Part shown: one piece after another, positions 1-64,000 of the stretch | How positions within the stretch are numbered: the stretch's first letter is position 1 | How the letters are laid out: every line of letters begins with the position of its first letter | Source of the DNA: Pirellulales bacterium | GTDB lineage: Bacteria; Planctomycetota; Planctomycetia; Pirellulales; JAICIG01 | DNA: 64,000 nt | Reading direction: 5' to 3' | NCBI GenBank assembly: GCA_035533075.1 | Contig: DATLUO010000185.1 | Location: 1-64,000, forward strand | Made by a program: the position numbers and the translations under genes | The notes under the pieces: generated by a model | Told to the model about the DNA's origin: nothing | Database searches by the model: none | The model's input: the letters and a program-made list of their open reading frames with translations, nothing else

Positions 1-1304
1 ATGGTCGCCGCCAGTTCCTCGGGGCGAACCGGGTTACTGGTGGGATACTCGCCGTACTTGTTGGACTTGCCGTACACTCGGCCCCCGGCGATGCCCGCTC
101 CGGCCAGGATGGCGGAGAAACACTGCGGCCAGTGCTGGCGGCCGGGAGGATCCTGCTTCAGAACGAGGGGCGTGCGGCCGAACTCGCCGGTCACGACGAC
201 CAGCGTCTGGTCCAGCATGCCGCGCTCTTTGAGGTCGGAAAGCAACGCGGCCAGCGCCTGATCCAGTCGAGGCAAACAGAATCCCATGCCGTAAGAACCG
301 TCGCCGAAGGCGTTGCCCATGCCCATGTTTCCGCCGTGCATGTCCCAACTGCTGCTCGGCGGGCCGGCTTTGTCGTGCTCGGCCTGCCCGGTCCAGCCGT
401 TGACGGTGACGAAGCGAACGCCCGACTCCACCATCCGCCGTGCCAGCAGCAGGTTCTGCCCGAGCGGGTGCATCCCATATCGCTGGCGGACTTTGTCTGG
501 TTCGCGGCTCATTTCAAACGCCTGCCGGCCTTCGGCCCGCGTCATGGCGTCGTAGGTCTTCTCGCGCAGATCGGACCAGTCCTTGACGTGCCGGAGCTGA
601 TCGAACCTGTCGGACTCCAGCCCGCCGAGCAACCGTTTGCGCGTGTCGAACCGGTCCTTATCGTAGGGGTCGTAAATCTGCGGTGGTTTGAAGTCGCTCA
701 TGGCCGGATGGTTGTCGGCCGAGCCGATAAACACGGGCGCGTAAGCCGAGCCGAGGTAGCCGCCGATGCCCAGGTTGGGCGCGCAAAAGACGGGCGGTCC
801 CACGCATTTGATGAGCCATGCGTTGGAGACGAAATTGCGTTTGCTGGGTTTGTGTTTGGCGACGAACGAGCCCAGGTAGGGCTGATCGTCCGGCAGGCCC
901 TCCTGCACGCGCTTCTCCGATTGGCCGCTGAGCAGATTGTGCATCGCGTCGAAGTGATTGCTGATCGCGCCCGGATGCGACATGGAATTGATGAGCGTGA
1001 AGTGGTCCGTCACCTTGGCCAGCTCCGTGTGCATCTCGTTGATGAGCATGCCCGGCACCCTGGTGGAGATGGGTTGGTACGGCCCGCGATAATCCTGCGG
1101 CGCGTTCGGCTTCATATCCCAGGTGTCAACGTGACTGGGCCCTCCGCAGAGCAGGACAAAGATGCAAGATTTGTCCGCGGCGACGGCCTTGCCCGAAGCA
1201 TCGACCTTGTCGCTGCCCATCACGGCTCCCGGCATGCCGAGACTCAGCACGCCTAAACCGCTCGCGATGAGGGCTTGCCGCCGGTTCAATTCAAAATCGT
1301 TCAT
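1..1304 (-). CDS. DUF1501 domain protein, partial (3' end outside window)
   Basis: The gene runs off the left edge of the window; 434 codons are visible from ATG at 1304. The N-terminus MNDFELNRRQALIASGLGVL has a twin-arginine-like RRQ followed by a hydrophobic stretch, suggesting Tat export. It continues with CIFVLLCGGPSHVDTWDMKP and later GEFGRTP, both typical of DUF1501 (alkaline-phosphatase/sulfatase-like superfamily), a family expanded in planctomycetes. The enzymatic role is not established. Members usually sit beside PSCyt1/PSD1 genes; here the upstream neighbour is ribD, so that partner is not adjacent on this side. A second DUF1501 gene lies at 36922. Confidence 0.93.
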   Translation of the reverse strand, partial: MNDFELNRRQALIASGLGVLSLGMPGAVMGSDKVDASGKAVAADKSCIFVLLCGGPSHVDTWDMKPNAPQDYRGPYQPISTRVPGMLINEMHTELAKVTDHFTLINSMSHPGAISNHFDAMHNLLSGQSEKRVQEGLPDDQPYLGSFVAKHKPSKRNFVSNAWLIKCVGPPVFCAPNLGIGGYLGSAYAPVFIGSADNHPAMSDFKPPQIYDPYDKDRFDTRKRLLGGLESDRFDQLRHVKDWSDLREKTYDAMTRAEGRQAFEMSREPDKVRQRYGMHPLGQNLLLARRMVESGVRFVTVNGWTGQAEHDKAGPPSSSWDMHGGNMGMGNAFGDGSYGMGFCLPRLDQALAALLSDLKERGMLDQTLVVVTGEFGRTPLVLKQDPPGRQHWPQCFSAILAGAGIAGGRVYGKSNKYGEYPTSNPVRPEELAAT

Positions 1305-1656
1305 GTCGAATCCGCCATGCAAAATCCCGCCGTGTTTTCCGGAGTGTTCCAGCGATACCGATTCTAGCCGATTCGCCCCTGCGACTCCATCTTCCGTCGC
1401 GGACGGGCTTTGGGGCATCCGTCGAGGCGGAGTCAAAACCCACGGCTCGCGGCAGCAGGGCAGTGAAAGCACTGTTCATTTTGAAATGGTTCAACGCCCC
1501 GCTTATGGATGCGGACGTTCTTCATCATGGAAGTTTTCCATCGTTGGGGTCGAAAATTGGCAACGGCCGCGGTGTCGGTCGCTCCGATTCTGCCGGTGTC
1601 GGCCGATGCGACCGCAAGAAAAATAGCTCATTCGGCCGGCTTGTGAGGGTTGTAAT
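1305..1656. other. intergenic gap with no recognised gene
   Basis: This gap of about 350 bases lies between the start of the DUF1501 gene and the stop of ribD. Short open frames occur but none has a recognisable domain or convincing start. It probably carries the DUF1501 promoter. I see no hairpin or repeat of the families found elsewhere. Confidence 0.5.
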
Positions 1657-2772
1657 TCACCTGATCTGCATTTTCCGCGTGCGGCCGGAAAAATGAAGGT
1701 CGCCGTCCACTTCTCGCCATTGCACGCCGTGCAGCGAAAGAGCGTCGGCCATGCGGGCCACGCCGGAACCGCCGACGGGCGACGGCGCTTCAACTCCGCC
1801 AACCAGTCTCGGGGCTACGAAGACATGCACCTCGTCGATCTGACCTAGAGCGAACAAGTGGCCGAGCAACCGTTCGCCCCCTTCCACCAGCACGTTGGTC
1901 ATGCGGCGGCGGCCAAGCTCCGTCAGCAACTCGTTGAGCCGTTCGGCGTGGCCGCTTCCGGAGAGCGACAGCACTTCGCACCCCGCGTCAGCCAACCGGT
2001 GGCGATTCTCCGCGGGGGCTGAAGCGGCCGCGGCAACGATCACCGGAAATTCGCCCGCCGTTTGCACCAATTGACTTTCCAGCGGCAACGTCGCTTGCGA
2101 GTCGACGACGACCCGCGTCGCTCGTCGCGGCCCCGGCGGCCTGGCGGTCAACAAGGGATCGTCGCCGAGCGCGGTTCCGCTGCCGACCACGATCGCGTCG
2201 ACGCGGCCGCGCAGCTCGTGTACCCAGCGGCGCGAGGCGTCGCTCGAGATCCAGCGGCTGTCGCCGGCGCGGGTGGCGATTTTGCCGTCGAGCGTCATCG
2301 CCCACTTGACGATCACCCACGGCAGCTCGCTTTGGACAAGCTTCAGATAGGGCGCATTCAGCCACCGGGCATCTTGTTCGAGCACGCCCAACTCCACCTC
2401 GATGCCGGAAGCGGCCAGTTCGGCGGCGCCGCGGCCCGACACTTCCGGAAAGGGGTCGGGCATGGCCGCGACCACGCGGCGCACGCCGGCGGCAACCAAG
2501 GCCTTTGTGCAGGGCGGCGTCTTGCCGAAGTGACAGCAAGGTTCCAGCGTGACGTAGGCCGTGGCGCCCGCGGCGCGCCGGCCGGCCAGCGAGAGTGCGT
2601 CGATCTCCGCGTGCGGGCCGCCGTAGGCGCCGTGCCATCCTTCCGCGATGACTTCGGCCCCGCGGGCAATCACGCAGCCCACCAGAGGATTGGGTTCGGC
2701 GCGGCCTGTGCCCTGCGCGGCCAACTCCAATGCCCGACGCATATGCCACTGATCGAGCTCTTTTTGGTTCAT
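1657..2772 (-). CDS. ribD: bifunctional riboflavin deaminase/reductase RibD
   Basis: 371 residues, normal length for RibD, which carries out the second and third steps of riboflavin synthesis: pyrimidine deamination, then NADPH-dependent reduction of the ribosyl side chain. The N-terminal cytidine-deaminase-type zinc site is visible as HAEIDAL near residue 54 and PCCHFGKTPPCTKAL near residue 78. The C-terminal reductase half starts near residue 145 with PWVIVKWAMTLDGKIA and contains VEGGERLLGHLF. The start is ATG at 2772 with no strong Shine-Dalgarno. It is downstream of the kinase gene (48-base gap) on the same strand. No other riboflavin gene and no FMN riboswitch are visible nearby. Confidence 0.95.
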   Translation of the reverse strand: MNQKELDQWHMRRALELAAQGTGRAEPNPLVGCVIARGAEVIAEGWHGAYGGPHAEIDALSLAGRRAAGATAYVTLEPCCHFGKTPPCTKALVAAGVRRVVAAMPDPFPEVSGRGAAELAASGIEVELGVLEQDARWLNAPYLKLVQSELPWVIVKWAMTLDGKIATRAGDSRWISSDASRRWVHELRGRVDAIVVGSGTALGDDPLLTARPPGPRRATRVVVDSQATLPLESQLVQTAGEFPVIVAAAASAPAENRHRLADAGCEVLSLSGSGHAERLNELLTELGRRRMTNVLVEGGERLLGHLFALGQIDEVHVFVAPRLVGGVEAPSPVGGSGVARMADALSLHGVQWREVDGDLHFSGRTRKMQIR

Positions 2773-2820
2773 AGATCGAAAAGTTCCATGCCCGGCCGCC
2801 AGAGCAAACGCGATACCGGC

Positions 2821-5373
2821 CTACTCGCTCGGCGCGTGCTGCGGCGGCGTCTCGCGCCGTAGCGATTGGGCCAACTTCCGGCCGCCTTGATGATCGGGCT
2901 GGCGGGCGAACAGCTTCGCAAGCTGCTCCAGCGCGGCCTCGCGATCACCTTTGCCGGCGTAGGCCAGCGCCAGGCCGTAGGCCACCGCCTGGGCGTCCGC
3001 GCCTTCGGCGCTTGCTCGCTCCAGGTCGATCAGCGCTTCCCCGTAGCGCTCTTCGCGGCACTCGAGCATGCCGCGCTCCAGCCACGCTGCCGCCAGGTAC
3101 GAGTCGAGCGCCAGCGCCCGATCAAAATCGCTGCGCGCAAGCTGGTCTTGTCCCAGCTTCAATCTGGCCAGGCCGCGGTGGTAATAGCACCAACCCGCCT
3201 GATCGGCCAGCGCCACACAAACCGTGTAGGCCGTCAGCGCTTCGTCGAAGCGCTGCAAGGCGAAGGCCGCACGGCCGTGATAGAAGTTCGACCATAACGA
3301 GTGCGGGTCGGCTGCGATGGCCGCCGTGAAATAGCGGTTGGCCTGCTCCATGTCGCCGGCGGAATAGGCGATGCGTCCCAGAGCGTAATGCTCCCGGGAT
3401 GATGCGGGCGAGAGCGAGCCGGCGTTTTTGAGCGCCTTCGACAGGCACGGCCCGTCGCCCACGATCTGCGCCAGCTTGGCCTGTTCGCGCGCCAGCACGA
3501 GCCGCGCGCCGGCCAAACGCTCGGCTTCGATAAGCACGTTCAAGGCTTCTCGCGCAGCACCGGCCCGGCCCTCGTCGCCGGCGCCGCGCAGATGCACGTC
3601 GGACCAGAAAACCGCCAGGTCGACCAGATCTTGCTTCACCGGCGACTCCGACCTGGGGCGCGCAGGCTCGTGTTCGAGCATCAACTGCCGTTGTTCCCAC
3701 AAGCGGTGTGCTTCGGTTTCCAGCCGCTGCGCTTCGGGTCCGGGGAGACCCTCGGCACCGTAGACCCCCCGCAGCCGCTCGACGACCTGGTGCAGCTCCT
3801 CGGCCAGGTAGCCCCGCTGCGCGACCACCGCCGCCGACTGCAAATCGCCCACCAACGTGCCGCGCCAAGGAAGATCGGCGGCCAGAAACAGCCCTCGATC
3901 GATGGCCACTTTGGCCCACTGAAAGCGGCCCGCTTCCATTTCCAGTTCGGCCTCTTTCAGTGCCCGCTCGGCTTCGAGCCATCGTTGACGCATGGTGTTG
4001 GCGATCACGAGGCAGGAAGTCACCAGCGCCGCCACCAGGAAAATGCCGATCAGCGCGTGCGGCCGCCGTCGGCGCCACTTGGCCCAGCGTTCATGCAGGC
4101 TGCGATTGGCGACGTGCTCCAGCGGCTGATGGGCGAGGTGGCGACGAAGATCGGCGGCCAGCGCGGCGGCGTTCGGGTAACGCTGAGCCGGCTCGCGGGC
4201 CATGCACTTGGCCAGCAGGTCGGCCAGTGCGGCGCTCACCTGAGGGTTGGCGCGGCGCAGCCAGCGCGCCGGCGCTTCTCCGGCCGGCGGGTGCTTGCCG
4301 GCCAGGGCCTCGCACAACAGCAGGCCCAAGGCGAACACGTCGGCCTGGCCGTCGACCTTGCAGGGAACAGGCTGCCCGGCCTCCATGGCCGCCAGCGCCG
4401 CCTCTTGCTCGGGCGCCATGTAACCGGGTGTGCCGCCCAGCCAGGGAACCACGATCTGTCCCGGCTCCAACGCCGGCTGGGCTAGGTGAAAGTCGAGCAA
4501 CAGCGGCTGGCCGTCGGCGGCAATCAACACGTTCGATGGCTTGATATCGTGGTGTACCACGTTGCGTTGATGGGCGTAATCGAGGGCCTCGGCGAGGCAG
4601 GCGCCGATGGTGCAGACGGCGTCCACGTAAGATGCCTTTTCGAGGGCGCGGCAGGCCGGGCCTTGCACCGGCGGGGCCAGCCGCTCGCCCTGGGTGGCCG
4701 CCACCAGCGCCTGAAACAAATCGCGGCCGCTCCGTCTGGCCGGCGGCACCTCGGCCAACCGGTCGAGCAAACGCGACAAGCTCGCGCCACCGAAAAAAGG
4801 CATGCACAACGCCCGCAGGCCAAGCGACGCGTCGTCTTGCGCCCAGTAGAGCGGCATGATGTAGGTGTGCTGCAGGCGGGCCAGCGACAGGTGCTCCTGA
4901 CCGGCCAGCGAGGCCACCTTGAGCACCACCGGCCGATCGGCCAGCGACGTCTGCTGCGCTAAATAGACGCAGCCGTGAGCGCCGTGCCCAAGCTGGTCGA
5001 GCAGCAAAAACTCGCCGAACGTTTCGCCCGGCTTGGGAAACCAGACATCGATGCTATGGCCCTCCGGCGGCTTGTCGCAGGCCAGCAGCGTTTCGATTTG
5101 CGGCCGCCAGCGGGGAAAACGCCGCAGCCATTCCGATTCCTGCATCGGGCGGCCCGACTCGCGCTGCTGGCGCATCTCCTCATAGATCAACGCCAGAGCG
5201 GTATCGGCCCGGCCGGCCAATTGCGGGTATCGGGCGAAATACTCTTCGGCGTCGGGCCGTTCGCCATCGGCCCAGCGCCGGGCAAGGTCGTCGGCCAGCC
5301 GCTGCGCCAGGGCGACCGTCGAGCCCGGCTTGAAAAACGCCGACGATTTGCCGTGCCGTGATAAGAGGCTCAT
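2821..5373 (-). CDS. membrane Ser/Thr protein kinase with TPR tail
   Basis: 850 residues from ATG 5373; an in-frame GTG at 5391 is the alternative start. Order: N-terminal planctomycete-type region; kinase domain about 120-415 with glycine loop GHGAHG, lysine in VVLKV, catalytic loop VVHHDIKPSNVLI and GTPGYMAPE; one transmembrane helix about 440-460 (ALIGIFLVAALVTSCLVIA); then an extracytoplasmic part with TPR-like repeats to the end. Two motif oddities: the catalytic loop is HHD rather than HRD, and the DFG motif reads DFH. The catalytic Asp and Lys remain, so activity is possible but not assured. The gene is divergent from the NRPS. I infer a receptor-like signalling kinase with unknown signal and targets. 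Confidence 0.92.
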   Translation of the reverse strand: MSLLSRHGKSSAFFKPGSTVALAQRLADDLARRWADGERPDAEEYFARYPQLAGRADTALALIYEEMRQQRESGRPMQESEWLRRFPRWRPQIETLLACDKPPEGHSIDVWFPKPGETFGEFLLLDQLGHGAHGCVYLAQQTSLADRPVVLKVASLAGQEHLSLARLQHTYIMPLYWAQDDASLGLRALCMPFFGGASLSRLLDRLAEVPPARRSGRDLFQALVAATQGERLAPPVQGPACRALEKASYVDAVCTIGACLAEALDYAHQRNVVHHDIKPSNVLIAADGQPLLLDFHLAQPALEPGQIVVPWLGGTPGYMAPEQEAALAAMEAGQPVPCKVDGQADVFALGLLLCEALAGKHPPAGEAPARWLRRANPQVSAALADLLAKCMAREPAQRYPNAAALAADLRRHLAHQPLEHVANRSLHERWAKWRRRRPHALIGIFLVAALVTSCLVIANTMRQRWLEAERALKEAELEMEAGRFQWAKVAIDRGLFLAADLPWRGTLVGDLQSAAVVAQRGYLAEELHQVVERLRGVYGAEGLPGPEAQRLETEAHRLWEQRQLMLEHEPARPRSESPVKQDLVDLAVFWSDVHLRGAGDEGRAGAAREALNVLIEAERLAGARLVLAREQAKLAQIVGDGPCLSKALKNAGSLSPASSREHYALGRIAYSAGDMEQANRYFTAAIAADPHSLWSNFYHGRAAFALQRFDEALTAYTVCVALADQAGWCYYHRGLARLKLGQDQLARSDFDRALALDSYLAAAWLERGMLECREERYGEALIDLERASAEGADAQAVAYGLALAYAGKGDREAALEQLAKLFARQPDHQGGRKLAQSLRRETPPQHAPSE

Positions 5374-5619
5374 TGCATCCGTTGCCCGCACGGATTCGAT
5401 CGACCAACAACCGCGATCGCAAAGTATCTTATCAGGTTAACTTGGCACCGAATTTGATGCAACGATTTGGGCCGTTCGGGCGTTCCGACTGCGTAAGATG
5501 CGTAGAATATGCTAGGCTATGGTAGCCTGCCTCTTGCCTGGCGAGTTGATGTCCTGCGCGCGTCTTTACCGCCCCCACCCCACGCTGTTGTCGCTAACTT
5601 GCGTTTTCCGCAGAAGTCA
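5374..5619. promoter_or_regulatory. divergent intergenic region, kinase / NRPS
   Basis: About 245 bases separate the kinase start (minus strand) from the likely NRPS start (plus strand). Promoters for both genes should lie here. I could not pick convincing -35/-10 pairs by eye. An upstream in-frame ATG at 5509 would add 37 residues to the NRPS, but those residues do not look like adenylate-forming enzyme sequence. Confidence 0.4.
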
Positions 5620-8600
5620 ATGATTGGTCAATCGCTGCCATCGTCTCCCCTATTTCGTGCTCCGCCGGAGGCGCAAACCATCGCCGACGTGCTGCGCTGG
5701 CGCGGCGAGCACCAGCCTGATGAGATTGCCTTCACCTTTCTGGCCGACGGCGAGGACGACAAGCAGCCACTCTCTTATGCCGAACTCGACCGGCGGGCGC
5801 TGGCCATCGCCGCCGCGCTGATCGACGGCGGCGCGACCGGCAGCCGCGCGTTGCTGGTCTATGACTCGGGGCTGGATTACATCGCGGCCCTCTATGCTTG
5901 TCTTTATGCCGGCGTGATCGCCGTGCCGGTCTATCCGCCCGACCCTTTCCGCGTCGATCGCACGTTGCCTCGACTTCGCTCGATCGTCCACGATGCCGGT
6001 GCGAAGTGGCTCTTGGCGACGCAAGCCACGCTCGATTGGACGCGGCCCTTGTTTCAGCACGTCGCAGGTCTTGAATCGTCGCTGGCCACCGACCAGGTCG
6101 CCCAGGACAGCCCGCATGTTCTTCCCGCCGTCGCGCTGCCGGCCTTGGACCGCGGGCGACCGGCCTTGCTGCAATACACTTCCGGCTCGACGGGCGAACC
6201 GCGGGGCGTCACCATCACGCACGCCAACCTGATGGCCAATCTGGCGTCGATCCACGCCGCGGTCGATCGCGGAGACAACGTGGCGGTCCTTTGGCTGCCC
6301 GCCTACCACGACATGGGCCTGATCGGCGGCATCTTTCAGCCGGTCTACAGCGGACGGCGGAACGTGCTGATGTCGCCGATTTCGTTCATGCAGCGGCCGG
6401 TGCGCTGGCTGCAGGCCATTTCGCGACATCGGGGCACGATCACGGCGGCGCCGAATTTCGCTTACGACATCTGCCTGCGGAAAGTCACTGCCGAAGACCG
6501 CGCTCAGCTTGACTTGAGCAGCCTCCGCTTCGCTTTGAACGGGGCCGAAGTGGTGCGGCCGGAGACGCTCGACCGCTTTGCCGAGACGTTTGCCGCGTGC
6601 GGCTTTCGCCGGCGGGCCTTCTATCCCTGCTACGGGCTGGCGGAAGCGACGCTGATGGTGTCGGGCGGCTCCGACGTTGAGGATCCGATCGTGCGATCGT
6701 TTGCCGCCGCCGCGCTGGACCGCAAACGGGCCGTCGCCGCCGACGAAAACGACCGGCACGTGCGGCGCCTGGTCGGTTGCGGACGGCCCGTCGCCGGACA
6801 ACGAGTCGTGATCGTCGATCCGGAAACCCGTCAGCCGCTTGACGACGGACACGTCGGCGAAATCTGGGTCGCCGGCGACAGCATCGCCCAAAGCTATTGG
6901 AACCGCCCTGACGAGACCGCCGCCAGCTTCGGCGCCTCGCCGGCCGGCGAGCGTGAGGGCCGTTTTCTTCGCACGGGCGACCTCGGTTTCATCGACCAGG
7001 GCGAGTTGTTCGTCGCGGGAAGATTGAAAGAGCTGATTATCATTCACGGACGCAATCACTACCCCGACGACATCGAAGAGACCGTCAGTCGGACGCATCC
7101 GCTGCTGAAGAGCGACGGCGGCGCTGCGTTCGCCATCGAGGTCGGCGGCCAAGAGCGGCTGGCGATCGCGCAAGAGGTCGTCCGTCCGCGCAAGGCCGAC
7201 ACGCAGGCGCTGATCGATCGCATCCGCGCGCAGGTCGCCGAGGCACACGGCGTGGCACCGGCCGCCGTCGTGCTCATCCCGGCCGGCACGCTGGGCAAGA
7301 CCTCCAGCGGCAAGAAGCAGCGCCGCGGTTGCCGCGACCAGTTTATTTCGGGCAGTTTGCCGGTGATTGCCGAATGGCGTGACGAGCCGCTTCGTTGCGA
7401 CGGCGCGAGGCCGACGGCATCGGCGGTTGCGCCGCGAAACGAAACAGAACGAAGCCTGGCCGCTTTGTGGACTGAGGTGCTGGGGACGGAAGTGCTCGAC
7501 GTACACGCCAACTTTTTCGACCTCGGCGGTCAATCGCTGCTGGCCGGCCAGTTGGCCGCGCGCATCGAAGATGCATTCGCAGTGGACTTGCCGTTGCGAA
7601 CGCTTTTCTCGCGCCCGACCGTCGCCAGCCTGGCTGCCTGGCTCGATCAGCCGGACGAACAGCGGTCCGGCGATGTGCTGCCGCCTGTGACCTGCGCCGA
7701 CCGGTCGCAGCCGCTGCCGTTATCGAGATCGCAAGAGCAAATCTGGTTTCTGGAGCAGCTCGAAAGCGAGCCGCGATACAACCTGACGGCGTCAATCCGC
7801 CTGCGAGGTGCCCTGGACGTGCCGGCATTACGACGAAGCCTTGCGGCGGTGGTTGCCCGGCACGAGGCGCTGCGGACGCGCTTCCCTGTTTGCGACGGCC
7901 AGCCGCGGCAAATCGTTGCCCAGCGGCAGAACTCAGCGTTGGAAATCATCGACGGAACGACCGAACCCGAGGTTGCGGTGGCTGGGGCAGAGCCGCGCGA
8001 TGGATCTGGATTGCGCCTGACGCTCTGCCGCGGCGATGCCCCGGTAGCGCCACCACCGGGGCATCGCTGGCCGAGGGCGTCTTTGCAATGGCCTAGCCAA
8101 ACCCGGCCAGCTTCTGCCCCAGCCACCATCGATCGTGAGACGCCGGAATGGCGGCCGGCGAACGCGAAGTTCGATTTATCGGGCGGCCCTTTGTTGCGGA
8201 CCTCGCTACGACAGATAAGCGACGTGGAACACCGCTTGGTGATCGTGGCCCATCATCTGATCTGCGATGGCTGGTCGCTGGCGATCTTCCTCAAGGAGCT
8301 GGCGGAGCTTTATGCCGCGGACCTTGCCGGGCGGCCCGCCGCGCTGGACGAAGTGCTCTGGCACTATCCCGATTTTGCCGCCTGGCAGCAATCGTGCCTG
8401 GCGACGCCGCAAGTTGCCAAACAGATCGAGCATTGGAAAGATCGGCTGGACGGAGTGCAGCCGCTCGATCTGGCGACCGACCGTGTTCGTTCGGCGGAAG
8501 GCAAGTTCCGCGGAGCGGCGGTGAGTTGGACGGTGAGCGGCCGTCAGTCCGATGCGCTGTACGAATTGGCGCGTGGCGAGGGTGCCACGCCTTACATGGT

Positions 8601-11600
8601 TTTGCTGGCGGCCTTTCAAGCCTGGCTCGCCCGCTACGCGCGGCAACACGATGTCTGCGTGGGCTCGCCCGTTTCCTACCGGCCCCGTCGCGAGTTTGAC
8701 AAGACCATCGGCTATTTCGTCCAAATGCTCGCCTTGCGGAGCGATCTTTCGGGTGGACCGACGTTCCGCGAATTCCTGGCCCACGTTCGTGAGACGGTGC
8801 TCGACGCGCTGACCAACCAGGACGCTCCGTTGCGGGCAGTCGTCGATGCGGTGTCGCCGCCGCGCGAGGCCGGCCGCTCGCCGTTGTTCAACGTCGTGTT
8901 CGTGTTCGAGAACCTTCCCTGGCAGACCGTCGAAACCGCCGGGCTGTCGCTGGGCGAAATCGAAATCGATCACACGCGCATCGGCAGCTTCGACCTGGGA
9001 CTCGTCGTCGAGGAGCAGTCGAGCGGGCTGAAGGCGTCGCTGATCTACAATACCGAGTTGTTCGATGCCGGGACCGTCGAGCATATCGCGGCCTCGTTCC
9101 AGCGGCTGCTGAGCGAGATTGTCAGCGGTCCGGACCGGCCCGTGAGGCGGCTGCCGCTGGTTGATGAGCCACCGCGACGGTCAGAAACGGATGGCGCTGT
9201 TACGTGCGAGGCGTCGGCCTTGCGCGTCGACCAGCTTGTAGCCCGGCAGGTCGAGCGCGGCCCGGCGGCCACGGCCATCGTCGACGGCCCAAGGCGGTTG
9301 GGCTACGCCGAGCTCGACCGGCGAGCAAATCAGTTGGCCCATTACCTCCAGGCACTGGGCGTGCGAGAAGAAGTGCCGGTCGCCCTCTTCCTCGATCGCT
9401 CCGTCGAGCTGGTGATCGCCATGCTTGCCGTGCTTAAGGCGGGCGGCGCCTACGTGCCCTTCGATCCGCACGAATCATCGGGACGTTTGGCGCACATGCT
9501 CGCCGACGCCCAGCCGCGTGCGGTCATAACGTCGAGCGGCCTGGCCGAGCGGTTGCCCCCGCATGAAGCCGAAGAAATCGTACTCGACCGTGAGTCGCAG
9601 CTCGATCGTTATCCAACCGCTCCGCCTGACAATCGCGCCACGGCCGACAGCCTGGCATACATCATTTACACCTCCGGCTCGACCGGTCAGCCCAAAGGGG
9701 TCGAAGTTGCGCACGGCGCGTTGGCCAACCTGGTGCTCGCCATGGCCGATCAATATGAGCTGACGGCCGGCGACCGCGTGCTGCAGCTTATCTCGCCCGG
9801 ATTTGACGTGGCCGCCGAAGAAATCTTTCCCACGTTGATGCGCGGAGCGGCCCTGGTGCTGGGACCGCCGACGGCGGAACTGACGGGCCGCGGCATCCTG
9901 GATATCTGCCGGCTTCAGCGGGTGACGGTGGCCCATATTCCACCGCAACTTTGGCAGCAGTGCCTGCACGAATGGCAAACCGACGACGACGAAATCTTCG
10001 AGCATCTTCGCGTGCAGGTGATCGGTGGCGAGGCCCCGCAGGCAGAGACGCTCAACCGTTGGCTCCGGCGGTGCCGCGGCCGCACACGGCTGCTGCACGA
10101 ATTCGGGCTTACGGAAACCACGGTCACGAACCTTGTTTACGAGTTGCCCGCTGCGCTCGACGCCTGGCCGACCGATCGCAAGCTACCCATCGGCCGGCCG
10201 GTCGCCGCGACGGAAGTCTACGTGCTCGATGATTGCCGGCAAGGCGTGCCCGTCGGCGCGCCGGGCGAACTTTATCTCGGCGGGCCGGGGCTGGCGCGGG
10301 GCTATCACGGGCGGCCCGATTTGACACAAGAGCGATTCGTCCAGCATCCGTTCAGCGACGCGCCGGGTGCGCGGCTCTATCGCACGGGCGACCTCGTCCG
10401 CTGGCGGCCCGACGGGAATCTCGAATTCCTTGGCCGAGGCGACCAGCAGATCAAGCTGCGTGGCCTGCGGATCGAGCCGGGCGAAATCGAGCGCGTGCTG
10501 ACGCAACATCCGGAGGTCGGCGAGGCCGCCGTGATCGCCCGTGACGACGCCCCTGCCGGCAAACGCCTGGTGGCCTACCTTGTGCCGGCGAACGGATCTT
10601 TGCCGGCCCACGACGCGCTGCGGGCCTGGCTGCGGAGCCGCTTGCCCGACTCGATGGTGCCCGCGGCCTTCGTGCCGCTGGCGCGTTTGCCGTTGAATCG
10701 CAGCCACAAGCTCGACCGCGACGCCCTGCCGGCGCCCGTGTGGGAAAGCTCGGCACGGTCTTATACGCCGCCTCGCAACGAGACCGAGACGATCCTGGCC
10801 GGAATCTGGCAGGAAACGTTGCGGCTCGACCGCGTGGGCGTCCACGACAATTTCTTCGAGCTGGGCGGCGATTCGATTTTGACGATCCAGGTGGTTTCGC
10901 AGGCCCGCGAGGCCGGGCTGCGGTTTGCGCCTCGTCAGATTTTCGAGCACCAGACGATCGCCGAGCTGGCCGCGGTCGAGGGCGTCATCGCGGCCGCCGA
11001 GCAGGGTCCGGTCGAGGGCGGCGTGCCGCTGACTCCGATTCAACACTGGTTCTTGTCGGACGAGGTGGTCGATCCGCACCACTTCAACCAGGCGGTGTTG
11101 CTGGACGTCGCCCCGACATTCGATCACCGCTGGTTGCCGGAAGTCGTCGATCGGCTCGTCGAGCAGCACGATGCCTTGCGACTGCGGTTCGCGCGCGGGC
11201 CGGAAGGCTGGCGACAATGGCACGGCGCGCGGGAAGGCGCGTGGCCTGTGTCGCGGTCCGATCTCTCGCAGCGGTCCGCATCCGAGCAAGGGCCGGCGTT
11301 GACGGCGGCCGCCGCCGAGTTGCAGGCCAGTCTCGATCTCGAGTGCGGCCCGCTGGCCCGTGCCGCCTGGTTCGATTTGGGGCACGGCAAGGCCCGGCTG
11401 TTATTGATCGTGCATCATCTGGTGATCGACGCCGTGTCGTGGAGGTTTCTGCTCGAAGACCTGGCGACGGTCTGGACGCAATTGCAAGCGGGCAGCCCGC
11501 CCAGGTTGCCGGCCAAGACCAGCTCGTTCAAGCACTGGGCCGAGCGGTTGGCCGGCTATGCCGAATCGTTCGAGCTGCAACACGAAGTCGCCTATTGGCG

Positions 11601-12438
11601 CACGTTGGCCGATCGGCGTCCGGCGCGGTTGCCCCGTGATTTCGACGGCGACGGCACGTCCGCCGATGCGGATTCAATCGTCATTCAATTTGATGCGGCG
11701 CAGACCGCCGATCTGGTCGAGAGGGCCAACGCGGCCTATCGCACGCGGACCAACGAAGTGCTGTTGGCGGCACTCGGACAGACGCTGGGCGCGTGGGCCC
11801 AGGGCGACGTGCTGATTGACGTTGAGGCGCACGGCCGCGAAGGTTTGTTCGACGACGTCGAAGTCTCGCGCACGGTGGGCTGGTTTACGGCCTGGCATCC
11901 ATTCGCGGCGGTTCCCTGGCATCTGCCGCCCGGCGCTCTGTTGCGGCAGACGAAGGAATCACTACGGCGGGTGGCCGATCACGGAGTCGGCTTTGGCGTG
12001 CTGCGCTACTTGTCGCCAAGCGCGGAGACCCGGCGGCTGATGTCGGGCCTGCCGCAAGCGGAGATCAACTTCAACTATCTCGGTCGGCTGGACGATTATC
12101 TTCCCTCCGCCGGCCTGGCGAAGGCCGAAGAACCCGTTGGGCCGCCGCGCAGTCCGAATGCTCCGCGCCGCCATCTACTGGAAGTAAACGCCTACCTGCT
12201 GTCTGGCTGTTTGCGGGTGGAATGGACATATTCCCGCGCGCTCTACCGCCCTGGGACGGTCGAGCGGTTGGCCGCGGATTTTGTCGTTCGGCTAAATGCG
12301 TTGGTGGCCCATTGTCTTTCGCCGGAGGCCGGCGGTTTCACACCTTCCGATTTCCCGTTGGCGAAACTGAACGAGAGCGAGCTGGAAAAGCTGGCCAAGT
12401 TGTTGGGCGGGACCGGCGCGGACGATAAAATGACGTGA
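5620..12438 (+). CDS. lipopeptide NRPS: FAAL-ACP-C-A-PCP-E
   Basis: 2272 residues from ATG 5620 (a start at 5509 is possible). Order: fatty-acyl-AMP ligase about 20-600 ([15 protein letters not shown]); acyl carrier with Ser639 in DLGGQS; condensation domain from about 700 with HHLICDG at 878-884; amino-acid adenylation domain about 1205-1705 with [11 protein letters not shown] near 1350; carrier with Ser1752 in LGGDS; and a final epimerisation-type C domain with HHLVIDA near 1932 and [14 protein letters not shown] should load a fatty acid, which C joins to one activated residue; the E-type domain suggests a D-configured product. No thioesterase or reductase domain is present, so release must occur otherwise. 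My reading of the A-domain pocket (D-V-E-H-V-G-E-V-T) matches no substrate I know. A family A palindrome lies in frame at residues about 787-836. Confidence 0.93.
7977..8127. repeat. family A palindromic element inside NRPS condensation domain
   Basis: The 151-base element begins GGTGGCTGGGGCAGA and ends with its exact reverse complement TCTGCCCCAGCCACC. An inner palindrome around CGATGCCCCGGT / ACCGGGGCATCG is kept. The left arm between the two has diverged from the other copies. It is read through without a stop and adds about 50 residues between the early C-domain strands and the FDLSGGPLL segment, where C domains normally have a much shorter linker. With two extra bases (153) the phase is preserved. 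Confidence 0.88.
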
Positions 12439-12457
12439 CGGTTGTCCGCTTCTCTTG

Positions 12458-12463
12458 ACGAGG
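12458..12463 (+). promoter_or_regulatory. ribosome binding site deciding the start of the hydratase gene
   Basis: A purine-rich GACGAGGA stretch lies just upstream of the ATG at 12472. It supports that ATG over the in-frame TTG at 12442. Confidence 0.5.
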
Positions 12464-12471
12464 ATGTCAGC

Positions 12472-13257
12472 ATGCCCCCGGCCATTTCCGAAGAACTGCT
12501 TGTCGATGTGTCCGGCGGCGTGGCCAGGCTCACGCTCAATCGGCCGGCCAACCGCAACGCGCTCAGCGAGGCGCTGTTGGAGCAATTGGCCGCTTCGCTG
12601 GCCTTTATCGCCAACGATAGCCAAGTCCGCGTCGTGGTGCTCGCCGGCAACGGCCCGGTGTTCTGTTCCGGGCATGACCTGACGGAGATGATCGGCCGCT
12701 CGCAGTCGGAGTATCACGATCTGTTTGCGCTGTGCAGCGGCGTGATGCAGCAGTTGCGGCGGTTGCCGCAGCCGGTCATCGCGCGCGTGCAGGGCCCGGC
12801 GACCGCGGCGGGTTGCCAGTTGGTGGCGGCCTGCGACTTGGCCGTCGCCGCCGACATGGCCAGCTTCGCCACGCCGGGCGTGAAGATCGGTCTGTTCTGC
12901 ACCACGCCCATGGTGCCGCTGGTGCGGGCCGTTCCGCCCAAGCCCGCGCTGGAAATGCTGTTTACCGGCCAGCCGATCCCGGCCGCCCGTGCCTATGAGC
13001 TGGGACTGATCAACCGCGTGGTGCCGGCCGGCGAACTGGATGCGGCCGTGGCCGAGTTGGTCGATGCGATCGTGGCCGCCAGCCCGTTGGTGATTCGCTT
13101 GGGAAAGGCGGCGTTCTACGATCAACTTTCGCTCGACGAACGGACCGCCTACGACCGCGCCACCGACATTATGGCCGACAACGCCATCCGCCACGACGCC
13201 CAGGAAGGCATCACCGCGTTCCTCGCCAAACGCAAAGCCGAGTGGACTGGCGAATAG
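12472..13257 (+). CDS. enoyl-CoA hydratase/isomerase family protein
   Basis: 261 residues from ATG 12472, normal crotonase length. Crotonase-fold signatures are clear: [16 protein letters not shown] near the N-terminus, [19 protein letters not shown] (oxyanion-hole region), and [15 protein letters not shown]. The family acts on acyl-CoA thioesters (hydration, isomerisation and related reactions); the exact substrate cannot be read. It starts 33 bases after the NRPS stop on the same strand, so the two are probably co-transcribed. A role in preparing or modifying the acyl chain used by the FAAL is an inference from position. It could equally be an ordinary beta-oxidation-type enzyme. Confidence 0.93.
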
Positions 13258-13303
13258 GATCGTGCCGCTTCCGTCCGATGATCGCGAGCGTTAGGCTGTC
13301 AGC

Positions 13304-13510
13304 ATGGAAGTGCCACGGCTGCAACTCGATCTGCAAGCGGTGTTTTGGGTCACCGCTGCGGTCGCTTACGTTCTGGCCGTCTGCTCGCAAATGGCGCGCG
13401 GCAACTTGGCGGGCGTCGCCGCGGCCCTGTTTGCGCATTCGATGGTCTGGTTCGCGATCTGGTTTTATCGGCTCCGGCATTCGCCGGAGGCGTGGGAAGC
13501 GCTGCCGTGA
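13304..13510 (+). CDS. small two-helix membrane protein, unknown
   Basis: 68 residues from ATG 13304. Two hydrophobic segments are visible, about 13-29 (VFWVTAAVAYVLAVC) and 36-53 (LAGVAAALFAHSMVWFAIWF), followed by a short charged tail. I recognise no family. It follows the hydratase gene by 46 bases in the same direction and may be the last gene of that transcript. Its hydrophobic pattern and lack of a better overlapping frame support it, but a spurious frame cannot be excluded. Confidence 0.55.
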   Translation: MEVPRLQLDLQAVFWVTAAVAYVLAVCSQMARGNLAGVAAALFAHSMVWFAIWFYRLRHSPEAWEALP

Positions 13511-13583
13511 CAATGCTTGTGGCATCTCGATTCATCGCGATGCGACCCTTTGTGCGCCGATTCTAGCTTGTGGCGTCGTGCGA

Positions 13584-13589
13584 TATAAT
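13584..13589 (+). promoter_or_regulatory. TATAAT -10 box just before a start codon
   Basis: A perfect TATAAT ends 7 bases before the ATG at 13597. If used, the transcript would start at or next to the start codon (leaderless). No good -35 hexamer is evident at the usual spacing. Confidence 0.4.
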
Positions 13590-13596
13590 CGGCCGT

Positions 13597-14658
13597 ATGC
13601 CGCCGCGCCGCCATTCACTCCGTCTTTTCTTCACTGCGATTGGATTGCCCGCCATCGTGGTCTTTGCCGACCAACTGGCCATTAACGCCGCGTACGCCGA
13701 CGATTGGAGCACGGAAACCACCGTTCCGGTGTTCGTGGGTTTTGTCTTGCAAACATTCCTGCTTTCGCAAGGCATTGGTCACTGGCTGCCTGATTGGCGC
13801 TGGCGGCTGAGCGTGCTGGCCTGGGCATTCGCACTTACCAATCTCCAGTTGTATCGCGCGGCAATTGACGGTTTCATGATCGGGTCGAATCGCTGGGACC
13901 GTTCACATCCATCGCAGATCCTGATTTACGCTGTCTTAACAGCCCAACTGTCGGCCGTGGTAGTTTGGCTGATCCTTGCAACGGTGGAGTTGGGCAGAAA
14001 GCTGCTTTTAGCGGCCATCGCCTGGACGCCGCCCTTCATCACGCTGCTGGTGATGTTTGGCGGTTATGTCTCGCACCGACGGACCAGCTTCTCGATCGCC
14101 ATCCTGTTTGTGCAGTTCTTGGCGACGACGGTCGTATCGACATGGCTCTGCCTACGGGGTTGGCGGATCGTGTATCGCGCCACTCCGCTTGGCGAGGAAC
14201 CTGTCGGCTGGGCGCAATTCTCGATCCGCCACGTGCTGTTAGCAACAACGGTCGTGGCGATCGCGGCGGCCTTCGCCAAGGCCGTGATGACAAACCCCGC
14301 TCGCGGCGGCCGTTGGCTCGAATTGGTGCGAGTCGCGATCGACGGAGGGTTGCTCGGTGCGCTGTCGCTCGCCGCGGTTTGGGCATCGCTCGGTTCCGGA
14401 CGCTTGCATTGGCGAATGCTGCTGCTGCTTGTGTTCGCCGTCGCATCAGCGGCCCTTTTATGGTGGATCGAAGCCGCGGGGCAAGCGGTTCAGCTTCTGG
14501 CGGTTCAAAGCGCGCCCCGTTTCACCTGGCGGAACCAGCCATTGTTCGCCGGGCGGTGGTGGATCGCTTGGACGGTCCTCTCCGCGACATTCCTGGCGAG
14601 TTGGCTTTCGGTGTTGCGGGTCACCGGCTATCGCCTGGTTCGCCCGCAGACGCGATGA
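13597..14658 (+). CDS. polytopic membrane protein, unknown
   Basis: 353 residues from ATG 13597 (an in-frame GTG at 13570 adds 9). About eight hydrophobic segments are visible, beginning LRLFFTAIGLPAIVVFA and ending WTVLSATFLASWLSVL. Near residue 205 is QFSIRHVLLATTVVAIAAAF, resembling the F-S-[IL]-R-x-[LV]-L-x-x-T-x-V-V-A motif found in many planctomycete membrane proteins of unknown role. No catalytic or transport motif is recognised. The gene is convergent with the stress-protein gene at 14749. A real gene by length and pattern; function unknown. Confidence 0.8.
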   Translation: MPPRRHSLRLFFTAIGLPAIVVFADQLAINAAYADDWSTETTVPVFVGFVLQTFLLSQGIGHWLPDWRWRLSVLAWAFALTNLQLYRAAIDGFMIGSNRWDRSHPSQILIYAVLTAQLSAVVVWLILATVELGRKLLLAAIAWTPPFITLLVMFGGYVSHRRTSFSIAILFVQFLATTVVSTWLCLRGWRIVYRATPLGEEPVGWAQFSIRHVLLATTVVAIAAAFAKAVMTNPARGGRWLELVRVAIDGGLLGALSLAAVWASLGSGRLHWRMLLLLVFAVASAALLWWIEAAGQAVQLLAVQSAPRFTWRNQPLFAGRWWIAWTVLSATFLASWLSVLRVTGYRLVRPQTR

Positions 14659-14748
14659 TGGCGGCCCGTCGCAGCTCGATCTATGAGACTGCCTCGGGGC
14701 GAACGTTGGCAGACTTCCAAGAAGTTGCGGACTTGCCTCGCGCCGATT

Positions 14749-15183
14749 TTATTTCTTCAGCACGAGCACCGGGCAGTGGGCCAGGCGGACGGTCTTTTCG
14801 GCCACGGAACCGATCAACAGCCGCGTCAGGCCGGTGCGGCCGTGCGAGGAGAGCACGATCAGTTCGGCGTGCTCACGCTGGGCGAAGTCGGCGATCTCGT
14901 GCCCCGGATCGCCGAAGGCAATCTGCGTTTTGATGCCCGAGTAACGCGCGGCGTCGAGCCGCTCGGCAAGCGCCAGCTCGGCATGATGGCGACGGCTTTC
15001 GTCATCGACCGTAGTCCAGATCACGCCCGGCTCGGCCGGATCGAGCACCGGCAAGACGTAGATCAGCGAGACGTGCGACGCGTCGGGCACAAGTTGCAGC
15101 GCCGTATCGAGCGCCGTGAACGATTCGTCGGAGAAATCGACAGGCACCACGACACGCTGCTTGGGTAACCAGTTTGTATTCAT
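14749..15183 (-). CDS. universal stress protein, UspA family
   Basis: 144 residues, standard single-domain USP. It starts with VVVPVDFSDESFTALDTAL and ends with VLSSHGRTGLTRLLIGSVAE and CPVLVLKK. The ATP-binding pattern G-x2-G-x9-G-[ST] is present (HGRTGLTRLLIGSV), so this is an ATP-binding type. Such proteins respond to stress or starvation; the partner is unknown. It is downstream of, and on the same strand as, the haem genes, with a heptamer hairpin at 15235-15327 between it and hemG that might separate the transcripts. Confidence 0.93.
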   Translation of the reverse strand: MNTNWLPKQRVVVPVDFSDESFTALDTALQLVPDASHVSLIYVLPVLDPAEPGVIWTTVDDESRRHHAELALAERLDAARYSGIKTQIAFGDPGHEIADFAQREHAELIVLSSHGRTGLTRLLIGSVAEKTVRLAHCPVLVLKK

Positions 15184-15234
15184 ACGCTAGTCAGACGACA
15201 ATCGAGGGGCTGGCTAAGTCAACAGAATAACGGA

Positions 15235-15327
15235 TCTTGGGCCTTGGGTCTTGGGCCTTGGGGTCTCGAAACGAAAGCCGAACAACAATCGCCGTAACCC
15301 AAGACCTAAGACCCAAGACCTAAGACC
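15235..15327. repeat. heptamer-arm hairpin (CTTGGG[C/T] units)
   Basis: The left arm 15235-15263 is four tandem seven-base units TCTTGGG/CCTTGGG. The right arm 15298-15327 is the complementary heptamers CCCAAGA/CCTAAGA. About 34 bases separate them. Read from the minus strand it overlaps the end of hemG and supplies its stop codon. It may act as a terminator-like structure between hemG and the stress-protein gene. Confidence 0.8.
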
Positions 15328-16748
15328 TTCCCAATGCGCTCGGCCGCCTGCTCGCCGCTGTGGATGCAATTCGGCACCCCGACGCCATGATAGGCGTTGC
15401 CCGCTAAGGCCAGCGTGGGCCAGCGCTGGCAGTCGCGCTCGATTCGCTCGACGAGCTCGACGTGCCCAAGGTGATACTGCGGCATGCTCGCCGGCCAGCG
15501 GACGACCCGCGTCAACTCCGGCTCGCCTTGTGCGCCGATAAGCTCGCCCAACTCGGCCCTGGCCAAAGCGATCAGCTTGTCGTCGTCCAGATCGAGTTGT
15601 TCCTGTCGCTCGGCGCCGCCCAGAAACACTCGGATCAGCGCGCGGGCGTCCGGCGCGCGGCCGTCGAATTTGACGCTGCTGTAACTTGCCGCCAGAATGT
15701 GCCGCCGCTCCAACGACGGCACGACAAAGCCAAAACCATCCAGGCTCCGTTCAAACTGCTCTTGTCGATAGCCCAGGGCCACGATGACGCTGCCCGCATA
15801 AGGGATCTTTTTCAGCTCGCCGGCCAGTTCTTGATCGAAGCCTTCCAGAAGCTTCGCGGCGGCGGGCGCGGGCAGGGCCAGCACGATGGCCTCGAATTGC
15901 TCGACGCCCTCGGCCACCGACAGCAGCCATTTCCCGTCGTTCATCGCGAGTTTCGTGACGGCGGCACCCGTGCGAACGCAACCCTCCGGCAAACGGCTGG
16001 CGATGGCCCGCACGAGACTGCTCATGCCTTCGTGCGGAGCGACGAACAGCCCATAGCGGGCGCCGCTGGAGGCCGACGCATCGGCGCTGCGGCCGCGTTC
16101 CTGCCAGGCTGCCCGAATCAGGCTGCCATAGCGGCGTTCCATTTCGACAAACCTCGGCAACGCGGCCGCCATGCTCAGGCGTTCGGCGTCGGCCGTGTAA
16201 ATGCCGGCGACCAGCGGCTGCACGAGACGTTCAAACGCCTGGCGTCCCAATCGCCGCCGGGCGAACGAGGCCAGGCTCTCATCGCCCTTGCTTTTCCGCC
16301 GCGAAACGAGCAATTCGCCAAGCACGCGCAGCTTGCCGGGCCAGCTCAAAAGCGGCGACCGCACCACGGGCCAAAGCTGTCCGGGAGCCAGCAGATGAAA
16401 CCCGATCGGAACGGGCAACAGTCGCCCGTTGCGGACGACGAACGCCCGTCGCTGCGACTCGCGCGTCGGCAGCAACTCATCGGCCAGTCCCACGCGACGG
16501 CAAAGATCGACGCCCCAGGGAACATTGGTGATGAAGTTGTCGGCGCTCAGCTCCAGCAGGTAACCGTCGCGCCGCTGGGTTTCAAGCACGCCGCCCAAGC
16601 GATGGCCGGCCTCGAACAAAGTCACTTGCGACTGTGGGGCCAGCTCGGTCAGCCGATGCGCCGCGGCAAGTCCCGTGATGCCGCCGCCGACAAGAGCGAT
16701 GCGTGGAGCGTCAGAATTCAAGGCGGCAAGCGGTGTGCTGTCAGTCAT
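15306..16748 (-). CDS. hemG: oxygen-dependent protoporphyrinogen oxidase (HemY-type)
   Basis: 480 residues from ATG 16748. FAD-dependent oxidase of haem synthesis: protoporphyrinogen IX to protoporphyrin IX. The dinucleotide fold is at the N-terminus (IALVGGGITGLAAAHRL), followed by LELSADNFITNVPWGVDLC and, near the C-terminus, LALAGNAYHGVGVPNCIHSG, all typical of HemY-type PPO. The open frame extends 66 residues further upstream, but that part is translation of a family A palindrome, so I place the start at MTDSTPL. The last residues KVLGLGS and the stop are encoded by a heptamer repeat. It lies downstream of the HemD-HemE gene. Confidence 0.93.
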   Translation of the reverse strand: MTDSTPLAALNSDAPRIALVGGGITGLAAAHRLTELAPQSQVTLFEAGHRLGGVLETQRRDGYLLELSADNFITNVPWGVDLCRRVGLADELLPTRESQRRAFVVRNGRLLPVPIGFHLLAPGQLWPVVRSPLLSWPGKLRVLGELLVSRRKSKGDESLASFARRRLGRQAFERLVQPLVAGIYTADAERLSMAAALPRFVEMERRYGSLIRAAWQERGRSADASASSGARYGLFVAPHEGMSSLVRAIASRLPEGCVRTGAAVTKLAMNDGKWLLSVAEGVEQFEAIVLALPAPAAAKLLEGFDQELAGELKKIPYAGSVIVALGYRQEQFERSLDGFGFVVPSLERRHILAASYSSVKFDGRAPDARALIRVFLGGAERQEQLDLDDDKLIALARAELGELIGAQGEPELTRVVRWPASMPQYHLGHVELVERIERDCQRWPTLALAGNAYHGVGVPNCIHSGEQAAERIGKVLGLGS

Positions 16749-16766
16749 GCTATGAGGGACCAATGC

Positions 16767-16921
16767 GGTGGCTGGGGCAGAGCTTGGCCAGGTTGAGGTT
16801 GCTCCTTGATTCAGCTCGACGGCCAAGCGATGCCCCGGAACCGACGCACCGGGGCATCGCTTGGCCGTCACGCTGTGCAAAGGTGCTGACCGTTGCCCGG
16901 CCAAGCTCTGCCCCAGCCACC
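16767..16921. repeat. family A palindromic element in hemG leader
   Basis: 155 bases. The outer arms are perfect inverted repeats of about 23 bases beginning GGTGGCTGGGGCAGA. An inner perfect hairpin of about 20 bases carries GCGATGCCCCGG and CCGGGGCATCGC. It lies between the HemD-HemE stop and the hemG start, 18 bases from the hemG ATG, so any hemE-hemG mRNA would carry it as a nested stem-loop. Confidence 0.9.
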
Positions 16922-16968
16922 GCAACGGCGTTATTCTTCCGCGCATGCACTATGTACACCGCTGGCAA

Positions 16969-19002
16969 TCATCCCCGCTGCGGCCCGAGCTCATGGACGG
17001 CATCGACCAAGGCAACCACATTATCCACCGGCGTCTGCGGCAAGATGCCGTGGCCAAGGTTGAAGATGTGGCCAGGCCGTCCGGCCGCCTGCCGCAAAAC
17101 GTCGTGCGCCCGGCGGCGAATCTCGGCGCGGTCGGCCAAGAGCACCAGCGGGTCGAGATTGCCTTGAATCGCCCGTTCGCCGATCGCTCGCCAGGCGTCG
17201 TCGAGACGAATTCGCCAGTCGACGCCGATCACGCCGCCGCCCGCTTCAGCCATCTGCGGCACCAAGGCCGGATTGCCGGTCGCGAAGTTGATCAGCGGCA
17301 CGCCAGGCACGATTCCCTCGATGACGGTCTTGGTGTGCGGCAACACGTATCGCCGGTAGTCGTCCGGCCCCAAGCATCCCACCCAGCTATCGAAAAGCTG
17401 CACGGCCTGCGCCCCGGCGGCAATCTGGGCGTTGAGATATCGTGTCACCGACCTCGCCAGTCGCCCCATGAGCGCATGCCAGGCCGGCTCGTCGCGATAC
17501 ATCAAGGTCTTGGTGTGCAGATAGCTGCGGCTGGCGCCCCCCTCGATCGCATAGCTGGCCAGCGTGAACGGCGCTCCGGCGAAGCCGATCACCGGGATCT
17601 TCTCGTCAATGCCCGCCCGCGTCAGGCGGACTGTCTCCATCACGAAGTCGAGCGCTTCGACGCTCTCCAGCTCCAGCAGTCGGTCGACGTCGTCGGCCTC
17701 GCGAACGGGGTTGTGGATCAACGGCCCTTCGCCATGGGCGAATTCCAGGTCCATCCCCATTGGTTCGAGAATCGGCAGTAGGTCGGAGAAGATGATCGCC
17801 GCATCGACGCCCAAACGACGCACCGCCGCGATCATCACCTCGGCACACAACGCGGGGTTTTTGCACAGATCGAGAAAGGTGGTCTTTGCCCGGACCTCGC
17901 GATATTCGGGCATGTAGCGTCCGGCCTGACGCATGAGCCAGATGGGCACAATCGGGCACGGCTCGCGGCGGCAGGCTTTCATGAACGGACTGTCGTACCA
18001 GGCCGGACGCGGCTCCGTGGCAGCCGGTTCGTGGCGAATGACCGGCCCGCTGCGAACGCGGACGCGTCGGCGCTTGGCCGCCGCCAGGTCGACGGCCCGC
18101 GCGGCGGCCACCTGCACGAGCTGACCCATCTTGGGATGTTCCGGTTCAAGGTCGACCGGCAGCTCGCACTCGCGCAGCATCTCGCTGGTGGTGGGACCGA
18201 TCGACGCCACCACCACGCTCTGGAACGCCTCGCGCACCTCATCGGCCAGACCGAGCCGTTGTGCCAGGCCCAGCAGGTTGACCACCTGGTGCGCCGAGGT
18301 GAACATCGCCACGTCGATTTGGCCATCGACCAGCCAGCGGAGGTTGCGTTCCAGCGGGCCGGTGTCTTCGGGAAAGTCGTAGTTATAAAGCTTCACCCGC
18401 CGCACCGACGCGCCGCGGGCTTCCAGTCCCGCGATCAGGCTGGTGTTGGGCAGGCCGTACTCTTGCAAGGCCACCACCTGGTTCGAGACCGGCACGTGTT
18501 CGTCGACGGTCTGCAACAGCTCGCGCCAGGTGTTCGGTTCGGGCACGCGAAAGCTCGGCTCGACGCCCAGTTCTTTCAAGGCGGCCAAAGGCTTCGGCCC
18601 GCGCACGATGGTGGTCACGTCGGAGAGGCAGTTCAGAAAGCGGCCGCGGTCGAGGTGCCGCTCCAACTGGCTCATGAGCTGCCGCACGCCGACGCCGGTC
18701 AGAAAGAGCACGACGTCGATTTGCCCGCTGATCAGCTCATGGCCAAAGTCGATGGCCTCGCGCGAGTCGCCGACGGGCACTTCGCGCATGGAGGGGCTGA
18801 CGGAGGACCGGCCGCCGAACTTTTCGATGAGGCGGGTCATTTCCAGCGCGCGTCGGCTCTCGAAGGCGGCCACGCACAGGCCCGCAAATCCGGCAGTAGA
18901 GGAAGCCGACGACAAAGAACAAAACTCCCGCAGTGTAGATCGACGACGTTTGACCGCTTTGATGCTAACCAAGCCATTCGCCGGTGAACAGGTTAGATCC
19001 AT
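16969..19002 (-). CDS. hemE: HemD-HemE fusion: uroporphyrinogen-III synthase / decarboxylase
   Basis: 677 residues. Residues about 40-290 look like uroporphyrinogen-III synthase (LCVAAFESRRALEMTRLIEKFGG, SIGPTTSEMLRE), which closes hydroxymethylbilane to uroporphyrinogen III. Residues about 335-677 are uroporphyrinogen decarboxylase with PIWLMRQAGRYMPEYREVR, IIFSDLLPILEPMGM and IFNLGHGILPQTP, which make coproporphyrinogen III. Fusing the two would let the product of one step pass to the next. A basic linker AAKRRRVRVR joins them. The N-terminal ~38 residues are not typical and the true start may be further in. It is followed by hemG and divergent from the nucleotidyltransferase gene. Confidence 0.93.
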   Translation of the reverse strand: MDLTCSPANGLVSIKAVKRRRSTLREFCSLSSASSTAGFAGLCVAAFESRRALEMTRLIEKFGGRSSVSPSMREVPVGDSREAIDFGHELISGQIDVVLFLTGVGVRQLMSQLERHLDRGRFLNCLSDVTTIVRGPKPLAALKELGVEPSFRVPEPNTWRELLQTVDEHVPVSNQVVALQEYGLPNTSLIAGLEARGASVRRVKLYNYDFPEDTGPLERNLRWLVDGQIDVAMFTSAHQVVNLLGLAQRLGLADEVREAFQSVVVASIGPTTSEMLRECELPVDLEPEHPKMGQLVQVAAARAVDLAAAKRRRVRVRSGPVIRHEPAATEPRPAWYDSPFMKACRREPCPIVPIWLMRQAGRYMPEYREVRAKTTFLDLCKNPALCAEVMIAAVRRLGVDAAIIFSDLLPILEPMGMDLEFAHGEGPLIHNPVREADDVDRLLELESVEALDFVMETVRLTRAGIDEKIPVIGFAGAPFTLASYAIEGGASRSYLHTKTLMYRDEPAWHALMGRLARSVTRYLNAQIAAGAQAVQLFDSWVGCLGPDDYRRYVLPHTKTVIEGIVPGVPLINFATGNPALVPQMAEAGGGVIGVDWRIRLDDAWRAIGERAIQGNLDPLVLLADRAEIRRRAHDVLRQAAGRPGHIFNLGHGILPQTPVDNVVALVDAVHELGPQRG

Positions 19003-19061
19003 CGGAATTTCTTCCCGCTTCTCGCTGGCCCTGCGCGGCGATCAGGAGCTACAATGAGACA

Positions 19062-19466
19062 ATGGTCACAGCGTCGCAAAAACCGAAATCGAAAAGGCGT
19101 GATTCGACGCGCTGGTATCGAGGCCCCCACGTCCCCACGTCGGTCATCCGCCGTTTTGCGCGGGACGTGGCGGAGCGCTTTCAGCCGGAGACGATCGTCT
19201 TGTTCGGCTCGCACGCCTACGGCCGGCCGCACGAGGACAGCGGCGTGGACATCCTGGTCGTCATGCGCGCCCGAAACCAACTCGACCAAGCGGCGCGAAT
19301 CAGCCAGGCGATATCCCCGCCCTTTCCGCTGGACATCGTCGTGCGCACTCCAAAAAATCTGCGCTGGCGATTGGCGGAGGGAGATTCGTTTCTCAGCGAG
19401 ATCATTGCGCGCGGCAAAGTTTTGCATGAAAAAACTGACGGCGGTAGTGCAGGTAGTCTTCGTTGA
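19062..19466 (+). CDS. degenerate MNT-type nucleotidyltransferase domain protein
   Basis: 134 residues from ATG 19062; an AGGAG at 19044 is 13 bases upstream. The nucleotidyltransferase fold motif is visible as VLFGSHAYGRPHEDSGVDILVVM. In active enzymes the region reads S-D-x-D; here it is S-G-V-D, so the first metal-binding Asp is missing. Such small MNT proteins usually pair with a HEPN-domain partner as a toxin-antitoxin type module. No HEPN gene follows: the next 150 bases hold only short frames and repeat-like sequence. It is probably inactive or a remnant. Confidence 0.75.
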   Translation: MVTASQKPKSKRRDSTRWYRGPHVPTSVIRRFARDVAERFQPETIVLFGSHAYGRPHEDSGVDILVVMRARNQLDQAARISQAISPPFPLDIVVRTPKNLRWRLAEGDSFLSEIIARGKVLHEKTDGGSAGSLR

Positions 19467-19620
19467 TGAGCTGCGTGCTGTTCTCGGTTTGCCACCAGCT
19501 TTAGAGATCGTCCTGCTTGCGGAAAAGATGGGCAAGTTCGTTTGTACGGCCGGAGGCCGTCGTAGCCGCGAAGCGGCGTGATTCATCAGCCCAGGGTGCA
19601 ACCCCGGGTGGACGTGCCCA
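19467..19620. other. short intergenic stretch, repeat-like, no HEPN gene
   Basis: The sequence contains palindromic words such as GGCCGGAGGCC and CCCAGGGTGCAACCCCGGG. No complete gene is seen. A frame running past the nucleotidyltransferase stop has no recognisable domain. Confidence 0.35.
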
Positions 19621-20865
19621 ATGCAACATCGTAAGCGGGTAAGGCAGAGGCCACTGCCCGATGGCTGTCATCTTTTCGTCGCAGCCGCATTGCTGGCGGT
19701 TTGCAGCACCGCGTGCGCTCAGCGCGCCGCGCCGGGTGAGGAGATCGAGCCTTCGCTCGCGCCGCGCCTCCGTCGGCCGGTGGCTCTTGCCTTGCTGGAC
19801 AACGACCGGTGGCTTTTCGTGGCCAACCAGCGTAGCGGCAGCGTGTCAGTCGTCGATCCGGCCATGAACAAGGTTGCGGCCGAATTCGCCGTTGGCCGGC
19901 GGCTGTCGGACCTCGTTGCCTTGCACGACGGCCGGCACCTGGTGGCCGCCGATGAGGCCGCCGGGCAACTGATTCTGTTGCGGTGGCGAGATGGCACGCT
20001 CAGCGAAGAGGGCCGGCTTGACGTTCCCGCCGCGCCCGTCAGTCTCGAGCTGTCCGCCGACGGCAAGCTGCTTGTCGTGGCCTCGCGCTGGGCGCACCGC
20101 GTGGCGCTCGTCGAGGTATCGTTCGGCGAAGAAGGCACCGATGGCTGGCGGCTTGCCAAGGTTGTCGCGATAAAGTTCGCACCAGGCAAGATGTGCTTCC
20201 TCGAGCGGGATTCCAAACTGGCCGTGGCGGATGCCTTCGGCGGCCGGCTGGGACTGGTCGACGTTGAGCGCGGCAGGCTGCTCTCCGTGCGAGAGTTGCC
20301 GGGCCACAATCTTCGCGGACTGACGTTGACCGCCGATGGCCGCTGGCTGCTGGTGGCGCAGCAGGCAATCAGTCGGCTGGCGCGGGCCGATCGCGAAGAC
20401 ATTCACTGGGGTACGCTGCTGCGGAACAATCTGCGCTGGCTGTCGCCCGAGTACGTCGCCGGTGAGCATGCCGACTTGCTGGCCGCCAGCCGCCTGGAGT
20501 TTCTGGGCGGTACGGGCAACGGCGCCGCCGACCCCGGCGATGTGGTGGTCCTGTCTGGCGGCCGTATTGCCATCGCCGTTTCCGGCATCGACGCCGTCCT
20601 CCTGGGGCGAGCGGGCGCCCTCGGCTATCAGCGCGTTGCCGTTGGCCGGCGGCCCACCGCCCTCGCCGCCGGCTCGGACGGCAAGCGGATCTACGTCGCC
20701 AACACGCTGGCCGATTCGATTTCGGTGATCGATGTGAGCGAGGGACGAGCCGTCGCCGAAATTCCGCTCGGTCCGCAGCCGGAGTTGTCGTTGGTCGATC
20801 GCGGCGAGCTGCTCGATGAGCAGTGCTTGTCCCTCAAGGCCCGCTCGATGCTGCTGGATGGGTAG
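19621..20865 (+). CDS. secreted YVTN-type beta-propeller, probably C-terminally truncated
   Basis: 414 residues from ATG 19621 with a signal peptide (LFVAAALLAVCSTACAQ). It has several YVTN-like blades, for example DNDRWLFVANQRSGSVSVVD near residue 61 and GKRIYVANTLADSISVIDV near residue 359. Planctomycete homologues I know continue after R-G-E-x-L into a cytochrome-c/peroxidase-like part with CxxCH motifs. Here the frame reads RGELLDEQCLSLKARSMLLDG and stops, with no CxxCH. I infer loss of the C-terminal electron-transfer domain; the propeller alone may still fold. It precedes the PSCyt1/PSD1 gene on the same strand. Confidence 0.8.
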   Translation: MQHRKRVRQRPLPDGCHLFVAAALLAVCSTACAQRAAPGEEIEPSLAPRLRRPVALALLDNDRWLFVANQRSGSVSVVDPAMNKVAAEFAVGRRLSDLVALHDGRHLVAADEAAGQLILLRWRDGTLSEEGRLDVPAAPVSLELSADGKLLVVASRWAHRVALVEVSFGEEGTDGWRLAKVVAIKFAPGKMCFLERDSKLAVADAFGGRLGLVDVERGRLLSVRELPGHNLRGLTLTADGRWLLVAQQAISRLARADREDIHWGTLLRNNLRWLSPEYVAGEHADLLAASRLEFLGGTGNGAADPGDVVVLSGGRIAIAVSGIDAVLLGRAGALGYQRVAVGRRPTALAAGSDGKRIYVANTLADSISVIDVSEGRAVAEIPLGPQPELSLVDRGELLDEQCLSLKARSMLLDG

Positions 20866-20971
20866 CTCCGCGCCGCTGCCAAGGGCCGCTTCACATGGGG
20901 CGGATGAAGAAGCTTCATGGTGTTGTTCCTGAGAGGACAGGGATAGCCGCCTCGGCGTGCGGCTGGGTAGA

Positions 20972-23644
20972 ATGAATCGACTTTCGCCGATGGATAGTAC
21001 CACGATGATTTTTAAGCCCGACATCATGTTCCGAGCCACCGTGCCAGCCTTGCTGACGATCTGCCATATCGCCATGCTGCTGCCGGCAAGCCGCGCCGCG
21101 GCAGACGATGCGGCCGCGCTCGAACTGTTCGAGACACGGATCCGCCCGGTGCTCGTCAAAGAATGCTATCAGTGCCACTCGGCGCAGGCGGCCCAGCAAA
21201 AGAAACTCAAGGGCGGCTTGCTGCTCGACACTCGCGAAGGCGCACGCAAGGGGGGCGAAAGCGGGCCGGCCGTCGTGCCGGGCAAGCCCGACGAAAGCCT
21301 GCTGGTCAGCGCCCTGAAGCACGAAGATTTCGAAATGCCGCCCAAGGGCAAGCTGCCCGACGCGGTCATCGCCGATTTTGTGAAGTGGGTCGAGCTGGGC
21401 GCCCCCGACCCGCGCGCGGGCACGGTCGCCGCGGCCGGGCGGCAGATCGACATTGCCGCCGGCCGCCAGTTCTGGTCGCTCAAGCGGTTCGAACCGGTCG
21501 CGCCCCCCGAGGTCGCAGACCGTGGTTGGGTCCGGACGCCCGTCGATCAATTCATCCGCGCCAAGCAGGAAGCACTCGGCCTGAAGCCGAACGGCCCGGC
21601 ACCGGCGCGCGTGCTCATCCGTCGGGCCTACTTCGACCTGATCGGCCTGCCGCCCGCGCAGGACGAGATGGAGAAGTGGGTGGCGCGGTTGACGGGCGGC
21701 AACGGTGAAGCGGTGAGCGACCTGTCCGCTTACGCCGAGTTGATCGACCAGCTCTTGGCAAGCGAACATTACGGCGAGCGCTGGGCGCGGCACTGGATGG
21801 ACGTGGCGCGCTTCGCCGAGTCGCATGGTTATGAACAAGACTACGACCGGCCGACCGCCTATCACTATCGCGACTTCTTGATCGAGGCGTTCAACGCCGA
21901 CATGCCTTACGACCGGTTCGTCCGCTGGCAGTTGGCCGGCGATGAGCTGTCGCCCGGCGATCCGCTGGCCTGGATGGCGACCGGTTTTTTGGGGGCGGGC
22001 GCGTTCCCCACGCAGTTGACGGAAGCCGAGTTCGAGTCGGCCCGTTACGACGAGCTGGACGATATGGTGGCCACCACCGGCGTGGCCTTTCTGGGACTGT
22101 CGGTCGGCTGCGCGCGGTGCCATGACCACAAGTTCGATCCGGTCCGCAGTGACGACTACTATCGGCTGGCTTCGACCTTCACCACCACCATCCGCAGCGA
22201 GATCGAGCTCGACTTGCAGCCGCGGGAAAATGCGCGGCGCAAGGCAGAATACGAGGCGCGGCTGGCCGAGCTGACGGGCGAGGTTGCCAAGTACGAACGC
22301 GAGGTGCTGCCCGGCAAGCTGAGTGAATGGTTGGATCACCCCAACACCAAACATGCGATCGGCCGCTTTCGCCTCTCCGTGACGCGCCAGGCCGACGCTC
22401 CGCCGACGGTCGGCAATGCAGGCCCCGATGCCAAAGTGGTCGATGCGATTCTGCGGCTCAAGCAGTCGGGCGAGCGCGAGGGCGCCGATTGGCAGACCGC
22501 GCTCGGCTGGTACAAAACGACGCTCGACGACTGGCGACAGCTCGATCAGAGCCTGTCGGACTTGAAGAAGGCCGGGCCGGGGTTGCAACTCACCAAGGTG
22601 CTGGTTGCCAGCGAGGGATTGCCGCACCTGCCCCATCATGCCGACGACCGCGGCTATCCGCACTTTTACCCGGAAACGTACTTTCTGCGCCGCGGTGACG
22701 TGAATCAGAAGGGCGACGTGGCGGCGCCGGGTTTCTTGCCCGTACTGTTGCGCGAAGGCGAAGATGGTACTCGGTGGCAGCCGGCGACTTCGGTCGACGC
22801 TTCGACAAAAAGCAGCTCTCGCCGCAGCCGCCTGGCCGCTTGGATGACCGACGCCGAGCACGGTGCCGGGCACCTGGCGGCACGCGTCATGGTCAATCGT
22901 CTCTGGCAACACCACTTCGGCCGCGGGCTGGTGGCCACGCCCAACGATTTCGGCTCGTCCGGCGAGCGGCCTACGCACCCGGAGCTGCTCGATTGGCTGG
23001 CCCAGGATCTTGTCGCCAATGGTTGGCAGCTCAAGCGGCTGCACAAGCTGGTCATGACCAGCGGCGTCTATGTGCAGTCGGCCGATTTCGACGAAGCACG
23101 GGCGAAGATCGACCGCGAGAACGCCTACCATTGGCGGCGCACGCCGCGCCGCCTGGAGGCCGAGGCGGTCCGCGACTCGATGCTGGCCGTGAGCGGGCTG
23201 CTCGATCCGGCCATGTACGGCCCCGGCACGCTCGACCAGAATATGCGCCGCCGCAGCGTTTATTTTTTCATCAAGCGCAGCCAGCTTATTCCGATGATGA
23301 TGCTCTTCGACTGGCCGGAGCACCTGGTGAGCATCGGCCAGCGGGCCAGCACGACGATTGCACCGCAGGCCCTGATGTTCATGAACAGCCCGCAAGGCCG
23401 CCAATATGCCGAGGCGTTTGCCGGCCGGCTGAGCGATGTGGCCGAGGAGCAATTCGTGCCGGCGGCCTACGGTTTGGCCTTCGGCCGCAGGCCCGGCACC
23501 AAGGAACTGGCGTTGGCCGCGCAGTTTTTGGCGAAGCAATCGGCCGCCCATGCGTCGGCGGGTCGCAAAGACGCGAGTTCGGTGGCCAGGGCCGATTTCT
23601 GCCAGGCGTTGATGAGTATGAATGAGTTTATATATATGGAGTAG
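20972..23644 (+). CDS. PSCyt1/DUF1549/DUF1553 (PSD1) cytochrome-c-type protein
   Basis: 890 residues if ATG 20972 is used; starts at 20990, 21005 or 21026 are also possible and GTG 20957 less so. A signal peptide (VPALLTICHIAMLLPASRAAA) is followed by a planctomycete cytochrome-c domain with haem motif CYQCH and the likely distal ligand in EDFEMPPKGKL. DUF1549 follows (WARHWMDVARFAESHGYEQD, with a second CARCH), and DUF1553 in the C-terminal third (VNRLWQHHFGRGLVATPNDFG). The family is abundant in planctomycetes and usually paired with a DUF1501 gene, but not here. Periplasmic; the biochemical role is unresolved, with polymer or sugar degradation often proposed. Confidence 0.93.
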   Translation: MNRLSPMDSTTMIFKPDIMFRATVPALLTICHIAMLLPASRAAADDAAALELFETRIRPVLVKECYQCHSAQAAQQKKLKGGLLLDTREGARKGGESGPAVVPGKPDESLLVSALKHEDFEMPPKGKLPDAVIADFVKWVELGAPDPRAGTVAAAGRQIDIAAGRQFWSLKRFEPVAPPEVADRGWVRTPVDQFIRAKQEALGLKPNGPAPARVLIRRAYFDLIGLPPAQDEMEKWVARLTGGNGEAVSDLSAYAELIDQLLASEHYGERWARHWMDVARFAESHGYEQDYDRPTAYHYRDFLIEAFNADMPYDRFVRWQLAGDELSPGDPLAWMATGFLGAGAFPTQLTEAEFESARYDELDDMVATTGVAFLGLSVGCARCHDHKFDPVRSDDYYRLASTFTTTIRSEIELDLQPRENARRKAEYEARLAELTGEVAKYEREVLPGKLSEWLDHPNTKHAIGRFRLSVTRQADAPPTVGNAGPDAKVVDAILRLKQSGEREGADWQTALGWYKTTLDDWRQLDQSLSDLKKAGPGLQLTKVLVASEGLPHLPHHADDRGYPHFYPETYFLRRGDVNQKGDVAAPGFLPVLLREGEDGTRWQPATSVDASTKSSSRRSRLAAWMTDAEHGAGHLAARVMVNRLWQHHFGRGLVATPNDFGSSGERPTHPELLDWLAQDLVANGWQLKRLHKLVMTSGVYVQSADFDEARAKIDRENAYHWRRTPRRLEAEAVRDSMLAVSGLLDPAMYGPGTLDQNMRRRSVYFFIKRSQLIPMMMLFDWPEHLVSIGQRASTTIAPQALMFMNSPQGRQYAEAFAGRLSDVAEEQFVPAAYGLAFGRRPGTKELALAAQFLAKQSAAHASAGRKDASSVARADFCQALMSMNEFIYME

Positions 23645-23653
23645 CAAGGACCA

Positions 23654-24301
23654 ATGGCAACCGTCGAGCAATTGTCGCTGGCCCCGGAAGACCGGGTCGT
23701 GTTGTCGGGCATTCCGTGGGAAACTTACGCGCGTCTGCGCGATGGCGAAGAGAACTACCGTGTCCGCATGACTTACGATGAAGGGACCCTGGAACTGATG
23801 TCGCCCTCGCCCGACCATGAAGCGATCAAACGGTTGATCGGCCAGATGATCGAAGCCCTCACTGAAGAATTGCGCATCCCGCGGAGAAGCTTGAGCGCGA
23901 CAACCTGGAAGCGGCCTGAGCTGGCCAAGGGACTTGAGGCCGACGAATGCTACTATGTTCTTAACCACCACCGCGTACGCGCACGCCGCAAGGTCGACCT
24001 GGCCGTCGACCCGCCGCCCGACCTGGTTGTCGAAGTCGAAATCAGCCGTAGTGCCGTCGGACGCCAGGCCATCTACGCCGCCCTGGGCGTGCCCGAAGTC
24101 TGGCGTTGGCGCGGCGAAGCTTTGACCGCCTGGTCGCTTGGCCCCGACGGGCAATACGTCGAACGCGAATACAGCTTGAACCTGCCCATGCTGCGCGTCA
24201 AAGACCTGGAACCGTTTCTCGACTTCGAGCGGAGCGTCGATGAATCCGCTTGGATTGCCGACTTCCGTGGCTGGGTGCGGCAGCGGTTTGCGACACCGTG
24301 A
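23654..24301 (+). CDS. Uma2 family (DUF820) putative restriction-like nuclease, copy 1
   Basis: 215 residues. The PD-(D/E)xK-like core is seen in [18 protein letters not shown], preceded by [19 protein letters not shown], both Uma2 hallmarks. Uma2 proteins are often numerous in planctomycetes and cyanobacteria; activity and targets are mostly untested. It starts 9 bases after the PSD1 stop and is followed 89 bases later by a near-identical copy (11 of 215 residues differ by my count), showing a recent tandem duplication. Confidence 0.92.
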
Positions 24302-24390
24302 TGGAGTGCATCGCCGTCGGGCCTCGCCTCGTGGCAAGCGGGCCGACGGGGCGATAGAATAGTGCCATCAGTAATCGGAGAAGCTCTCGC

Positions 24391-25038
24391 ATGGCAACCG
24401 TCGAGCAATTGTCGCTGGCCCCGGAAGACCGGGTCGTGTTGTCGCGCATTCCGTGGGAAACCTACGCGCGGCTGCGCGAAGGCGAAGAAAACTACCGCGT
24501 CCGGATGACCTACGATGAAGGGACCCTGGAACTGATGTCCCCCTCCCCCGATCACGAAGCGATCAAACGGCTGATCGGCCGAATGATCGAAGCTCTCACC
24601 GAGCAACTGCGCATCCCGCTGAGAAGCCTGAGCGCCACAACCTGGAAGCGGCCTGAACTGGCCAAGGGACTTGAGGCCGACGAGTGCTACTACATTCTTA
24701 ATCACCACCGCGTACGCGCACGCCGCAAGGTCGACCTGGCCGTCGATCCGCCGCCCGACCTGGTTGTCGAAGTCGAAATCAGCCGTAGCGCCGTCGGCCG
24801 CCAGGCCATCTACGCCGCGCTGGGCGTGCCCGAAGTCTGGCGATGGCGCGACGAAGCTTTGACTGCCTGGTCGCTAGGCTCCGACGGGCAATACACCGAA
24901 CGCGAATACAGCTTGAACCTGCCCATGCTGCGCGTCAAAGACCTGGAACCGTTTCTCGACTTCGAGCGGAGCGTCGATGAATCCGCTTGGATTGCCGACT
25001 TCCGTGCCTGGGTGCGGCAGCAGTTTGCGACGCCCTAA
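24391..25038 (+). CDS. Uma2 family (DUF820) putative restriction-like nuclease, copy 2
   Basis: 215 residues, the second member of the tandem pair. The nuclease-like motif [18 protein letters not shown] and [16 protein letters not shown] are unchanged from copy 1. Differences are scattered single substitutions (for example G19R, R77L, G153D), so both copies keep an intact frame and presumed active site. The duplicated block starts at the ATG; the upstream sequences of the two copies differ. Confidence 0.92.
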
Positions 25039-25082
25039 GCTACCTGCCTACAGATTCTCTTCCCGCCTCAAGGATCCCACCC

Positions 25083-26330
25083 ATGACCCGTAGACCAATA
25101 CTGGCGGCGTTGCTCCTCTTTGCCGCCTGCGCCGGACCGGCCAGCGCACAGAAATGGACCCGCTTTCGCGGCCCGAACGGAACCGGCGTCAGCGATGCCG
25201 ACAGCGTTCCGGCCCAGTGGACCGACAAAGACCTGAACTGGCGCGTGGCACTGCCGGGCATCGGACACTCGTCGCCCGTCGTCTGGCACGACCGCGTCTT
25301 TCTGACCAGCGCCTTCGAAGACAGCGCCACGCGGCTGGTGCTCTGTCTGCGCACCGACGACGGGCAAATCCTATGGCAGCACAAATATCCGTCGTCGCTG
25401 CACGCCAAGCACAAGTTCAACAGCTTCGCCTCCAGCACTCCATGCGTCGATGCCGACCACGTCTATTGCTGCTGGTCGACGCCCGACGAATATACGCTCA
25501 TGGCACTCACTCACGACGGCGAGCAGGTATGGCGAAAGAACCTGGGGCCGTACACCAGCCAGCATAGCTGCGGTGTGTCGCCGATCGTCTACAAGGATCT
25601 CGTCGTGCTGGGCAACGATCAGGGCGACGAAAACCATCAAGGCACCAGCTCGGTGCTGGCCGTCGACCGCCGCACGGGCGAGCTGCGCTGGAAGCTCGAC
25701 CGCCGCACGGCCACCGTGGCTTACTCCACGCCCTGCGTCTATCAGCCGGCCGGCGGCGAGCCGGAGCTGATCTTCAACAGCGAGTCGCACGGCATCACCA
25801 GCGTCGATCCCGCCAATGGCCGTGTGAACTGGGAGATCAACGTGTTCAACAAGCGCAGCGTCAGCTCGCCGGTGATCGCCGCGGGGCTGATCTTCGGCTC
25901 GTGCGGTTCGGGCGGAGGAGGCAACTACGTGGTGGCCGTGCGCCCGCCGGACGACAAAGGATCGTCGCCGGAAATCGCCTATAAGGTTGAAGACATCGCG
26001 GCCCCCTACGTGCCGACGCCCGTGGCCCTGGGCGAGCTCGTCTTTTTGTGGAGCGACAAGGGCGTTGTCGCCTGCCTGCGGGCGGCCACCGGCGAGAAGC
26101 TGTGGCAGAAGCGCGTGGGCGGCAACTATCACGGTTCGCCCGTCTGCGTGGCCGGGCGGCTGTATTGCCTTCGCGAGGACGGCGAGGTGACGGTGGTGGC
26201 GGCGGCGGAAGAATATGAGTTGTTGGGCCGCAACCCGCTGGGCGAAGAGAGCCGCAGCACGCCCGCCGTCGCCGACGGGCGAATGTATTTGCGGACGTAC
26301 TCGCACCTGGTTTCCGTGGGCGGAAAGTAA
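25083..26330 (+). CDS. secreted PQQ-like beta-propeller protein
   Basis: 415 residues from ATG 25083; the open frame extends upstream into the Uma2 gene but the signal peptide (PILAALLLFAACAGPASAQ) fixes the start. The mature part begins KWTRFRGPNGTGVSD and has repeated blades with W-x-[HR] ends (GQILWQHKYP, GELRWKLDRR, GEKLWQKRVGG). This is the PQQ_2/PQQ-like family common in planctomycetes. No catalytic calcium/PQQ site can be confirmed by eye, so it may be a structural or binding propeller. It is followed by a cluster of repeats, with no obvious operon partner. Confidence 0.92.
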   Translation: MTRRPILAALLLFAACAGPASAQKWTRFRGPNGTGVSDADSVPAQWTDKDLNWRVALPGIGHSSPVVWHDRVFLTSAFEDSATRLVLCLRTDDGQILWQHKYPSSLHAKHKFNSFASSTPCVDADHVYCCWSTPDEYTLMALTHDGEQVWRKNLGPYTSQHSCGVSPIVYKDLVVLGNDQGDENHQGTSSVLAVDRRTGELRWKLDRRTATVAYSTPCVYQPAGGEPELIFNSESHGITSVDPANGRVNWEINVFNKRSVSSPVIAAGLIFGSCGSGGGGNYVVAVRPPDDKGSSPEIAYKVEDIAAPYVPTPVALGELVFLWSDKGVVACLRAATGEKLWQKRVGGNYHGSPVCVAGRLYCLREDGEVTVVAAAEEYELLGRNPLGEESRSTPAVADGRMYLRTYSHLVSVGGK

Positions 26331-26361
26331 AGAGGCGTCGGGCGTGAGGCTTCCGGCGCGC

Positions 26362-26400
26362 GTAAGGTGGGACCAGCGAGCTTGCGAGCGCCGGCCCACC
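26362..26400. repeat. family B half-element (left arm only)
   Basis: The left arm starts GTAAGGTGGGACCAGC and ends CGCCGGCCCACC, as in the other family B copies, but the right arm is absent. The loop sequence that follows resembles the loop of the copy at 28789, then runs into family A at the shared GGTGG. Confidence 0.8.
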
Positions 26401-26418
26401 GATAAGGACGTCGCTTTC

Positions 26419-26573
26419 GGTGGCTGGGGCAGAAGCTGGCCGGGTCGCGGTAGTGCAGTCCCCAAGACGCCGTCGGCCAGCGATGCCCCGGTGGTGCTGC
26501 TGCCTGGGCATCGCTGGCCGCAGGGCGTGTTGGCAAATCCAGCCGAGCCCGGCCAGCTTCTGCCCCAGCCACC
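26419..26573. repeat. family A palindromic element between propeller gene and blaI
   Basis: 155 bases. The outer arms are perfect inverted repeats of about 26 bases beginning GGTGGCTGGGGCAGA. The inner hairpin is CGGCCAGCGATGCCC / GGGCATCGCTGGCCG. It fills most of the noncoding gap 26331-26696; apart from it, the family B half and the blaI leader I see nothing in that gap. Confidence 0.9.
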
Positions 26574-26696
26574 GATTTCTGCCCGCGTGAAGTAGGGTGC
26601 GATTTGCAACCGCTTGCGTTTCAGACGGGATGTCTTTATCATAGGACCGGATAAGCGTAGCGGGATGACTTGTTGGTATCTGAGGGAACTTTGTCC

Positions 26697-27104
26697 ATGG
26701 CGCGTGCGCCTCGAGATGTGACCGACGCCGAACTGGCGGTGCTGGAGGTGCTCTGGGACCGCGGCTCGGCCACGGTTCGGGAAATCGCCGAAAAGCTCTA
26801 TGCCGGTTCGAGCACCTCGCAGCACGCCACCGTGCAAAAGCTGCTGGAGCGGCTGGAAGCCAAGAAGTGCGTCCGCCGCGAGCGCGGCAATTGGCCGCAC
26901 ACGTTTGAACCGGCCCTCGATCGCGAGGAGCTGATCGGCCGCCGGCTGCAGCAAACCGCCGACCGGCTGTGCGAAGGTTCGGTGCAGCCGCTGTTGATGC
27001 ACCTGGTCAGGGCCGCGCGGCTTTCGGCCGAAGAACGCCGCGGCTTGCGAGATTTGCTCGATCAATTGGAGCTCAAGGGTGGGAAGCCGGTAAAGAAGCG
27101 GTAA
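26697..27104 (+). CDS. BlaI/MecI-type winged-helix repressor
   Basis: 135 residues from ATG 26697 with a GAGGGA ribosome site about 10 bases upstream; an in-frame TTG at 26670 is less likely. Winged-helix signature: VTDAELAVLEVLWDRGSATVREIAEKLY, then STSQHATVQKLLERLEAKK. In the family the repressor is inactivated by a membrane M56 protease. The neighbouring M56 gene appears broken, so this repressor may have lost its sensor. No operator could be identified with confidence. Confidence 0.93.
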   Translation: MARAPRDVTDAELAVLEVLWDRGSATVREIAEKLYAGSSTSQHATVQKLLERLEAKKCVRRERGNWPHTFEPALDREELIGRRLQQTADRLCEGSVQPLLMHLVRAARLSAEERRGLRDLLDQLELKGGKPVKKR

Positions 27105-27108
27105 ATAT

Positions 27109-27209
27109 AGGGTTCAGGGTTCAGGGTTCAGGGTTCAGGAGCTAGCGCTTCGTTTGGCACTTACGGTTTGGCGTTAGCTCCGCTTGCGCGTCGCTGAACC
27201 CTGAACCCT
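27109..27209. repeat. heptamer-arm hairpin (GGGTTCA units)
   Basis: The left arm 27109-27139 is GGGTTCA repeated about four times. The right arm 27194-27209 is the complement, CTGAACCCTGAACCCT. Between them an imperfect inner palindrome is closed by AGCTAGCGC / GCGTTAGCT. It lies between blaI and the M56 gene. Confidence 0.85.
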
Positions 27210-27221
27210 CGATGGTGTACC

Positions 27222-28744
27222 ATGACGTGGCTTGTTACGACGGGACTGACCAACGCCTTGCTGGCCTCGCGTCGGCACCGCGCGTGGCGGTGGTCGAAAG
27301 CGCCGTCTCGCCGATGCTGTGGGGCGCCGGCCGGAATGCTTGCCTGCTGTTCCCCGCGGAACTGACGCGCCGCATCGACGCGGCTGCGTGCGACGCGCTG
27401 CTGCTGCACGAGCTGGCCCACTACGCGCGCAGCGATTGGCTGGTCCGCCTGTTGGAACTGGCGGTGCAGGTGCTCTACTGGTGGCATCCGCTCGTGTGGT
27501 GGGCGCGGCGCGAGATCGAGGCCGCCGAAGAAGAGTGCTGCGACGCTTGGGTGATTCATCAGGTCCAATCGCGGCGACGATATGCCGAGGCCCTGCTGAC
27601 GACGCTCGATTTTCTCTGCGAGCCGCTGCAGCCCTTGCCTCCGGCGGCCTGCGGACTGGGTGCGGTGCCGCTCTTGCGGCGGCGCTTGACGCAGATTATA
27701 TGCGGCGAGGTGGCGATTCAACCCTCGCGATGGGCCCGCGCGCTCGTTCTGACTGGGGCGGCGGTCGTACTTCCGCTTGGCCCGGCATTCGTCGGGCCGC
27801 AGCACGAAGCCTTGGCAGGTACATCTGTAGGGAACGCCCTCCGTGGCGTTCCGCGCGGCGGGACCGGCGCAAATCCCAACGAGGCGGAACGCCACAGGGC
27901 CCAGAGGGCGCCCCGTTCCCTACAGAGCCCGGTCCGCGCAAAGGACATAGCTCCGACATCGTCCAGCGGACCACGGCCAGCCTCGTGGTTTGTCGCTCGC
28001 GACACGTCGCCGCGGGTCGGCGCGGTGGTCTACGCCACGGCGGTTTCGCCCGATGGCCGCTACAAGCTGCAGGCCCGCACCGGCCATCGTGCCGCATTGG
28101 TCGACGTGGAGTCGGAAAAGTCGGTCGACCTGAGCACGTATCGCATCGTCTCGGCGTCGTTCTCGCCCGACGGCCGGTTTCTGGCGACGGCGCAGGAAGA
28201 CGAAAGCGTGGTGCGTCTTTGGGACTGCAAAACGGCCGTCGTCCGGTCGCTGCTCAAGGGGAGCGAGTCGGCGCTGGTATCGGTCGCCTTTGCCCCTGAC
28301 GGCGCGCGGGTGGCGGCCGGCGCGGCCGATGGCAGCGTGCTGGTTTGGAACATGGCTGATGAGGAAGTCGTAGCTCGATTGCTCCTGCACGAGGCGCCGG
28401 TGAGTTGTTTGCGGTGGACGAAACAGAGCGATCGTTTGGCGATCGCCTTGGGCACATGGTTGGACCGCGAGCTCTCGTCGCTCATCGTCTGGCGGCCGGC
28501 CGACGGCCGCGTCAGTGAAAACGTGTCGCTCGACAATCCGGCGGGCGCCATCGACTGGCTCACCGACCACAAGCTGATCGTGGCCGATTGGGGCGGCGAG
28601 GCCCGCGTGTGCGATCTGCGTTCGGGCCTATCGGTCGAAAGGCTCTGGCTGGGCAAAGATTTGGTTTCGGCTGCCGCCTTCTCGGCCGACTGTCCTTTGC
28701 TGCCGCGTTGGCAGGCCGCAAGATTCGGTGAAGGAGGCGATTGA
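27222..28744 (+). pseudogene. broken M56 (BlaR1-like) peptidase with WD40 tail
   Basis: ATG 27222 encodes MTWLVTTGLTNALLAS, the usual first helix of planctomycete M56 proteins. The rest of the protein (APRVAVVESAVSPMLWGAGR, HELAHYARSDW with zinc motif HExxH, EEECCDAWVI) is in another frame, and the intervening helices are missing. I infer an internal deletion with frameshift near 27268. The intact downstream frame runs from 27212 and has 510 codons. Residues about 270-500 of that frame are WD40-like (FSPDGRFLATAQEDESVVRLWD). A family C repeat lies in the linker. The C-terminus also ends abruptly. Normally this protease would sense a signal and release BlaI repression. Confidence 0.75.
27825..27925. 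repeat. family C palindromic element inside M56-WD40 frame
   Basis: About 101 bases, from CTGTAGGGAACGCCC to CGTTCCCTACAG, with inner GTGGCGTTCCGC / GCGGAACGCCAC. It is read in frame as an extra segment (SVGNALRGVPRGG and following) between the transmembrane region and the WD40 part. Confidence 0.85.
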
Positions 28745-28788
28745 TGAACAGCGGGGAGAGGGAGAACGCCGATCGGCGGGCCATCGCG

Positions 28789-28866
28789 GTAGGGTGGAAA
28801 AAGCGAGCTTGCGAGCGCCGGCCCACCATTGGCGACGTCGATCTCGGTGGGCCGGCGCTCGCAAGC
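28789..28866. repeat. family B palindromic element
   Basis: Left arm GTAGGGTGGAAAAAGCGAGC to GGCCCACC, 18-base loop, then right arm GGTGGGCCGGCGCTCGCAAGC. It lies in the noncoding gap 28745-29016 between the broken M56 gene and the caspase-like gene. I see no gene in that gap. Confidence 0.85.
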
Positions 28867-29016
28867 CTTCGGCACGCCGTTGCCGCCTGATTCGTCGGAT
28901 AATGAAAAGCCGGCCAGCGAAAATTACCAATAACGCGGAGAAGCAACGCATGATCCCGACCATACCTATCGGTTGATCCGTGATACGTTCATCGATGAAA
29001 TACCCGAGCTGAAAAA

Positions 29017-29979
29017 ATGAGCGCTCGAAGACTATTCCATGCTCTGTTGTATGCTGTGGTTTTTTCGGTGCCGGCGGCTACCGCCGCGGCGGAGGAGGCA
29101 GGCGAGACGGAGCCGCTGACAGCCGGCCCTTTGCGCCATGCGCTTATCGTCTGCGGCTTGCCCGGCGACGCCGAGCATCGCGAACTGTTCGCGGAGACGA
29201 TCGAGAAGCTGTACGCCGGCCTGACGACGCGGCTGGGCTTCGCGCCGGACAACGTGCTGGTTCTGTTCAGCGACGAAACGACCGACCAGGACGGGCCGGC
29301 GCTGCGGGCCAGCCGCGGCCCGGCCACGCGCGAGAAGCTGACGGAGACGGCCGCTGAGATCCAAGCCGCGCTCAAACCCGACGACGCCTTGTGGGTCTTC
29401 GTGTTGGGACACTCGCACTTCGACGGCCGATACAGCTCGCTGAATCTGCCGGGTCCGGATGTGAACCAGGTCGAGTTCGGCAAGCTCTTCGCGCCGGTGG
29501 CCTGTCGCGAGCTGGTGTTCTTCATCACCACGCCCGCCAGCGGTTTTTTCGTCAAGCCGCTCTCGGCCGCCGGGCGGGTCGTGATTGCGGCCACCGAAGC
29601 CGATGCCGAAGTGAACGAGACCATCTTTCCGCAGAAGCTGGCGACCGCGCTCGCCGGGCCGCCGGCGATGCCGGAGTTCGACGTCGATGGCGACGGCCGG
29701 GCGACGCTCTTCGACGCCTATCTTTGGTCGGCGCGTGAGACGGCCCAGGACTATGCCGGCGGCGAGTTGCTGGCCACCGAGCACTCGCTGCTCGACGACA
29801 ACGGCGACGGCCGCGGCAGCGAAGTCCAGATGGATTATCTCAGCGAGGAGTTGGGCGGCCGGCTCCGCGCGGGCCGCAAGCCCGCCCCGCGCGCCGGCGA
29901 CGGCGCACGCGCACGGTCGATCGATTTGCCCGTGCCCGAGCCCTCCAATGAAACTCCGGCGGCGACCGAAGAAGAATGA
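29017..29979 (+). CDS. secreted caspase/legumain-like fold protein, probably non-catalytic
   Basis: 320 residues from ATG 29017, with a signal peptide (LLYAVVFSVPAATAAA). The pattern ALIVCGLPGD...NVLVLFSDETT...DALWVFVLGHSHFDG...ELVFFITTPASGFF resembles clan CD peptidases (C13/caspase type) with the His in GHSH. Where active members have a Cys after the fourth strand, this protein reads TTPASG, so the nucleophile appears lost. Two EF-hand-like calcium loops follow (DVDGDGRATLFDAY near 227 and DDNGDGRGSE). A binding or scaffold role is possible. It could also be an unrelated family with a similar strand pattern. Confidence 0.65.
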   Translation: MSARRLFHALLYAVVFSVPAATAAAEEAGETEPLTAGPLRHALIVCGLPGDAEHRELFAETIEKLYAGLTTRLGFAPDNVLVLFSDETTDQDGPALRASRGPATREKLTETAAEIQAALKPDDALWVFVLGHSHFDGRYSSLNLPGPDVNQVEFGKLFAPVACRELVFFITTPASGFFVKPLSAAGRVVIAATEADAEVNETIFPQKLATALAGPPAMPEFDVDGDGRATLFDAYLWSARETAQDYAGGELLATEHSLLDDNGDGRGSEVQMDYLSEELGGRLRAGRKPAPRAGDGARARSIDLPVPEPSNETPAATEEE

Positions 29980-30029
29980 CGGCGACTCACGTAGTCGCTG
30001 CACTTTCACGCCACAGCTCCTCAGGGCCG

Positions 30030-30060
30030 TTGTCGCAACGACCGTCGCGTGCGGTATAAT
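30030..30060 (+). promoter_or_regulatory. candidate sigma-70-type promoter for acyl-CoA dehydrogenase
   Basis: TTGTCG at 30030 and a perfect TATAAT at 30055-30060 are separated by 19 bases. The ATG at 30093 follows by 32 bases. Spacing is slightly long. Confidence 0.45.
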
Positions 30061-30092
30061 TGCCAAGCATCATTACCCGTTGGAAATACACG

Positions 30093-32045
30093 ATGAAGAC
30101 CAGCGAACCGCATCTTGAGCCGCAAACCCCAACCGACGCCAACGGCCAGGCCGTCGACGATCGCCAGCAGTCGTTCGCCGAAACGGCCCTGAAGCTCGGC
30201 GGCAAGAGCGACGAAGAGGCCCGCCGCACCGGGGCCATCGACAAGGCCGACGACCAGGTCGAAGCTCTCTTCGCGCCGCAGTACCAAACGGCCGCCAGCC
30301 CGGCCCATCGCGCCGTGTGGGACGGTCACGTGCCCGTCGAGTTGTTCTCGTTCGAGCCGCCGGCCACGCCGCCGCACGTCGCCAAGGTGATGGATGACTC
30401 GCTGGCCGTCGTCCGGCGGCACCGCGAGGCCGGCACGCTGCAAGACGAGAACCGCAAAATCGCCAAAACGGTGCTCGATGAGTTGGGCGTCGCCGGATAT
30501 TGGGGCCTGCTCGTCGACCGCGAATACGGCGGGTCGGGTTCGCCCTTCATGAGCTTTGCGCCCTTCCTGACGCGCATCGCCACGGTCGATCCGACCGTGG
30601 CGGGCATGGCCTCCGTACACGGCTGCATCGGCGGCGTCGATCCGGTGCGCACGTTTGGCACGTCCGAACAAAAGCAGCGGTTCCTGCCGCGCTTGGCCAG
30701 CGGCGAGAGCCTCTCGGCCTTCGCGCTCACCGAGCCGAACGCCGGCAGCGATCTGACGGCCCTCCGCACTCGTGCGGTGCTCGACGGCGATGACTACGTG
30801 GTCAACGGCGAAAAGCTGTTCATCACCAACGTGATTCCGGGCCGCACGGTCGGCCTGGTCTGCCTGATCGAGAACCGGCCCGCCGTGATCATCGTCGATT
30901 TGCCGCCGCAAGAGAACGAGCATTTTCAGCTCCGCAAGTACGGCCTCTACGCGCTGAAGCACACCAACAATCAAGGCATCCTTTTCCACAACTTCCGCGT
31001 TCCGGCAGCCAATCTGTTGAAGCCGACCCGCGGCGATGGGCTGACGATCGCCTATCACGGCCTGAACCTCGGCCGCATCGCCCTCTGCGCCACGGCCGCC
31101 GGCAGCATGCGGTTGATGCTGGCCAGCATGCTCCCTTGGGCGCATTTTCGCAAAACCTACGGCGCGGCGATCGACACGCGCGAGCTGGTCCGCCGCCGCA
31201 TCGGACGCCTGGCCGGATTGATCGTCGCCGCCGACGCGCTGGTCGAGTGGTGCTCGGGCCTCATCGACCAGGGCTATCGCGGAGAGATGGAGTGCATCGT
31301 CGCCAAGATTTTCGGCAGCGAGGCCCAGAAAGAGGCCGCCGTCGAGCTGTTGATGAAAACGCACGGCGGCCGCTCCTTCCTGCACGGGCATCTCTTCGGC
31401 GACAACGTACACGAGTTCCTCGCTCCCTGCATCTACGAGGGCGAGGGCGAGATGCTGGGCATGGCGTTTTTCAAGTCGCTGGTCAAGCAGCACGGCACGA
31501 AGTTTTTCGAGCCGATCGGCAAGGCGCTGGCCGCGGCCGGCATCAAAAAGCCCAACCTGCTCAACCCGGCTCACCTGGCCGTGCTGAAAGGGCCGTTATG
31601 GGAGTACTCGAAGTGGTACGTCGGCCAGCGATTCTCGGCGTCTCGGCCCACGCTGCCGCCGATGCCGCCGGCGCTGCGAGAACACGCCGAATTCGCCGCG
31701 GACTGGTTGCTGCGATCGCCGCTGGAGATCAGTGGTACGATGCGCAAGTATCAGCTTGCGTTGGCCGACCGGCAGTGCCGCATGGCCGAGGTTTCGCAAC
31801 GCGTGCAGGACGCCATCGTCATTCTTTGCACGAGCCTCTACGCCGCGAGGAAAAACGACGAAGTCGTGCGCGCGGCGGCCGACGTCATCTGCCGAGACCT
31901 GCGCCGCAAGCTCACCGGCAGCCGACCTTCGGACCGCGACCTGCGGGCCGTCACCCGGCTGGGCGAGCAAGTTGTCGAAGGCCGCTTCAAGTCGATCGAG
32001 GGCCTGCCGACGGGCGAGATTCTGATGCCATATCCAAACGATTGA
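30093..32045 (+). CDS. acyl-CoA dehydrogenase, long form
   Basis: 650 residues from ATG 30093 (an upstream TTG at 30060 overlaps the TATAAT and is unlikely). FAD-dependent alpha-beta dehydrogenation of acyl-CoA. Signatures: [36 protein letters not shown], and the C-terminal helix with [12 protein letters not shown] holding a plausible catalytic Glu. The length beyond the usual ~380 residues resembles VLCAD/ACAD9-type enzymes with an extra C-terminal helical domain. Electron acceptor presumably ETF, not seen here. It is 8 bases upstream of the PP2C-like gene. Confidence 0.93.
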
Positions 32046-32053
32046 ACTGATCC

Positions 32054-33174
32054 ATGCGTTTCGAATACCGCACGTTCTGGCTGGCGAAAGACGCCGACGA
32101 GCCGACCCAATATCAAGATGCCTTCGATCTCGACTCCGAGTTGGGACGGGCGGCGATCGCCGACGGCGTCAGCTCGACGATCTTCTCAGGTCCGTGGGCC
32201 CGGCTGCTGGCGTTGGCCGCCGTGGCCGAACCACCTCCGCTCGAAGACAGTGCCGCTTTTCAGACCTGGATGGCCGAGAATCGGACCGCCTGGATCAACA
32301 ACATCGATATCAGCAAGCTCACCTGGTATCAGCGGCCGAAAATGGCCGACGGGGCCATGACCACGCTGTTGTGGCTGGAGCTGCTGCCCGACGAGACGAA
32401 CGACGAGGAACTGGCCACCCGCTATCAGCTCCAGGCGTATGCCATTGGCGACAGTTGCCTGTTTCACGTGCGCGATGAGGCGACGCTGTATTGGTTTCCG
32501 CTGGAAAGCTCGACCGAGTTCGGTCTCAATCCGGCCGTGGTGGCCAGCGTCGATCGGCAGCTCGACCACCTGCTGGAGTTCAAAGCGCGGTCGCAGGAGT
32601 GCTTGCCCGGTGATTTATTGGTGTTGACCACCGATGCGGTCGCACTGTGGGCGATCGAGCGGCACGAATCGGGCGAGGCGGTCGATTGGCCGCGGTACTG
32701 GGATCTGAGCGACGAAGAATGGCGCGCCGAGATTTTCGCCCTGCGCGACGCCAAGCAGATGCGCTTCGATGACAGCACGCTCGTGCTGCTGCGGGTGATC
32801 GAAGAGCGGCCGGCGCCGGTTGCCGGGCCAGTGGAGTTGGAACCGTTGGACGCGGAGAGCGTGTTGTCGGAGGAAACGGTTGTCGGCGAGGCGACGCCAG
32901 GCGAAGCAATGGCGCCTGATGAAACAACCGGGCCGGCGCTTGCATCGCTGACCGACGCCGTCGAGAATCATGAGACATTGCGGTTCGACGCGGCCGTGGC
33001 AGTAGGAATTGAGTCGCTCACGGAGGGCCCATTGGCAGAGGAAGGGAGTGAGCCGGAAAAACCGGCGGAGATGATTACCGACGAGGCCGCGGGCGACAGA
33101 GAGAGCAACGGTGACAATCCAATGGCATCTAAATTGCGGCCAAGCGACGAAACATCATCCCGGAATGAGCATCC

Positions 33175-33178
<4 letters not shown>
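32054..33178 (+). CDS. PP2C-like protein phosphatase
   Basis: 374 residues. Recognisable PP2C elements: QYQDAFDLD and AAIADGVSST (metal-binding Asp-Gly), MADGAMTTLLWLELL, YAIGDSCLFHVR, GDLLVLTTDAVALWA and DDSTLVLLRV, covering residues about 1-260. The remaining ~110 residues are acidic and low-complexity, probably a flexible tail. It is a likely counterpart of Ser/Thr kinases. Its stop overlaps the glgX start (ATGA), so translation is coupled; control of glycogen metabolism by phosphorylation is an inference from this. Confidence 0.85.
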
Positions 33179-35330
<2,152 letters not shown>

Positions 35331-35334
<4 letters not shown>

Positions 35335-35474
35335 GGTGGGACCAGCGAGCTTGCGAGCGCCGGCCCACCATCGCCGCAATTTTGGATTTTGGATTTTGGA
35401 TTTTGGATTCCGCCAATCCAAAATCCAAAATCGTGGTGGGCCGGCGCTCGCAAGCTTCGCTGGTCCCACCCTAC
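35331..35474. repeat. family B palindrome with heptamer hairpin in its loop
   Basis: The 40-base left arm (starting GTAGGGTGGGACCAGC) and the 41-base right arm (ending GCTGGTCCCACCCTAC) match except for one extra T. The loop 35379-35432 is itself a hairpin with four TTTTGGA heptamers against AATCCAAAATCCAAAATC. The rest of the gap to 35646 holds nothing I recognise. Confidence 0.92.
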
Positions 35475-35646
35475 TGTCGTAAATCTCTGCCCTGATTGCC
35501 TAAAGTCCGTCCCTGGCCAGGAGGCCGACGAAATTTGCGCATCTGGGCTGTGGCCGCCACTCAAACACTGCTACAATCGGTGGACCTAAAAATGAAACAC
35601 CAGGGTGGCGAAACGTCCAACGCTGGGCTGAGAGAGCAACGTCTCG

Positions 35647-36669
35647 ATGGCAACGGGTTCCAAACAATCCTCCAGGGCAAGGCCGAAGGCCATCGTATCA
35701 CTCCCCGCAGCACCTCGCACGCGCAGCAAGCTCGTCCGTCGCGAGCCCGAGCCGCCGCGCCCCGCCGCGCGGAAGTTGCCGCTTCCCAGTTCGGTCAACC
35801 GCGGCCGCATTCTTTGGCCCTACGTCATCAGCATCGGCCTCTATCATTTGTTTGCGCTGTCGGCGCTGGTTCCCTGGTTGTTCAGTTGGACCGGCGTCGT
35901 TCTGGCCGTGGCCGGGCTGTACGTCTTCGGAACGCTGGGCATCAATCTCTGCTACCACCGCCTGTTGACGCACCGCGGCTTCAATTGTCCCCCTTGGCTG
36001 GAGCATGCCTTGGCGCTGCTCGGCGTCTGCTGTTTGCAAGACACGCCGGCCCGTTGGGTCGCCGTACATCGCCTGCACCACCAGCATTCTGATGAGGAAC
36101 CCGATCCGCATAGTCCCCTGGTCGCCTTCCTGTGGGGCCATATCGGTTGGCTGATGGTGGAAAACCGCCAGGTGAACAGCGTGCTGACCTACGACCGTTA
36201 CGCGCGCGACGTGCTCAAGGACCCGTTCTACTTCGCCTTCGAGCGCAACCTGCTGTGGGTCTGGGTGAACCTCGTGCAGTGGCTGGCGTTCTTCCTGCCC
36301 GGCTTGGCCATCGGCTGGTCGCAGGGAACCTCGGCGGACGGCGTGCGGTTCGGGCTGAGCTTGCTGGTGTGGGGCGTGTTCGTCCGCACCGTGGCGGTGT
36401 GGCACATCACCTGGAGCGTGAACTCGGCCACGCACATGTGGGGCTATCGCAACTACGAGACCGACGAGAACAGCCGCAACAATTGGCTGGTGGCGCTCAT
36501 CAGCAACGGCGAAGGCTGGCACAACAACCATCACGCCGACCAGCGCAGCGCGGCGCACGGGCACCGCTGGTGGGAGTTCGACGTCACCTACCTCACCATC
36601 TGCCTGCTGGAAAAGGTCGGCCTGGCCAGCGACGTCGTGCGGCCAAATCAGAAGCTGACCGAGGCTTGA
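35647..36669 (+). CDS. membrane fatty-acid desaturase (acyl-CoA delta-9 type)
   Basis: 340 residues from ATG 35647. All three histidine boxes of the di-iron desaturases are present: HRLLTH near residue 104, HRLHHQHSD near 141 and HNNHH near 298. Four hydrophobic helices fit the fold (YVISIGLYHLFALSALVPWLF, VVLAVAGLYVFGTLGI and others). It introduces a double bond in an acyl chain, probably for membrane fluidity. The first ~50 residues are basic and Pro-rich and may be partly untranslated. No ferredoxin partner is adjacent. Confidence 0.94.
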   Translation: MATGSKQSSRARPKAIVSLPAAPRTRSKLVRREPEPPRPAARKLPLPSSVNRGRILWPYVISIGLYHLFALSALVPWLFSWTGVVLAVAGLYVFGTLGINLCYHRLLTHRGFNCPPWLEHALALLGVCCLQDTPARWVAVHRLHHQHSDEEPDPHSPLVAFLWGHIGWLMVENRQVNSVLTYDRYARDVLKDPFYFAFERNLLWVWVNLVQWLAFFLPGLAIGWSQGTSADGVRFGLSLLVWGVFVRTVAVWHITWSVNSATHMWGYRNYETDENSRNNWLVALISNGEGWHNNHHADQRSAAHGHRWWEFDVTYLTICLLEKVGLASDVVRPNQKLTEA

Positions 36670-36703
36670 GGCCCTTTCATTCGTCGATTGATGAATGGCA
36701 GGC

Positions 36704-36759
36704 GGTGGCTGGGGCAGAGCTTGGCCGCTACCTTCAGAACACGCTCTGCCCTAGCCACC
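36704..36759. repeat. family A short (internally deleted) copy
   Basis: 56 bases: GGTGGCTGGGGCAGAGCTTG, a short centre, then GCTCTGCCCTAGCCACC with one mismatch. The inner hairpin of full copies is absent. It lies 34 bases after the desaturase stop; the rest of 36670-36921 is the leader of the next gene. Confidence 0.85.
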
Positions 36760-36910
36760 GCAGGAATCTTGGCGATCCATCGATCATCAGGACCACGACC
36801 TCGCCCACGTTGACTTTTTGCGCCACACTACGGTAAAATCCGATTCATAAAGAATCGTTGATGGATGGCGAGGCTTGCTCATCCGGGGTCTGCGTTTGCG
36901 AACCAATAAA

Positions 36911-36915
36911 GGAGG
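36911..36915 (+). promoter_or_regulatory. strong Shine-Dalgarno GGAGG
   Basis: AAAGGAGG lies 6 bases before the ATG at 36922. It is one of the best ribosome sites in the window and fixes the start of the DUF1501 gene. Confidence 0.75.
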
Positions 36916-36921
36916 CCAAGC

Positions 36922-38301
36922 ATGTGGCGAATCGAAGCGGGAACGACGCAAAAATACTGCGATGGAATGAGCCGGCGGAGCTTTGTGCAGCTTGGCGTGG
37001 CCGGAATGGCATCCGTCGGTTTTGCCGACGTGATGCGGGCCCAACAGGCGTCCGCCGCTGCCGGCGGCACTGCCAAGGATACCTCGGTCATCCTTCTTTG
37101 GCTCGACGGCGGACCAAGCCACATGGACCTCTATGACATGAAACCGGAGGCCCCAGCCGAATATCGCGGCCTCTGGCGGCCGATTCCCACGAACGTGCCG
37201 GGCATGGAGGTCACCGAGCTCTTCCCCTTGCAGGCCAAGGGGGCCGACAAGTTCTCGATCGTCCGTTCGCTGCACCACGACACGGGCGACCACTTTGCCG
37301 GCGGGCACTGGATGCTCACCAGCCGCGGCGGGGCCAGCGGCGCCGACACGGCCGGCCGTTATCCGTCGATCGCTTCCATCGCCACCAAGTTGACCGGTGC
37401 CCGCCGTGCGGCGATGCCGCCCTACGTGGCCGTGCCTTACGCCGCCAGCATCGGCCTGCGGCCCGGCTATTTTGGCGCCAACTACCTGGGCATCGAGCAC
37501 AATCCGTTCGAGACCGAGGGAGATCCGAATGCCGAAGGCTTTCAGGTACACAACATTCGCCCACCGGCCGCCATGACGATTGATCGCCTGGGCGATCGCC
37601 GCACCCTGCTGGGTGATCTCGACCGTTTCCGCCGCGAAGTCGATCGGACCGGCGCGGTCGATGCGATGGACCGCTTCCAGCGAGACGCCTACGACTTGGT
37701 GGCCGGTTCAGCGGCCGCGAAGGCCTTCGATCTAAATTCCGAAGATCCGAAGCTTCGGGAGTTTTACGGGCGGCACAACTGGGGTCAAAGCGTACTGTTG
37801 GCCCGACGGCTGGTTGAGGCCGGCACGACGTTCGTCACCGTCCACTTCGGCGGCTGGGACCATCATTGGAACCTGCAGCAGGGCATGGAGAGTTACCTGC
37901 CGATCGTCGATCGGGCGGTGGCGGCCTTGTTCGAAGATTTAACGCAGCGGGGCCTGTACGAAAAGGTGTTGGTGGTGTTATGCGGCGAGTTCAGCCGCAC
38001 GCCGCGGATGAACAATGGCGGCAACGGCGGGCCGCCCTTGAGCATGGGCACGCCCGGCCGCGATCATTGGGGCAACTCGATGTTCTGTGTGTTGGGCGGC
38101 GGCGGTGTGAAAGGCGGGCGGAGCGTCGGCTCGACAAACCGTTTGGGCGAAGTGCCGCTTGACCGGCCGCTGGAGCCGTGCGACTTGCACGCCACGATCT
38201 ATCACGTGCTGGGCGTCGATCCGAAGGTCAGCTTCTTGAACCACGCCGGCCGCCCCGTGCCTGCCATCGACCGCGGCGAAGTGATTCACGAATTGTTCTG
38301 A
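36922..38301 (+). CDS. DUF1501 domain protein
   Basis: 459 residues from ATG 36922. The N-terminus has SRRSFVQLGVAGMASVGFAD, a twin-arginine-like signal. Then VILLWLDGGPSHMDLYDMKP, VRSLHHDTGDHFAGGHWML, VHFGGWDHHWN and LCGEFSRTPRMN, the DUF1501 hallmarks with conserved metal-ligand-like Asp/His. Predicted periplasmic alkaline-phosphatase-superfamily enzyme; substrate unknown. It stands without a neighbouring PSCyt1/PSD1 gene. The next gene, thiO, follows 43 bases later. Confidence 0.94.
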   Translation: MWRIEAGTTQKYCDGMSRRSFVQLGVAGMASVGFADVMRAQQASAAAGGTAKDTSVILLWLDGGPSHMDLYDMKPEAPAEYRGLWRPIPTNVPGMEVTELFPLQAKGADKFSIVRSLHHDTGDHFAGGHWMLTSRGGASGADTAGRYPSIASIATKLTGARRAAMPPYVAVPYAASIGLRPGYFGANYLGIEHNPFETEGDPNAEGFQVHNIRPPAAMTIDRLGDRRTLLGDLDRFRREVDRTGAVDAMDRFQRDAYDLVAGSAAAKAFDLNSEDPKLREFYGRHNWGQSVLLARRLVEAGTTFVTVHFGGWDHHWNLQQGMESYLPIVDRAVAALFEDLTQRGLYEKVLVVLCGEFSRTPRMNNGGNGGPPLSMGTPGRDHWGNSMFCVLGGGGVKGGRSVGSTNRLGEVPLDRPLEPCDLHATIYHVLGVDPKVSFLNHAGRPVPAIDRGEVIHELF

Positions 38302-38344
38302 TGATCGTCGGTCCGGACGCAGTTGATGGGGAAGAACAGCAAGC

Positions 38345-39460
38345 ATGTCGGATATTTTGATCGTCGGCGGCGGCGTGATCGGCTTGTCGCTGGCGTATGA
38401 GTTGGCGGGCAACGGCGCTCAGGTACGCGTGGTCGATCGCGGCCCGCTTGGGCGCGAAGCTTCATGGGCCGGGGCCGGCATCCTGCCCCCAGCCGCCTCG
38501 CGGCGCCAAGGCGGTCCCTACGCCGAGTTGCAGCGGATCAGCGGCGAGCTGTATCCCCGCTGGTCGGCACAATTGCACGAAGAGACCGGCGTCGACAACG
38601 GATACCGCCAGTGCGGCGGAATCTACCTGGCCACCGACGATGCACAAGAGCAGCAGCTTCATTCCTGCGCGGGCCAATGGCGACAACAAGGCATTCACGC
38701 CGAACCGCTCGACGCCCGCGGCCTGGCCGAGCGTGAGCCGGCGCTCGCCGGCGGCCAGGCCCGCCGGCGGCTGCGTGCCGCGTGGTGGCTGCGAGACGAG
38801 GCCCAGGTGCGTAATCCGCGACACCTGAAAGCGTTGGCCTTGGCCTGTGCGCGACGCGGAGTGGAGCTCTGCGCCGGCGTGGCGGTCGAAGGGTTTCGAG
38901 TGGCCGGCCAGCGGGTCACGCACGCCGTCAGCTCGCAAGGCGACCTGCCGGCCAGCCAGATTTGCATCACCAGCGGGCCTTGGTCAAAGGGCCTTCTCAG
39001 CCGGCTCTCGGTAGAAGTGCCGATGCGTCCGGTGCGCGGACAGATGGTGCTCTTGTCGTCGGCCCGGCCGATGTTGCGGTCGATCATCAACGTCGGCCCG
39101 CGCTATCTCGTGCCCCGCCCCGACGGCCGCATTCTCGTCGGCTCGACGGAAGAAGACGCCGGCTTCGACAAGCGCACGACCGCCCAGGCCATCGCCGGGC
39201 TGATCGCCTTTGCCATCGACCTTGCGCCGCCTCTGGGCGAGCTGACCATCGAACAATGCTGGGCCGGTCTGCGGCCCGGCAGCCACGACCACGTTCCTTA
39301 CCTGGGCCGCGTGCCCGGCTGCGACAACGCCTTTGTCGCCACCGGGCACTACCGGCATGGCCTGCAACTCTCGCCGGCCACGGCCGTCGTGCTCGGCCGA
39401 TTGATGCTCGGCGGCGATCCGGGCATCGATCTGGCGGCGTTTCGCGTCGATCGCGCGTGA
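38345..39460 (+). CDS. thiO: FAD-dependent glycine oxidase ThiO
   Basis: 371 residues. It begins ILIVGGGVIGLSLAYELAGNG (FAD-binding) followed by REASWAGAGILPPA, typical of ThiO. YLVPRPDGRILVGSTEEDAGF and CWAGLRPGSHDHVPYLG in the C-terminal half also fit. ThiO oxidises glycine to iminoglycine for the thiazole part of thiamine. No thiS or thiG follows here; instead a chimeric gene remnant starts 6 bases after the stop. A related D-amino-acid oxidase role cannot be excluded. Confidence 0.9.
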   Translation: MSDILIVGGGVIGLSLAYELAGNGAQVRVVDRGPLGREASWAGAGILPPAASRRQGGPYAELQRISGELYPRWSAQLHEETGVDNGYRQCGGIYLATDDAQEQQLHSCAGQWRQQGIHAEPLDARGLAEREPALAGGQARRRLRAAWWLRDEAQVRNPRHLKALALACARRGVELCAGVAVEGFRVAGQRVTHAVSSQGDLPASQICITSGPWSKGLLSRLSVEVPMRPVRGQMVLLSSARPMLRSIINVGPRYLVPRPDGRILVGSTEEDAGFDKRTTAQAIAGLIAFAIDLAPPLGELTIEQCWAGLRPGSHDHVPYLGRVPGCDNAFVATGHYRHGLQLSPATAVVLGRLMLGGDPGIDLAAFRVDRA

Positions 39461-39465
39461 GTAGT

Positions 39466-39907
39466 ATGGTCCAGAAGAAACCGCGCGGCACCCGGCCCCG
39501 CCTCGAAACCGGCAAGGCCCAGGTCGTCGCGTGTTCGATGTCGCAGGAACAACGCGCGCCGCAGGAGCAGCTCGTCGCACGATATGAACGACTCCGGTCG
39601 CAGAGGATCGACCCGGCGGTGGATAACGCGCTGGCGATCACGACCGACGGTCGGAAGCTGGCGCTGGAAGCACGCCTGCTCGACGGTTCGGCACCGGATT
39701 TTCCCGAATCGAAGGTCAACGCGCTCGTGGAAAAACGTGGTGGAACTCTGGTATCGCTCAGCCGGGCGCCGTTCGACTCAACTTGTCTTCTGCGACCTTG
39801 GCGTGCATGCCACGAGGTCGGGCTACTGCGTCTACGACGATCTCGTGGAGAAACTCCGCGCCCGCGGAATTCCGGCTGCGGAAATCGCCGCGATCGGCGA
39901 CGCTGAC
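39466..39907 (+). pseudogene. fragment of a mobile-element SNF2/DEAD-type helicase, frameshifted
   Basis: From ATG 39466 the frame reads SQEQRAPQEQLVARYERLR, DNALAITTDGRKLALEARLL and PESKVNALVEK. An extra C at 39736 shifts the frame, after which VVELWYRSAGRRSTQLVFCD and VYDDLVEKLRARGIPAAEIA continue the same protein. This matches my recollection of the helicase C-terminal region of very large plasmid/phage-type methylase-helicase proteins (conserved TDGRKxALxxRL and TQLVFCD). Both ends are missing. It is joined near 39905 to an RsbW-like segment. Confidence 0.7.
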
Positions 39908-40177
39908 AACGCCATCCGTCACGGCAATCGCTCCGACGCGAGTAAGAGCGTGTACGTCTGCTGCAAGCTGTCGAAAGAACAGCTCTGGGGGCAGATTCGC
40001 GACGAAGGGGCTGGGTTCAACCCCGACGACGTGCCGGATTGCACCGGTCCGGAAAACCTTGAGCTTCCTTCGGGGCGTGGGATCATGTTGATGCGTGCCT
40101 TCATGTCGAGAGTCGAATACAACGATCGCGGCAATCGCGTCGTGATGGGGAAGTATCGGGCGGGGGATGCGGCCTGA
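39908..40177 (+). pseudogene. RsbW-like anti-sigma ATPase C-terminal fragment
   Basis: Frame continuous with the second helicase segment. It shows the HATPase boxes of anti-sigma factor kinases: NAIRHGN (N box, but the preceding Glu is replaced by helicase-derived GDAD), RDEGAGFNPDDVPD (G1) and SGRGIMLMRAFMSRVEY (G2). About 40 N-terminal residues of a normal RsbW-like protein are absent. It may be translated as part of a chimera from an internal start, but I see no convincing start or ribosome site, so I call it a remnant. Confidence 0.7.
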
Positions 40178-40292
40178 CGCGCCGCCTTCCTCCCTTGCGG
40201 AGCGGATCCTTTTGGAGCATGCTGTAAGGGACTGCCGCTTTCCGGCGAACTCGGCTACGCTCTAGAATTCTGGAGGATCCGGCGAGGACTGC

Positions 40293-40847
40293 ATGCCTTT
40301 CCCGAACCCGGTACCGCAGATTTTCCCCGAAAACCTGCTCACGGGTGTTTTGCCCGGCGGTGAGGAGCGGCGTTGGTGGGTGGTCCATACCAAGGCACGG
40401 CAGGAGAAGGCCATTGCCCGCAACCTGCTGGCGCAGTCGATCCCGTACTTTGCCCCGCAGACCGAAAAGACCACGCTCGTGCGCGGGCGCAAGCGGCGCT
40501 CCTTCGTGCCCGTGTTCAGCGGCTATGTCTTTTTGTACGGCAGCGAGTCGGAGCGATACCGGAGCCTGACGACGAACCGCGTGGCCCAAGTGATCAAGGT
40601 CGATGACCAGCAGCAGCTTCGACAGGATCTCGCCTGCGTGTGGCGGATGATCGAGTCGAAAGTGCCGTTGACGGTTGAAGGCCGGCTGGCTGCTGGCAAG
40701 CTGGTGCGCGTGCGCAGCGGGGTACTGGCAGGCATCGAAGGGGTCGTGATGGAACGCCGTGCGAAATGCCGCTTATTGGTGGCAGTTCACATGTTGCAGC
40801 AGGGCGTCTCAGTCGCGATCGACGATTTCATGCTGGAGCCGATTTGA
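40293..40847 (+). CDS. NusG-type specialised elongation factor (RfaH/UpxY/LoaP-like)
   Basis: 184 residues with a GCGAGGA ribosome site. The NGN domain starts RWWVVHTKARQEKAIARNLL and includes FVPVFSGYVFLYG. A KOW segment follows: GKLVRVRSGVLAGIEGVVMER. Its position, first in a polysaccharide locus of over 20 kb, fits a dedicated antiterminator that keeps RNA polymerase processive across the long operon. General NusG usually sits with secE and ribosomal-protein genes, which are absent here. No exact ops/JUMPstart element was found, but a hairpin with a T-rich tail lies just downstream. Confidence 0.88.
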   Translation: MPFPNPVPQIFPENLLTGVLPGGEERRWWVVHTKARQEKAIARNLLAQSIPYFAPQTEKTTLVRGRKRRSFVPVFSGYVFLYGSESERYRSLTTNRVAQVIKVDDQQQLRQDLACVWRMIESKVPLTVEGRLAAGKLVRVRSGVLAGIEGVVMERRAKCRLLVAVHMLQQGVSVAIDDFMLEPI

Positions 40848-41092
40848 GCGGCGGGCGGCACCTGGCGACGCGGTCGCACCCCCCGGTGCATCACCTGCGA
40901 ATCGCAGGATCTCTTTTCAAATGCTTGACAGCGTCGGAGTCGTCAACAAGACTGGAACGAACTCACCCGAGGTAGGGCGTTTTTCCTCGGTGTCCGTCGA
41001 GAGGCGGGCGGGGACGTCACTCGACGGGGACGGAGTGCGCGCCGACCGCAGCGACGTATGACGGCTTTCGCATAGCCGCCACCAGACACCCA
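40848..41092 (+). promoter_or_regulatory. leader region of the polysaccharide operon
   Basis: This 245-base gap separates the NusG-like gene from the tyrosine kinase gene. It contains a small terminator-like hairpin (40894-40917) and TTGACA at 40925, a perfect -35 hexamer but without a good -10 partner at 16-18 bases. No coding frame is convincing. Confidence 0.4.
40894..40917 (+). terminator. candidate attenuator/terminator hairpin
   Basis: Perfect 6-base stem CCTGCG / CGCAGG with an AAT loop, followed by ATCTCTTTT. The stem is short, so strength is doubtful. Its place directly after a NusG-like antiterminator gene makes it a candidate target. Confidence 0.4.
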
Positions 41093-43564
41093 ATGCCGCA
41101 CATGACCGAAGACATCGAAATCCAGCATCCCGAGCTTGACGAGTCCCCATCACTGCCGTCGATCAACTGGCTGGGCGTGCTCGAGATCGGCTGGCGGCAC
41201 AAATCCTTGCTGGCCCTGGGGATGGTGGCGGCGCTCAGCTTGGGGGGGCTCTACTATTCGCAGCAAACGCCGCTCTTCGAATCGGCGGCGCGCGTGCTCA
41301 TCGTGCGGAAGCGGCCTGAGACCGTCACGGGGAACCAGGCGCAGATGTCGGAGTTCGAAGACTACGTCGCGACACACCGACTGTTGATTCAAAGCCCGCT
41401 GATCATCGAGCGGGCCGTGAAAGAGGACCGTCTGCAATCGCTGCAGACGTTCGGGCAAGAAAAGGGCGACGTCGCCGGGTCGATCATCCGCATGCTGAAA
41501 GCCGAGCAAATCTCGAACGACAAGGGCGTCAACGCCAGTAACGTGCTGCAATTGGTCTTTCGTGGACCTGTTGCCGAGGAGTGCGGCGTGGTCATTAACG
41601 CCGTTCTCAACAGCTACCAGCAGTTTCTCGACGAAACGTACCGCGATGCCAGCGAAGACACCGTAAAGCTGATCACCCAAGCCAGGGACATGCTGGAGAC
41701 CGACATCTCCGAGCAGGAAAAAGCCTACCGTAAGTTTCGGCAGAACTCGCCGCTGGTGTCTTACGGCAAGGGCGACGAGAACAACCCTCTTTACTCGCGG
41801 TTGGCGCTGATCGAATCGCAACGTTCGACGCTTCTGATGCGGCAAGTGCAATTGGAAAGCGACCTGGCGACGATCACCGAAGCCGAGCACGCGCACCGGG
41901 CCGAGGAGGAAATCTTGGCCCTCATTTCCGATCTGTCCGCCGCGCGGCACGAGGCTGACGCCGAGCGTGGAAAGTCGACGCTGACACTGCAGGAGCAACT
42001 GTTTCCACTGTTGCAGGAAGAGCAGCGATTGCGCCAAGACTTCGGTTACGGGCCGAATCATCCGTTCGTTCGATCGGTGCGCGGCCGTATCGAAGCCACG
42101 CGCCGCTTCTTCGTGCTCCCGCCGGCAGCCCACAGCAAGGCCGACGATGCGGACGGCATCATCAAAGGGGCGAGCCCCGCCGAACTGGTAGAGTCACACG
42201 TGGCGCAACTGCGGCGCGAGTTGGAGCGGGTCAAAGCCAACCAGCGGACATTGGACGAGCTTTTCAAGAACGAGCACGAGGCTGCGCAGGAGTTGACCCA
42301 CTACGAATTGCAAGAAGAGGAATTCCAGCGTGATATGCAGCGGACCCAGACCCTGTACGACGGAATCATCAGCAAGATGCAGGATGTGAACATGGTCAAG
42401 GATTACGGGGGAGTGACCGCTCGCGTCATCGCGCCGGCGGGAATAGGCGAAAAGGTGGCCCCGAATCCCAAGTCGATCTTTGCGGCCTGGATCTTCGCCG
42501 GACTGCTGGCCGGGGGCGGCATGGTCTACCTGGCGGAAATGCTCGATACGAGCTTCCGCACCGCGGATGAAATCCGCCAGCGGCTGGGCCTGACGGTGGT
42601 GGGGCACATCCCGTTCGTTCAACCGAGCGAGAAAACCGTGCAGCGGATCGCCGACCGCGGCGAGGTCGTGAGCCCCACGGTCTGCACATATTACGAGCGG
42701 CTGTCGCATGCGGCCGAGGCCTTCCGCGGCGTGCGCACGGCTTTGTATTTCAGCAGCCGCGGGGCCGAGCACAAAGTGTTGCAGGTCACGAGCCCGAGGC
42801 CGGGCGACGGCAAGAGCACGATGGCCAGCAACTTGGCAGTCTCGATCGCGCAGTCTGGAAAACGCACTTTGCTGATCGATGCCGACCTGCGAAAGCCGAC
42901 GCAGCACAAGATTTTCGGACTCTCGAAAGTGGTGGGACTTTCGTCGGTGATCGGCTTACAGGCGGAGCCGGCCGACGCCATCCAGCAAACCGCGGTGGCG
43001 AACTTATGGCTGCTGGCGTGCGGGCCGATTCCACCCGACCCGGCCGAGTTGCTCTCGTCACCCCGCCTGGCGGAACTGTTGCAGATGTTCCGTGAACAGT
43101 ACGACTATGTGATCATCGACACGGCGCCCGTGCTAGCGGTCACCGATCCGTGCGCCGTCGCCCCGCGTGTCGATGGGGTGATGCTGGTCATCCGCATCGC
43201 GAAGCACGCTCGAACCGACGCCTTGCGCGCCACGAGGATCCTCAACACGCTCGACGCCAACGTCCTGGGCGTGGTGGTCAACGGCAACGCCGAGGCGCGC
43301 TCGAACTACGGTCGCAGGCATGGATATGGCGGTTACGGATACGGGGGTTACAAGTACGCCGGATACCGGTACGGCGGTTACGGCGGCTACGGATACGGCG
43401 AATCCGAGGCGTACCGTGACGGGGGCGACGAAAGCGTCGCGGCCAGCAAGGCCGCGGATCTGCTACTGTTGGCTGGCGGAAATCAATGCGAGGACGGCGA
43501 CGCGAAGGGCACGGCCCTCGCCTCGAACGGCCACGCGCCTCCGAAGCCCGCGGGCGACGGATAA
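41093..43564 (+). CDS. Wzc-type polysaccharide co-polymerase / tyrosine autokinase
   Basis: 823 residues from ATG 41093 (or 41102). N-terminal Wzz region with a helix about 35-53; long coiled-coil-rich extracytoplasmic part about 60-455; second helix about 460-480 with Pro-rich KVAPNPKS before it. The BY-kinase domain has Walker A PGDGKST near 570, Walker A' TLLIDADLRKP and Walker B YVIIDTAPVLAV. The tail at about 740-775 is GYGGYGYGGYKYAGYRYGG-like, with about ten tyrosines for autophosphorylation. Controls chain length and export of the polymer. Followed by its likely phosphatase. Confidence 0.95.
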   Translation: MPHMTEDIEIQHPELDESPSLPSINWLGVLEIGWRHKSLLALGMVAALSLGGLYYSQQTPLFESAARVLIVRKRPETVTGNQAQMSEFEDYVATHRLLIQSPLIIERAVKEDRLQSLQTFGQEKGDVAGSIIRMLKAEQISNDKGVNASNVLQLVFRGPVAEECGVVINAVLNSYQQFLDETYRDASEDTVKLITQARDMLETDISEQEKAYRKFRQNSPLVSYGKGDENNPLYSRLALIESQRSTLLMRQVQLESDLATITEAEHAHRAEEEILALISDLSAARHEADAERGKSTLTLQEQLFPLLQEEQRLRQDFGYGPNHPFVRSVRGRIEATRRFFVLPPAAHSKADDADGIIKGASPAELVESHVAQLRRELERVKANQRTLDELFKNEHEAAQELTHYELQEEEFQRDMQRTQTLYDGIISKMQDVNMVKDYGGVTARVIAPAGIGEKVAPNPKSIFAAWIFAGLLAGGGMVYLAEMLDTSFRTADEIRQRLGLTVVGHIPFVQPSEKTVQRIADRGEVVSPTVCTYYERLSHAAEAFRGVRTALYFSSRGAEHKVLQVTSPRPGDGKSTMASNLAVSIAQSGKRTLLIDADLRKPTQHKIFGLSKVVGLSSVIGLQAEPADAIQQTAVANLWLLACGPIPPDPAELLSSPRLAELLQMFREQYDYVIIDTAPVLAVTDPCAVAPRVDGVMLVIRIAKHARTDALRATRILNTLDANVLGVVVNGNAEARSNYGRRHGYGGYGYGGYKYAGYRYGGYGGYGYGESEAYRDGGDESVAASKAADLLLLAGGNQCEDGDAKGTALASNGHAPPKPAGDG

Positions 43565-43582
43565 CCGCTCATCACTCTCCCT

Positions 43583-44389
43583 TTGCCTCCCTTGGTCGAT
43601 ATTCACTGTCACTTGCTGGCCGGGCTCGACGATGGTCCGCGCACCGACGACGACGCGTTGGCCATGTGCCGCATGGCCTACGAGGAAGGCACCCGCTTGA
43701 TCTCGGCCACGGCCCACCAGAGCGAAACTTGGCCCGAAGTCACACCCGAACGCATCCGGCGAGCCACCCGGCGCCTGCAGCTCCAGCTTGCCGAGGCCCA
43801 AATTGAATTGAGCGTATTCCCTTGTGGCGAGGTGATGGTTCACCCGGAACTGGAAGAGTCGTGCGCCGTCGGCCGGCTGCTGACGATCGCCGACGCGGGA
43901 CGCTATCTGCTCGTCGAAATGCCGCACCATTTGTACGTCAACCTGGGCGGCATGGTCGAAAGCTTGTGCGCGACGGGCGTGCGTCCGATTCTGGCGCATC
44001 CTGAGCGATGTCCGGATCTGTTGCATGGGAGCGGTGAGATCGAAGGTTTGATCGAGGCGGGATGTCTGGTGCAGGTGTCGACCCACAGCATTACCGAACC
44101 GGGCAGCCGGCGCGACGAACGCGCACTGAGAAGCTGGTTTGAACGCGACATCCCGCATGTGCTGGGGTCCGACGGCCATTCCCCGCGCCGCCGCCCGCCG
44201 CGCATCCGCGCGGCCTACGAACGAGTTACCCGCTGGGCAGGGTCCGACGTCGCCGATCGCGTGGCCCGCGCCAACGGGGCAGCGATCCTGCGTGGTTTGC
44301 CCTTGTGTGTGCCGGAACCCAAGGCCGCCCGCCGGCGCTGGTTTTGGCGCACGAAGACAGAAACTCACGCAAGGCCGCAAAGACCCTGA
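43583..44389 (+). CDS. PHP-type tyrosine phosphatase (CpsB/YwqE family)
   Basis: 268 residues from TTG 43583. PHP metal ligands are visible: LVDIHCHLLAGLDDGP at the N-terminus, PCGEVMVHPEL, ILAHPERCPDL and VLGSDGHSPRRRPP. The family dephosphorylates the tyrosine tail of the BY-kinase. It lies 18 bases after the kinase gene, and its TGA overlaps the ATG of the next gene by one base, so the three are coupled. An ATG is not available near the conserved start, supporting TTG. Confidence 0.92.
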   Translation: MPPLVDIHCHLLAGLDDGPRTDDDALAMCRMAYEEGTRLISATAHQSETWPEVTPERIRRATRRLQLQLAEAQIELSVFPCGEVMVHPELEESCAVGRLLTIADAGRYLLVEMPHHLYVNLGGMVESLCATGVRPILAHPERCPDLLHGSGEIEGLIEAGCLVQVSTHSITEPGSRRDERALRSWFERDIPHVLGSDGHSPRRRPPRIRAAYERVTRWAGSDVADRVARANGAAILRGLPLCVPEPKAARRRWFWRTKTETHARPQRP

Positions 44390-45879
44390 TGTCCACCCTA
44401 CTTGCCATCCTGATCATTGCCTTCCTGTCGAGCGTCGTGGCCACGCTTGGCGTAAGGAGGGTTGCCCACCGCGTGGGGCTCACCGATCGTCCCGATGCGC
44501 ACCGCAAGGTCCAACGAGAGCCGATGGCCTTGGGCGGCGGTGTGGCCGTTTTTGTCGGTCTGCTGACCGCCTTGGCGGTGCTGGCCGTGACGCCAAACCG
44601 CTTCCGCGACCCGTTTCTCGCGGGCGGCGGTGAGCTGTGCTGGCTGCTGACGGCCTGCCTGGTCATCGTGGTGGTGGGCTTGTTGGACGACCGCTTCAAC
44701 CTGCGCGGCCGACACAAGCTGCTGGGCCAGGTCGCCGCGGCAATGATCTTAGTGCCGGCTGGCTTTACGATCCACAAGTTGCGCATTTTCGACTCGAACG
44801 TCGACTTGGGTTTGCTCTCGGTTCCCTTCACGCTGTTCTGGCTTTTGGGCGCGATGAATTCGCTGAACCTCATCGATGGCGTCGATGGCTTGGCCAGCAG
44901 CATTGGAGCGATTCTATGCATTGCAATTGCCGGCTTGTGCCTGCTCACCGGGCACCCGTCCGAAGGCATTGTGGCCTGGGCCTTCGCCGGCAGCCTACTG
45001 GGGTTTCTCTGCTTCAATTTCCCGCCGGCGAGCATCTACCTAGGCGACGCGGGCAGCATGCTGATCGGCCTGGTGGTGGGCGCGTTGGCCATTCGTGCCT
45101 CGCTGAAAGGGCCCGCCACGGTTGCTCTGGCCGCTCCGCTGGCGGTCTGGGCCATCCCGATCTTCGACATCACCGCGGCGATCCTGCGGCGGAAACTGAC
45201 GGGCCGCAGCATCTACACCACCGACCGCGGACACCTGCACCATCGGCTGCTGGCTTTGACGGGCAACAACACGCTGGTCGTGGGCATCGTCGCCGTGGCC
45301 TGCGCGGTGACGTGCGTCGGCGCGGCCTTGAGCATGCACTTCGATAACGACCTGCTCGCTTTCGCCGCGGTCGCGCCGGTGGCGGGCATTTTCGTGGCGA
45401 CGCGCGCGTTCGGGCACGTCGAGCTGCTGCTGGTGGCGAATCGCATGAAGACCCTCGGCCAGTCGATGTTGCGACCCATCTCGGAACGCGGCGACTGCAT
45501 GATTGAGTCGTCCTCAGTGCGTTTGCAGGGCAATCGTCCCTGGGACCAGCTCTGGACGTCTTTGACGGAGTTTGCCGACAAGCTGAGTCTCTACGGTATT
45601 CGCCTCGACGTGAGCTTGCCCGCCGCGCAGGAAGATTTCCACGCTTCTTGGCAGCGCCCCTCAGGCTGCAGCCCGCAGGAACTGTGGCGGACCGAGATCC
45701 CGCTGTTTGTCGGAACCCAGGTCATCGGCCGTCTGGCGGTGTCCGGCAAGCGCGAGGACGGTTCGTCGTGCGAGTACATCGAGCGACTGATGGATCTTCT
45801 GGAGCCCTTCGAAACGCAATTGGTGGAAATGGCCGGGGCAGGGGCCCGTCGTCTGGAACTGGAACCAGTTGGCTTTTAA
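44389..45879 (+). CDS. WecA/MraY-type undecaprenyl-phosphate sugar-1-phosphate transferase
   Basis: 497 residues from ATG 44389. About ten hydrophobic helices. Motifs: DRPDAHRKVQREPMALGGGV, GLLDDRFNLRGRHKLLGQ (Asp-rich), LNLIDGVDGLASS, YLGDAGSMLIG and the HIHH-like GHLHHRLL. It attaches the first sugar-1-phosphate to the lipid carrier on the cytoplasmic face. A cytoplasmic extension of about 150 residues after residue 345 (RPWDQLWTSLTEFADKL and onward) is not part of the core enzyme and could be regulatory. The donor sugar is probably UDP-GlcNAc or similar (inference). Confidence 0.94.
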   Translation: MSTLLAILIIAFLSSVVATLGVRRVAHRVGLTDRPDAHRKVQREPMALGGGVAVFVGLLTALAVLAVTPNRFRDPFLAGGGELCWLLTACLVIVVVGLLDDRFNLRGRHKLLGQVAAAMILVPAGFTIHKLRIFDSNVDLGLLSVPFTLFWLLGAMNSLNLIDGVDGLASSIGAILCIAIAGLCLLTGHPSEGIVAWAFAGSLLGFLCFNFPPASIYLGDAGSMLIGLVVGALAIRASLKGPATVALAAPLAVWAIPIFDITAAILRRKLTGRSIYTTDRGHLHHRLLALTGNNTLVVGIVAVACAVTCVGAALSMHFDNDLLAFAAVAPVAGIFVATRAFGHVELLLVANRMKTLGQSMLRPISERGDCMIESSSVRLQGNRPWDQLWTSLTEFADKLSLYGIRLDVSLPAAQEDFHASWQRPSGCSPQELWRTEIPLFVGTQVIGRLAVSGKREDGSSCEYIERLMDLLEPFETQLVEMAGAGARRLELEPVGF

Positions 45880-45907
45880 CTTATCCCTTCCTCAGCCCTC
45901 ATTTAAT

Positions 45908-46921
45908 ATGCACAACGATCTTATCCTGGTGGCCGGCGGCGGCGGCTTCATTGGAGGCCACCTTGTGGGCGCCTTGCTGCGGCAAGGCCACGCACGCGTT
46001 CGCGCCGTCGACATCAAGCCGCTCGACGAGTGGTACCAAGTGTTCGACCAGGTGGACAATGTCACCGCCGACTTGAAAGACGCCTGGGTTTGCAAAAACG
46101 CTTGTCTGGACGCTACCGAGGTCTACAATCTGGCGGCCGACATGGGCGGGATGGGCTTCATCGAAAACAACAAGGCCCTCTGCATGCTCTCGGTGCTGAT
46201 CAACACTCATTTGCTGATGGCTGCGAAGGAGGCGGGCGTGCGACGGTATTTCTATGCCAGCTCGGCCTGCGTCTACAACGCCGACAAGCAGCGCTCGGCA
46301 GACGTAACGGCCTTGAAAGAGGATGACGCGTACCCGGCCCTGGCCGAGGACGGCTACGGCTGGGAGAAGCTGTTTTCAGAGCGAATGTGCCGCCACTTCC
46401 GCGAGGATTTCGGCATGGTAACGCGCGTGGCGCGGTTCCACAACGTCTACGGTCCGCACGGCACTTGGAAAGGCGGCCGCGAAAAGGCCCCCGCCGCAGT
46501 CTGCCGTAAGGTTATCGACGCGCTGGCGACGGGCAAGCACGAGATTGAAATCTGGGGGGACGGTCACCAGACCCGCAGCTTCATGTACATCGAAGATTGC
46601 TTGCTTGGCATCGAGCGGATCATGGCCAGCCCGATCGAGGAGCCGATCAACCTGGGCTCGAGCGAACTAGTGTCGATCAACGGTCTGGTTGATCTGGTCG
46701 AAGACATCGCCGGAGTGCGACTGAAGCGCAGGTACAACCTGTCCGCCCCGAAGGGCGTAAAGGGTCGCAACAGCGACAACACAAAGATCCGCGAATACCT
46801 CGGCTGGGAACCAAGCACCCGGCTGCGCGACGGCCTGGAGCGGACTTATGCCTGGATTTACGACGAGTATCACGCCAACAACGGCGTCCGCGTCCGAGAG
46901 GCGGTCACAAGCGCTCTATAG
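45908..46921 (+). CDS. GDP-mannose 3,5-epimerase-like SDR
   Basis: 337 residues from ATG 45908. Rossmann motif LVAGGGGFIGGHL; catalytic SSACVYN with a Cys; YGWEKL (YxxxK). The stretches NLAADMGGMGFIENN and FHNVYGPHGTWKGGREKAPA closely resemble GDP-mannose 3,5-epimerase (plant GME type). The product would be GDP-L-galactose or GDP-L-gulose as precursor for the polymer. Another NDP-sugar epimerase of the extended SDR family is possible. Its TAG stop lies within a family C half-repeat. Confidence 0.88.
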   Translation: MHNDLILVAGGGGFIGGHLVGALLRQGHARVRAVDIKPLDEWYQVFDQVDNVTADLKDAWVCKNACLDATEVYNLAADMGGMGFIENNKALCMLSVLINTHLLMAAKEAGVRRYFYASSACVYNADKQRSADVTALKEDDAYPALAEDGYGWEKLFSERMCRHFREDFGMVTRVARFHNVYGPHGTWKGGREKAPAAVCRKVIDALATGKHEIEIWGDGHQTRSFMYIEDCLLGIERIMASPIEEPINLGSSELVSINGLVDLVEDIAGVRLKRRYNLSAPKGVKGRNSDNTKIREYLGWEPSTRLRDGLERTYAWIYDEYHANNGVRVREAVTSAL

Positions 46922-46947
46922 GGAACGCACTCCGTGGCGTTCCGCGA
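46919..46947. repeat. family C half-element at gene junction
   Basis: TAGGGAACGCACTCCGTGGC followed by GTTCCGCG matches the left arm of the family C copy at 27825 with one change. Its first three bases are the stop codon of the epimerase gene. It fills most of the 43-base gap before the next glycosyltransferase. Confidence 0.8.
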
Positions 46948-46964
46948 GGCGCCTCGAAATCACC

Positions 46965-48155
46965 ATGAAAAAGCTGCTTTACATTTGCGATTGGCTTCCG
47001 CCCGATTTCGGGGCCGTGGGACAATACAGCCTCGGTTTCGCGCGCCAGCGGGCTGCCGCGGGCGACGATGTCGTGCTGGCCGGGCTGTCGTCCACGTCCG
47101 AGTGGGCCGAAGTCGAACACTTGGGCGCCGGAAGGCTGACCGTTCTGCGCTTCAAAGCGGAGACGTACGACCGCGGCGATCTGCGCAGGCGGGCCTGGTG
47201 GACGACCAAGGTGAACCTGCGCCTGCTGTGGCGGCTGCGCAGGCATCTCTGGGGAGCGGACGAAGTGCTGTTCACGGGCAGCCCGCCGTTCCTGCTCCAT
47301 TTTCTGGCTCCCTTAAACGTGCTGTTGCGCAAGCGGCTCGTCTACAGGATCACCGATTTCCACCCCGAGTGTCTGATGGCGGGCAGGGACCGCGTGCGTT
47401 TGCCGCTCAAGGCCTTCCACCGCCTGACGGTCGCCTGGCGCAAGACCATCGGGCGCTTCGAGGTGCTGGGCGAGGACCAGCGGCGGCGGCTGCTGGAAAT
47501 CGGCATCCCTGCCGATCGAATCGAGTTGAAGCGCGATCCCTCTCCGGTCGAGGTGCGTCCCGAAACGATGCCTCTCGAGCGTCCGGGTAGTTTGGCCGGT
47601 TACGCGGTGCTGCTCTACTCGGGCAACTTCGGCGTGGCCCACGACCATGAAACGTTCATCGATGGCTATCGGCTGCACCATATTCAAGGCACGGGCCGCG
47701 TCGGCTTGTGGCTCAACGCCACCGGGGCCAAGGCGGACTTGGTCGAGCGCCTTTTGCGCGACGCGGGCCTGCCCGTGCATCGCAGCCGGCCGGTGCCGCT
47801 GGACGAGCTGTCGCGGCTGCTGGTGACGCCCGACGCTCACCTGATCACCCTGCGCGATGCTTTCGTGGGGTACGTCCTGCCCTCGAAGGTCTACGGCTCA
47901 ATCGAGTCGGGCTGCGATGTGCTCTACGTGGGCAGCGCCGAGTCCGACGTCCACCTCTTGTGCCACGAAGCGTTGCCGCCGACGGCGTATCATCAGGTAC
48001 CCACCGGGCGGCCCGATCTGGTTGCGGCCGCCTTGGAATTTCTGGCGGACCGGGCGCTGGGGCCTGTCGGCAGAACGTCTGGTCGACGAGGTCGGCTCGC
48101 GGTCGGCGCAGGCAGCTCTGAACAATCGCACTTCGCGGGGTATACCGATCGTTGA
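46965..48155 (+). CDS. glycosyltransferase, GT4-like (WbuB-like)
   Basis: 396 residues from ATG 46965; upstream codons of the open frame belong to the previous gene and repeat. The N-terminus KLLYICDWLPPDFGAVGQYS and YRITDFHPECLM resemble WbuB-type GT4 enzymes. The C-terminal half has AVLLYSGNFGVAHDHETFIDG and LPSKVYGSIESGCDVLYVG, a nucleotide-sugar binding region. The C-terminal tail overlaps no known domain. Adds a sugar to the lipid-linked repeat; donor unknown. Confidence 0.88.
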   Translation: MKKLLYICDWLPPDFGAVGQYSLGFARQRAAAGDDVVLAGLSSTSEWAEVEHLGAGRLTVLRFKAETYDRGDLRRRAWWTTKVNLRLLWRLRRHLWGADEVLFTGSPPFLLHFLAPLNVLLRKRLVYRITDFHPECLMAGRDRVRLPLKAFHRLTVAWRKTIGRFEVLGEDQRRRLLEIGIPADRIELKRDPSPVEVRPETMPLERPGSLAGYAVLLYSGNFGVAHDHETFIDGYRLHHIQGTGRVGLWLNATGAKADLVERLLRDAGLPVHRSRPVPLDELSRLLVTPDAHLITLRDAFVGYVLPSKVYGSIESGCDVLYVGSAESDVHLLCHEALPPTAYHQVPTGRPDLVAAALEFLADRALGPVGRTSGRRGRLAVGAGSSEQSHFAGYTDR

Positions 48156-48192
48156 GCGTTATGTCCGACCGAGCGCGTGGCCTGGGACAGTC

Positions 48193-49242
48193 GTGATAAA
48201 GATCGAACTTCTTCGCGCGCATGAGCTATCTGATTCGCTAAAGAGCGACTGGGCTCGGATTCAGGAAGCTCACGCGGAATTCGACAGCCCATATTTTCGG
48301 GTCGAATTCACCGATGCCGTCGCCGCCGTCCGAGATGATGTCTGGATTGCGGTACTGGAACAGGCCGGGCAGCCGGTTGGCTTTTTTCCCTTTCACCGGG
48401 ACCGATCCGGCGTTGGTTGGCCGGTAGGGGCCGGGATGTCGGATTTTCACGGCGTGATCGCTCACCCTGACCTTCTCTGGCGGCCGAACCAACTGATTCG
48501 GGATTGTGGTTTGAAGGAATGGAAGTTTCACGCGCTGGTCGTGTCGGACGAGCGTTTCGCTTCGTTCGCAGACTCGACCGGCGGCTCGCCTTTCATCGAC
48601 GTTTCGCAAGGATTTGAAGCATACGCGAACGAGCAGCGCCGCCGCGGCTCGCGGGTAGTCGACCGACTGAAGGCCTTGGCCCGGAAACTCCATCGGGAAG
48701 TCGGTCCGTTGCGATACGAAGCCCATTGTGCCGATGCCGCTAGGTTGCACCAGTTGCTGGACTGGAAGTGGCGGCGCTATGGCTCGAAGGAACCAACTCG
48801 CGATTCGTGGCCGCAGTGGCGGATTGGGCTGCTCGAGCGCATTCAACGAGCCGCAGCCCCTGCTTTCGCCGGCATGTGTTCACTCTTGTGGGCTGGGGAT
48901 AAGCTTGTGGCGGCGCATATGGGGATGCGCGCGGGTCGGGTATTCCACTATTGGTTTCCATCGTATGACGAAGCTTACGCCCGTTACTCACCCGGCCTAT
49001 TGTTGCTCGTTGACATTCTCAAGGACGCCCATCGCCTCGGGGTGGAACGTGCTGATCTTGGCCAGGGAGGCGAGGATTATAAAGGGCGGTTCATGACGGG
49101 AAGTATTGGATTGCTGACAGGTTCAATCGTCGTCTCTCCGCGAAGACGCGCACTTCGCCGCTTCAAGCGACAGTCGTTGTCGCTGCTGCGTAAAACGCCG
49201 CTGCGCCCCCTTTGGCGAAGCGTGAGAACGTTGTTTTCCTAA
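48193..49242 (+). CDS. FemAB/BioF2-like GNAT-fold acyltransferase
   Basis: 349 residues from GTG 48193. Pattern typical of CelD/BioF2-like GNAT proteins found in exopolysaccharide loci: SDWARIQEAHAEFDSPYFRVEF at the start, VGFFPFHRDRSGVGWPVGAGMSDFHG, and a second GNAT-like half with AGDKLVAAHMGMRAGRVFHYWFPSYDEAYARYSPGLLLL. It likely transfers an acyl or aminoacyl group to a sugar. Directly followed by the exporter permease with no gap. The frame is open upstream within the previous gene, hence the start is a choice. Confidence 0.85.
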   Translation: MIKIELLRAHELSDSLKSDWARIQEAHAEFDSPYFRVEFTDAVAAVRDDVWIAVLEQAGQPVGFFPFHRDRSGVGWPVGAGMSDFHGVIAHPDLLWRPNQLIRDCGLKEWKFHALVVSDERFASFADSTGGSPFIDVSQGFEAYANEQRRRGSRVVDRLKALARKLHREVGPLRYEAHCADAARLHQLLDWKWRRYGSKEPTRDSWPQWRIGLLERIQRAAAPAFAGMCSLLWAGDKLVAAHMGMRAGRVFHYWFPSYDEAYARYSPGLLLLVDILKDAHRLGVERADLGQGGEDYKGRFMTGSIGLLTGSIVVSPRRRALRRFKRQSLSLLRKTPLRPLWRSVRTLFS

Positions 49243-50220
49243 ATGGAACGAATGTCCGAAATCTTTGATAGCGTGGAGGCCGTCTCGCAAGGTCCGACGA
49301 CCCTCACCGAGCGAGGGCCCGATCACCGGCTGGCGCGCGACGCCTCGCAAAGCTTCGTGGCCGCCTCGCAAATGGCGACCGAACCGGCCGCCGACGCAGG
49401 CTATGAGTTGATTTTGGAGCCGGGGCGGGCCGAACGCAACTACTGGCGCGATTTGGTCCGTTATCGTGAGCTGTTTTATATTCTCGCCTGGCGCGACATC
49501 GCCGTGCGATACAAGCAGACCGTGCTCGGTGTGGCCTGGGCCCTCGTTCGGCCTTTTTTGACGATGCTGATTTTCACGGTGATCTTCGGCCGTCTGGCCA
49601 AGCTGCCCAGCGAAGGCGAAGCTCCCTACCCGTTGCTCGTGCTTGCCGGCATGCTCCCCTGGACGCTCTTCTCGACGGCCTTGGGCGAAGCCTCCAATAG
49701 CCTCGTGGCCAACGCCAACCTGATCGGCAAGGTCTACTTTCCTCGCTTGATCGTGCCCGCGGCCGCCGTCGTGGTGGCCTTCGTCGATTTTCTCATCAGT
49801 CTGGTGTTGCTTCTGGCCGCGATGGTTTATTACCGCTTCGCGCCGGGATGGCAGGTGACGGCGCTGCCCGGCTTCCTGCTCCTGGCGCTCTTGGCAAGCC
49901 TCGGGCCTGGTCTGTATCTGACGGCGCTCAACGTCAAGTACCGCGATTTCCGCTACATCATTCCCTTTGTGGTGCAGTTCGGGCTTTACGTTTCGCCGGT
50001 CGGCTTTTCCAGCAGCGTCATTCCCGAGAAATGGCGGCTTCTCTACAGCCTCAACCCGATCGTCGGGGTCATCGATGGCTTTCGCTGGTGCCTGTTGGGC
50101 GGCGAGAGCGGCCTTTACCTGCCCGGTTTTGCGCTGAGCGTCACGGTCGTGGCCCTGTTTCTTTGGCTGGGCGTTCGGAAGTTCCGCTCGATGGAGCGCT
50201 CGTTCGCCGACATCATCTGA
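49243..50220 (+). CDS. ABC-2 type polysaccharide exporter permease (Wzm/TagG-like)
   Basis: 325 residues from ATG 49243, directly after the previous stop; 49252 is an alternative ATG. The family signature RELFYILAWRDIAVRYKQTVLGVAWALVRPFLTMLIFTVIFG is clear. About six hydrophobic helices follow, ending before FRSMERSFADII, typical of the Wzm C-terminus. The first ~60 residues are soluble. It forms the channel of an exporter with the ATPase gene 3 bases downstream. Confidence 0.95.
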   Translation: MERMSEIFDSVEAVSQGPTTLTERGPDHRLARDASQSFVAASQMATEPAADAGYELILEPGRAERNYWRDLVRYRELFYILAWRDIAVRYKQTVLGVAWALVRPFLTMLIFTVIFGRLAKLPSEGEAPYPLLVLAGMLPWTLFSTALGEASNSLVANANLIGKVYFPRLIVPAAAVVVAFVDFLISLVLLLAAMVYYRFAPGWQVTALPGFLLLALLASLGPGLYLTALNVKYRDFRYIIPFVVQFGLYVSPVGFSSSVIPEKWRLLYSLNPIVGVIDGFRWCLLGGESGLYLPGFALSVTVVALFLWLGVRKFRSMERSFADII

Positions 50221-50223
50221 CGT

Positions 50224-51549
50224 ATGTCCGACGTAATCATTCAGGCTGAGAATCTCGGCAAGTCGTACCGCATCGGCGCGGCGGGCCCGCGCGAGCGCTA
50301 CACGGCGCTGCGCGACGTGCTCAGCCGCCAGGCGCGCGGGCTTTGGAACGCCGCCGGCCGCGCGCTCAGGCGCGAAGCGCTCCGCCCCCGCGCTGAGTCG
50401 GAAGAGTTCTGGGCGCTGCGCGACGTCTCCTTCGAGGTGCGGCGGGGCGAGGCGGTAGGCATCATCGGCCGCAATGGGGCGGGGAAAAGCACGTTATTGA
50501 AAATCCTCTCGCGGATCACCGAGCCCAGCGCGGGCCGCGTGACGCTCCGCGGCCGCGTGGCCAGCTTGCTGGAGGTGGGCACCGGCTTTCACCCCGAGCT
50601 GACCGGTCGCGAAAATATCTACCTGAATGGGGCGGTCCTCGGCATGACGCGCGCGGAAATCAAGCGCAAGTTCGACGAGATCGTCGCCTTTGCCGAGGTC
50701 GAGAAATTCCTCCATACGCCGGTCAAGCGCTACTCGTCCGGCATGTACGTGCGCCTGGCCTTCGCCGTGGCGGCGCACCTCGAGCCGGAAATATTGGTCG
50801 TCGACGAGGTGCTGGCGGTCGGCGACGCACAGTTCCAGAAGAAGTCCTTGGGAAAGATGGGCGACGTGGCCAAGGGCGGCCGGATCGTACTGTTCGTGAG
50901 CCATAACCTGGCCGCCGTAGCCGCGCTTTGTCAAAAGGCGATCCTCCTCAAGGACGGACGACTGCTTGGTGCCGCGTCCGCCCACCAGGTCATCGCGGAT
51001 TACCAGAGCGGGCTATACATGCCGGATACCGATGCCCGCCACAAACTCTTCTTCGACGACGCGCATGCCGTTGGAATCACCAACTGTGTGGCGGAGCTCA
51101 CGCCCAACGCTGAAAATGAAGTTGACCTGACGCTCCGGCTCGACGTTATCTCGCACCGACCGCGCTCGAATATCGGCGTCGGTTTTCAAATCGACACGTT
51201 GAGCGGTGTTCGAGCATGCATGATCGCCCCCATGATGACGAATTACGTCATCGATCGCGCGAAGGGATCGGTGACTTGCGCCTTTCGATGCGAATCCGTC
51301 AGCCGGTTCCTTGCGGGCGGCGATTACAGCGTGACCTTCTGGCTCTCGCAGCCGCGGGTCGAAGCGCTGCTTTGGGCTGAAAACGCCTTGCGGTTCTCAA
51401 TTCCTCCGTCGGATCCCTACATGAACGGCGTTTACTTTGAGTGTGAACCGCACGGCATTGTGCCCTTGCCGACCACGTTCCAGGTCGAGGAACGCCACCC
51501 CGACCGCGGAGGCCTTCCGACGCCGGCGATATCGAGCGCGATCGTGTAG
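50224..51549 (+). CDS. ABC exporter ATPase with Wzt C-terminal domain
   Basis: 441 residues. Walker A GRNGAGKST near residue 82, signature YSSGMYVRLAFAVAAHL, Walker B ILVVDEVLAVGD, H-loop SHNL, then residues about 260-441 match the Wzt C-terminal beta-sandwich (LRLDVISHRPRSNIGVGFQI) that binds the modified end of a polysaccharide. Its presence suggests the exporter recognises a terminally capped chain, possibly capped by one of the methyltransferases of this locus. Confidence 0.95.
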   Translation: MSDVIIQAENLGKSYRIGAAGPRERYTALRDVLSRQARGLWNAAGRALRREALRPRAESEEFWALRDVSFEVRRGEAVGIIGRNGAGKSTLLKILSRITEPSAGRVTLRGRVASLLEVGTGFHPELTGRENIYLNGAVLGMTRAEIKRKFDEIVAFAEVEKFLHTPVKRYSSGMYVRLAFAVAAHLEPEILVVDEVLAVGDAQFQKKSLGKMGDVAKGGRIVLFVSHNLAAVAALCQKAILLKDGRLLGAASAHQVIADYQSGLYMPDTDARHKLFFDDAHAVGITNCVAELTPNAENEVDLTLRLDVISHRPRSNIGVGFQIDTLSGVRACMIAPMMTNYVIDRAKGSVTCAFRCESVSRFLAGGDYSVTFWLSQPRVEALLWAENALRFSIPPSDPYMNGVYFECEPHGIVPLPTTFQVEERHPDRGGLPTPAISSAIV

Positions 51550-51553
51550 TCCA

Positions 51554-52414
51554 ATGCAACTTGTCCCGTTCCAAAAAGGAATCTCGCGCGCCGCGAGATC
51601 GACGGCCAAGAAGCTGCTGCCCGGACCAGCGGCCTGGTGGACCCAGCGCGGTCTGAAACGGCAGTATTTGGAGACGCCTCGCCATGCGACCATGCAATAC
51701 GACGCGATTTCTGTACTGCAATGTTGCATCGCCTACAATGAGTACGGCGGGTACTGCGTGCCCCTGGCGTCGCGTTACCGCCCGTGCGCGCAACAAATCC
51801 TCGCCGGGTGCGTTTGGGAACGCGAAACGCTGGAATTCATGATGGCGCGTGGGGGCGATGTCATCCACGCCGGAACCTATTTTGGCGACTTTTTGCCCGC
51901 GCTTTCGAACTCGCGCGCGGCCGGCGCCGGGGTGTGGGCGTTTGAACCTAATCCCGAAAACTACCAGTGCGCCCGCATCACGACGCAAATAAACCGATTG
52001 ACGAACGTCAACCTCTTTCATGCCGGCTTGGGCGCCGCCCGCGGGGCTTCGATGATGCGCACAACGGATGAACGGGGCCAGCCGCTGGGAGGGTTGAGTC
52101 AAATCATCTCGAACCGGACGATCGGCTGCGCTCGCACGGAATCGGTCGAAATGACTCGCATCGACGACGTGTTTCCGGCCCATCGAAATGTCGAGATCAT
52201 CCAGCTTGACGTTGAAGGGATGGAACAGGAGGCATTGGAGGGGGCGATGCGGACCATTGGTCGCTGTTTGCCGGTCTTGATTCTGGAGACGGTGCCCGGC
52301 GACGACTGGGTGCGCGCGAACCTCCTTCCCTTGGGATACCGCGTCGAGCGTACGGTGCTCGACAACACTGTTTTTGCCACCCGGCGAATCCCGACCGCCA
52401 ACCAAGGACTCTGA
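51554..52414 (+). CDS. FkbM family methyltransferase (1)
   Basis: 286 residues from ATG 51554, 4 bases after the ATPase stop. The SAM-binding glycine motif is weak (GGDVIHAGTYFGDF), followed by VWAFEPNPENYQCARI and a characteristic IIQLDVEGMEQEALEGA. FkbM proteins methylate sugar hydroxyls or related groups. The motif HAGTYFGDF replaces the usual DIGANxG, so activity is less certain. Probable polymer decoration or capping enzyme. Confidence 0.85.
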   Translation: MQLVPFQKGISRAARSTAKKLLPGPAAWWTQRGLKRQYLETPRHATMQYDAISVLQCCIAYNEYGGYCVPLASRYRPCAQQILAGCVWERETLEFMMARGGDVIHAGTYFGDFLPALSNSRAAGAGVWAFEPNPENYQCARITTQINRLTNVNLFHAGLGAARGASMMRTTDERGQPLGGLSQIISNRTIGCARTESVEMTRIDDVFPAHRNVEIIQLDVEGMEQEALEGAMRTIGRCLPVLILETVPGDDWVRANLLPLGYRVERTVLDNTVFATRRIPTANQGL

Positions 52415-52419
52415 GACAC

Positions 52420-53448
52420 ATGGCGATTCCTGGCTTTGCCGTGGACTCCTACCTACCCAGGTTATGGCGGATCGTGCAAGCGGAGACCCGCCGACTTCGG
52501 GCGACACGTTACGTGTCGCCCGAATGGCTCGCGGCCCATCCCGTCTCCACCGAGGACCCGATTATCATTGGCGGCTGCGGCCGTAGCGGCACGACGATGA
52601 TGAGCGTCATGTTGAATAGCCACTCGCAGGTTTATTGCGGCGCGGAAGACGCGCTGTTGCTGGACGAGGAGTTCTCCTTGCCTCAAGTGGCGAAGCAATA
52701 CCGCTACGATTTGGCGGCGTTGGTCGACGAGGCCCGAGGCTTCGATAATCGAGGGGAGTTTACCGAGTTTGTGATGCGCGACCAGAAACAACGCCGCAAC
52801 GTCTCGCGCTTCGCGACCAAGCAGCCGCGATATGCCTTATGTCTGCCGACTTTGCTCCAGCGCTTCCCCTGCGCCCGTTTTATTTACCTCTGCCGAGACG
52901 GCCGCGACGTCGCCGTCTCGTTTCGCAAGAACGAGCGCCGTCTCGTCGGCCTGTGGCCGCTCGCGGCCGAAGACCGGGATGTTGCGCATTTGTCGCCGAA
53001 GAAAGATCGTCTCGCGCGGCAGCGCTACGACCGCACGCACGACGCGGCCGGGATGCTTTCGATGACGCACTGCGCGGACGTCTGGCGGTTGTACGTCAAC
53101 GCCTTTTATCCGTTTGAGCGCGACCCGCGGTGCAGGTACGTCCGCTATGAGGATTTAGTGACGCGCCCCCGAGAAACGTTGACCGACCTTTGCGCGTTTT
53201 TAGACTTGCCTTTCGAAGAGTCGATGCTCACATTCCATAGCGGCAAGGGCGTGGAAGGACGCGATGAATTGAGCGACCCGCACCATGCGAAGGTCAAGTC
53301 GCAACTCGATCCGACGCGTCTGGGCGTCTGGCGGCAAGAGTTGACGCGCGGACAGGTGCGCGAGTTTGAGACACGCGCGGGCCGGGAATTGCTTCACGGG
53401 CGCTACGAGTTGAGTGAAGGATTCGCGGAACAGTGCGTAGCATGCTGA
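52420..53448 (+). CDS. sulfotransferase family protein
   Basis: 342 residues. The PAPS-binding loop IIIGGCGRSGTTMM is near residue 47 and a second PAPS region RFIYLCRDGRDVAVSF near 150. Later YVRYEDLVTRPRETL matches the family. It would transfer sulfate from PAPS to a sugar, giving a sulfated polymer. The next gene starts inside its last codons (ATGCTGA). Confidence 0.92.
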   Translation: MAIPGFAVDSYLPRLWRIVQAETRRLRATRYVSPEWLAAHPVSTEDPIIIGGCGRSGTTMMSVMLNSHSQVYCGAEDALLLDEEFSLPQVAKQYRYDLAALVDEARGFDNRGEFTEFVMRDQKQRRNVSRFATKQPRYALCLPTLLQRFPCARFIYLCRDGRDVAVSFRKNERRLVGLWPLAAEDRDVAHLSPKKDRLARQRYDRTHDAAGMLSMTHCADVWRLYVNAFYPFERDPRCRYVRYEDLVTRPRETLTDLCAFLDLPFEESMLTFHSGKGVEGRDELSDPHHAKVKSQLDPTRLGVWRQELTRGQVREFETRAGRELLHGRYELSEGFAEQCVAC

Positions 53449-54350
53449 AGCGAATCAAGCGGCTGTTACCGCTGCACCCGCGGGCTTTGTGGCATTCGCT
53501 TACGACCTATCGCCGTTTTCTGGGAACCATCAAGCCGGAGTTGCTGCGCGGAACCGAGGACGAGCGATTGGCATGGCACCGTTCCTTGACGCGAAGTTGC
53601 GAAGTCGCCCGTCTGCAGGCGCCCATCGGCCGCCGCCTGGTCGTGCTCGCGCCTCACCCGGACGACGAGTCGATCGGCGCCGGCGGCCTGCTTCTGGCGC
53701 ACGAAGGTCGCTGCGAAATTCATATCGTGAATTTGTTCGCCGGCAAGGGAGGTGGGCAACTTTCCCCAGGCCCCGCCTGCGCCCAGTCGTGCTCCCAGGA
53801 AGAGCTCATCGCCGCCAGACGCAAAGAACTGATTGCCGCCGGAGCGATGATCGGCGCCGCATCGATTCACTACTTGGATCTTCCGGCGGGGCAAGCGTCG
53901 CTTACGACCGAGAGCGCCGACGCGCTGGGGCGAGTTGTCGAACAACTTCGCCCCGATGTGGTTCTGTTGCCCTGGTACCTCGACAACCATGGCGATCACC
54001 GTGCGACAAACGCGCTCTTCGCATGGTCCTGCCGAGACATCGACTGTATCGTGCTGGGCTACGAGATTTGGACCCTCTGTCCGCCGAACTCCGTTCTCGA
54101 CATTACCGACTGGCTCGACAAAAAGCTGGCGCTCGTGGCGCTCTACCAAACCCAACTCAACACGGTCGACTACCTTAATTTCGTCCGCGGGGCCGCGATG
54201 ACCCGAGGGTTTCTACACAGCGTGAGGGCCAAGAGAACCGGCGCCGCGGAGGCGTTTCTCGCCATGCCCAACCGCGATTATTGCGACGTCGTGACCAGCT
54301 TGTACGGCGATCGCGGCCGGCCGAACCCATTCGCACTGCCGCTTTTCTGA
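53442..54350 (+). CDS. PIG-L family deacetylase
   Basis: 302 residues from ATG 53442 (GTG 53433 possible). The zinc-binding motif is APHPDDESIGAGG near residue 70, with a further ligand in NHGDHRATN. The family removes N-acetyl groups from GlcNAc-type sugars. The N-terminal ~65 residues are basic. Overlap with the sulfotransferase gene indicates coupling; together they could produce N-deacetylated, sulfated sugars (inference). Confidence 0.92.
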   Translation: MLKRIKRLLPLHPRALWHSLTTYRRFLGTIKPELLRGTEDERLAWHRSLTRSCEVARLQAPIGRRLVVLAPHPDDESIGAGGLLLAHEGRCEIHIVNLFAGKGGGQLSPGPACAQSCSQEELIAARRKELIAAGAMIGAASIHYLDLPAGQASLTTESADALGRVVEQLRPDVVLLPWYLDNHGDHRATNALFAWSCRDIDCIVLGYEIWTLCPPNSVLDITDWLDKKLALVALYQTQLNTVDYLNFVRGAAMTRGFLHSVRAKRTGAAEAFLAMPNRDYCDVVTSLYGDRGRPNPFALPLF

Positions 54351-54364
54351 CGCCGGGTCCGCCC

Positions 54365-55126
54365 ATGTTCAGCTCGTGGTTGGCAAGATGTCGTCGTCTC
54401 CCCGCCAGACTCCGTCGCTCCCTCCGGGACCGTGGACTCCCGGCGACGCTGGGAGTCTGCCGCGGCCGTCTCTTGACTCACGTGAAGAGGTTGTCGCCGA
54501 CGAACATTCGCAAAGAACGCAGCGAGAACCGCTTCGACAACGCCTTCAACGTGGACACAAGCGGCATCAAGATTCTCGCGGAAGACGACATACCGTACTC
54601 GACCTTCGCTGACGCAACCCACTACCAAGCGTCGAACCCGTTGGTGTTTGGCGCGATGCTGAAATCGTTGGGGATCGATTATCGCGACTTCACGTTTGTC
54701 GATGTGGGGTCGGGCAAAGGCCGAACGCTTTTGCTGGCTGCACAATACGGATTCAAGAGGATCGTGGGCATTGAGTTCGACCGACAACTACACGAAACCG
54801 CAGTCAGGAACGTTAATCAGTATAGGACGACAACTGGCAGCCGCCGTCAAGTGGAGTGTCTTCACGCGGATGGCACAAGATGGGCGCCGGCGACGGACAA
54901 GGTGGTGCTGTACCTGTTCAACCCTTTCGGCGCGAGTTGCTTGGCGGCCTTGCTCGCAAACGTCCAAGAGTCTCTGAAGTCGGGGCCCGCGAACGAAATC
55001 TATGTCTTGTATTTGCATCCCGTTCATGAGCAGGTGTTTGCCCAATTCGACGTGTTCAGCCAAGTTTGCCGCTCCGAAAAGCATGATTTCGTTGTCTACG
55101 CCACAATTCCAGTCCGGGCCGCCTGA
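54365..55126 (+). CDS. class I SAM-dependent methyltransferase
   Basis: 253 residues from ATG 54365. SAM motif I TFVDVGSGKGRTLLLAAQYG near residue 115, followed by RIVGIEFDRQLHETA and KVVLYLFNPFG. The N-terminal 50 residues are Arg-rich. The acceptor is not known. The family also contains histone-methyltransferase-like DOT1-type folds, but nothing specific is visible. Its last ~40 bases overlap the proposed start of the next gene. Confidence 0.85.
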   Translation: MFSSWLARCRRLPARLRRSLRDRGLPATLGVCRGRLLTHVKRLSPTNIRKERSENRFDNAFNVDTSGIKILAEDDIPYSTFADATHYQASNPLVFGAMLKSLGIDYRDFTFVDVGSGKGRTLLLAAQYGFKRIVGIEFDRQLHETAVRNVNQYRTTTGSRRQVECLHADGTRWAPATDKVVLYLFNPFGASCLAALLANVQESLKSGPANEIYVLYLHPVHEQVFAQFDVFSQVCRSEKHDFVVYATIPVRAA

Positions 55127-56453
55127 GAACATTTTGCGAATCGCCCATTTGCCTTCGAGCTACTTCCCCGACACGCTCGGTGGGACGGAAGTTTACGTGC
55201 AATCATTGTGCAAGCTGTTGGAAGAGCTCGGTCACGCGACGGCCGTCGTCTGGCACAGCGAAACCGCGGCGGGGCTGCCGGAAAACGCATTTCCGTTGGG
55301 GACGCTCCCGCCACCGCGTCGCAGCCACTTGTACACGAGATTTGCCGGAGCAGAGCCGCGCGGGTTTCGAGATTTCCTGCGTGGTTGGAAGCCCGACGTC
55401 GTGCATTTCCACGCCTTTACCTTGGGCGCCGGCGGCGATCATGCCGAGTGCTGTCGGCGCGAGAACGTTCCCTATGTGATCACGTACCACACGGCGGCCA
55501 TGTCGTGCGCTCGCGGCACATTGCTGCGTTGGGGCGGCGACGTCTGCGACGGACGGCTCGACGCCAGGCAATGCGCGGCTTGCAGCCTGCACGGTCGAGG
55601 GTGGCCCAAGCCACTGGCCCAATTGGCGTCGCTCAGTCCGTTGCCGCACCGAGTCATCGCAGACTCGCCCTTGCTGCCGCGCGCCGCGCTGCCGTCGATG
55701 TTGAGGGAGTCGAACATGCGCTGGGCGCGGTTCTTCGGCGGCGCGGGCCGCGTGATCGCCTGCGCGGATTTCTGCCGCGACGTCCTGGTGGCCAATGGCC
55801 TGGCCCCCGATCGGATCGCCCTTGAGCGCCAAGGGCTTCCGGGCGATGACCGGCAGCGAACGTTGCGCCTGCCCGTGGCGGCGCGAAACGGTGGGCCGCT
55901 GCGTCTAGGGTATTTCGGCAGGATCAACGTCGCCAAAGGGGCCGATCTGTTTTCGGCGGCGGTGCGCGACCTTCGCGCCAGCGGCGTTGACGCGGTCGGC
56001 GAGTGGCTCGGCCCGATCGAGACCGATCGGCGATGGGCGGAGGCGATGTTCGCGGCGGGGGCGCCTTTCGTGCGATACGCGGGGCAAAGGCGCGGCCAGG
56101 ATCTGGAAGCGTGGATCCGCCAGCAGGATCTGATTATGATTCCCAGCCGTTGCGCGGAGACCGGGCCCTTGACGTTGTTGGAGGCCTGGGACGAGGGTAC
56201 GCCCGTCGTCGGCGCCGACCGCGGAGGCATCCGCGACTTCATGACCGCCGCGGGATTGGCGACCTGCCTCTTTGCACCCGGCGATGCGAGCGCGGCGGCG
56301 GCGGCCGTCCAGCGGATGTTGGCCTGGCCGGGTCCGGCGCCCGTGGTGCCCGTGCGTGGAATGCGCTCGCTCGCCGAGCGGATGGCGGCCATCTACCGTC
56401 GCGCCTGCGAACCGGCCGCCGAAAACTCCGCGAAAAGTTTTGCCAAAGCTTGA
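55083..56453 (+). CDS. glycosyltransferase GT4 (1)
   Basis: 456 residues from ATG 55083; this start overlaps the previous gene by 44 bases and a TTG at 55134 (LRIAHLPSSYFP) would avoid it. GT4 features: PDTLGGTEVYVQSL at the donor site, VVHFHAFTLGAGGDHAECC, GYFGRINVAKGADLF and PSRCAETGPLTLLEAWDEGTPVVGAD with the E-x7-E pattern. A Cys-rich insert (CDGRLDARQCAACSL) is typical of some GT4 members in such loci. Donor unknown. Confidence 0.92.
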   Translation: MISLSTPQFQSGPPENILRIAHLPSSYFPDTLGGTEVYVQSLCKLLEELGHATAVVWHSETAAGLPENAFPLGTLPPPRRSHLYTRFAGAEPRGFRDFLRGWKPDVVHFHAFTLGAGGDHAECCRRENVPYVITYHTAAMSCARGTLLRWGGDVCDGRLDARQCAACSLHGRGWPKPLAQLASLSPLPHRVIADSPLLPRAALPSMLRESNMRWARFFGGAGRVIACADFCRDVLVANGLAPDRIALERQGLPGDDRQRTLRLPVAARNGGPLRLGYFGRINVAKGADLFSAAVRDLRASGVDAVGEWLGPIETDRRWAEAMFAAGAPFVRYAGQRRGQDLEAWIRQQDLIMIPSRCAETGPLTLLEAWDEGTPVVGADRGGIRDFMTAAGLATCLFAPGDASAAAAAVQRMLAWPGPAPVVPVRGMRSLAERMAAIYRRACEPAAENSAKSFAKA

Positions 56454-56494
56454 AGCCTTGTCGCGCCACGCAATTCGCTGGAAGTGAACGACCA

Positions 56495-57307
56495 ATGCAG
56501 TGGGTGAAGGCCAATGCTCAATTTTTACTGGAAAAGGTGGTCAATCGACCTCGATTCAACGATTCGCGCCTTTACCACCTCTATCTTAGAATCCAGCACC
56601 GTGATCACAGCAGACAAAAGGAAGCGGAAAAGGAATTCTACCGGCAGGCGCTAGAGGCAGTCGATGCGAAACTCGTGTTCGACATCGGAGCGAATGGGGG
56701 CTCGAAAACCGCGATTTTCTCGCGCCTGGTTGAACGGGTATTGGCTGTTGAGCCCGATCCAACAGCCGTAAGGATACTCAAAGAACGCTTTTTGAACAAA
56801 CCGGCTGTCGCCATCGTCGATAAGGGGGTGGGCGCCGAGGAAGGAACCTTGCCATTCCATATCTTTGAAGATGCGGACTGCTACAACACGTTTTCGCCGA
56901 GCTGGGCCGCGGCGCTTGCCACTGGCGGCGCCATCGGCCGGCCTGCGAAAGCGGTCAAGGCGATTGTCGATATACCAGTCATAACGCTCGATCGGTTGAT
57001 TAGGGAACACGGCGTCCCATCGTACATCAAAATAGACGTTGAAGGATATGAAGTGCATGTAGTCAAAGGTTTGACTCAGCAGGTTCCCTTGCTCAGTTTT
57101 GAATGTAACCTGCCCGAGTTCGCTGCAGAGACGACCGAGTGTCTTTCCATCCTGGCGAAGCGTTGCTCGACAGCGGAGTTCAACTATTGTACTACAGAAC
57201 CTCCAGCAAAATTCGAATTGGATCAATGGATACCGTATGAGACGATGTCCAGAATCGTCGAGGCCGGGCGTAATCGTTTTATGGAGATTTATTGCAGGTC
57301 GTTGTGA
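56495..57307 (+). CDS. FkbM family methyltransferase (2)
   Basis: 270 residues from ATG 56495. SAM motif LVFDIGANGGSKTAIFSRL near residue 58, VLAVEPDPTAV, and the FkbM motif YIKIDVEGYEVHVVKGL. Codon use looks less GC-rich than its neighbours, which could mean more recent acquisition. Methyl acceptor unknown; likely a sugar of the polymer. Confidence 0.9.
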   Translation: MQWVKANAQFLLEKVVNRPRFNDSRLYHLYLRIQHRDHSRQKEAEKEFYRQALEAVDAKLVFDIGANGGSKTAIFSRLVERVLAVEPDPTAVRILKERFLNKPAVAIVDKGVGAEEGTLPFHIFEDADCYNTFSPSWAAALATGGAIGRPAKAVKAIVDIPVITLDRLIREHGVPSYIKIDVEGYEVHVVKGLTQQVPLLSFECNLPEFAAETTECLSILAKRCSTAEFNYCTTEPPAKFELDQWIPYETMSRIVEAGRNRFMEIYCRSL

Positions 57308-57332
57308 TTCCTACGCGAATTCCGTTGCCATC

Positions 57333-58148
57333 ATGCTTGCACCCCTGAAGACCGCCGCGAAGTTTCTCTGCAAAAACACCCTTTGGGCCGATGGCGCCGT
57401 TCGGACGGTTTTGCTCGGTCCCTCCGCCGGACTGCGGTACCGAATCTTTCCAAATTACGGGTTGGCGCCGATCTTCGGCGGCTGGGAGCCGCGGCTGCAA
57501 ACGATTATGAAGCGGCTGCTCAAGCTTGGCGACGTGGCCTACGATGTGGGGGCCAACTACGGAATTCACACGTTGCTCATGGCGCGATTGGTCGGAGCGG
57601 GCGGGCACGTTTACGGATTCGAACCGCATCCTGAAATTCATGCGGCTTGTTTGGAAAATGTGCGACTGAACGCATTCAACAATGTGGACATTCTCAAGCT
57701 GGCCCTGAGCGATCATGAAGGGGACATACCGTTTTCCACCGGCCACCACGACGGAGCCGGTCATGTGGCGGCGGCGGAGGAAGAGGCGTCGATGACCGTG
57801 CGTTGCGACACCATCGACAGTTTGATCGCGGCGGGGCGTTTGCGGCCGCCGCAGTTCTTAAAGGTCGACATCGAGGGCTACGCGGGCGCCGCCTTGGCGG
57901 GCGCCGCGGGCGCCTTCGCCAGGCATCGCCCCGCCCTTTGCGTCGACCTGCACGATCCAGAAGAGGACGAGGCCGTCGGCGGCTTCCTCGCTGATTGGGG
58001 ATACGCCGCGTTCCGACAGGAGACGTTTGAGCCAATCAAGCGGCTGGATGTGGGCTGGCCGAATCCCGATGGAATCCGTGGGACCGTCTTGGCGCTCCCC
58101 GCGGAACGAGCGGACCAGCTTTGCTGGCTGCACGCGGACAAGGGCTGA
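57333..58148 (+). CDS. FkbM family methyltransferase (3)
   Basis: 271 residues from ATG 57333. SAM motif AYDVGANYGIHTLLMARLVG near residue 70, VYGFEPHPEIHAACLENV, and LKVDIEGYAGAALAGAAG, an FkbM-type core. It is 25 bases after FkbM 2 and clearly not a copy of it. Three FkbM genes in one locus suggest a heavily methylated glycan. Confidence 0.9.
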   Translation: MLAPLKTAAKFLCKNTLWADGAVRTVLLGPSAGLRYRIFPNYGLAPIFGGWEPRLQTIMKRLLKLGDVAYDVGANYGIHTLLMARLVGAGGHVYGFEPHPEIHAACLENVRLNAFNNVDILKLALSDHEGDIPFSTGHHDGAGHVAAAEEEASMTVRCDTIDSLIAAGRLRPPQFLKVDIEGYAGAALAGAAGAFARHRPALCVDLHDPEEDEAVGGFLADWGYAAFRQETFEPIKRLDVGWPNPDGIRGTVLALPAERADQLCWLHADKG

Positions 58149-58153
58149 ACGTC

Positions 58154-59287
58154 ATGGGCAAACGAAAACGAATCCTCTACGTACAGTACACGAATCCTGC
58201 CGCGTATCCACCGTTGGAACACTCGTCGCGAATCCTCGCCGGGGGCGGTTGGCACGTTCAGTTTTTAGGAACGCGGGCGGACGGCGCCGACGATTTGGTC
58301 TTCCCGGCGCACGCGAGAATCGGCGTGCGGCTGCGTCCCTTTCAGCCTGGCGGCTGGAGACAAAAGCTGCATTATTTCAGGTTTGTGGGATGGTGCATCG
58401 CGTGGTGCGTCGCTTGGCGCCCCACCGTGATCTACTGCTCCGATCCATTGAGCGCGCCCGTCGGCGTGCTGGCCTGGTACTTGCTTCGAGTTCCGGTGGT
58501 GTACCATGAGCACGACACACCGGGCCCGCCGACCAGTGCGGCATTAGGCGTGGTCCACGCCATGCGGAGGCGACTGGCCCGCATCGCGGTCGCCTGCGTG
58601 GTGCCTCAAAAGGAGCGGCTCTCCCGGTTCGTGGCGGCGCTCAAGCCGCGTCGCGCCGTCTGCGTCTGGAATTGTCCGGCCCGGGAGGAAGTAGTCCCAC
58701 CCCAGGACACAATCCGCTCCGCCGAACCTACACTGTGGTACCACGGATCGCTCAATGGCCAGCAGCTTCCACTTACCGTGATCGACGCCTTGGCGTTGCT
58801 CCCTTCATGCACGCGGATGCGGTTTGCCGGCTACGAAACCCTCGGTCATGTGGGGTTCGTAAAGCAGTTTCTCGGGCGCGCGAGAGAATTGGGCATCGGC
58901 GAGCGTGTAGAATACGTCGGAACGCCCAGCACACGTCGAGGGCTCTACGCGCTGGCGGCGAAAGCCGACGTCGGGCTTGCCTTGTTCCCGCGATCGTTTC
59001 GCGAACCGATGGCGGGCGCGTCCAACAAGCCGTTCGATTACTTGGCGTGCGGGTTAAGTCTGCTCTTGACCGAAAGCGCGGAATGGTCGGAATTTTACCA
59101 CACGGCGGGATGCGGCCGGCTGACGAGCCCGGATTCGTCCGAAGCGATCGCCACGACGTTGCGGGCGATGCTCGACAATCCGGATCAGACCCGGGCGATG
59201 GGCGCGGCCGGGCAACGGCGTGTGCTGGACGACTGGAACTACGAAACGCAATTCGAACCGGTGCGGCGACTACTCGATTCTCTGTGA
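58154..59287 (+). CDS. glycosyltransferase GT4-like (2)
   Basis: 377 residues from ATG 58154. N-terminal Rossmann half RILYVQYTNPAAYPPLEHSSRIL and VPVVYHEHDTPGPP; C-terminal half LWYHGSLNGQQLPLTVIDAL, RVEYVGTPSTRRGLYALAAKADVGLALFP and NKPFDYLACGLSLLLT. Architecture of a GT-B retaining transferase; sugar unknown. Starts 6 bases after the previous stop. Confidence 0.9.
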   Translation: MGKRKRILYVQYTNPAAYPPLEHSSRILAGGGWHVQFLGTRADGADDLVFPAHARIGVRLRPFQPGGWRQKLHYFRFVGWCIAWCVAWRPTVIYCSDPLSAPVGVLAWYLLRVPVVYHEHDTPGPPTSAALGVVHAMRRRLARIAVACVVPQKERLSRFVAALKPRRAVCVWNCPAREEVVPPQDTIRSAEPTLWYHGSLNGQQLPLTVIDALALLPSCTRMRFAGYETLGHVGFVKQFLGRARELGIGERVEYVGTPSTRRGLYALAAKADVGLALFPRSFREPMAGASNKPFDYLACGLSLLLTESAEWSEFYHTAGCGRLTSPDSSEAIATTLRAMLDNPDQTRAMGAAGQRRVLDDWNYETQFEPVRRLLDSL

Positions 59288-59319
59288 GTCGCTCGTTGCC
59301 GGATTGCGTGGAGGTTCCG

Positions 59320-60414
59320 ATGACCTTGTCTTCCGAGCGTGATTTGATCGAGTTCCGGCGGGACGGCGCACCGCCGGATTTTTCCATCTGCGTTCCCCAG
59401 TACAACCGCACGTCGTTTCTGCTGAAAGCCGTCGAAAGCTATTCGCGGCAAACTCACCGGAGCTTCGAGATCTGCATCTCCGACGGCGCGTCGCCCGACG
59501 GCCGCCAGACCGAACTCGTCGACACGCTTTTGGCAACGGGAATTCCCTTCGCCTTTTACCGTTCGCCGGTTAACCTGCGGTACGATGCGAATTTGCGCTC
59601 GGCGATCGCCTTGGCCCGCGGGAATTACTGCGTGCTGATGGGAAACGATGATGCGTTTGCCAACCCGGACACACTCGCGCAGCTTTGGGCCGACATCCGG
59701 ACGCATCATGGCCCTGGAGTCGTGCTTAGCGACTACTGCGACTACCAGAGCGGGCGGCGCGCTTACGCCATCCGGGCGACGAAAAACTACGGCGGCGGCC
59801 CGCGCGTGGCCGCGTTTCACTTTCGCAATTACAGCTTTGTCAGCGGCATCGCGATCGACCGAGACGCTGCCCAGTCGCTTGCCACCGACAAATGGGATGG
59901 AAGCGAGATGTACCAAATGTATATCGGCAGTCGAATCGTCGCGGCCGGGCGCGATCTGCTGGAGCGAAACGTGCCGGCCGTGCGGAAGGACATTCCGGCG
60001 CCGGGCGAGCAGGTGGACAGTTATGCTCGGCGCCCGCGCGTTTGGCCATGCCCGATCGTCGAGCGGCCCCTCCCGCTCGGCCAGATCGGCCGGCTGGTCG
60101 CGGACGCGATCGCCCCCTACGCCGGCCCCGATGAGCGGCGATGGAATGAAGCGGTTCTCGACCAACTGCTTGGGATCACTTATCCGTTCTGGCTGACGGA
60201 GTACCGCAAGGTGCAGTCATGGCGATACGCGGCAGGCGTGGCGATTGGGATGAGGCCGGTCCGCACAGCGGCCGGGGTCCCCCTGGGCATGCTGGGTCGC
60301 GCTCGTGTTTGGATGATTTACTGGGCGGCCACCGTTGCCGGGTTGATCGTGCCGCAAAGCGTTTTCACACGAATCAAGGGGCGGCTGCATTGGCTCGTGA
60401 AGACGCCCCGATGA
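59320..60414 (+). CDS. GT2 family glycosyltransferase
   Basis: 364 residues from ATG 59320 with a GGAGG ribosome site. GT-A fold: FSICVPQYNRTSFLLKAVES, FEICISDGASPDG, and a metal-site-like MGNDDAF. Two hydrophobic segments near the C-terminus (MLGRARVWMIYWAATVAGLIV) may anchor it to the membrane. It is inverting by family; sugar unknown. Its TGA overlaps the next ATG. Confidence 0.92.
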   Translation: MTLSSERDLIEFRRDGAPPDFSICVPQYNRTSFLLKAVESYSRQTHRSFEICISDGASPDGRQTELVDTLLATGIPFAFYRSPVNLRYDANLRSAIALARGNYCVLMGNDDAFANPDTLAQLWADIRTHHGPGVVLSDYCDYQSGRRAYAIRATKNYGGGPRVAAFHFRNYSFVSGIAIDRDAAQSLATDKWDGSEMYQMYIGSRIVAAGRDLLERNVPAVRKDIPAPGEQVDSYARRPRVWPCPIVERPLPLGQIGRLVADAIAPYAGPDERRWNEAVLDQLLGITYPFWLTEYRKVQSWRYAAGVAIGMRPVRTAAGVPLGMLGRARVWMIYWAATVAGLIVPQSVFTRIKGRLHWLVKTPR

Positions 60415-61421
60415 CGACCAGGCCGCGTCTGCTGCTCTGTGGCAATCTAGGCGGCACAAACATCGCAGACAGTTTCTCGCACGTCGGCCCCGAGTTCGGT
60501 TGGGAGTTGCGCGTACTCGAAACGAATCGTGCATTCGAAGCCGGGCAGGTCGCCCGCACCTTGAGTTGGCGGCTTCTCGACCATCGGCCGCCGAGGCTCG
60601 GACGGTATAATCGAACGCTCCGTTTCGAACTGGACCGGTTTCGTCCTCAGTTGCTGCTGACCCTGGGCGTTTGTCCGGTGACCGCCGACACCTTGATGCT
60701 GGCTCGGCGACTGGAAGCTCAAACGGCCAACTACTCGACCGACGATCCCTGGAGCCCGGCCCATCGGGCAAGACGTTTTCATCGGTCAATTCCTTACTAC
60801 GACCACGTGTTTACTCCGCGGCGCGCGAACGTCGACGACTTCACCCGCGCCGCGGCGCGCGCGGTGCATTACCTGCCGTTCGCCTACGACCCACGATTCT
60901 CGTTCCGCGAGGCTACGACCATAAATGGCGAACGCGCGGACATCATCTTCGTTGGGGGCGGCGATCGCGACCGCATCCCGCTGTTGCGCGAGCTGGTCCA
61001 CGCGGGGTTTCGCCTGCGAATCCACGGTAGTTATTGGGGTCGCGACCCGGTTACCCGCTCGGCCTGCGCCGGTCAGGTAGGACCGCGCGAGTTGCGAACG
61101 GCGACCTGTGGCGCGGACGTGAACTTGATTCTCGTGCGGCGCGCCAATCGCGACGGCCACGTCATGCGATCGTTCGAAGCCGCGGCGTGCGGAGGCTGCC
61201 TCCTGGTCGAAGACACGGCGGAGCACCGCGAAATCTTCGCCGACACCGTGACCTATTTCAGTACAACCGGCGAAATGATCGAGCAAGCGCGCCGATTGCT
61301 CGCCGATCCGGAGCGCCGCCGGCGATCGGCCGAAGCGTCGCACCGGCGAATCGCGGTGGAAGGACGAAACACCTATGCCGATCGGCTGCAAACGATTCTC
61401 GAAACGGTCTCGACCCGATGA
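60411..61421 (+). CDS. CgeB-like glycosyltransferase
   Basis: 336 residues from ATG 60411, overlapping the previous stop by 4 bases. N-terminal half RLLLCGNLGGTNIADSF and LLTLGVCPVTADTLMLARR; C-terminal half with ADIIFVGGGDRDRIPLLREL and MRSFEAAACGGCLLVEDTAEHREIF, the pattern of CgeB/DUF3880-type GT-B enzymes. Specific donor unknown. Confidence 0.88.
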   Translation: MTTRPRLLLCGNLGGTNIADSFSHVGPEFGWELRVLETNRAFEAGQVARTLSWRLLDHRPPRLGRYNRTLRFELDRFRPQLLLTLGVCPVTADTLMLARRLEAQTANYSTDDPWSPAHRARRFHRSIPYYDHVFTPRRANVDDFTRAAARAVHYLPFAYDPRFSFREATTINGERADIIFVGGGDRDRIPLLRELVHAGFRLRIHGSYWGRDPVTRSACAGQVGPRELRTATCGADVNLILVRRANRDGHVMRSFEAAACGGCLLVEDTAEHREIFADTVTYFSTTGEMIEQARRLLADPERRRRSAEASHRRIAVEGRNTYADRLQTILETVSTR

Positions 61422-62602
61422 CTTCGCTCCGCATAGCCCTGGTGGTCCATGGCCGGTTTCACATCTTCGATCTTGCCCGTGAGTTGCTTCACCAGGGCCA
61501 CGACGTGACACTGTTCACGAACTACCCGAAGCGCGTCTGCGAGCGGTTCGGCGTGCCGCGCCGGCGCGTGGTCAACTGCCTCACCCACGGCGTCGCCAGC
61601 CGCGCCTTGGCGAAATTGCTCCCCCGAAGCCCAGGGCTGAGAGAACGCTGGACGAACGCGGCGTTTGGTCGCTGGGCGGCCCGGACTGTGCCCGCGCACG
61701 GCCGGTGGGACGCCGTCGCCTGCATGAGCGGCGTCGCCGAAGACCTCTTCGACGGCCTCGACGCTCCCGAGACGCTGCGCGTTTTGCTGCGGCTGTCGCT
61801 GCACATTCGCGAGCAAAAACGAATTCTCGCCGAGGAAGAGCGCGCCGGCGGACGCCGCGTGGAGCAGCCCTCCGACTGGATCGTGGCCCGCGAGGAGCGC
61901 GAATACGAGCGGGCGGATCTGATTCAGGTTTTGGCGCCCTTTTCTCTCGATTCGTTCGTGCGGGCGGGGGTGCCGCGCGAAAAGCTCGATCTAATTTACT
62001 CCGCCGTGAACGTCTCGGCCTTCAGGCCGCCCGCCGCGGTTGTCGAGGCGCGCTTGCAGCGGTTGACCGCGGGCGAGCGGCTGCGCGTCATTTGCGCCGG
62101 TACCTTCTGCCGGCGAAAAGGCGCCCGATTTTGGGGCGAGATGCTCGAAGGGGCAAGCCAGGCCGCCCAATTCCGCTTCGTCGGCAGCATTGCCTCGGAC
62201 GCCGCGGGCATCGCGCGCTCGATCGGCGCGCGCGCGGAGTTTCGCGCCAAAGTGCCGGAAGCCTCGCTGCGCGAAGAGTACGCCTGGGCCGATCTTTTCG
62301 CGCTGCCAACCTTGGAAGAGGGATCCCCGGCCGTGGTCGCCCAGGCGCTGGCGTCGCGCTTGCCGGTGATCACGACCACCAGTTGCGGGGCCTCGGCCCT
62401 GGTCGAAAACGGACTTACGGGTTGGATCATCCCGCCTTCTCGGTCGGACGCGCTGGCGGACTGCGTCCGCCGGCTCGACGCGGACCGCGCGGAGCTAGTG
62501 GCGGCCGTGCGCCGCCTGCGCGAACGCGAGTTCTCGCGCGACTGGAGCGAATACGCGCGCGACTTCGTTCGGTCGATTCGCGATCGGCGAGAGGCAACCT
62601 GA
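61418..62602 (+). CDS. glycosyltransferase GT4 (3)
   Basis: 394 residues from ATG 61418, again with a 4-base overlap. N-terminal LRIALVVHGRFHIFDLAREL; C-terminal RLRVICAGTFCRRKGARFWG and LFALPTLEEGSPAVVAQALASRLPVITT with the E-x7-type donor motif, then NGLTGWIIPP. Retaining GT-B transferase. Part of the tightly packed tail of the operon. Confidence 0.92.
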   Translation: MTSLRIALVVHGRFHIFDLARELLHQGHDVTLFTNYPKRVCERFGVPRRRVVNCLTHGVASRALAKLLPRSPGLRERWTNAAFGRWAARTVPAHGRWDAVACMSGVAEDLFDGLDAPETLRVLLRLSLHIREQKRILAEEERAGGRRVEQPSDWIVAREEREYERADLIQVLAPFSLDSFVRAGVPREKLDLIYSAVNVSAFRPPAAVVEARLQRLTAGERLRVICAGTFCRRKGARFWGEMLEGASQAAQFRFVGSIASDAAGIARSIGARAEFRAKVPEASLREEYAWADLFALPTLEEGSPAVVAQALASRLPVITTTSCGASALVENGLTGWIIPPSRSDALADCVRRLDADRAELVAAVRRLREREFSRDWSEYARDFVRSIRDRREAT

Positions 62603-63898
62603 GTGCTGGCGTTTTGCGTACTCACTTGGGGCCTGCTCTGCGGTGTCGTGTTCTGGCGCTGCCGGCGGCCTCAGATGGACAGCGTGGGGCTGCCGCTGGC
62701 TTATGTGGCGTTATTATCGGTGGGGCACTGCGGCGCGGCGCTGGAACTGCTCCCCTGGTTCGATCCGTCCCGCGATCCGTATCTTGCTCAAGTCGGTATT
62801 ACTCGCGCAGACACGATCGCGGGGTTCGCCGCGAGCACGTTGGGTTTAGGCGCGTTCTGCCTGGGAAGCTGGTTTCTCGACGGGCTGCCCTACGTCCGCC
62901 GCGCCCGGCGGCGGGGGGCGGCTGTTCCAGTCCGAAGTGGCGGGCGCAACCTGGTGTTGATCGGCGTGCTGTCGTACTTCGTTTTATCGAGGGCCCGCTG
63001 GATTCCGGGGAGCATCACCTCGGCCGGCGGCAACCTGGCCGTGGTGGGCCTCTGCTTGCTGGCCGGGTCGTGGCGACGCCGCGGCATTGCTTCTCGCTCG
63101 CGCTTGATCGTGGGGGCCTTGTCGTTTCCCTTGATCACCGCGGCGTCCGCCGGGTTCATCGGCTTTGGGGTGACAGCCCTGGTGCAGGCGGGCAGCTTTT
63201 TCGTCCGCGTCGTCCGCTTGCGCTGGTGGTCCCTGGCCGTGGCACCGGTTCTCGTCTGGCTGGGGCTCTCGGTTTACGTCACCTACATGGCCGCCAGAAA
63301 CGACATTCGCAAGCAGGTGTGGGGCGGCAGCGGCCTGACAAGGCGCGTGGAGACCTTCGCGAGGGTGTTTGCCGGCGCGCAACTGTTCGACCCCTGGAAC
63401 GCGGAGCACCTGTATGCGATCGCTGGCAGGTTGAACCAGAACGGGCTGGTGGGACGCGCGATCCGTTTCATGGAGCAAGAGAAAACCGAGCCGGCCTACG
63501 GGGAGACGCTGGCCATTGCCGCCGTCGCCTGGATTCCACGTGTGCTTTGGCCCGGAAAGCCGGTTTTTGGAGGGAGCGGAAACCTGGTGTCGAAATATAC
63601 CGGGATGACGTTCGATAAGGACACGGCTGTGGGGGTGGGAAATGTCCTGGAATCGTACATCAACTTCGGAATGGCGGGCATCGGCCTGGGGTTTTTTGTG
63701 TTCGGGGCGATTGTCCGCCACCTTGATTTCCGCGCCGGCGCGGCGCTAAGGTGCGGCCGCACCTGGGACTACGTGTTCTATCATCTCGTGGGCATCTCCG
63801 CGCTGCAGCCAGGCAACACCTGGGCTGAAGCGGTCGGGTCGTGCGCGGCGGCCGCTGTGCTGGTGGCCGTGCTGAAACGAGCGGGCATTCAGGCTTGA
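62603..63898 (+). CDS. polytopic O-antigen polymerase-like (Wzy-like) membrane protein
   Basis: 431 residues from GTG 62603, immediately after the previous stop. About ten hydrophobic helices. A large loop about 255-330 contains IPRVLWPGKPVFGGSGNLVSKY, resembling the extracytoplasmic loop region of Wzy/EpsG-like polymerases. Sequence in this class is poorly conserved, so the call rests on topology, the loop and context. If right, the locus has both an ABC exporter and a polymerase. Confidence 0.75.
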   Translation: MLAFCVLTWGLLCGVVFWRCRRPQMDSVGLPLAYVALLSVGHCGAALELLPWFDPSRDPYLAQVGITRADTIAGFAASTLGLGAFCLGSWFLDGLPYVRRARRRGAAVPVRSGGRNLVLIGVLSYFVLSRARWIPGSITSAGGNLAVVGLCLLAGSWRRRGIASRSRLIVGALSFPLITAASAGFIGFGVTALVQAGSFFVRVVRLRWWSLAVAPVLVWLGLSVYVTYMAARNDIRKQVWGGSGLTRRVETFARVFAGAQLFDPWNAEHLYAIAGRLNQNGLVGRAIRFMEQEKTEPAYGETLAIAAVAWIPRVLWPGKPVFGGSGNLVSKYTGMTFDKDTAVGVGNVLESYINFGMAGIGLGFFVFGAIVRHLDFRAGAALRCGRTWDYVFYHLVGISALQPGNTWAEAVGSCAAAAVLVAVLKRAGIQA

Positions 63899-63908
63899 AG
63901 TCGATCTG

Positions 63909-64000
63909 ATGAATCCCGCAACTCCACTGCTTGTCGAACCTTCGAGCGTACCGCTCACGCGCGGCACAGCCAGGCGGCCAGCCAGGTTATTGGCGGTTTT
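63909..64000 (+). CDS. start of a further gene, cut by window edge
   Basis: From ATG 63909 the frame MNPATPLLVEPSSVPLTRGT continues open to the window end (30 codons). No domain is recognisable in the part present. It starts 10 bases after the Wzy-like stop and probably continues the operon. Confidence 0.55.
   Translation, partial: MNPATPLLVEPSSVPLTRGTARRPARLLAV

Follow-up and report, generated by a model that had tools for sequence, protein, structure and literature searches.

A palindromic repeat lies in frame within the first condensation domain of an NRPS from a Pirellulales bacterium

How does a palindromic repeat with perfect terminal arms come to reside inside a catalytic domain of a large synthetase, and is it carried there as part of the protein? 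The question is raised by an NRPS gene (5509–12438, + strand) located in the 64,000-nt stretch of Pirellulales DNA analysed here (the window). The gene encodes 2309 amino acids and comprises a FAAL-type AMP ligase (a fatty-acyl-AMP-ligase-like first domain), PCP, condensation (C), A, and PCP domains, and a terminal domain that is C/E-like. An initial annotation had described a 151-nt palindromic repeat with perfect 15-nt terminal inverted repeats that lies in the first C domain, is read without a stop, adds about 50 residues ahead of the FDLSGGPLL segment, and leaves the active-site motif HHLICDG after it intact. All of these features were recovered by our analysis. The reading frame is open throughout 5509–12438, the unit at 7977–8127 is bounded by GGTGGCTGGGGCAGA (7977–7991, + strand) and its exact reverse complement (8113–8127, − strand), and HHLICDG is present at 8251–8271 (+ strand). 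The placement in the protein had to be amended, as the insert corresponds to residues 823–874 counted from the ATG at 5509 and not to residues 780–845.

The element is strongly structured. Its RNA fold has a predicted free energy of −99.3 kcal/mol (z = −7.4), wherein the terminal inverted repeats pair with one another and a central hairpin (8033–8067) formed by GCGATGCCCCGGT, 9 nt, and ACCGGGGCATCGC pairs with itself; the equivalent DNA fold gives z = −6.65. The arms of this hairpin are similar to the terminal repeats. A search of Rfam yielded no match at 7977–8127. We assign the unit to a repeat that we call family A on the basis of its terminal repeats, its genome-wide copies, and its fold.

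The host domain (7714–9168, + strand) was identified by Pfam PF00668 and by alignment with PDB 6p1j, and its membership among NRPS condensation domains is supported by the HHxxxDG motif and by the predicted C-domain fold. The insert splits the 6p1j alignment into two blocks (query 17–85 and 157–471 versus chain 6–76 and 93–415), between which the query holds 71 residues and the 6p1j chain 16, leaving 55 extra residues in the query. The segment is likewise absent from all 20 homologous C domains of the order that were aligned, in agreement with the original assertion that C domains lack such an insert. An AlphaFold2 model built from an alignment (pLDDT 83.5, pTM 0.83) has NRPS C domains as its best PDB matches by Foldseek, and its sole segment with pLDDT below 50 spans model residues 101–154, of which 104–154 are the insert. 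The segment is thus modelled as a disordered loop, as had been anticipated. This predicted loop lies between a strand (92–96) and a helix (160–166) and is distant in sequence from HHLICDG. The same peptide encoded elsewhere without the palindrome would speak against an insertion, and we therefore looked for it in 294 genomes of the phylum. The search returned only repeat copies of the same genome and three weak matches (41–51% identity, E about 1e-4 to 1e-3), and so did not refute the proposal.

Family A is abundant in this genome. Eight matches to the terminal repeat occur in the window versus 0.22 expected from shuffled sequences, and 383 matches with at most one mismatch are found in the whole assembly (8.54 Mb, 296 contigs) versus none for a reversed control. 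We estimate about 190 elements in total, and 70 units of 136–166 nt carry exact terminal repeats at both ends. Site counts were drawn from 1.32 Mb of the genome, selected partly because it bears repeats; this DNA holds 91 sites, 62 of which are full length (147–160 nt, except for one of 206 nt), with 153 and 154 nt being the commonest lengths. Other copies in the window include an intergenic unit of 155 nt (16767–16921), another of 155 nt that adjoins a repeat of a second family and lies outside any supported gene (26419–26573), and a short copy of 56 nt with one mismatch in one terminal repeat (36704–36759). Two further features of the window were also noted, namely a match to the Rfam Acido-Lenti-1 RNA at 19564–19608 (minus strand, 39.6 bits, above the gathering score) and a 300-nt direct duplication whose copies (23654–23953 and 24391–24690) are 92% identical and 737 nt apart.

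In many copies, the arms of the central hairpin read GGCCAAGCGATGCCCCGG and are similar to the inner end of the terminal repeat, GGCCAAGCTCTGCCCCAG, such that by eye the core resembles two related hairpins in tandem. Many intergenic copies are enclosed by outer inverted repeats, TATACTTCACGCGGCCGAGAATGAGACATT, to form a larger unit; both outer arms are present on 12 copies (232–251 nt, mostly with TA at both ends) and one arm on 23. We also observed a 68-nt outer unit that has no family A core (L116:18091–18158). The outer TATACTTCACGCGG inverted repeats with their TA ends therefore exist both with and without the core, an arrangement that would fit a core lodged within a second small element. 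The NRPS copy consists of the core only, without the outer arms, and its closest relative among the other copies is 84% identical. Because core-only copies stop sharply at their terminal repeats and have unrelated flanks, the core is probably mobile on its own. The core ends show no visible target-site duplication.

Family A falls within the MITE size class (70–300 nt, terminal repeats of 15–30 nt, no gene, and high copy number), and it would be mobilised by a transposase acting in trans. No autonomous element with family A ends was seen in the DNA read, which amounts to about 15% of the genome. The genome has 12 matches to Y1_Tnp, and family A lies near one of them, which is about the level expected by chance. 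No Y1_Tnp gene was found with family A ends on both sides, and the Y1_Tnp loci lack consistent family A flanks, which gives no support to a link. A search of plasmids gave no match to family A. Copies with exact ends occur in two of 197 genomes of the order, including the present one, and both belong to one Pirellulales family. A scan of named GTDB genomes found family A only in Pirellulales bacterium GZL_HY_2_bin.141, which we infer to be the genome of the sister genus used below (G001), given that copy number and lengths agree and that one position is identical.

A core of 151 nt would by itself shift the reading frame (151 mod 3 = 1), and the two halves of the C domain share one frame when the element is read through. 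Therefore, the net insertion must include one or two bases gained or lost, either flanking or internal, at the time of insertion or later. The length of the core varies from 147 to 160 nt among copies.

The initial annotation had further claimed that the repeat spreads into genes and that frame can be preserved. To count copies within genes, we applied a codon-usage test to both flanks together with the demand for an open frame, a combination that random points pass 52% of the time. Among 85 family A sites tested in this manner, 3 lie in genes versus 44 expected under random placement (P of 3 or fewer about 7e-23). Preservation of frame was thus upheld, whereas general spread into genes was contradicted by the depletion. 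Family A was nevertheless found in frame inside other coding regions, as the same annotation had recommended looking for. The second clear example is a 156-nt copy (C31:57139–57294) in a caspase-like ORF of 1582 amino acids, where homologues match both sides of the linker. The third (C67:8453–8612) lies in a single 1001-aa ORF between prohead-protease and capsid regions, and it may sit at a gene junction rather than inside a gene.

All in-gene copies are free of stops in the phase of the gene, and all three coding copies use the phase that encodes VAGAE. We do not claim a preferred phase, since any one phase is free of stops in about 60% of copies and the sample is n = 3; two or three clear in-gene copies are too few for a strong test of frame bias. 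Inspection of the same-strand neighbours of family A copies revealed no convincing gene disrupted out of frame. Judged from these sequence counts, the pattern is one of purging (or avoidance) with rare in-frame survivors. Long open frames across copies on C115, C205, C246, C173, C45, C135, C114, and C144 were rejected as in-gene cases owing to the lack of a one-frame coding signal on both sides, and a half copy at C45:18422 was set aside because the kinase-like gene there seems to start downstream of it. In the prophage-like region on C67, prohead protease and capsid are joined in one ORF (L121:7121–10123) that includes in-frame GTAG-REPs together with an in-frame family A copy, and a nearby terminase-like ORF (L121:18145–19899; recognised by eye, with no Pfam match) holds an in-frame REP.

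The closest NRPS available for comparison without the insert comes from another genus, G001. This ortholog is 57% identical, and its first C domain lacks the element found at 7977–8127. Comparison of the two genes gives dN 0.35, dS 1.30, and dN/dS of about 0.27, with dN low to either side of the insert and both flanks conserved, which indicates that the NRPS gene is under purifying selection. The ortholog (L088; G001:C187, about 10554–11129, minus strand) has taken up repeats of its own, and both are in frame. The same loop of its C domain contains a GTAG-REP pair, with stretches of about 38 and 32 nt that are 95% and 91% identical to REPs of G001, and a second loop contains a family A half element that matches other G001 copies at 26 of 26 nt. 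As read from these two genes, repeats of two families have inserted into one C domain on at least three occasions across two genera, and two of these events hit the same loop. The length of the loop that carries the insert also differs among other C domains (L050 and L053), and the simplest reading is therefore tolerance and not targeting.

The GTAG-REP, GTAGGGTGGGACCAGCGAGCTTGCGAGCGCCGGCCCACC, is the second repeat family of the window (copies at 26362, 28789, and 35331) and forms inverted pairs. Of 62 such GTAG-REPIN pairs, 33 have a length of precisely 96 nt, equivalent to 32 codons, and none of these 33 contains a stop on either strand in the phase that begins at GTA. Several of these 96-nt units lie in frame within ORFs: two in an error-prone DNA polymerase (L226:1105–4596, C116; NCBIfam score 1466 versus a cut-off of 939), and one each in an Lhr-type helicase (L228:2965–3060), a UvrD-like helicase (L230:3339–3434), a membrane-protein-like ORF (L234:1891–1986), and a P-type ATPase (L141:4799–4894). 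In addition, CobU and CobT form a single ORF joined across a GTAG-REPIN (L176:5261–7060, C89) and are adjacent separate genes in G009, suggesting that the GTAG-REPIN may have fused them. Note that these loci were partly selected for long frames and hence constitute a list, not a rate. The polymerase ORF also contains what looks like a second REP, VGNALRGVPVRT, and another GTAG-headed repeat, GTAGGGAACGCCCTCCGTGGCGTTCCG, occurs in the window at 27824–27860 and 46915–46951. It is conceivable, albeit rather unlikely in our estimation, that the palindromic repeats of this Pirellulales lineage are shaped to survive translation, with the GTAG-REPIN repeatedly giving rise to insertions in proteins and to fused genes (the error-prone polymerase, the helicases, CobU–CobT, and the NRPS loops) and family A as a second, less tolerated cassette.

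We consider it most probable (roughly 85%) that a family A element inserted into a loop of the C domain and is translated in place as a near-neutral passenger. According to this proposal, the inserted sequence would be a core copy of a mobile palindromic repeat that is non-autonomous (usually 151–156 nt, with 15-nt inverted ends and an internal hairpin). It would have entered the first C domain at a loop flanked by the beta strand that follows the QIV segment and by the helix that precedes FDLSGGPLL. Small indels at the ends of the element or inside it would then have made the net change a multiple of three, in a phase without stops. Translation in place would add about 50 disordered residues rich in Ala, Pro, Gly, and Arg at a position where C domains tolerate extra length. 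Because the fold and active site would be kept, the enzyme presumably retains activity and the copy would persist as a near-neutral passenger, whereas gene-breaking insertions would be purged, so that almost all other copies are intergenic.

It is improbable that the gene is instead a recent pseudogene or codes for an inactive synthetase, its C domain destroyed by the insertion and its ORF yet to decay. The insert does sit in a catalytic domain, and the dN/dS value averages the whole divergence from another genus and is therefore blind to a recent loss of function. However, 2309 codons are maintained without a stop or frameshift, HHLICDG is intact, the domain is modelled as well folded around the insert, and the ortholog remains open after accepting in-frame repeats in the same domain.

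We regard as very unlikely the notion that the insert has been co-opted and is under selection, either as a protein loop or as an mRNA hairpin that, for example, slows translation of the C domain. The hairpin of −99 kcal/mol and the perfect terminal arms kept in a coding copy could be taken as signs of a function, as could the independent placement of palindromes in the same loop in two genera. Yet those repeats differ in sequence and length, the peptides they encode have no clear similarity, and disorder is predicted for the loop. Intergenic copies commonly have perfect arms too, and the arms may therefore simply be young.

A long stable hairpin bounded by inverted repeats could in principle be bypassed, and a protein without the insert could thus be made by RNA-level removal or ribosome skipping. 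This alternative is scarcely credible, because precise excision of 151 nt would throw everything downstream out of frame, while the frame holds when the element is read, a circumstance that favours translation in place over removal, splicing, or bypass; the stop-free in-gene copies weigh against it as well. An assembly artefact that misjoined a repeat into the gene might be suspected from the 296 contigs and from a copy near a contig end (L129) with inverted-duplicate flanks, but it is exceedingly improbable given that the NRPS copy differs by at least 16% from every other copy, that its flanking halves form one gene in one frame with homologue matches on both sides, and that the sister genome independently shows the same kind of event.

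With translation in place as a near-neutral passenger as the preferred reading, the element can be compared with known systems. In-frame palindromes were first described in Rickettsia, where elements of about 150 bp lie in ORFs in nearly half of the cases (PMC10969869) and are translated in the frame of their host genes, which are unrelated (PMC10969869, PMC3733652). The resemblance to these elements (RPE) proposed at the outset is only partial. Family A is also a palindrome of about 150 nt that is in frame in unrelated genes (the NRPS, the caspase-like ORF, and the junction case), but just 3 of 85 sites are in genes. Moreover, RPE-4 and RPE-6 carry a CGTC tag that family A lacks, and the likeness is one of behaviour.

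REPs with GTAG or CGTC tags are reported from many species, and also from the PVC superphylum, within genes such as those for repair polymerases and helicases (PMC3733652). The GTAG family of the present genome and of the sister ortholog agrees with this description, including its polymerase and helicase targets. Family A differs in that it is longer, has 15-nt inverted ends, ends in GGTGGCTGGGG, and has no GTAG tag. Families of inverted repeats that are unrelated to REPs have been linked to TIRYT tyrosine transposases (PMC3733652); the present genome has 12 Y1_Tnp matches, but no such gene was found flanked by family A ends. Finally, MITEs and the ERIC/RU elements of enterobacteria are short and non-autonomous, have inverted ends, and sometimes lie in frame in ORFs (PMC5896051, PMC2759123), with QMITE1/2 of Coxiella burnetii as in-frame examples (PMC5896051). 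Family A is similarly short, with inverted ends, no gene, and high copy number, but its core has no target-site duplication, and TA at both ends is seen only in the larger 232–251-nt form with outer TATACTTCACGCGG ends.

Searches of the literature for palindromic repeats inside NRPS genes returned nothing relevant, and no description of family A was found in the literature searched. The suggestion that such elements were undescribed for planctomycete megasynthases holds for the family and its target only, because in-frame palindromes outside Rickettsia, including in the PVC superphylum, have already been published (PMC3733652). We class family A as a new family of palindromic, MITE-like repeats with known behaviour, and the family together with the repeated entry into the same enzyme domain in two genera appears to be new.

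These findings extend protein-coding palindromes to a megasynthase of the Pirellulales, and they provide a natural comparison between two genera in which the same C domain was independently hit, in frame, by two unrelated repeat families. Whether such repeats are passengers or raw material for proteins thereby becomes a question that can be tested on an enzyme whose product is measurable.

Follow-up and report, generated by a model that had tools for sequence, protein, structure and literature searches.

Tandem G-rich heptamers have been described in Xanthomonas (GGGAATC) and Nostoc (GGGGA(C/T)T) (Rehm et al. 2015, PMC4692102), and that report gives 70 convergent GGGAATC pairs for Xcc and 75 for Xac, quadruplex folding with a preference for four units, and variation of length and sequence between the two Xanthomonas genomes in repeats that have no known function; it also cites the idea that 7 nt is the stretch of DNA gripped by a polymerase. 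The heptamer arrays that we describe here resemble those repeats in being spread genome-wide, mostly in gene gaps, with two to many units, in forming convergent inverted pairs, in varying between relatives and in having no known function. They differ in several respects: the published repeats use one word per genome whereas here there are 15 recurrent words, with unlike arms under one polarity; most arrays here are without a G3 word or have fewer than four units; arrays are nested in REP loops; and words at one site are replaced by octads and nonads. The original prediction for our locus knew of no description of a paired inverted arrangement with varied units. Since convergent pairs had been published for Xanthomonas, the arrangement itself is not new. 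Heptamer repeats in bacteria have been noted for years without a mechanism.

TAACTGA heptamers in Beggiatoaceae and cyanobacteria (MacGregor 2015, PMC4679880) are, like ours, common to distant groups without an evident transfer route and change in 7-nt steps between close strains, but they are direct repeats with a single inverted case, lie mostly just upstream of start codons and use one word. REP/GTAG palindromes and BIMEs, of which GTAG REPs are present in Planctomycetes (PMC3733652), are likewise many, dispersed and located in gene gaps, and one of our hairpins lies inside a palindrome that opens with GTAG; REP stems, however, are not made of tandem words, and the heptad arms here have no GTAG tag of their own. 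Mammalian interstitial telomeric repeats, inserted at breaks, as a rule with deletion and in-register microhomology (PMC2246262), are also short G-rich arrays without systematic target duplication, but they consist of one telomerase-templated hexamer, are unpaired and depend on a eukaryotic enzyme. DRT10 (PMC12632851) synthesises bacterial tandem-repeat DNA with a short fixed unit; the repeat is 9 nt, protein-primed, non-chromosomal and used for defence, and the reverse transcriptase family RVT_1 was not detected in some of our array-rich genomes. As for MITEs, we saw no target duplication, and related copies were absent from this genome but present in the genomes CSMAG_2275 and CSMAG_2310. 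A literature search that had most subscription journals outside its reach turned up no account of hairpins with heptad arms in Planctomycetes or Wenzhouxiangella, and none of word replacement at one site or on polarity with unlike arms.

The window (the whole 64,000-nucleotide stretch of DNA analysed) contains all three of the heptamer-armed hairpins predicted for it. In hairpin 1 the 5' arm (15235..15262, +) is four heptads [TC]CTTGGG in two alternating spellings (TCTTGGGCCTTGGG x2) and the 3' arm (15297..15328, -) is 4.6 heptads ACCCAAG/ACCTAAG; the arms are 86% complementary over 28 nt. Hairpin 2 fits flush between two reading frames: its 5' arm, (AGGGTTC)4AGG at 27109..27139 (+), begins 5 bases past the stop of a Penicillinase_R frame (26718-27104), and a Peptidase_M56 frame starts at about 27212, directly after the 3' arm of 2.3 complementary CTGAACC units (27194..27209, -). 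Its loop holds an inner hairpin (27138..27181; GGAGCTAGCGC / GCGTTAGCTCC). Hairpin 3 has 4.4 units of ATTTTGG (35379..35409, +) facing 2.6 units of AATCCAA (35415..35432, -) and is enclosed by a REP-like palindrome whose left arm (35331..35370, +) begins GTAGGGTGGG and whose right arm lies at 35434..35474 (-). This outer palindrome starts with GTAG, a tag that is lacking from hairpins 1 and 2; the same REP-like palindrome occurs at 28807..28866 with an 18-nt loop and no heptads. We simulated the window 100 times with a first-order model, and all runs together yielded a single period-7 tandem that had its reverse complement close by, compared with four such arm entries, from two perfect hairpins, in the actual sequence. 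Single-stranded DNA folding gave z-scores of -4.3, -7.7 and -18.3 for hairpins 1, 2 and 3. An Rfam search gave no match at the hairpins. The prediction of about four units was accurate for one arm, with the other arm having 2.3 to 4.6 units; it had made no mention of the palindrome around hairpin 3.

In the BlaR1-like Peptidase_M56 frame next to hairpin 2 (27212-28744, +) the family match covers only positions 158-270 of 296, the frame is fused to WD40-like sequence, and an in-frame ATG at 27222 opens into a different frame; the front part of this gene may have been lost.

Further loci elsewhere in the genome, which had been anticipated, proved abundant. The pattern GGGTTCAGGGTTCA gave 793 matches in the 8,541,942-base genome and 2 when run backwards as a control. 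We took period statistics from 100 stretches (1,802,583 bases of the 8.54 Mb), a sample made up of the window's own contig, hit-list contigs C11, C12, C17, C18, C21, C28 and C29 (chosen for GGGTTCAGGGTTCA matches), C267 (chosen for a match) and others picked by number or continuing from those, with many stretches being the first 20 kb of a contig; an all-N stretch (L057) was excluded from the period, word, gene-setting and later counts. We counted 143 perfect tandem runs (at least 14 identities) of period 7, and none of the other periods from 2 to 13 exceeded 5; periods 14 and 15 gave 15 and 14 runs. A degenerate criterion gave 142 for period 7 and no more than 6 each for periods 4-6 and 8-12. 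The idea that the period is shared while the words vary was therefore borne out: the 234 perfect arrays of at least 17 nt, to which the counts of words, units and array ends refer, use 40 words, 15 of them two or more times (GGGTTCA 71, GGATTTT 53, GGGATGA 16, GGCGTCA 14, GCAAATT 13, GGGGTTC 11, GGTTAGT 7, and others). Array ends are partly phase-fixed, as GGGTTCA arrays open with AGGGTTC in 36 of 71 cases and GGATTTT arrays open with GATTTTG in 35 of 53 and close with TTGGATT in 39 of 53.

That such arrays are artefacts of assembly has practically no probability in our estimation. The genome is a draft of 296 contigs. Of 89 contig ends checked, 8 have an array within 60 bp, where 0.008 would be expected per end; long arrays thus do break the assembly, and array lengths are minimum values. 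However, the same structures occur in independent assemblies of several groups, including that of Wenzhouxiangella limi, which is recorded as a strain and not as a MAG, and hairpins occupy conserved junctions in most species of one genus.

We also considered whether quadruplex folding by four G-tracts is the reason that arrays are kept. No word is more frequent than GGGTTCA (71/234), and there is precedent in the folding and four-unit preference reported for GGGAATC repeats (PMC4692102). In this genome neither the four-unit preference nor the G3 tract in the unit holds: by hand count of the array list a GGG-containing word is found in 112 of 234 arrays, and among GGGTTCA arrays whole-unit counts of 3 (30/71) and 4 (17/71) are most usual, arrays below 17 nt being uncounted, with many carrying fewer than four G-tracts. 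Furthermore, GGATTTT, GCAAATT and the octads and nonads found in relatives have no GGG, and at one junction (upstream of a thiolase gene, see below) GGG words have been replaced by nonads with the hairpin kept. With under half of the arrays carrying a G3 word, we rejected quadruplex formation as the common feature, and as an explanation for the arrays we hold it to be very unlikely.

Merging arrays that lie within 200 bases of one another gave 142 clusters, of which 85 consist of one array each and 41 contain both polarities, so that convergent inverted pairs are found at part of the loci. All 41 two-armed clusters have the G-rich arm 5' and the C-rich arm 3', and the reversed order was never seen. 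Reversed order is, by contrast, common between neighbouring arrays separated by 200 to 6000 bases (16 pairs, versus 4 inward), and the polarity rule is thus a property of the element. In 23 of the 41 clusters both arms have the same outermost word (10,000 shuffles gave a mean of 10.4 and a maximum of 21), and in 18 the words are unlike, although 4 of these 18 differ only as GGGTTCA versus GGGGTTC. Arms are therefore alike beyond chance, yet unlike arms also obey the polarity. Flanking direct repeats of at least 4 nt, as a sign of target duplication, were found at 7 of 41 clusters and at 140 of 820 control placements, which is no excess.

A strict polarity with unlike arms could arise if the hairpins were scars of break repair, in which broken 3' ends are extended with G-rich words (from an array or an RNA) and then joined. 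Such end addition would account for G-rich words pointing inward from both sides in every two-armed cluster and for the 18 clusters with unlike arms, and it also predicts the lack of target duplication and loops that are unrelated from one hairpin to the next. On the other hand, the outer words agree far more often than independent ends would allow, and the fixed start phase of GGGTTCA arrays is unexpected if ends prime anywhere. Moreover RVT_1 was not detected in four genomes rich in GGGTTCA (G042, G056, G066 and G050).

Loops were compared among 28 hairpins of this genome with loops of at least 12 nt, and only 1 of 378 pairs, itself a REP copy, beat five shuffles. Loop sequence is unrelated from one hairpin to another in this genome, which speaks against the copying of one element here, as had been proposed. 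The proposal does not extend to some other genomes: 10 of 15 loop pairs in CSMAG_2275 and 6 of 15 in CSMAG_2310 score above shuffles, with related loops recurring from site to site, and Wenzhouxiangella gave five such pairs, at most three of them independent as L157 and L249 are probably one locus, so that copying does occur in those genomes. In CSMAG_2275 the GGGTTCA hairpin is embedded in a longer repeated sequence, often near contig ends (L154, L163, L165, L170, L185), and in L185 the loop is inverted relative to its flanks when compared with L154.

The recurring loops of the two CSMAG genomes raise the possibility that the hairpins are non-autonomous MITE- or REP-like palindromes moved by a transposase, their arms having been multiplied later by slippage. 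Composites of REP and heptad elements with like junction bases, the fixed end phases of arrays and the gain of a hairpin beside mgtE in W. limi (described below) are all consistent with mobility. We nevertheless regard it as unlikely in view of the absence of target duplication, the unrelated loops of the present genome, the unlike arms and the occurrence of different words at one site. In addition, Y1_Tnp, the sole transposase family searched, was not detected in the GGGTTCA-rich genomes G005, G041, G056 and G066. Overall, Y1_Tnp was found in 10 of 14 rich and 9 of 15 poor genomes (with 12 matches in this genome) and RVT_1 in 10 of 14 rich and 3 of 15 poor genomes, where rich and poor are judged on GGGTTCA alone and poor genomes may carry other words. 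A Y1_Tnp REP transposase or an RVT_1 reverse transcriptase as the common maker was rejected, each having gone undetected in some rich genomes.

Of 39 genomes searched, counting the present one, 6 contain three consecutive GGGTTCA units: there are 496 matches in the present genome, 38 in G001 of the same family, 26 in G005, and 1 or 2 in each of the remaining three. The GGATTTT pattern was found in 3 of 39. A scan of a genome collection, in which records near this genome may be missing, returned 32 stretches with GGGTTCA hairpins, from Pirellulales MAGs, Wenzhouxiangella, other Gammaproteobacteria MAGs, Lentisphaerae, Verrucomicrobia, Phycisphaerae and one further bacterium. A two-unit GGGTTCA pattern was present in 24 of 30 Wenzhouxiangella genomes.

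With regard to gene setting, a home-made gene caller applied to the first 1.07 Mb of the sample placed 52 of 91 clusters in co-directional gaps, 14 in divergent gaps, 8 in convergent gaps, 10 within genes and 7 at edges, while gene gaps as a whole were 523 co-directional, 133 divergent and 128 convergent. Many elements sit flush between a stop and the following start. A role as transcription terminators was rejected, as there was no excess between convergent genes (8 clusters; 128 such gaps). Within the same 1.07 Mb there are 30 REP-like pairs, with a loop of 10-21 nt in 17, a 49-nt loop in one and an insert of 65-112 nt in 12. Nine of the 12 long inserts are heptad hairpins and three are hairpins of GGAG/GAGA-rich runs, all, by reading, with the G-rich arm on the left. 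The three that fill REP loops without a 7-letter unit lie at L019 ~3985, L025 ~1935 and L049 ~3131.

Arrays also occur within coding sequence. A Ser/Thr kinase gene carries arrays at three places in frame, one of them within the kinase domain, and the Pfam domain match is split in two stretches. Similarly, the Cas1 of this genome contains about 70 residues with heptad arrays, in frame, at a place where its best outside relative has a short linker. In the Cas1 gene (L047 1538-1600, -) a stretch of about 23 bases, the GCGGCGCGGCGTTTGACGAC region, flanks a GGGTTCA array on both sides. An empty-site comparison at a gyrB junction gave nothing, other genera being too diverged there.

Wenzhouxiangella allowed single junctions to be followed across species. 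At the 3' end of mgtE an array is present in W. limi alone among 19 loci compared (weaker or partial matches, L271-L281, were left out), and the other 18 have an array-free, mostly short gap followed by what appears to be the same next gene. Relative to the best match (G058, 84%), the last mgtE codons of W. limi are gone and the stop now falls within the array start, and the right flank restarts at CGAACCCA, which is found in G058 and G043 and contains the complement of GGGTTC. This is a gain at one site in one species, without target duplication. It is also where break repair finds further support: some deletion is predicted, and W. limi lost mgtE codons and has GAACCC microhomology on the right, deletion with in-register microhomology being the rule for interstitial telomeric repeats (PMC2246262). 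However, this is the single resolved empty site, and many words would need many templates. We consider break-repair scars quite unlikely as an explanation, and somewhat less probable again the wider proposition that several phyla mend some breaks in the fashion of telomeres, adding G-rich words to both 3' ends and then joining them, with polarity, unlike arms and lack of target duplication as the signature. Should end addition lie behind the polarity, it would amount to a new outcome of break repair for bacteria.

At the 3' end of ppsA, facing a gene that we take from its sequence to be oligoribonuclease, 11 of 27 loci (classes assigned by reading) carry tandem-armed hairpins. The words are heptads (GGGTTCA, GGGTTAC, AAGTGTG in three genomes, GGAGTCA), octads (GGTTAGCT in two; TTCGTTNN) or nonads (NNCACGGAA in two). 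The remaining loci comprise 10 with a short tandem-free gap, 2 with an insert of about 650 bases, 1 plain palindrome, 2 where gene order is lost and 1 that ends. The 650-base insert, found in the related species G039 and G058 (L225, L227) where others carry hairpins, may be a toxin-antitoxin pair of the MazEF kind, which it resembles.

Upstream of the thiolase gene a tandem-armed hairpin is present in 20 of 25 species loci (15 by a lag test, 5 by eye); of the others, one is cut by a contig end past the first arm, one is a plain palindrome, one a remnant, and two distant species have nothing. Here too the words are heptads (GGGTTCA, GGTTTCA, GGGTTCC/GGTTTCC/GGTTTAC, GGNAGAC, an AGAGGG type) or nonads (CACGGAANN, CACGAAGNN), and inside every species the two arms match each other. 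Folding of the gap was below shuffles at 21 of 24 loci (z -1.2 to -4.5; G061, cut by a contig end, was not included). With ten word labels placed on a tree built from the ends of three genes, no fewer than 14 changes are required (for shuffled labels, 17.7 on average and 14 at minimum), and the sisters G056 and G076 (support 99) carry heptads and nonads. G074, G067, G056 and G072 each have different words at different sites. Unit number differs among G039, G041 and G058 with similar flanks, and relatives thus vary in unit number, as foreseen, and even in word. The proposed unit length of seven is not strict, as octads and nonads take the same sites in relatives.

The thiolase gap flanks often change along with the word, and change in place is therefore not separable from exchange. 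Similar flanks surround some words in separate clades (G043 and the G040 group), which makes whole-gap exchange a likely part of word change. The observations at this junction suggest that the lasting feature is shape rather than sequence. A polarity that holds with unlike arms, together with a hairpin that outlasts the replacement of its letters, tells the sequence as signal apart from the fold as signal, and junctions of the thiolase type provide a natural allele series in a genus with a named strain.

We favor, with a probability of roughly 0.45, the possibility that these are stem-loops maintained by slippage, arm-to-arm copying and allele exchange, and that they form a large class of tandem-armed gene-gap palindromes. 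The three hairpins of the window would be members of this class, in which each arm repeats a single word a few times and the word is almost always 7 letters long. In this scenario strand slippage would multiply a word inside one arm, and a nascent strand that folds back would copy the opposite arm, so that the word passes across. Quasipalindrome correction, in which a folded-back strand copies the opposite arm, is an established process. The source of new words would be either other loci of this kind, through templated copying, or relatives, through exchange of the whole gap, and the stem-loop may persist between genes since it is tolerated or useful in the transcript whatever its letters, as has been proposed for REP elements. 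Consistent with maintained stem-loops are (i) the excess of period 7; (ii) the 23 of 41 clusters with like arms; (iii) the thiolase and ppsA junctions; (iv) the changes in unit number and (v) the flush fits between genes. Counting against them, 18 of the 19 species at mgtE are free of a hairpin, as are the 10 of 27 ppsA loci with a short tandem-free gap. Arm-to-arm copying alone does not fit the 18 clusters with unlike outer words, a role in the transcript cannot be general given that 10 of 91 clusters lie inside genes, and neither slippage nor fold-back copying explains the strict polarity or the preference for 7.

Two other features of the window were noted. A second long inverted-repeat family, with segments GGTGGCTGGGGCAGA and GATGCCCCGG in common, is present at 16764-16924, 26417-26575, 36702-36761 and 8019-8081. 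Rfam also gave a match to the Acido-Lenti-1 RNA family at 19564-19608 (-), with a score of 39.6 bits against a gathering threshold of 37.
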